Shown here piece by piece: positions 1 to 20,016 of a stretch of 20,016 nucleotides of DNA. The notes under the pieces were generated by a model. It made no database searches, was not told the origin of the DNA, and saw nothing but the letters and a program-made list of their open reading frames with translations. Numbering within the stretch: position 1 is the stretch's first letter; every line of letters starts with the position of its first letter. Location: the IMG/VR virus record IMGVR_UViG_3300050016_000289, positions 1 through 20,016 of that record, one strand, 5' to 3'. This DNA comes from a virus. The translations under genes were made by a program, and so were the position numbers.

Positions 1-71
1 CCCGCACACAGGATGACGAACAAATCGCAACCGGGAAAACTCCTCCGGCTCCGGCCAATAAAAATATATGA
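1..71 (+). CDS. C-terminal end of upstream gene (possibly portal protein), partial
   Basis: Frame 3 (first complete codon at base 3) is open from the left edge and stops with TGA at 69-71. It encodes about 22 residues, hydrophilic and Pro/Ala/Lys-rich, ending Pro-Ala-Asn-Lys-Asn-Ile. The stop overlaps the ATG at 68 of the protease gene as ATGA, the same junction used elsewhere in the window, which supports this frame over the other two. Portal genes usually precede the ClpP-type prohead protease in tailed phages, so a portal C-terminus is the likeliest identity. That rests on gene order alone, because no portal motif is visible in so short a piece. Confidence 0.45.
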   Translation, partial: RTQDDEQIATGKTPPAPANKNI

Positions 72-1270
72 AAAAACTGCCAGAATTTTTGCGTCTAATT
101 TCCGGCGACATGAACGCCGACAACACCGAGCCAGTTGACTTGCTTCTTGCGGAGCCGGTTGGTTTTGATCCTGAAACCTATACCGGCATGTCATCCCGCC
201 GGTTTGCCGAGGGGCTTGGTTCAATTCCAAAAACCAAGCCGGTGAACCTTCTTATCAACACGCTTGGCGGCCGGATTGATGAAGGCGTGGCGATGCACAA
301 CATGATTCTGGCGCGCGGGAATGTAACCACCTGCGTTATTGGATTTGCGGCGTCAATGGGAGCTGTCATCGCGCAGGCCGGAGTCAAACGCCAAATGATG
401 CCAGGCACAATGATGATTGTCCATAACCCGCAGGCCAGCGGCGACGGCGAAGCGGATGATTTTGATTCCGCCGCAAATATGCTCCGGCAGCAAAAGGCCA
501 ATCTGGTGAATTTATTTTCCAACCGGAGCGGCCAGTCCAAGAAGAAAATTTCCGACATGATGGACGAGACCACCATGATGAATCCCGACGAGGCCGAGGA
601 GCTTGGATTTTGCGACGAGGTGATAACAACCAACGCCGCGTGGAACAGCATCGAAAAAATACCCGCCGACCGCGCCCTGAAAACTTTCCGCACGCTGACC
701 AATTCGGCTGGCGGCCCAGCAGCACAACTAAAAATTGAACCAGTTAAACAAATGAAAACACTCACTGCGGCATTGGCCGCTGTCGGACTGCTTCCATCCG
801 CCGATCTGACGGATGAAGCCGCAATCGTGACCGCCTTCAACGGCGCGTCAAAAAAGTTCACGGACGCAGCCGCCGAGAACATTTCCTTGAAGGCTGAAAA
901 CGGCAGTTACAAGGCCGCGCAAAAAATCCGCGTGGAGGCGGCGGTGGCCCTGGCCGTTACCAACAAGATAATTCCCGATGCGCGCAAGCAGCATTACATT
1001 GACGCCGGCCTGCGCGACGAAACGGAATTGACCAATTCTCTGGCCGACTTGACCAACGCCAAGGGTGAAACCATCCCGGCCCGGCGCGGCGCAGCCCCTC
1101 TCCCGGTGAAGGCGGCTGGTGAAAAATCGGAGGTTGAAACCAAGATGGAAAGCCTTCGCAATGAACTTGGCGAGGCGTCCGCCTCCCGCAAGGTTGAAAT
1201 CTCCCGCGAACTGCGTGAACTGCGCGGCCATAAGGACATTCTTTCCACGGCCACTGTGGCCCAAAAATAA
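68..1270 (+). CDS. ClpP-like (S14) prohead protease with C-terminal scaffold-like region
   Basis: Residues 1 to about 200 have the ClpP fold signature. The oxyanion-loop segment INTLGGRIDEG is at 63-73, the nucleophile Ser96 lies in GFAASMGA, and His119 lies in MIVHNP. The closing helix MNPDEAEELGFCDEV is at 171-185. The position of the third triad residue (Asp in bacterial ClpP) aligns to Thr168, a change common in phage relatives. Residues 216-400 are helical and charged and resemble the scaffold parts fused to Mu-type and HK97-type proteases. The protein would cleave scaffold and capsid N-termini inside the prohead. It sits directly before the capsid gene, as expected. The start at 68 overlaps the upstream stop and follows an A-rich leader. 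The family call is strong; the scaffold role of the C-terminal half is inferred. Confidence 0.9.
   Translation: MKKLPEFLRLISGDMNADNTEPVDLLLAEPVGFDPETYTGMSSRRFAEGLGSIPKTKPVNLLINTLGGRIDEGVAMHNMILARGNVTTCVIGFAASMGAVIAQAGVKRQMMPGTMMIVHNPQASGDGEADDFDSAANMLRQQKANLVNLFSNRSGQSKKKISDMMDETTMMNPDEAEELGFCDEVITTNAAWNSIEKIPADRALKTFRTLTNSAGGPAAQLKIEPVKQMKTLTAALAAVGLLPSADLTDEAAIVTAFNGASKKFTDAAAENISLKAENGSYKAAQKIRVEAAVALAVTNKIIPDARKQHYIDAGLRDETELTNSLADLTNAKGETIPARRGAAPLPVKAAGEKSEVETKMESLRNELGEASASRKVEISRELRELRGHKDILSTATVAQK
752..1270 (+). CDS. Possible internally started scaffolding protein (in frame within the protease gene)
   Basis: Met229 of the protease ORF opens a 172-residue in-frame product covering only the helical C-terminal part. 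The bases before it (about 728-751) form an A-rich patch like the leaders of the other genes here, such as those before 1298 and 3064. Elsewhere this gene is GC-richer. Nested scaffold genes of this kind are known in lambda (Nu3 within C) and Mu (Z within I). There is no Shine-Dalgarno sequence, and the patch may simply reflect the interdomain linker, so this is a suggestion only. Confidence 0.3.
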   Translation: MKTLTAALAAVGLLPSADLTDEAAIVTAFNGASKKFTDAAAENISLKAENGSYKAAQKIRVEAAVALAVTNKIIPDARKQHYIDAGLRDETELTNSLADLTNAKGETIPARRGAAPLPVKAAGEKSEVETKMESLRNELGEASASRKVEISRELRELRGHKDILSTATVAQK

Positions 1271-1297
1271 TCAACAAACAATAAAGTAAAAAACACA

Positions 1298-2422
1298 ATG
1301 AAAAATAAAAAATATGGCTCGCGTGTAAGTTTTTATGCGCAGCTTAATCTGGCGGCGATGGGAATCTTGATGGCGACTGTCATTGCCGTCCAAGGTCATC
1401 TGTTCGCCGCGTTGGCGTTTGCCTCGCTGTTGGGAATGATCCTTAACCGGCCCAAGGCGCGCTGCTGCGCAGTCACATTAAGCGTTCCTGAAATCCTTAC
1501 GGACGTTCTGGACGCTTTCAAAATCGAAACTCCAATGGTATTCGGGCCGAGCGGGTTTGGGACTGACTTCAGTTCCAAGACGGCGGTTTTGAACGACACC
1601 ATCACCGCTAAAATTGCGCACGTTCCCTTGGTGGGAAATTACGACCGCGCAAACGGAGGATTCAAGGCGGCGACGCAGGATGTCACCACGTTGATCGAAG
1701 ATGTTCCGGTGACATTAAACCAGTTCAAAGTTGTAACCGTGAACATCACCTGGCTCACCCAGTTGGCGTCCAAGATTCAACTATACCAGGAGGCGGTTCG
1801 CAACTATGGTTACGCGCTCGGAAAATATGTCACCGACTACGCACTCGCGCAGATTACGCCGGCCAACTTTTCCAATCAAGTTGTTGTTCCGCTGGCCAAC
1901 GTCAACCTGGATACCTTTGACGACACCATCCGATCCCAGCTCAACCTTCAAAAGGCCGCTGGGATCAACCGTTTTTCAGTCATCTCGACCGCGATGGCCA
2001 GCAAGCTTGGCTCTGACGACCGCGTTCGCAGTTCGCTGTTCTACGGCTCGTTGAACGGTGACCGTGGCTACCGTCTTTGGAACAACATCGCCGGGTTTGG
2101 AAAAATTCAGGAATATCCCGACATGTATGCAGCCAATAACCTTATTGGCTACGGCGGTGACAAGCGCGGAATTTGCGTTGCCACCCGCCAGTTGGACTTT
2201 TCCAACGCCGCCGACAAGCTCGGTGTCCCCAAGGTGATGGAGTTCTATCCAATGCACGATGAGACATCCGGTCTGAATTTGACCGGCGCGGCCTGGCAGG
2301 AGGCCGGCACGGGCGACGTATATGTCGCGCTTGGACTTCTATTCGGCATTGGTGCCGGAAAGCAAGGCGGCGCAAACGGAACCATCACCGACAACGCCGG
2401 TGTCCGCTACGTCACCGCATAA
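1298..2422 (+). CDS. Major capsid protein with hydrophobic N-terminal extension
   Basis: This 374-residue protein follows the prohead protease, has the usual length of a major capsid protein, and looks like HK97-fold/P22-coat-type capsid proteins from about residue 60 onward. That part runs from a helix (LSVPEILTDVLDAF) through an extended-loop-like stretch and a long middle helix region to a glycine-rich C-terminus. The oddity is residues 17-49, two consecutive hydrophobic stretches split by Gln-Gly-His, followed by a basic Arg-Pro-Lys-Ala-Arg and Cys56-Cys57. Capsid proteins normally have a charged N-terminal arm or delta domain there. Internal Met codons (1358, 1370, 1436) lack the A-rich leader that precedes 1298, so 1298 is kept as start. 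The N-terminus may be removed by the upstream protease; that is inferred. Confidence 0.8.
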   Translation: MKNKKYGSRVSFYAQLNLAAMGILMATVIAVQGHLFAALAFASLLGMILNRPKARCCAVTLSVPEILTDVLDAFKIETPMVFGPSGFGTDFSSKTAVLNDTITAKIAHVPLVGNYDRANGGFKAATQDVTTLIEDVPVTLNQFKVVTVNITWLTQLASKIQLYQEAVRNYGYALGKYVTDYALAQITPANFSNQVVVPLANVNLDTFDDTIRSQLNLQKAAGINRFSVISTAMASKLGSDDRVRSSLFYGSLNGDRGYRLWNNIAGFGKIQEYPDMYAANNLIGYGGDKRGICVATRQLDFSNAADKLGVPKVMEFYPMHDETSGLNLTGAAWQEAGTGDVYVALGLLFGIGAGKQGGANGTITDNAGVRYVTA

Positions 2423-2427
2423 TCATC

Positions 2428-3030
2428 ATGCAAGCCTACATCCTTATCGGGGTGAAACGTCCCAAGTCCGGCGGAAAGACGGTTGAATGTCTTTACGCCG
2501 GGCTGGACGGCGTTGCCCTCGAGGTTGCCGCCAAAAAAGCGGCGGCGACCAAAGAGTATGTTGAGATTGGACGGCTCACGAATCCTTCGTGTTCGCCGAT
2601 GCCGATTGATCCCACTCCGTCCACCGGCACGAAGCCGACGTTTCCGCGCTCAAAGGCGGCGGAAATAAAACAGGCCGAGAAAAACGATCTGGACAAGAGG
2701 CAGGACGAAATCCGCAGGCAGCGGTCCAATCGTCTTGCGCCGAAAACTGCCGTGCCAGCCGCCAAGGTTGACGATGCCCAGGTCCACGCGGAAAGCAAGC
2801 AGGAGCAAACTGGCCGTTATCCCGGCGGCGCGTCCGTTGAACATCTGCGTGAAGACGGCCCGACGCTGGAGGAATTTGTGGCCAAGGGCTACAAGGCCGA
2901 GAATTATCCGCCCAAGGGCTACGCGCCCAAGGATACACCGGCTTATGACGCGAGCAGGAAAGCCACCGGCGCGGCTAAAAGTGTCGCCACAACCGATCCT
3001 GGGGCCAATACGGAGGCTTCTGGAGCGTAA
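2428..3030 (+). CDS. Hypothetical Lys/Pro-rich protein downstream of the capsid gene
   Basis: This 200-residue hydrophilic protein starts five bases after the capsid stop, so it is surely co-transcribed. Residues 1-50 look folded (a short beta strand, then an Ala/Lys-rich helix). Residues 55-75 are Pro/Thr/Ser-rich, 76-102 form a strongly charged helix, and 145-175 hold two related KGY-containing segments (KGYKAENYPP and KGYAPKDTPAY). The C-terminus is low-complexity Ala/Thr/Ser. It has no signal peptide or membrane segment. Its position suits a minor head or head-completion protein, but I do not recognise a family. Confidence 0.75.
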   Translation: MQAYILIGVKRPKSGGKTVECLYAGLDGVALEVAAKKAAATKEYVEIGRLTNPSCSPMPIDPTPSTGTKPTFPRSKAAEIKQAEKNDLDKRQDEIRRQRSNRLAPKTAVPAAKVDDAQVHAESKQEQTGRYPGGASVEHLREDGPTLEEFVAKGYKAENYPPKGYAPKDTPAYDASRKATGAAKSVATTDPGANTEASGA

Positions 3031-3063
3031 CCTTTAACCCGTTACCAATAAAAAAATAACAAT

Positions 3064-3678
3064 ATGAAATTGAAAAACAAAATTCTTACATTCGCGCTCG
3101 CCTTGCTTGCATTCATGCTCGCCTTGTTTTTTGCCAGCGCAGCCACGGCATCTGATTTTATTCTTTTGCCTTACACGACCCTGCCTTCCGGCGCGCCCGG
3201 ATCAACGGGCTACACAACCAACCTTTCAGCGGGTTGGACTAACAGCACAATTGGAACAAATACAACGGACACCTGGGTGGTGACTAATTCAACCATGGTT
3301 CACGCCACGAATTATGTCACTAATTCAACCGTCATGTTCGCCGACATCAATGTAAGCCATCAGGCGGACTTGACCCTCATGTCCGGTTATATCCTGAATG
3401 GTTCAACCGGAACGGGCGCGAGTCTGGACCGCACATTGACGTTTGCGCGGGTCAGCGACCTTGGATATGTTGACACCGTGGGAACCTTGACCTGGACTTA
3501 TCCCGGCAATGGAACGACCAACGCTTATGCCGCCACGAACATTACAAGCTGGGTTGGCGGATTTAAAAAAGTCCGGCTGATCAGCGACCAGTATCTGGGA
3601 ACCAACGGGCTGGTTATGACCAACCTGACGTTTGAGTCGCAGTGGAAGAATTATCTGCCGTCACCGTCTGGCCGCTAA
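3064..3678 (+). CDS. Secreted Thr/Asn-rich beta protein in the head module
   Basis: The 204-residue product begins with a clear Sec-type signal peptide: Lys-rich n-region (residues 2-6), hydrophobic core 8-26, and an Ala-Thr-Ala site predicting cleavage after residue 29. The mature part is beta-rich and dominated by Thr, Asn, Ser and Gly. It contains ten Asn-X-Ser/Thr triplets. It lies among head genes, 33 bases after the previous stop, with an A-rich leader ending AACAAT before ATG. It could be a capsid decoration or fibre protein, but a signal peptide would send it out of the cytoplasm where heads assemble. I do not recognise a family. The composition is similar to the spike proteins at 7895-12845. 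Confidence 0.75.
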   Translation: MKLKNKILTFALALLAFMLALFFASAATASDFILLPYTTLPSGAPGSTGYTTNLSAGWTNSTIGTNTTDTWVVTNSTMVHATNYVTNSTVMFADINVSHQADLTLMSGYILNGSTGTGASLDRTLTFARVSDLGYVDTVGTLTWTYPGNGTTNAYAATNITSWVGGFKKVRLISDQYLGTNGLVMTNLTFESQWKNYLPSPSGR

Positions 3679-3685
3679 GTCAGCT

Positions 3686-4003
3686 ATGTCCGCCAGCTCG
3701 CAAATCCGCCTTTCTGGATTAAGTGTCTTGCTCGCCACGTCGGGCGAGACACTTAATTCCGGGGCGACCGCCGTTACTGCGCTGGTGAACCGGCAACCTA
3801 AAAAGGTCAAGGACATGGTCAAGGACGGCGCGATGGATTTTGGAATTGCCGGATTGACCGAGGTTGAATTTGCAATGGACGGAACCTTTGCCCCGTCGGT
3901 CGGGAATGCGTTCAACGACGCGCTGGGTTTCCGGCACCGGATTGTTTTCGTGACAAACACAGATATTAGCTGGGTTTGTTACTGCACGCAAAGCAAGGTA
4001 TGA
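3686..4003 (+). CDS. Probable head-closure (head-tail connector) protein
   Basis: This 105-residue protein starts at the ATG seven bases after the previous stop. An upstream in-frame ATG at 3632 would overlap the previous gene and is less likely. The N-terminal part (Ile-Arg-Leu-Ser-Gly-Leu-Ser-Val-Leu, then SGETLNSGATAVTALVNRQ) resembles the small beta-barrel head-closure proteins that bridge head and tail in siphoviruses. Its place between head genes and tail-completion-like genes fits that role. The stop at 4001-4003 overlaps the next ATG. A long inverted repeat lies within codons 11-24. The functional call rests mainly on position and size. Confidence 0.6.
   Translation: MSASSQIRLSGLSVLLATSGETLNSGATAVTALVNRQPKKVKDMVKDGAMDFGIAGLTEVEFAMDGTFAPSVGNAFNDALGFRHRIVFVTNTDISWVCYCTQSKV
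3718..3757. repeat. Inverted repeat inside the connector gene
   Basis: The arms ATTAAGTGTCT (3718-3728) and AGACACTTAAT (3747-3757) are perfect 11-base inverted copies. A second inner pair, CGCC (3733-3736) and GGCG (3743-3746), extends the stem after a four-base bulge and leaves a six-base loop. It lies within coding sequence, so it could be an RNA hairpin affecting translation or decay, a protein-binding site, or chance. No T-run follows, so it is not a typical terminator. Confidence 0.6.
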
Positions 4004-4758
4004 TCCAGGCCGAAGTTACATATTCACTGGCGCAACTGCAAAAAACAATGGTTGCGTATCAAGCGGCTTCCGGCAAGGACGCCGAGCAGGTCATCCGTGA
4101 AAAAATGGGAACCGGCAAAGGTTGTCTTTCAACCGAGTTATTCCGAAGCTTGCAGCGCGGGATAACTCCGCCAAAAGGATTCATACGGCTGGCGAATGTT
4201 GAGCGGCTTAAAATGGGCGGTGATGAAGGAATTGAAATTTTCCATGCCCGCGCACTTTCCATTGTGGCCCGCAAATATAACATAGACATTTTTGGAAACA
4301 TTGGACGTAAATCACGCACGCGCGAGTCGAGCAAGCTGCGGAGGCTTGGCGTTGCCGATCCTGTTAATAACAAGCGCAGCATCTTGGTTGACGGCAAAAG
4401 ATTGAACGCCCAGGCGCTTGCGGTTAAGACTGAATTAAATTTGCGTGAAAGCAGCCGCAACTTTGTCCCGCACGCGGCCAGGCTGAATGATAATGGCCCG
4501 CTTAAAAATGACGAGTTGGTCGGCAGCATCGCCGGCGAAACGCTTTCTAGTTTTTCAGTTTCCGGAAAAGACGGCGATTGGACGGGAAAATTTGCCGCCG
4601 GAATGTATGGCAAGCTGTCGTCGGAAGTGGCCGGAGTCCTGTTAAGTTCGCGCGGCCAACATTGTCTGGCCGAGGCGTTGCAAATTGTCGAGGCGGACAT
4701 CCAGGTTGGAATTGATAAGTATTTGAGAAAAAACGCGGAAAGATTTTTTGGTCAATGA
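4000..4758 (+). CDS. Probable tail-completion / minor tail protein
   Basis: The ATG at 4000 overlaps the previous stop (ATGA), giving a 252-residue protein. This is preferred over the in-frame ATG at 3976, which lies inside the previous gene. The protein is mixed alpha/beta and basic (for instance GRKSRTRESSKLRR) with no signal peptide or membrane segment. Its position after a head-closure-like gene and before a tail-terminator-like gene is where HK97 gp10-like tail-completion proteins are found. It is longer than most members of that family, and I cannot point to a diagnostic motif. The last seven bases overlap the end of the convergent ligase gene. Confidence 0.6.
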   Translation: MIQAEVTYSLAQLQKTMVAYQAASGKDAEQVIREKMGTGKGCLSTELFRSLQRGITPPKGFIRLANVERLKMGGDEGIEIFHARALSIVARKYNIDIFGNIGRKSRTRESSKLRRLGVADPVNNKRSILVDGKRLNAQALAVKTELNLRESSRNFVPHAARLNDNGPLKNDELVGSIAGETLSSFSVSGKDGDWTGKFAAGMYGKLSSEVAGVLLSSRGQHCLAEALQIVEADIQVGIDKYLRKNAERFFGQ

Positions 4759-5261
4759 ATCCAAAAATCCATTTTAACTTTCAAGAGCGTGCAGGTGCGT
4801 CGGCGTTGGTATGGAGCGGACGGCTTGTGAAGCATTACACCCTCCCCGCCGCGCGACTTGACCGAGCGGAAAAACTCGGCAATTTCCTTTTCCGATTCTG
4901 CGCGGAAAAACGGAACCGTTTCGACTCCGGCACTTTTGATTCTTTCAGAAAAACCACCGCCGGCCTGCGGCACGTCGAAAACGATGAATTTTACGTCAGG
5001 ATGAAAACGGCAATAAAGTGCCGCGTCTTTGGTTTTTTCAAATCCGGAAGCTCCGGCGTAAATTTCGCCGTCCAGATGACATGGAGGGAGATTCTTGGTG
5101 ACATGCTCCGGCGCATTGATTGCGTTTCCGCCGCGCGACCAGAGCGTTTCACCGTCCCAGTAGGCGCGGCAGCCATTGAGCTTTTCACACGCAATCCAGC
5201 CTTCAACATTAAATTTTCCCGGCTCAAAATAGCGCCCGTGCATCATTTCAGTTTCATTCAC
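4752..5261 (-). CDS. ATP-dependent DNA ligase, adenylation domain only
   Basis: This minus-strand gene encodes 169 residues with the nucleotidyltransferase motifs of ATP-dependent DNA ligases in order. Motif I is KLNGCR (27-32) with Lys27 as the AMP-accepting lysine, followed by AYWDG and SRGGN (42-46). Motif III is LDGEIY (63-68), IIIa is FIVFDVP (92-98), IV is GGEGVMLHKP (138-147) and V is LLKVKM (159-164). The usual Asp of motif I (KxDG) is Asn29. The protein stops six residues after motif V, so the C-terminal OB-fold used for nick sealing in minimal ligases such as the Haemophilus enzyme is missing. The furthest start is GTG at 5261; ATG codons at 5246 and 5243 are alternatives. It is the only minus-strand gene and sits inside a + strand structural operon. 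It could be a degraded or moron-type gene, or an adenylation protein with another role. Confidence 0.85.
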   Translation of the reverse strand: MNETEMMHGRYFEPGKFNVEGWIACEKLNGCRAYWDGETLWSRGGNAINAPEHVTKNLPPCHLDGEIYAGASGFEKTKDAALYCRFHPDVKFIVFDVPQAGGGFSERIKSAGVETVPFFRAESEKEIAEFFRSVKSRGGEGVMLHKPSAPYQRRRTCTLLKVKMDFWIH

Positions 5262-5312
5262 TGGTTTAATTTGCCCGACTTCCCAGGAAGTGTAAAGGGA
5301 AAAATGGCATGA
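4755..5312 (+). other. Open frame antisense to the ligase with ATGA junctions at both ends
   Basis: A 185-codon + strand frame spans the whole ligase gene. Its ATG (4755) overlaps the stop of the preceding gene and its TGA (5310-5312) overlaps the ATG at 5309 of the next gene, exactly the junction style of this operon. The predicted product is rich in Arg and Phe and resembles no family I know. Its codons lie exactly opposite the ligase codons, a register in which long open antisense frames often arise without being used. The ligase motifs make the minus strand the firm call. This frame is recorded because the double junction is striking. Confidence 0.25.
5268..5296 (-). promoter_or_regulatory. 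Weak candidate promoter for the ligase gene
   Basis: On the minus strand TTTACA (5296-5291) matches five of six bases of a sigma70 -35 box. Seventeen bases further lies CAAATT (5273-5268), a poor -10 match. It is upstream of the ligase starts at 5261/5246/5243. A gene facing away from its operon needs its own promoter, but the -10 part is too weak for confidence, and promoter consensus in this host is unknown. Confidence 0.15.
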
Positions 5313-5815
5313 ATTTTATCGCCCTCCAGAAAACAGTTTATAATTTGATCGTTGCCAGTGCGACGTTCGCCGCCGACGCCGCGTCCACGGTCTGCCAGGA
5401 CTCCGGCGACAAGCGCGCATTTATTGAGGCTGCGCTGGACATTGCAAACGGATCGCCGGTTGGAAAAGGCTACACAGTTTCCGTCTGGCCGCCAGTGCGC
5501 GGAAATTCCGACGGTGAACTTGGCGGGCAGTCCGGCGTTGAATGCACCATCGTTGTCCGGTTCGAGGTGAATCCCGCGCTCTTTCAAAATGCGGCCTTCT
5601 TGGCTGCGTTGGCGGCGTTGACTCCGCCGCAGGACGCGAGTGCGTGGTTGAACACCCGGCTCGCCGCGATTGTCGCCGCCGTCCTTGGGGCCGGCCCGGA
5701 GGCGGGTGGAACAAAATTTCAACTGGCGGCGGACGCCTTTGAACTGGTCAACTTTGATGAAGGCCTGGTGGCCTACCATTTGAGGTTTGTCCGGCTGGCG
5801 GTTTTTGGAAGTTGA
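5309..5815 (+). CDS. Probable tail terminator protein
   Basis: The 168-residue protein has an N-terminal helix (FIALQKTVYNLIV), a middle beta region (YTVSVWPPV, then VECTIVVRFEVNP), and Ala-rich helices at about 90-130. This layout resembles lambda gpU / HK97-type tail terminators that cap the tail tube. The location after connector-type genes and before the tail tube gene agrees. There is no signal peptide. An ATG at 5304 in another frame stops at once, so 5309 is the start. The call is by architecture and position, not by a clear motif. Confidence 0.6.
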   Translation: MNFIALQKTVYNLIVASATFAADAASTVCQDSGDKRAFIEAALDIANGSPVGKGYTVSVWPPVRGNSDGELGGQSGVECTIVVRFEVNPALFQNAAFLAALAALTPPQDASAWLNTRLAAIVAAVLGAGPEAGGTKFQLAADAFELVNFDEGLVAYHLRFVRLAVFGS

Positions 5816-5819
5816 TTTT

Positions 5820-6131
5820 ATGAAAAAGATAATCACTGACAACCTGGCCGTATTTATTGCCACGGTTATTCTTGCCGGGCTTGCCTGGGCCAACCGTTCC
5901 CAGTTGAACGAAATTTCATTGAAGCAGGACAACGCGATTTTAAATGTTCAGAAGGCTGACGCTGATACATTTGTCACTAAGCAATGGTTCATGGAGGCAA
6001 CCACGGAACAAAAAAGCGCGGCGGCGGCCACGGCCATGACGGTTGAAAAGGTTGCCTCGGATGTTTCTGACATAAAAACAGCGGTGGCGGTTTTGAAAAG
6101 CGAAGTTGAGACGGTCAAGCCAAACAAGTAA
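5820..6131 (+). CDS. Small membrane protein with one TM segment and helical tail (lysis- or holin-accessory-like)
   Basis: The start at 5820, four bases after the previous stop, gives 103 residues. An in-frame ATG at 5787 would overlap the upstream gene. Residues 8-24 are a single hydrophobic segment after Met-Lys-Lys, and residues 28-100 are predicted helical with heptad-like hydrophobic spacing. One TM segment followed by a periplasm-facing coiled coil is the layout of i-spanins, XhlA-like proteins and some membrane-anchored phage accessory proteins. The next gene also encodes membrane segments, so a lysis cassette embedded in the structural module is plausible. No sequence motif decides. 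Confidence 0.6.
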   Translation: MKKIITDNLAVFIATVILAGLAWANRSQLNEISLKQDNAILNVQKADADTFVTKQWFMEATTEQKSAAAATAMTVEKVASDVSDIKTAVAVLKSEVETVKPNK

Positions 6132-6156
6132 AACAACAAAAAGAAAAGGAAACATA

Positions 6157-6951
6157 ATGTTAGCACAAATAACCAACCTTCCGCCGGACACGGCGGCGGA
6201 CATCGCCAGGGTCTTTACTGACTTTGGGCTTCATATTGCGGCCGGGTCAATAGTCCTTGCGCTGCTTTGCATCCGGGCCATTGCCGGTTACGTTACAAAT
6301 TTTACAATGAAAAATTCAACGGCGGAAACAACCGGGGTGCTTGGCCGGACCATAGCCCATATTTCCGGGCATTCGTTGCCCAGCCAGCCGATAGTCCAAG
6401 ACACGGGCGAGGCCGTTGTTCCATCAAATCCTCCGCAAGCTTCAATTCCGGCCGACAAACAGGCAACTACAATCAAGGTTGCAGTTATTACCTTGTTCGT
6501 GGCTGGCCTTGCGCTTTCCGTGGTAAGTTGTGGTGGGGGCAAACTAGCGTCGGGCGGATTATACGCTCCGTCGGCTTACGTGGTCACCATCAGCCCTACA
6601 GGCGTTTTGTCAACGAATCTGGTGGCTACTTCCCAGCCGGATTTGGCCTTTTACGCCGTGGACGCCTCCTTTGACCTTGCAGAGTCGTCCTTGGACGCCG
6701 CTTTCAAAATTGAGCTTAACAACCGGGCCATGCTGTTCAAGTTAAGTCCTTCAATCAAACATACGCTTGATCAAATCCGCCCGGTGGCGTGGAAGGTTAT
6801 CAAGGACTATTCCGCCGCGCGGACGGCCTATGCCGCGCTGCCTACACCGACCGGACTGTCCAACCTTCAGTCCAGCCTGTCAAAAATATCGGCGCTGTCG
6901 GCGGCGGCGGTGGCCGCAACCACCTCACAATTAAATTCAACCAACCAATAA
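6157..6951 (+). CDS. Membrane protein with two hydrophobic segments: holin-like part joined to lipoprotein-like part
   Basis: ATG at 6157 follows an AAAAGGAAACATA leader containing a plausible ribosome binding site, giving 264 residues. The in-frame ATG at 6106 lies inside the previous gene and is unlikely. Residues 24-45 form a first TM segment. A Pro/Ser/Thr-rich linker runs over 70-105. Residues 106-124 form a second segment ending Val-Val-Ser-Cys125-Gly-Gly-Gly, which looks like a lipobox placed in mid-protein. Residues 160-264 are helical and resemble the helical domains of small phage lipoproteins. No ATG near residue 100 would allow a separate lipoprotein start. It could be a gene fusion or simply a bitopic membrane protein of lysis or tail assembly; the function is unknown. 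Confidence 0.7.
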   Translation: MLAQITNLPPDTAADIARVFTDFGLHIAAGSIVLALLCIRAIAGYVTNFTMKNSTAETTGVLGRTIAHISGHSLPSQPIVQDTGEAVVPSNPPQASIPADKQATTIKVAVITLFVAGLALSVVSCGGGKLASGGLYAPSAYVVTISPTGVLSTNLVATSQPDLAFYAVDASFDLAESSLDAAFKIELNNRAMLFKLSPSIKHTLDQIRPVAWKVIKDYSAARTAYAALPTPTGLSNLQSSLSKISALSAAAVAATTSQLNSTNQ

Positions 6952-6960
6952 AAAAAATAT

Positions 6961-7200
6961 ATGGACCCAGCAACATTGATGTTAATCGTCCAAGGCGTCG
7001 GCGCGGCCATTTCCGCCGCGCCGCAGATTGAGGCCGTCGTGGTCTCTGCAAAAAACTTCATCACTTCGCTTTTTGAAGGCGGAGTCATAACCATTGACCA
7101 GCAGGCCGCAGTCCATTCGCATATTGACGCCTTGGTGGCGGCGGCAAATTCTGGAACCGTGCCGCCTGAGTTTCAGGTCGGTGCCGACCCTGTAGTTTAA
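6961..7200 (+). CDS. Small hypothetical protein
   Basis: This 79-residue protein follows nine bases after the previous stop, with an A-rich leader (AATAAAAAAAATAT). Residues 3-20 are mildly hydrophobic (LMLIVQGVGAAISAAP), followed by helices and a C-terminal Pro/Asp tail (VPPEFQVGADPVV). Small proteins of this layout (helix, EGG/VI turn, His-x-His-x-Asp-Ala helix, acidic Pro tail) occur near the lysis or tail genes of other phages as I recall them, without known function. There is no signal sequence or catalytic motif. Confidence 0.7.
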   Translation: MDPATLMLIVQGVGAAISAAPQIEAVVVSAKNFITSLFEGGVITIDQQAAVHSHIDALVAAANSGTVPPEFQVGADPVV

Positions 7201-7217
7201 CTAAAAAGAATAATAAC

Positions 7218-7778
7218 ATGACAACTAAATCACTATTCATCGGCGCGCACTTCTGGATTGCTCCATTGGGCGCGGCATTCACCTCGCCATCCGGCGGCAA
7301 TATCACCCAGAACGGAACCTGGCCCGACGTTGGCGAGGCCAACTGGGCAACGTGGGCACTTGGGATATGCGAGTCATTCGATATTGACCCCAAGGCCGCG
7401 ACATCGGAAATGATCCTGGCTCCGTCACCTGGCGCGGTTCAAGTCATTGATGAAATCAGCCCGTATGCCACGCCGGAAATTTCCTTTACGCTGCTCCAGG
7501 TTGATTCACTCGCGTTTCAGCTCGCGCTGAATACCCAACAGCTTTGGGCGACGGCCACCACACAGTTCAATCCGAACGGCGGCGGCGGGCCGGGTTTGCG
7601 CGGGATCATCAAGGCGCAGAAGTATGACCAGCAAAACAACCTGATTCTGAACTATCAGTCGTGGGCCTATATCAAGTTGAAATCCGCGCTCAAGGGTGCG
7701 CCCAAGACGATGACCAAACCGGAATATACGGCGACGTTGCTTTACTCGCCGAACAATACCGGAGCCATTCCCGCTTGA
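7218..7778 (+). CDS. Probable major tail tube protein
   Basis: The 186-residue protein has the length and beta-rich, Gly/Pro/Thr-rich composition of siphovirus tail tube proteins. Features include an early glycine-rich hairpin, a middle segment with conserved-looking aromatic residues (ISPYATPEISFTLLQVDSLAF), a glycine loop (NPNGGGGPG), and a C-terminal beta pair with Lys-rich turns. It has no signal peptide. It sits after the tail-terminator-like gene. The usual downstream partner, the tail assembly chaperone, is present but displaced by five kilobases of spike genes. The call is from architecture and order. Confidence 0.65.
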   Translation: MTTKSLFIGAHFWIAPLGAAFTSPSGGNITQNGTWPDVGEANWATWALGICESFDIDPKAATSEMILAPSPGAVQVIDEISPYATPEISFTLLQVDSLAFQLALNTQQLWATATTQFNPNGGGGPGLRGIIKAQKYDQQNNLILNYQSWAYIKLKSALKGAPKTMTKPEYTATLLYSPNNTGAIPA

Positions 7779-7782
7779 TGTT

Positions 7783-7950
7783 ATGAAAGAATCTCTCAAT
7801 AATCCCACCGTGGCACCCGGCTCTTTTACTGTCGAGCCGCCCGGCGTGCTTCCGATTGCGCGCATGGAAAAGATTAAAACCGAAACCAAGAAAGATGAAA
7901 ATGAAAAAACTATTCCTGCTCCTGCCGGCGATTCTATTACTGGCAACTAG
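7783..7950 (+). CDS. Small 55-residue ORF overlapping the start of the fibre gene
   Basis: An ATG four bases after the tail tube stop opens 55 codons ending in TAG at 7948-7950. The product is hydrophilic: a Pro/Val-rich first half and a Lys/Glu-rich second half (MEKIKTETKKDENEK), ending Ser-Ile-Thr-Gly-Asn. Its last 56 bases overlap the signal peptide codons of the next gene in another frame. Without it there would be an empty stretch of 116 bases in an otherwise tightly packed operon, which argues that it is translated. I recognise no family. It may mainly couple translation to the fibre gene. Confidence 0.45.
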   Translation: MKESLNNPTVAPGSFTVEPPGVLPIARMEKIKTETKKDENEKTIPAPAGDSITGN

Positions 7951-9262
7951 TTGCCTTGCGCAGACAACCAATCCGCCGGGTGTCATTCCGGTTGGCGGCG
8001 GGATTGCCAACACCAGCGCGCCGCCGGTGGTCGGCCCGGCGCTGCCTCCATTGGTTCCGCAGGTGGCGATTTACAGCGGGACAAATTCAACGCCGGAAAA
8101 TGTAATCCAGGCCCCAAGCGGCTCGCTGTATCAACAGTTCTCCAATGGAACTAATTACATCCAGACTTGGATCAAGTCCGCCGGCACCGGAAAAACCGGG
8201 TGGATCATTTCAACAAATCTTTCACTTGGTGTAACCGCCGGAGCGGTGTCAAACATAATTGTCGGATTGACCAGCGTGACGGCGGTTCAAAACACTCCGA
8301 CGATAAGCTGGGGTGTGGCTTATTCCGGTGGAACCAATACGTTGACGGCGAACGCCGGAGGCTCGGTCTTGACCAACGGTGGCCGTGGCCAATTGCAGAG
8401 CCTCTTATTGGTGGTTCCAGGAACCGGGACAAATCAAGTTACGATGGTTGGTTTTGGAGAGACGTTCTTGAACGGAAATTATGTTTGGAACGTAAATGAA
8501 TATACGAATCTTTCAACTGGGGCATACATAACCAATTATGCTCCAAGCACTCCGTATCCGTATGTTAGATTTGGAGCTGCCGACTACTATCAAGGCGTTC
8601 CATTTCCTGCTTATTGGGCCGCCCCTGGAGGCTGCATAGGAACCAATTCCGGATATAGTTATTTTTCCGGAGGAACAAATCTGCTGGAAAGCATGGTCGG
8701 AGGAACAAATACGGCCAAAGAGTTTATTGGCGGCGGCGGAGGGGTAACTGGTGTTCAGGGGCGGAATGTAATTGGTGATTTTACCAACATCATTCGCAAC
8801 GTCAATGGGAACCAGGTGCTTTACCATTCGGCAACCTCCACGCAGGTCAAGGTGGACGGGCACAACCTTCTGAGCGGCGTAGAAGGGACAGCGACACGGA
8901 TATATTGGATAGACAGCGGCGGCGGAACTTTTCCGGTGATCCAATTCGGCACCAATGAGGTGGACTTTTTGAATCCCAACCAGACTACCAACGGCAGTTT
9001 TAATTTTACGTCTGGATTTACTGGCGGCGGCCCGACCGGACTTGGTGACAGCGGTCTTGTTTCCTTGGTTAATGGAACAAACATAGTTGTTAGTTCCAAT
9101 TTTAACAGCAACAAGCCGCCGATTATGAATTATGTTTCGTTGGACGGAACGGTTTCCGGGTTATATTTAAGGCCGTCTGAATGGTTGCAGGGTGCATCTT
9201 TTACAATCCGCAGCTCGAACAGTGCTGATACTAACAAGGTTGGATGGATTATACTGCCATGA
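7895..9262 (+). CDS. Secreted fibre-like protein with Sec signal peptide
   Basis: Starting at ATG 7895 (or 7901) the protein has about 455 residues. A longer in-frame start at 7856 would put an Arg/Lys/Pro-rich tail before the signal and is less likely. Residues 1-22 form a signal peptide (Lys-Met-Lys-Lys, Leu-rich core, Cys-Leu-Ala then Gln). Cys20 might instead be a weak lipobox cysteine. A Pro-rich spacer follows. Residues about 65-100 contain GSLYQQFSNG and then SAGTGKTGW, a pattern also seen in phage tail fibre and neck-fibre proteins. The rest is Gly/Thr/Asn-rich beta sequence with repeated GGTN and GTN turns. It is probably a fibre or adhesin, first in a row of three secreted proteins. 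Sugar-binding or receptor-binding function is inferred. Confidence 0.75.
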   Translation: MKMKKLFLLLPAILLLATSCLAQTTNPPGVIPVGGGIANTSAPPVVGPALPPLVPQVAIYSGTNSTPENVIQAPSGSLYQQFSNGTNYIQTWIKSAGTGKTGWIISTNLSLGVTAGAVSNIIVGLTSVTAVQNTPTISWGVAYSGGTNTLTANAGGSVLTNGGRGQLQSLLLVVPGTGTNQVTMVGFGETFLNGNYVWNVNEYTNLSTGAYITNYAPSTPYPYVRFGAADYYQGVPFPAYWAAPGGCIGTNSGYSYFSGGTNLLESMVGGTNTAKEFIGGGGGVTGVQGRNVIGDFTNIIRNVNGNQVLYHSATSTQVKVDGHNLLSGVEGTATRIYWIDSGGGTFPVIQFGTNEVDFLNPNQTTNGSFNFTSGFTGGGPTGLGDSGLVSLVNGTNIVVSSNFNSNKPPIMNYVSLDGTVSGLYLRPSEWLQGASFTIRSSNSADTNKVGWIILP

Positions 9263-11298
9263 AAAAAATCTTTATTTTAGCCGGCTTATTGGTTGGATTT
9301 AATTGCCTTGCGCAGTTTAAGTCTGACCAGTTTGTCGGCAGCGCCTCAACGACTAATCTTGTTGGAACTGTGCCGGACTCCAAACTTTCCGGTAACATCC
9401 CATTACTAAACGGCTCACAAACTTGGACTGGGAACGGGAATGAAGTTCAAGGCAATTGGCAGTTTGATACGTCGCCGACTTTTCAATCGGACGTTACAAT
9501 TTCGCATAATTTAACTGTTTCAAGTAACCTTGTAGTTGGGGGGTTGGTTGTTACTAATGGTGCCATTAAAAAACAAATAATCAATGGAGACGGTGATGTT
9601 ACGGTAAAAACCTTGTCTGGCGATATTTCTGGTTCTACAAATTTTTATCTGGAAAATCTGAACAATACCACCGGCCACGCCGCCGGCTTTACTAACGCCG
9701 CCAACAATTTCACCGGCACCTTCACCGGCCACGCCACGAATTTTTACACTCCAGACAATGTTAAATTCTGGGGAGCGATTGGTGATGGTATTCATGCAGA
9801 CACAACTAACTTTCAAAATGCAATAAATAATGCGTCCACTGGCATCAATTTGCTAACCGATCCGCAGGGGGTTCAAATAATAATTCCGGCAGGAACTTAT
9901 TTGCTAACCAATCTCACGCTTCCAGATGGCGTTTCTTTGATTGGTTCCGGTGAAGGGGTAACACTTTTAAGAAAAACAACCACAACCGGAGACTTTATAT
10001 CTCTGGTTAGCAGCAACCGATCATTTGAAAACAACATTATCATTCGAGATTTGAAAATTTCCCAGGTCGGCACCGCTTCGTCTGGCGCGGCCATTAAAAT
10101 CACAGGTTCTTCCGTGGCCTTTGCTCATCCGCAAATTCAAAACGTGTTGATTTATGGAACTTATTATGGCTTGGATTTGTCTTACTGCATCGGTGGTTTT
10201 GTGTTTAATGTGAACATTGATTCGACCATTTCAGATGGTATAAAAACCAGTCCAACCTTTAACAATGTGAGCATGATTTCCGTTTATTCTTCGCTTTGTG
10301 GTGGAAATGGTTTTCGATTGTCTGGGGATTATGATACTTTTTTTAGTTGTTCGTCTGATAGCAGCGGCGGATCGGGCGTATATGCTGATGTTTTACGAAA
10401 CTCATCATGGCTCGGTGGCGGGACAGAAGGCTCGGCAAAAGACGGCTTTACGTTGACAAACTGTTCAAGCATAAAAATACAAAGCTTGGTCCATACCACC
10501 AACGGTGGTCGAGACGGAATACGCATTGACGGCGGCGCTGCAATTACGCTGGAAAACTGTTGGGTGGATAGTGGCGGATACACGCCCACTGGATACAATC
10601 TTGATCTGGTCAACGGCAGCGGTGCTTACCCCAGCCGCGTCCTCTTGCTCAATTGTTCATTTACCAATTCGTTCGCGTCGGGCATGATTCACGACCCAAC
10701 AGGCCAAGTAATCAGGATTGCAGACGAGGCAAATGACATCACAGCATTGCATCTGCACATCATAAATCCCGCGGCAAGCACAACCGGCGATGAGCTTGTT
10801 AATTTGGAGAATGACTCAATCGGCGGGACAATTGGAGACGGAACAATTATCAACTTCAGTAGTAAATATATCACCACAGCGCGGATACGAATGTTGACGC
10901 AAGGAACGTCACCGCTTGATTTCGCTATGGCATTTTTTGGCTATGAGGGAGGTTTGAATGAAGGCTTTAGATTATTAGGAAATGGCAAATTGCTGATTGG
11001 AACGACAACCGATGATGGCGTCCATTTGGTGCAGGTCAGCGGCACCCTATCCGCCAGCGGCTTCACCAGCTATGCCACGAACGCCACACTCGTTTCAACC
11101 TCGACAACAATCAGCAACAGCCAGCCGATCAACATGACCGTGTATCTGACTGCCGCCACGGGATTGAGCATGACAAGCGGTTCTGGTAGTCTTGTTTTCA
11201 GCGGACAGACGATAGCTGCATTCACTCCGTTCACATTGCAGCCAAAAGCTCAACTGGTCGGGACGGCAATAACGTGTGTCGGCACAAACGCTTGGTAA
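9259..11298 (+). CDS. Right-handed beta-helix tailspike, Pectate_lyase_3 type, with signal peptide
   Basis: The ATG at 9259 overlaps the fibre stop (ATGA), giving 679 residues. A longer start at 9244 lies within the fibre gene. Residues 1-18 are a short signal peptide ending Cys-Leu-Ala before Gln. Residues about 140-160 carry the Phe-Thr-Gly-x-Phe-Thr-Gly-His-Ala-Thr-Asn-Phe pattern. The entry to the beta-helix is at about 170-191, FWGAIGDGIHADTTNFQNAI, the hallmark of Pectate_lyase_3 tailspikes. The helix runs to about 530. Near 577 comes LLIGTTTDDG then VQVSGT, a pattern typical of spike C-terminal parts, followed by a beta-rich end. Such spikes bind and often cut capsule or exopolysaccharide. 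Catalytic residues cannot be assigned by eye. Much of the gene looks more AT-rich than its neighbours. Confidence 0.85.
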   Translation: MKKIFILAGLLVGFNCLAQFKSDQFVGSASTTNLVGTVPDSKLSGNIPLLNGSQTWTGNGNEVQGNWQFDTSPTFQSDVTISHNLTVSSNLVVGGLVVTNGAIKKQIINGDGDVTVKTLSGDISGSTNFYLENLNNTTGHAAGFTNAANNFTGTFTGHATNFYTPDNVKFWGAIGDGIHADTTNFQNAINNASTGINLLTDPQGVQIIIPAGTYLLTNLTLPDGVSLIGSGEGVTLLRKTTTTGDFISLVSSNRSFENNIIIRDLKISQVGTASSGAAIKITGSSVAFAHPQIQNVLIYGTYYGLDLSYCIGGFVFNVNIDSTISDGIKTSPTFNNVSMISVYSSLCGGNGFRLSGDYDTFFSCSSDSSGGSGVYADVLRNSSWLGGGTEGSAKDGFTLTNCSSIKIQSLVHTTNGGRDGIRIDGGAAITLENCWVDSGGYTPTGYNLDLVNGSGAYPSRVLLLNCSFTNSFASGMIHDPTGQVIRIADEANDITALHLHIINPAASTTGDELVNLENDSIGGTIGDGTIINFSSKYITTARIRMLTQGTSPLDFAMAFFGYEGGLNEGFRLLGNGKLLIGTTTDDGVHLVQVSGTLSASGFTSYATNATLVSTSTTISNSQPINMTVYLTAATGLSMTSGSGSLVFSGQTIAAFTPFTLQPKAQLVGTAITCVGTNAW

Positions 11299-11328
11299 AT
11301 GACCACTCCCAAACTCATCCTAACCTGA
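11299..11328 (+). promoter_or_regulatory. Nine-codon relay ORF between the two spike genes
   Basis: ATG at 11299 directly follows the TAA of the first spike gene. It opens nine codons (Met-Thr-Thr-Pro-Lys-Leu-Ile-Leu-Thr) and stops with TGA at 11326-11328, whose last base is the first base of the ATG of the second spike gene (TGATG). It could hand ribosomes from one gene to the next. Alternatively it is a by-product of close packing; there is no strong Shine-Dalgarno sequence before 11328. Confidence 0.35.
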
Positions 11329-12845
11329 TGAGAAATTTTGCACGGCTCATCCTTGCAGCGTGGCTGGCGTCCATTATTCCGGTGGGCGCAATGACTTACA
11401 ACAGCAGTGGCGTTTATACTAATGTTGAGGCGTTATGCCTTGCAGCATCACCGGGAGACACTGTGACTATTCCGGCGGGAACATTCCAGTGGACGAATGC
11501 TGTTGATCTGACTGGTATCACCTTGCAGGGAGCTGGGACAAATCTGACATCCATTGATGATCAGACGCCCTACAACGGAAACGAATTTCCGGTTTTCATG
11601 CACACGGTTTCCGGCCATTTGACTCGCGTCACTGGCATCCGATTCTTTAGCTCAACCCACACTTCATCGCAGAATTTCTATGGTGAGATAGCGGTAAGGA
11701 ACGGATACAGCTACCGTGTGGACCACTGTTTCTTTGACCATCCGCCAAACGTCTGCGTTGGTGTGTCAGATTACAGTTATGGTGTAATAGACCATTGCAC
11801 ATTCCTTACAACCAACCAGCCTGACACAATAAAAATAACAGGCGCGCCGTATGGTGATTTGATCTGGTCTTTTGACCCGGCTTATGGTTCTACGAACACC
11901 TCCTACATGGAATCTTGCTATGCAAAATCAGACAGTTTCTTCACGGCGATTGATTCCGCCGGCGGTGGCAGCTATGTCTGCCGGTCGAATGTCCTGATTG
12001 ATTTTTTCTGCTCGACTCACGGGCTTGAGACGGGCGGGCGGTTGCGCGGATCTCGCTATGTAGAGGTTTATGGCAATTATGCCGACCTGCTTAATTGTCC
12101 GCAGCAACTTTTTTTTGATGCGCGGGGAGGCACAGCGCTGGTCTTTAACAACATCCTGACTAATTGCGGTATTGCCAAGATTCAGACATTCAGAACAACG
12201 GACAATGACCCAGCATTTGCTCCGTTCTATGGCGCAACAGGCGCAAGCGGCTGGGATTCAAACAGCGCATCCTTGCTTACTTTCACGGCGTCAAGCAGTT
12301 CAACCTCCAACCTGATTGTCAGCGGGGCAGGCTGGACGATCAACCAATGGGTCGGTGATGAAGTTTTCAACACCAATTCCATCGGCGTGTGGAACGGGGT
12401 GACAAATAACGGAAACTGCGGGACAATATCTTCAAATAGTTCGGACACGATGTATTTTTATGCCAGCCGCGCGCCGGGTTATCAGATTGGATTCACTGCC
12501 GGGGATGTATTGCACGTCCACGACATTGTTCCGATGGACGGCATCGGAGTTGGAACTGGGGATTTGCTTGTCGGAGACAACCCTTCGCCGACCTACCTCC
12601 ATCAGGTGCGAGACCCTCAATACTACTGGTCAAACAACGTCAACGGAGTAATGGTTGAAATCAAACAAGGCGATTCTTACGGCTGGGCGCGTTTGGGCAG
12701 AGAATTTATTGCCGGCATCAAGCCGGGTTACACGCCGCTGGTCTATCCGCATCCGCTGGACGTGCCGGATGCTGGCGGCGGAATAATAACTAACACCGGA
12801 ACATTGTTTAATTTGGGCAGAATAAGCAGCATCATAAAACAATAA
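11328..12845 (+). CDS. Secreted right-handed beta-helix protein (second spike or polysaccharide-active protein)
   Basis: The start at 11328 gives 505 residues beginning with a signal peptide: Met-Arg-Asn-Phe-Ala-Arg, hydrophobic core 7-19, and likely cleavage near Ala21. An in-frame ATG at 11274 lies inside the previous gene. The mature part opens like a parallel beta-helix (VEALCLAASPGDTVTIPAG at about 33-51, then GITLQGAGTN) and continues with short beta turns rich in Asn, Gly, His and Asp, such as RVDHCFFDHP and VIDHCTF. Near the C-terminus is YTPLVYPHPL, a pattern common at the end of secreted beta-helix proteins of environmental bacteria. This suggests polysaccharide binding or cleavage. 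It looks more like a cell-secreted protein than a standard tailspike. Many Cys residues are present. Confidence 0.75.
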   Translation: MRNFARLILAAWLASIIPVGAMTYNSSGVYTNVEALCLAASPGDTVTIPAGTFQWTNAVDLTGITLQGAGTNLTSIDDQTPYNGNEFPVFMHTVSGHLTRVTGIRFFSSTHTSSQNFYGEIAVRNGYSYRVDHCFFDHPPNVCVGVSDYSYGVIDHCTFLTTNQPDTIKITGAPYGDLIWSFDPAYGSTNTSYMESCYAKSDSFFTAIDSAGGGSYVCRSNVLIDFFCSTHGLETGGRLRGSRYVEVYGNYADLLNCPQQLFFDARGGTALVFNNILTNCGIAKIQTFRTTDNDPAFAPFYGATGASGWDSNSASLLTFTASSSSTSNLIVSGAGWTINQWVGDEVFNTNSIGVWNGVTNNGNCGTISSNSSDTMYFYASRAPGYQIGFTAGDVLHVHDIVPMDGIGVGTGDLLVGDNPSPTYLHQVRDPQYYWSNNVNGVMVEIKQGDSYGWARLGREFIAGIKPGYTPLVYPHPLDVPDAGGGIITNTGTLFNLGRISSIIKQ

Positions 12846-12859
12846 AGAAAAGGCATAAC

Positions 12860-13231
12860 ATGAAAACATTAAAGGGCGGTCGGGAACATTCGGTTGTCAA
12901 AGAAGACGGGTCAACTGAAACGGTAATGGTAAGCCAGTTCAAGCTCGGCCAATATGAAAAGGCACTGGTCGTCATAGATGACGAGTTTGCACTTGCGGCG
13001 CTGGCCTGCGGCAAGGACAAGGCTTGGATTCAATCTTTGGAACCTGGCAGCTATGAGATGCTGCGCACCATTGTTGAGGAGGTCAACGCGGCGGGTTTTT
13101 TCGTCTATGCGCAGCGTCAACAGGACAAGGCGACCAAGCGGATCAACTCGGTCAAGCCGGAGGTTCTACAGGTGCTGGGCGCGAGAGTCTCGGTGCCTAT
13201 TGCGCCAGGATTGCTGCCACGTGCGGCCTGA
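12860..13231 (+). CDS. Tail assembly chaperone (lambda gpG analogue)
   Basis: This 123-residue protein lies directly before the frameshifted extension and the tape measure gene, the standard position of the gpG-type chaperone. Residues 1-40 are beta-like and charged; the rest is helical (DDEFALAALACGKDKAW, then SYEMLRTIVEEVN). The zero-frame C-terminus after the slippery site (residues 82-123) is basic and Val/Pro-rich. The start has an A-rich leader with AAAAGG about eight bases upstream. The protein would bind the tape measure and recruit tail tube subunits. The identification rests on position, size and the frameshift arrangement. Confidence 0.75.
   Translation: MKTLKGGREHSVVKEDGSTETVMVSQFKLGQYEKALVVIDDEFALAALACGKDKAWIQSLEPGSYEMLRTIVEEVNAAGFFVYAQRQQDKATKRINSVKPEVLQVLGARVSVPIAPGLLPRAA
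13096..13102 (+). promoter_or_regulatory. Candidate -1 programmed ribosomal frameshift site (T TTT TTC)
   Basis: The heptamer T TTT TTC is in the correct phase in the chaperone gene (codons Phe80 TTT and Phe81 TTC), matching the X XXY YYZ rule with X and Y both T. It lies 18 bases after the -1 frame opens (previous -1 stop TGA at 13075-13077). It is the only such heptamer I find between there and the zero-frame stop. I see no obvious strong downstream stem or pseudoknot. Confidence 0.7.
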
Positions 13232-13398
13232 GCCGCGAAGAAATTTTAGACTCCAGCCTTGAATGGTTGCAGGCGTTGGAGGCCGGACATCGGCGCGCGG
13301 AGTCGCGGAACATATTAAGGTTGTCGCAGGCGGTGGCGGCGATGTTTGGCGAGCCGAGCTGGTCGGAAGTCCAGCAAAGATTGATTGACGAAATGTAG
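13102..13398 (+). CDS. Tail assembly chaperone extension (lambda gpT analogue), read by -1 frameshift
   Basis: The -1 frame is open from 13078 to the TAG at 13396-13398 and contains no ATG or GTG, and no TTG before the helical part. It therefore cannot be a free-standing gene. Slipping at 13096-13102 would add 98 residues to the first 81 of the chaperone, giving a 179-residue fusion. The extension has a Gly/Gln/Ala-rich linker and then a helical domain (YCARIAATCGLSREEILDSS, WLQALEAGHRR, LIDEM) resembling the T part of gpGT-type chaperones. It ends two bases before the tape measure ATG. Without it, 13232-13400 would be empty. Confidence 0.75.
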   Translation, partial: RLCAASTGQGDQADQLGQAGGSTGAGRESLGAYCARIAATCGLSREEILDSSLEWLQALEAGHRRAESRNILRLSQAVAAMFGEPSWSEVQQRLIDEM

Positions 13399-13400
13399 TT

Positions 13401-15548
13401 ATGGGCCAGGAAATATCCATCACATTAAGTTTGAAGTCGGCGGCGGCTTTGCAGCAGTTGAACGCGTTCATTGCGCAAACCGACACCCAACTAAAGGACT
13501 TGCAGGTCAAGGCCGGAGCCGCGAGCGCCGGCATGGCCGGTGGAATGAAGGCCGCAGGTGACGAGACGATGCACCTGGCCGGCAAGGTGTATTATCTTCG
13601 CGGATCAATAGACGCGATCCGGTTTGCGGCGGCGGACGGCGGAGCGCGTGCAGGATTTTACGCGATTGATGAAGCCGTCCGGGGATTGGTTGCCAGCGGG
13701 CTTGGACTTGGAACCATCGGTCTGATTCTTGCCGGAATGACCGCCGCCGTTGGGGTCGCTTATCTTTCATGGAGGGAGTTTGGCGATGGATTGGCGCAGG
13801 CCCAGGAAAAAGCCGACAAGCTGGCCGAGACATTGGACAAGCTTCCAGCCTTGTTAAAGGCATTGCAGGAAACCGGCCAGGGCGATCTGGCGCAATATCT
13901 GCCTGGTGGAGGCAAGCAGCTTTATCATGGCCCGAACGGACGCGGTGTAACCGACCAACCGACCGCGATGGAGGATCAACTCATTGGCGGCGGCGGCTTT
14001 GTTCCGGCGCGCGTTGTTCAAGTCCGTGTCAACCTTAAGCCCCTTACTCCCGCCGAGGCCGAGGCGTGGGCGATCCATGCCAGCGGCACGATGGATTCTA
14101 AAGGAAAGGTAAAGGCACCAAGCGCGGCCCTTGGTGAGATGCAGGTGTTGACCAAGGAATATCAAACTGATTCATTCACCGGTGAGCAAAAATTGATTGC
14201 CGCCGAAAATGACAAGTTTGAAAAGGCCAGGGCACACCTGGAGCAGTTGCATCAAATCGCCAAGAGCGCGGGTGACGACAACGCTGATTCAACTTACAGC
14301 GTCGCGTTTGGCGCGTTGATGGCGGAGCATCAGGCGATCATAGACGACATAACAACCAAGGCGGCGGATAAGTCCGCCAAGGCCGAGGCGGAACGCGAGA
14401 AAAAGGTGGACGATGATTTGACCGCTTTTAACAACAAGTTATTCGCCGCCCAGCAAAAACTTGCCGCGCAGAAAAAGACCGATGACGATGCGCAGCTTGC
14501 GCGGCAAAAATCGGCGACGGAAGAATTGATGCGCCAGCAGGAAATTCAGCAGGCCACCGCCCGCGCGAAGGCCGAGGCCGCGCTGAAGGAGGTTCAAGAT
14601 AATCCATTTTTAACGCAGTCGCAAAAGGCGCAGCAAAGCCAAAGTCCAATTCAAGACTTGATGGCGCAAAACAATGCGTCCATAAAAAGCTATGGCGGGA
14701 TTGCCGCCAATCCGGCCAACGACGAGTGGGCAAGGATTCAGGCGTTGTCCAAGATAAACGAGCTTACCGTCCAGCAGGTTGACCTTCAATACAAACTGCA
14801 AGCGGCCCAGGGTGAAAACTCCTTCACCTACAATTTGAAGCAGGCGTTGGTCTCGCTGCAAAACATGAACAGCCTGGCAAGGGAGGTTGCGCAGACCTTT
14901 GAAGGCGTGATGAACACTGCCATCAAGTCGGTTGGTTCCAATCTAACCCAGGTTATCATGGGAACTAAGACCTGGCAAAAGGCCCTGTTGGACATTGAGA
15001 GCACCATCCTGACCGATATAGTGAATGCAATAATTGAAATGGGCCTGCGCTGGGTGACGACACAAATAATGATGGCCGTAACCGGCGAGTCGTTGTCGCT
15101 GGCCCAAACTGCCGCGCTTATTCCAATCGCCGCAGCGCAAGCCGCGATCTGGGCTACCCCGGCCACGCTTGCAACGATAGCCACCGCCGGGGTGGCCGCC
15201 GCCGATGCGCCGGGATTGATGGCCATTGCGGAGTCCGCCGCTGTTCTATCCGCCGCGCCACGAGCGTCCGGCGGGCCGGTCACTGCCGGGATGCCTTACA
15301 TAGTCGGCGAGAAAAGGCCGGAGCTTTTTATTCCATCCCAAAACGGACATATCATTCCAAGCGTTCCGTCGCTGGCCGGGATTTCATCCAAGTCCGGTTC
15401 ACAAGGCGGCGGTTCCACGATGAACTTTGACGTTCATAACTGGAACGACTCCGCCGCGATGACCGAGCATATCCGCCGTAACCCGGATGTCCATCATATC
15501 ATCCTGGACAAGGTGAAACGAAACAGCCATGTAATAAGCCCCGCATGA
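13401..15548 (+). CDS. Tail tape measure protein
   Basis: The 715-residue protein follows the chaperone pair and is the longest helical protein in the window. Residues 1-40 form a coiled-coil-like start. Residues 95-124 are strongly hydrophobic (a membrane-inserting segment of the kind known in tape measures). Residues 315-395 are an Ala/Lys/Glu/Gln-rich coiled coil. Residues 500-620 are Ala/Ile/Thr-rich and hydrophobic. Near 623-655 is GGPVTAGMPYIVGEKRPELF followed by IPSQNGHIIP, a well-known tape measure C-terminal pattern. At about 0.15 nm per residue a tail of roughly 100 nm is expected. The protein sets tail length and enters the cell envelope during DNA delivery. I see no lytic domain. 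The stop overlaps the next ATG. Confidence 0.95.
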   Translation: MGQEISITLSLKSAAALQQLNAFIAQTDTQLKDLQVKAGAASAGMAGGMKAAGDETMHLAGKVYYLRGSIDAIRFAAADGGARAGFYAIDEAVRGLVASGLGLGTIGLILAGMTAAVGVAYLSWREFGDGLAQAQEKADKLAETLDKLPALLKALQETGQGDLAQYLPGGGKQLYHGPNGRGVTDQPTAMEDQLIGGGGFVPARVVQVRVNLKPLTPAEAEAWAIHASGTMDSKGKVKAPSAALGEMQVLTKEYQTDSFTGEQKLIAAENDKFEKARAHLEQLHQIAKSAGDDNADSTYSVAFGALMAEHQAIIDDITTKAADKSAKAEAEREKKVDDDLTAFNNKLFAAQQKLAAQKKTDDDAQLARQKSATEELMRQQEIQQATARAKAEAALKEVQDNPFLTQSQKAQQSQSPIQDLMAQNNASIKSYGGIAANPANDEWARIQALSKINELTVQQVDLQYKLQAAQGENSFTYNLKQALVSLQNMNSLAREVAQTFEGVMNTAIKSVGSNLTQVIMGTKTWQKALLDIESTILTDIVNAIIEMGLRWVTTQIMMAVTGESLSLAQTAALIPIAAAQAAIWATPATLATIATAGVAAADAPGLMAIAESAAVLSAAPRASGGPVTAGMPYIVGEKRPELFIPSQNGHIIPSVPSLAGISSKSGSQGGGSTMNFDVHNWNDSAAMTEHIRRNPDVHHIILDKVKRNSHVISPA

Positions 15549-17656
15549 AATATCTCGCACTCAATGCCGAGTATGTATATCTCATAAACGAGATGCCGAA
15601 TTGGGCGCGCGGTTTCCAGACCGATTTTAATTCCTTCACCGATGCGCAATCATCCCTTACCAGGATGGAAACGCGGCGTCCCTATTCATCCACTTTGCGC
15701 ACCACCATTAAGTGCGCCTGTATCAGCAGCGGAGCCGGCTTGAGGATGTTGCAAGTGCAGCTTCGCGGATTGAAGACCCAGCCGGTTCTTATGCCTTTTT
15801 GGCCGGCAATGTCTTTTTGGTCGGCCCGCGCAGCCGCATCAATTACCGGCGGCTTGATGGTAGTTTTCAAATCTGATTGGTCTCAATATACAATCTACCC
15901 ATTTGGCGCAGACCCGGTGTGGCCGTTGGCCGGCGACTTATGCTGTCCGCTGCTTTACGGATTCTTGAAAAGCAACGATCCTCAATTCTTAAACGTGGAC
16001 ACCGCGCTTTGGAAGATAGAATTTACCGAGTCGTCCAAGTCCGATTATGCACTTTCATTTTCATCGTCGGCTTTTCCAGCAGGCCCACAGCCAACTGGAT
16101 ATTCAACCGCGCCAACGCTGCTTCCATTCCGCCAGGATCATTCCGACTCCAAAGAGTCATTCCAAATCAATGTCGCGCGCAAGCAGGAGGGGTTTGTCCG
16201 CGAACTGGCCGGAACCATCTATCCACAGGACGTGGCGCGTGCGCAAACGGCCAGATATGTAGTAACCGGAGATGGGATAGCCTCCTTGCTCGACTGGTAT
16301 GGCACCCTGGCGGGCCAAGGCGCGTCTTTTTGGGCGATTAGCTCCCTAGCGGCGGGCTACCTCGCGTGGCCATCCCTGTCGTCAGCCACGGCCCTTGCGT
16401 GGGGCGATACGAACGTAACCGCTGGAGACTATCTGGCAACCTTTGCGCCGGACGGGACAATTTTAACGGCCAAGGTAGCCAGCGTGGTTGGAACCACGGT
16501 CAACCTGGTCGCTCCGTTTGGTGCCGCGTTTGTCGCCGGGCATCCTTTTTATCAGCTTAACCTTGTCCGGTTGGTTACACAAACAATTTCATTGACATGG
16601 CTGGCTCCAAGGCTGGCCACGCTCAATTTGAGTTACTCCGAAGTCCGGCCTGAAACCATAATCCCCGGAAGCGAAACCCTTGGAACAACACTTGGACTTC
16701 TACCACAACGCATCGTCCTGTTTGATTTTTGGCGCGACTTTGGAAACGGGACAATTTCTCATTGGTATTTCACCAGCTTTGAAACCGACCAGGTTTATTC
16801 CGGCCATGCTTACATCCATGGCCCGTTCGCGCTTGGTGACATATCCAACAGTGTCAACCTGGAGAACGATTCGTGCGACATTGAATCATCCTTGACCAAG
16901 CCGGATGGAACGCTTTACACGGACAGTCCGTTGGTTCTTGATGTAATCCTTGGTGCGGAGGCTCCGCTGAACGTCGTGGTTTATTTTTCCGATGTCGGTG
17001 GAACGGCCAAGGTTTTCTCCGGCGAAGTATCTGCCGTTTCGCGCGATGGAAATACGGTCAAGGCCACCTGCAAGCTGGCCAATTCAATTTTTGAAACCGG
17101 CCTGCCGATGCTTTTGCGCGGCGTGGTTTGCAGCCACCTGAAAGGATCGCCCGGCGACGGCTCGCATCTTATCAGCCAGGGATGCTCCGGCCCGGATGCG
17201 GTCATGAAAAAGACCTATTGGAAGTTCACCGGCGAAGCGGCCAACCCGATCACCAGCGCATTCCCGGCCACGCTCAAGTTGAATACAATAACCAAGGTTG
17301 GCGCGGGTGCAATCGCGGCCACCATATTTTCCAACTTCTTTTCCTATGGTTTCGTTGAGTGGGGTGCGGGCGCGGATGTTCAGCGCCGGCTGATCATCGG
17401 TTCAACAGTCATTTCCGGCGGAGCCATTACATTGACTTTGCATAAATACTTCACCGCGCTGCCGGTTGCCGGCGACTTGGTCACGTTCTATCCCGGATGC
17501 GATGGCCAGTATTCAACCTGCAAGGCTTATGACTCCGCGGCAAATCCAACCGGCAAGTTTGGGAACGGAAACAACTTTGGAGCCGATCCGTTCACCCCGA
17601 CCGGAAACCCGACCATTACATTGCAGCAAACCCTGCCCGTCCAAGGATCAAAATGA
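15545..17656 (+). CDS. Fused distal-tail / tail hub protein (DUF2163-Phage_BR0599-like C-terminus)
   Basis: The 703-residue protein starts at an ATGA overlap with the tape measure. Residues 1 to about 380 look like a distal-tail-type region (an early NWARGFQTDFNSF segment, then beta-rich sequence with Trp and Pro). From about 385 a second part begins (LLPQRIVLFDFW, then HWYFTSFETDQVYSGHAYI) that resembles DUF2163-type hub proteins of gene-transfer-agent-like tails. The C-terminus has the Phage_BR0599 hallmark: Gly-Cys-Asp at about 650, then STC, and later FGNGNNFGADPF. It carries many Cys residues, some of which could bind metal or form disulfides. In related systems distal-tail and hub proteins are often separate; here one chain holds both. 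It would sit at the tail tip. Confidence 0.8.
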   Translation: MKYLALNAEYVYLINEMPNWARGFQTDFNSFTDAQSSLTRMETRRPYSSTLRTTIKCACISSGAGLRMLQVQLRGLKTQPVLMPFWPAMSFWSARAAASITGGLMVVFKSDWSQYTIYPFGADPVWPLAGDLCCPLLYGFLKSNDPQFLNVDTALWKIEFTESSKSDYALSFSSSAFPAGPQPTGYSTAPTLLPFRQDHSDSKESFQINVARKQEGFVRELAGTIYPQDVARAQTARYVVTGDGIASLLDWYGTLAGQGASFWAISSLAAGYLAWPSLSSATALAWGDTNVTAGDYLATFAPDGTILTAKVASVVGTTVNLVAPFGAAFVAGHPFYQLNLVRLVTQTISLTWLAPRLATLNLSYSEVRPETIIPGSETLGTTLGLLPQRIVLFDFWRDFGNGTISHWYFTSFETDQVYSGHAYIHGPFALGDISNSVNLENDSCDIESSLTKPDGTLYTDSPLVLDVILGAEAPLNVVVYFSDVGGTAKVFSGEVSAVSRDGNTVKATCKLANSIFETGLPMLLRGVVCSHLKGSPGDGSHLISQGCSGPDAVMKKTYWKFTGEAANPITSAFPATLKLNTITKVGAGAIAATIFSNFFSYGFVEWGAGADVQRRLIIGSTVISGGAITLTLHKYFTALPVAGDLVTFYPGCDGQYSTCKAYDSAANPTGKFGNGNNFGADPFTPTGNPTITLQQTLPVQGSK

Positions 17657-18111
17657 AGCCATACTTTGACACGCCGGAAAAGATTGCCAAGCTGGCCTAT
17701 GTCTGCGGCCTTTGGAACGGGACGCCGTGGTCGGCCAACACGGAGTCCATGGGTCACGGCGTGGCCTGCCATAACATCCCGCGCGCAATTTATATTTACA
17801 CCGGTGCCGTAAGTGGTAACTTTCCAGTAATCATTGGCGATCCGTCAACGATGCGCAATAAGAAGGAAAGTCCGATGGAAAAGTTTATTGACCAAAGGCC
17901 GGAGTTTCAAAGGTTGGAAATTGGAAGGGACAAGTTCGCGCCCGGCGACTTGTTTGGCATCCGCATTGGCTACTGTGTTGACCACCTTGGTGTTTGTCTT
18001 GGTGATACTTTCATTCACGTTCTTATGCATAAGAAGACATCATTGGACGACCGCTGGTCGGTGCCGCCGTGGTCGCAAAGAATCAACGCGGCCTGGAGGC
18101 CGGTTCAATGA
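17653..18111 (+). CDS. NlpC/P60-type cell-wall peptidase of the tail tip
   Basis: The ATG overlaps the hub stop. The 152-residue protein has the phage NlpC/P60 layout: WNGTPWSA at 21-28, the nucleophile Cys39 in HGVACHN, a Pro-Gly-Asp turn at 97-99 (KFAPGDLFGIRIG), His111 in HLGVCLG, and His122 in FIHVL as the third residue. The Asp that usually precedes the Cys is Ala38. It is at the usual NlpC/P60 length for tail-associated members and follows the hub, as in gene-transfer-agent and lambda-like tails. There it cuts peptidoglycan stem peptides so DNA can enter. There is no signal peptide, as expected for a virion protein. Confidence 0.85.
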   Translation: MKPYFDTPEKIAKLAYVCGLWNGTPWSANTESMGHGVACHNIPRAIYIYTGAVSGNFPVIIGDPSTMRNKKESPMEKFIDQRPEFQRLEIGRDKFAPGDLFGIRIGYCVDHLGVCLGDTFIHVLMHKKTSLDDRWSVPPWSQRINAAWRPVQ

Positions 18112-18178
18112 TTTAATTTCCCGGCCCATCTTGTGATGGATTGGGGTGGCAAACAAACAAAAAAAAGAAAGCAGTATC

Positions 18179-18430
18179 ATGAAAGAACAAACATTGGACG
18201 CCCAAATCGCAGGCCTTACGGCGGAGGTCACCAACGAAACCAGCGCCGAGCAGGCCGCGCTGAAATTGATCCAAGGCATCCCGGCGCTCATCGCGGCGGG
18301 AATCGCCAAGGCCAGCGCGGCGGGCGCGACTGATGCGCAACTACAGGCGTTGTCCGACTTGCAGGACAAGTTGGCGGCGAACGACTCCGAATTGAGCGGC
18401 GCGGTCGTGGCCAACACACCGGCGGAGTAA
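18179..18430 (+). CDS. Small helical protein of the tail-tip operon
   Basis: ATG at 18179 follows an A-rich leader (AAACAAACAAAAAAAAGAAAG) and gives 83 residues. A GTG at 18146 would add 11 residues but uses the leader as coding sequence. The protein is Ala/Leu/Gln-rich and helical: a first helix (LDAQIAGLTAEVTNETSAEQ), a second with a hydrophobic run (LIQGIPALIAAGIA), a third (QLQALSDLQDKLAA), and the end ALA-type ...VVANTPAE. Similar short helical proteins ending in Asn-Thr-Pro are common next to tail or fibre genes in other phages as I recall them, with no known function. The 67 bases before it (18112-18178) hold no gene. Confidence 0.7.
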   Translation: MKEQTLDAQIAGLTAEVTNETSAEQAALKLIQGIPALIAAGIAKASAAGATDAQLQALSDLQDKLAANDSELSGAVVANTPAE

Positions 18431-18435
18431 TTACA

Positions 18436-18467
18436 TTCCGGCGGCGCGGAAACCTGCGCCGCCGGAA
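18436..18467. repeat. Strong GC-rich hairpin between small genes
   Basis: TTCCGGCGGCGC (18436-18447) pairs perfectly with GCGCCGCCGGAA (18456-18467), a 12-pair stem. Inside, GG (18448-18449) can pair with CC (18453-18454) around an AAA loop. It starts five bases after the stop of the previous gene and ends 11 bases before the next ATG. A-rich sequence follows rather than a T-run, so it is not a classic terminator on the + strand. It could pause transcription, protect RNA ends, or set the relative translation of the flanking genes. Confidence 0.7.
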
Positions 18468-18478
18468 AAAATTAAAAC

Positions 18479-18667
18479 ATGAGTGGAAAGGGTCAATCTC
18501 AAAAGCCGGTGCTGGCCGGCGTTGGATACTTGGATTTTACAACCAATGAGACCAACGTTCCGCATACCTACTTTGCCGGAACGCGCAACCTGCCTGTGTC
18601 GTGGATAATGGAGCCGGTCATAACAATGATCAAGGCCACGCCAGGTTCCGGCGGAAAGGGAAAATAG
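18479..18667 (+). CDS. Small hypothetical protein before the tail hub gene
   Basis: This 62-residue protein starts after the hairpin with an A-rich leader (AAAAAATTAAAAC). The first dozen residues are basic and Gly/Ser-rich, then comes a beta-like segment (VGYLDFTTNETNVPHTYFAG) and a hydrophobic strand (PVSWIMEPVITMIKA). It ends in Gly/Lys. The stop is one base before the ATG of the large hub gene, so it is coupled to it. I do not recognise a family. Size and place suggest a minor tail-tip or assembly partner. Confidence 0.6.
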   Translation: MSGKGQSQKPVLAGVGYLDFTTNETNVPHTYFAGTRNLPVSWIMEPVITMIKATPGSGGKGK

Positions 18668-18668
18668 C

Positions 18669-20016
18669 ATGGGTGGAAAATCATCAGGAGAATTGAACGA
18701 CTATTATGGCCACGCCGCCGGTTGCGTCTGCCAGGGCCAGCTTGATTTTATCGTCGGGCTGTTGATAAACAACAACCTGTCGTGGCCGAACGCAGCACTA
18801 TGGAGCTTCTTATACAACCCAAACCAACTTACGCTTTACACCGATGGAAACATTTACCGGACTTTGGTTCAGACCAACATAGACCCGCCAGCAAGTCCGT
18901 GGACTCTTTACGCCGCGCCGTGGTCGGCTGGGACTTACACCCTTGGAACCAACAAGCTTCACCTGGGAAATATTTGGACGGTCGGGGTTGCCTCGACTTC
19001 ATTAACGCCGCCGGCGGTCGCGCCGAGATGGGCTTCAGGCAAACGGTCCAAGGTTCAATCAGATTCGGTTGATGCAAGCGGATGGAAGTTTATTGCCGTC
19101 GCTCCAGTCACCTGGACTTTGGAGCATTCGTTCTTGTCCGGTGCAATCGTGGCCTATGAAGGACGGCTCTATGTAACCAGCGCGAATACAAGCGCAGAGC
19201 CGCCATCCTCGCCATGGTCTTTGTGGAAGCAGGACTTGTCCGGCTCCAATCCGTTCAAGTTCACGGTTGACCCGAATAACGGCCAAGGTTACGGCGGTGA
19301 TTGCTATCTTTACACCGGGCGGGACAATCAAACTCTGGACACGGTTTATGAACAGGTGCTTTCATCCTTGGGCCATCCGGCCTATCGCAACAAATCCATA
19401 TTGGTTTTGAAGAATTTCAAATTTGGAACAGAACAACAGAACGCGCCGGACTGTATTATTGTCGGCGGACGCAGCCCGGTTCAAACTTTGATCACCGGCG
19501 CAAGCACGGACTTGGACGCCGACTGGCAGGCCAATCCTTGGTGCATCCTGGCCGAGTTATTGACCCACCCGGCCATTGGGATGGGATTGCCCGACTCGTT
19601 TTTTGATGCAACGTCATGGCAAGCCGAGGCCGACCGTTGCGCGGCCAACCCGGAACTGTATTACATATCACCAATCTATTCATCGTTGAAGAAAGTCCGT
19701 GAAGTTGTTACCGACTTGATGGGCTACCCGGACGCCTTTGTTTTTTGGACCACGCTGGCAACGCTCGCCGCCGGGCATTGGCCTCACGGTGAGGCTGATC
19801 CGGCCTTTGACGCAACCAATACGGTTGACCACGACGCCCTGACCGAGGGGCTGAAATGGGACTCTGACGTTTGGGGTGATACGTTCAGCACGGTGCAGCT
19901 TTCGTTCCAAGACATCCAATCCGGTTTCAAATCGCGTCCGGTGTTCTCAAATAATTTATTCAACCAATCGGTTGTCAAGCGGGCCGGTTATCTCACCATT
20001 GACCGCCCGCATATTG
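18669..20016 (+). CDS. Large tail hub / host-specificity protein (Phage-tail_3 type), 3' end outside the window
   Basis: An ATG at 18669 opens a frame with no stop to the right edge (449 codons). The N-terminus has a cysteine pair (CVCQGQLDFIVGLLI) as in gene-transfer-agent-type central hub proteins. Residues 52-190 hold three related short segments that look like carbohydrate-binding repeats. The later part has the hub pattern: LGHPAYRNKSILVLKNFKFG, then APDCIIVGG, then NPWCILAELLTHPAIGMGLP with a Trp-Gln-Ala-Glu-Ala-Asp helix. These proteins form the tip baseplate, bind receptors and pass DNA. The gene follows one base after the preceding stop. The identity is well supported; the N-terminal repeats are an addition. 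Confidence 0.85.
   Translation, partial: MGGKSSGELNDYYGHAAGCVCQGQLDFIVGLLINNNLSWPNAALWSFLYNPNQLTLYTDGNIYRTLVQTNIDPPASPWTLYAAPWSAGTYTLGTNKLHLGNIWTVGVASTSLTPPAVAPRWASGKRSKVQSDSVDASGWKFIAVAPVTWTLEHSFLSGAIVAYEGRLYVTSANTSAEPPSSPWSLWKQDLSGSNPFKFTVDPNNGQGYGGDCYLYTGRDNQTLDTVYEQVLSSLGHPAYRNKSILVLKNFKFGTEQQNAPDCIIVGGRSPVQTLITGASTDLDADWQANPWCILAELLTHPAIGMGLPDSFFDATSWQAEADRCAANPELYYISPIYSSLKKVREVVTDLMGYPDAFVFWTTLATLAAGHWPHGEADPAFDATNTVDHDALTEGLKWDSDVWGDTFSTVQLSFQDIQSGFKSRPVFSNNLFNQSVVKRAGYLTIDRPHI

Follow-up and report, generated by a model that had tools for sequence, protein, structure and literature searches.

The usual view is that the virion proteins of tailed phages are both synthesized and assembled in the cytoplasm, and an export signal on a tail part is not expected. 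Known signal-peptide genes in phages include those for the spanins and for Lom and Bor, an outer membrane protein and a lipoprotein, respectively, which are surface proteins of the lambda lysogen. To our knowledge, exported fibres have not been shown to join virions in any tailed phage. Lom and Bor are Sec-exported proteins of a tailed phage, as is predicted for the products described here; unlike these, they are not fibre-like. Phages of Porphyromonas gingivalis (proposed Nixviridae), whose host belongs to the Bacteroidetes, likewise carry signal-peptide genes, five of which follow the Q rule, and their capsid proteins have signal peptides; in the relevant passage of that report, no function is known for the Q-rule genes, nor are they described as tail fibres (PMC10367356). 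The Q rule is the preference in Bacteroidetes for Gln directly after the signal peptidase I site (PMC5837995). The first-pass annotation of the present locus regarded a phage-borne export system as new; given the signal-peptide genes, capsid and Q-rule genes among them, reported for P. gingivalis phages, it is not wholly so (PMC10367356). In the open-licence literature, no direct report of exported tail fibres was found, nor any clade whose genes for tail fibres or spikes carry signal peptides as a class.

Two further systems frame the comparison. Phage tailspikes and tail fibres that contain beta-helix, K1-lyase_C or collagen-like parts resemble the three-gene cassette analyzed here (P1, P2 and P3) in domain types, tail-operon location and high variability between relatives. 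The cassette differs from them in its N-terminal Sec signal peptides, the lack of a common virion-binding N-terminal domain, and its placement between the tail-tube-like and chaperone genes. The cultured Verrucomicrobia siphophage P8625 (NC_029047) has a distantly related head protease (31%), capsid protein (23%) and tape measure (22-27%). Its annotated tail fibres follow the tape measure gene, and no signal peptides were found in it, either in its authors' SignalP run or in a scan of its structural genes with the scanner described below.

The window, that is, the whole stretch of DNA analyzed, is the complete 20,016-base IMG/VR record IMGVR_UViG_3300050016_000289 from an uncultured phage, and it is a siphovirus-type genome fragment (Table 1). 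On the plus strand, the genes for a ClpP-type head protease and the major capsid protein come first, followed by those for a 200-aa protein and a 204-aa signal-peptide protein and by head-tail genes; next are the tail-tube-like gene, the cassette, the chaperone, the tape measure, a hub-type protein and the start of a J-like tip protein. The earlier labels for the chaperone and the tape measure hold, as both match PHROG families, while that of the tail tube is given by position and same-position homologs only, the gene having no match to Pfam or PHROG models. The departure from the usual gene order is also borne out, with the cassette lying between tube and chaperone genes that are adjacent in two distant relatives (L040 and L046).

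Table 1. Features of the window; ^ marks the cleavage site of a predicted signal peptide.
Feature	Position	Strand	Match or basis
ClpP-type head maturation protease	68..1270	+	PHROG 94 E=2e-41, Pfam CLP_protease
Major capsid protein	1298..2422	+	PHROG 283 E=1e-4; Pfam Phage_capsid_4 E=2e-4, under model cut-off
Capsid residues 1-57, hydrophobic hairpin extension	1298-1468	+	
204-aa protein 3' of capsid gene, second signal-peptide family	3064..3678	+	
Tail-tube-like gene, left slot border	7218..7778	+	Same-position homologs in L031, L024, L033, L077, L078
55-codon ORF, charged and proline-rich, other frame, overlaps P1 start	7783..7950	+	
P1, 455 aa: predicted signal peptide and spike/fibre-type protein	7895..9262	+	Pfam K1-lyase_C PF24146
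P1 predicted signal peptide, MKMKKLFLLLPAILLLATSCLA^Q	7895..7960	+	
P1 C-terminal K1-lyase_C domain (capsule-lyase C-terminal domain)	9050..9256	+	
P2, 679 aa: predicted signal peptide and probable right-handed beta-helix spike	9259..11298	+	
P2 predicted signal peptide, MKKIFILAGLLVGFNCLA^Q	9259..9312	+	
P3, 505 aa: predicted signal peptide, then almost directly probable beta-helix	11328..12845	+	
P3 predicted signal peptide, MRNFARLILAAWLASIIPVGA^M	11328..11390	+	
Tail assembly chaperone, right slot border	12860..13231	+	PHROG 1442 E=4e-5; homologs in L031, L033, L006
Tape measure protein	13401..15548	+	PHROG 1107 E=5e-22
Distal tail / baseplate hub-type protein	15545..17656	+	Pfam PF09356, PHROG 778
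Tail tip (J-like) protein, ends at contig end	18669..20015	+	PHROG 1101 E=7e-11

Signal peptides were predicted with a rule-based scanner written for this analysis, which is not SignalP. In calibration, OmpA, MalE, PhoA, LamB and Bla all scored above 9.3, LacI was rejected and LacY fell under the threshold, and 1.1% of shuffled N-termini passed. The Sec signal peptides proposed earlier for all three cassette proteins were recovered with scores of 11.5 (P1), 10.7 (P2) and 10.4 (P3), and in each N-terminus a positively charged n-region precedes an extended h-region that is hydrophobic and uncharged, with small residues at -3 and -1. Cys-Leu-Ala precedes Gln in P1 and P2, as first described, although the scanner favored a cut five residues earlier in P1. 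None of the three fits the lipobox [LVI][ASTVI][GAS]C when read from the sequence: P1 has ATSC, a weak, lipobox-like match with A at -3, P2 has GFNC, and P3 has none. Downstream of the signal peptides of P1 and P2, ATG is absent for 120 codons, and a few GTG or TTG codons occur from codon 38 on; in P3, an ATG at codon 22 coincides with the cleavage site.

Of the two gene junctions described as coupled, the ATGA overlap of P1 and P2 at 9259 is present. However, P2 stops at a TAA (11296-11298), and it is a nine-codon ORF (11299-11328) that ends at the TGATG at 11326-11330, so there is no direct coupling of P2 to P3. The signal peptide was also considered as a by-product of the 55-codon ORF, which has counterparts of like size at the equivalent place in L031 and L033; this was rejected, as the overlap is absent for P2, P3 and most of the relatives' genes. 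Recent capture from a host, also proposed in the first-pass annotation, finds no support, with a clear GC deviation only in P2 (0.46 vs 0.53) and searches that covered phage and viral collections.

Domain matches point to a beta-rich, spike- or fibre-type nature of the cassette proteins, and do so more clearly for those of relatives. P1 residues 386-454 match K1-lyase_C (E=4e-7, over the cut-off). P2 weakly matches PHROG 4775, pre-neck appendage, at residues 166-270 (E=8e-5), and at residues 168-236 the start region of an NCBIfam rhamnogalacturonidase family (E=5e-7, far under the family cut-off). Residues 38-83 of P3, about 16 residues from the cleavage site, match the beta-helix family TIGR03805 (E=4e-5, under the cut-off). 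Both the P2 and the P3 matches are weak and span the initial turns of beta-helix families. Beyond these domains, relatives of P1, P2 and P3 were not found in viral contigs, phage searches gave one weak match, to P2, and neither a PDB sequence search nor blastp of P1-P3 against the proteins of relatives gave a reliable match or any match, respectively. An AlphaFold2 model of P2, built without relatives, was unusable (pLDDT 31). In blastp comparisons, no N-terminal virion-binding domain common to the proteins of the slot was found; the products of the first slot genes share a weak motif, rich in proline and uncorrected for multiple tests, at their mature N-termini. Thr and Asn together make up 13-32% of the signal-peptide proteins, compared with about 11% in other genes (three records). 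Cys content is not elevated in the signal-peptide proteins, and a need for disulfide bonds was rejected as the cause of export on this ground.

Relatives of the phage were collected by capsid searches, which gave 18 viral contigs and three contigs from metagenome-assembled genomes (MAGs), and by a search with the hub protein, which added three records. A capsid search of 396 genomes from the phylum of the Acidobacteria MAG recovered only the two known MAGs. Genes were called and scanned for signal peptides in the records with a readable tail region. When genes shorter than 150 aa are set aside, 12 of 19 slot genes carry a predicted signal peptide, compared with 2 of 59 genes from other parts of these records (Fisher 9e-8), with slot borders set by hand. 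It had been allowed that related phages might show starts downstream of the hydrophobic segments; the opposite was found, as signal peptides recur on fibre-type genes.

In the close clade, a single signal-peptide gene (444 aa) lies in the tube-chaperone gap of G007, and four or more (196, 287, 527 and 471 aa) lie in that of G008, where the 287-aa protein scores slightly under the threshold and the 471-aa protein is counted from a start internal to the called ORF. In neither record does the available sequence show a further fibre gene 3' of the tail-tip gene. A 790-aa signal-peptide protein directly follows the tube gene in G004, and in G002 three consecutive signal-peptide genes (1409, 362 and 1176 aa) follow the head genes, the tube and chaperone not being recognized. 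A beta-helix signal-peptide protein of about 750-770 aa precedes the chaperone in L006 and L007, both contigs from Acidobacteria MAGs, and the tape measure in a virus (G009); the signal peptide is kept in the L080 spike, which shares 78% identity with its G009 counterpart. Two near-identical Acidobacteria MAGs, G005 and G006, are among the records with a signal peptide on a fibre-type gene of the tail region. In L077 and L078, the tube-chaperone gap is without a signal-peptide gene, and two such genes lie between tape measure and hub in each, one per record found by the scanner and one by eye. This placement indicates that the constant feature is the presence of signal peptides on fibre-type genes of the tail operon, rather than the exact gap.

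The signal-peptide proteins of relatives are mostly unrelated to one another. They include, in L033, a fibre whose collagen repeats inflate its scores (PHROG 5073, E=4e-22; Pfam Collagen, E=1e-14), a protein in L077 matching a PHROG tail fiber family (E=1e-9), the beta-helix proteins of L006 and L035, and the LamG/Ig proteins of G002. Judged by their conservation, the predicted signal peptides are real, and the pattern is systematic, with fibre or spike genes of about ten relatives starting with a predicted export signal.

The predicted residue at +1 is Gln in 10 of 24 signal-peptide proteins, where about one is expected; the 24 include homologs and are not all independent, and the Gln of P1 was missed through the cut chosen by the scanner, which disregards the +1 residue apart from forbidding Pro. 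In a sample of genes from the Acidobacteria MAG, Gln stands at +1 in 5 of 20, against a background of 3.2%. Under the Q rule, Gln would stand there in most substrates; here the excess is strong yet stays under half of the proteins. This predicted preference indirectly suggests adaptation to a host that would cut these proteins.

In control genomes (lambda, the first 50 kb of crAss001, B40-8 and 11b), the same scanner found no positive fibre or spike gene; its positives were Lom, Rz, Bor and other small membrane, lysis or lipoprotein-type genes. The tail genes at the adjacent tube and chaperone of L040 and L046 are likewise without a signal peptide. The predicted trait is limited to part of this phage group, and it is clustered on the capsid tree, where near-copies and long branches weaken the clustering test.

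The explanation tentatively preferred here, given a chance slightly below even, is that the cassette encodes accessory tail-fibre or enzyme-spike proteins with cleavable Sec signals, which would be stored in the periplasm and attach to virions at lysis, with some remaining free. P1-P3 would be made late, alongside the other tail genes, cross the inner membrane by Sec and lose the signal peptide to host signal peptidase I, and the mature proteins would be kept in the periplasm until lysis. At that point they would encounter completed particles and bind to them as side fibres or spikes, the least sure of these steps, while a part may stay free, binding or cleaving polysaccharide. Attachment is favored because several of the signal-peptide proteins are of tail-fibre type, and the P1-P3 genes lie within the tail operon. 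In P22, addition of the spike is the last step of assembly and is spontaneous, so that late addition of fibres is not implausible. Attachment is hard to place, however, because the slot proteins have no common attachment domain and P3 has nearly no room for one.

These same features would suit late secreted depolymerases or adhesins that never enter the particle and act free, for instance by clearing polysaccharide for progeny spread or by blocking receptors. The signal peptides are well-formed and recurrent, P3 is essentially a signal peptide and a beta-helix, and polysaccharide is indicated by the beta-helix and K1-lyase_C matches. Nonetheless, signal-peptide proteins of the collagen-repeat or tail-fibre type better suit a particle-anchored fibre, the genes lie within the tail operon, and no C-terminal surface anchor was seen by eye in the cassette proteins. 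Purely free action is rated below attachment to the virion, as a possible but rather unlikely account.

Other membrane signals lie in the head module. The family of proteins of about 200 aa encoded behind the capsid gene has six members, all six with an N-terminal hydrophobic signal, the others being 19-28% identical to the 204-aa protein of the window; an AlphaFold2 model of the latter is all-beta (pLDDT 71), with no confident fold match. The capsid protein has an N-terminal extension of 47-68 residues, with two hydrophobic segments and basic flanks, in 6 of 6 close-clade capsid proteins, which is absent in eight distant ones. For P. gingivalis phages, capsid signal peptides were explained as being removed by the prohead protease (PMC10367356); as a counterpart, the head protease gene adjoins the capsid gene in the window. 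A two-sided, membrane-coupled assembly can be imagined, in which a cleavable hairpin would tether the capsid protein to the cytoplasmic membrane on its inner face and a decoration-type protein and the fibres would be exported to the opposite side, joining the particle only upon membrane breach, but this is improbable.

The capsid hairpin, which is unlikely to export the capsid, also lends something to the view that the hydrophobic N-termini are uncleaved anchors that would fix fibres to the tail or the membrane, or link them to one another, during assembly, with no export. The form of the cleavage sites and the Gln at +1 are best explained by signal peptidase cutting, and the segments are signal-peptide-shaped and vary in sequence between genomes, making such anchors decidedly unlikely. 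Slimmer still is the chance that the genes are lysogenic-conversion morons that change the lysogen surface. In lambda, both Lom and Bor have signal peptides, and the tail region is where lom is located. However, the cassette is on the same strand as the late genes with tight spacing, promoter-like sites in the region show no excess (8 vs 7.3 expected from shuffles), and the fibre-type domains come with no match of the cassette proteins to an outer-membrane barrel family in Pfam or PHROG. Chance or a gene-start artefact, which the use of a rule-based scanner might invite, is close to negligible given the recurrence in about ten non-redundant records, the low pass rate of shuffled sequences and the absence of a downstream ATG start in P1 and P2.

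A lineage with Sec signals on its fibre or spike genes would imply either that particles are completed outside the cytoplasm or that secreted, polysaccharide-acting proteins have been filed as tail fibres. Either outcome would alter the annotation of such genes, as well as the way in which the fibres of uncultured phages are expressed and tested.

In the close clade to which the window belongs, sequence comparison shows that the major capsid protein (MCP) is extended, ahead of CAVTLSVPE, by a hydrophobic hairpin flanked by basic residues. The extension was recorded in the window and in the related phage sequences L002, L024, L026, L031, L033 and L008, and is missing from the eight distant relatives compared, among them the cultured Verrucomicrobia siphophage P8625. 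The capsid gene is followed by a fast-evolving gene for a protein of about 200 residues, predicted to be all-beta and to carry a signal peptide. Similar-sized signal-peptide genes likewise lie shortly downstream of the capsid gene in the related records L037 (8057) and L038 (14882).

Positions of the features in the window and in related phage records
Feature	Record	Positions	Remarks
MCP hydrophobic hairpin extension	window	1298-1468	MCP residues 1-57
~200-aa signal-peptide protein gene	window	3064-3678	
~200-aa signal-peptide protein gene	L002	5204-5800	
~200-aa signal-peptide protein gene	L024	9237-9854	
~200-aa signal-peptide protein gene	L026	13798-14424	
~200-aa signal-peptide protein gene	L031	12484-13131	
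~200-aa signal-peptide protein gene	L033	3712-4278	
ATP-dependent DNA ligase-like gene	window	4752-5261	minus strand; PHROG 114, E=2e-20
55-codon ORF	window	7783-7950	different frame from P1, overlapping P1 start
Histidine kinase / response regulator protein	L078	8455-9993	

The ligase-like gene sits within the head-tail operon, on the opposite strand, and in the viral contig L078 the tape measure and hub genes flank the histidine kinase / response regulator gene.

The 55-codon ORF, which resembles ORFs in L031 and L033, contains PPGVLPI, resembling PPGVIPV at the start of mature P1, the first spike-type protein (p about 0.002, uncorrected for many comparisons). The gene for the second, P2 (9259-11298), has a GC content of 0.46 vs 0.53 for the whole window, and may thus have been acquired recently.

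In a small sample from an Acidobacteria gp4 MAG carrying related phage sequence (G005, contigs C1-C20, L052-L071), 5 of 20 proteins have Gln as the first residue after the point where the signal peptide is predicted to be cut, suggesting that a preference like the Q rule, Gln directly after the signal peptidase I site, may extend beyond Bacteroidetes.
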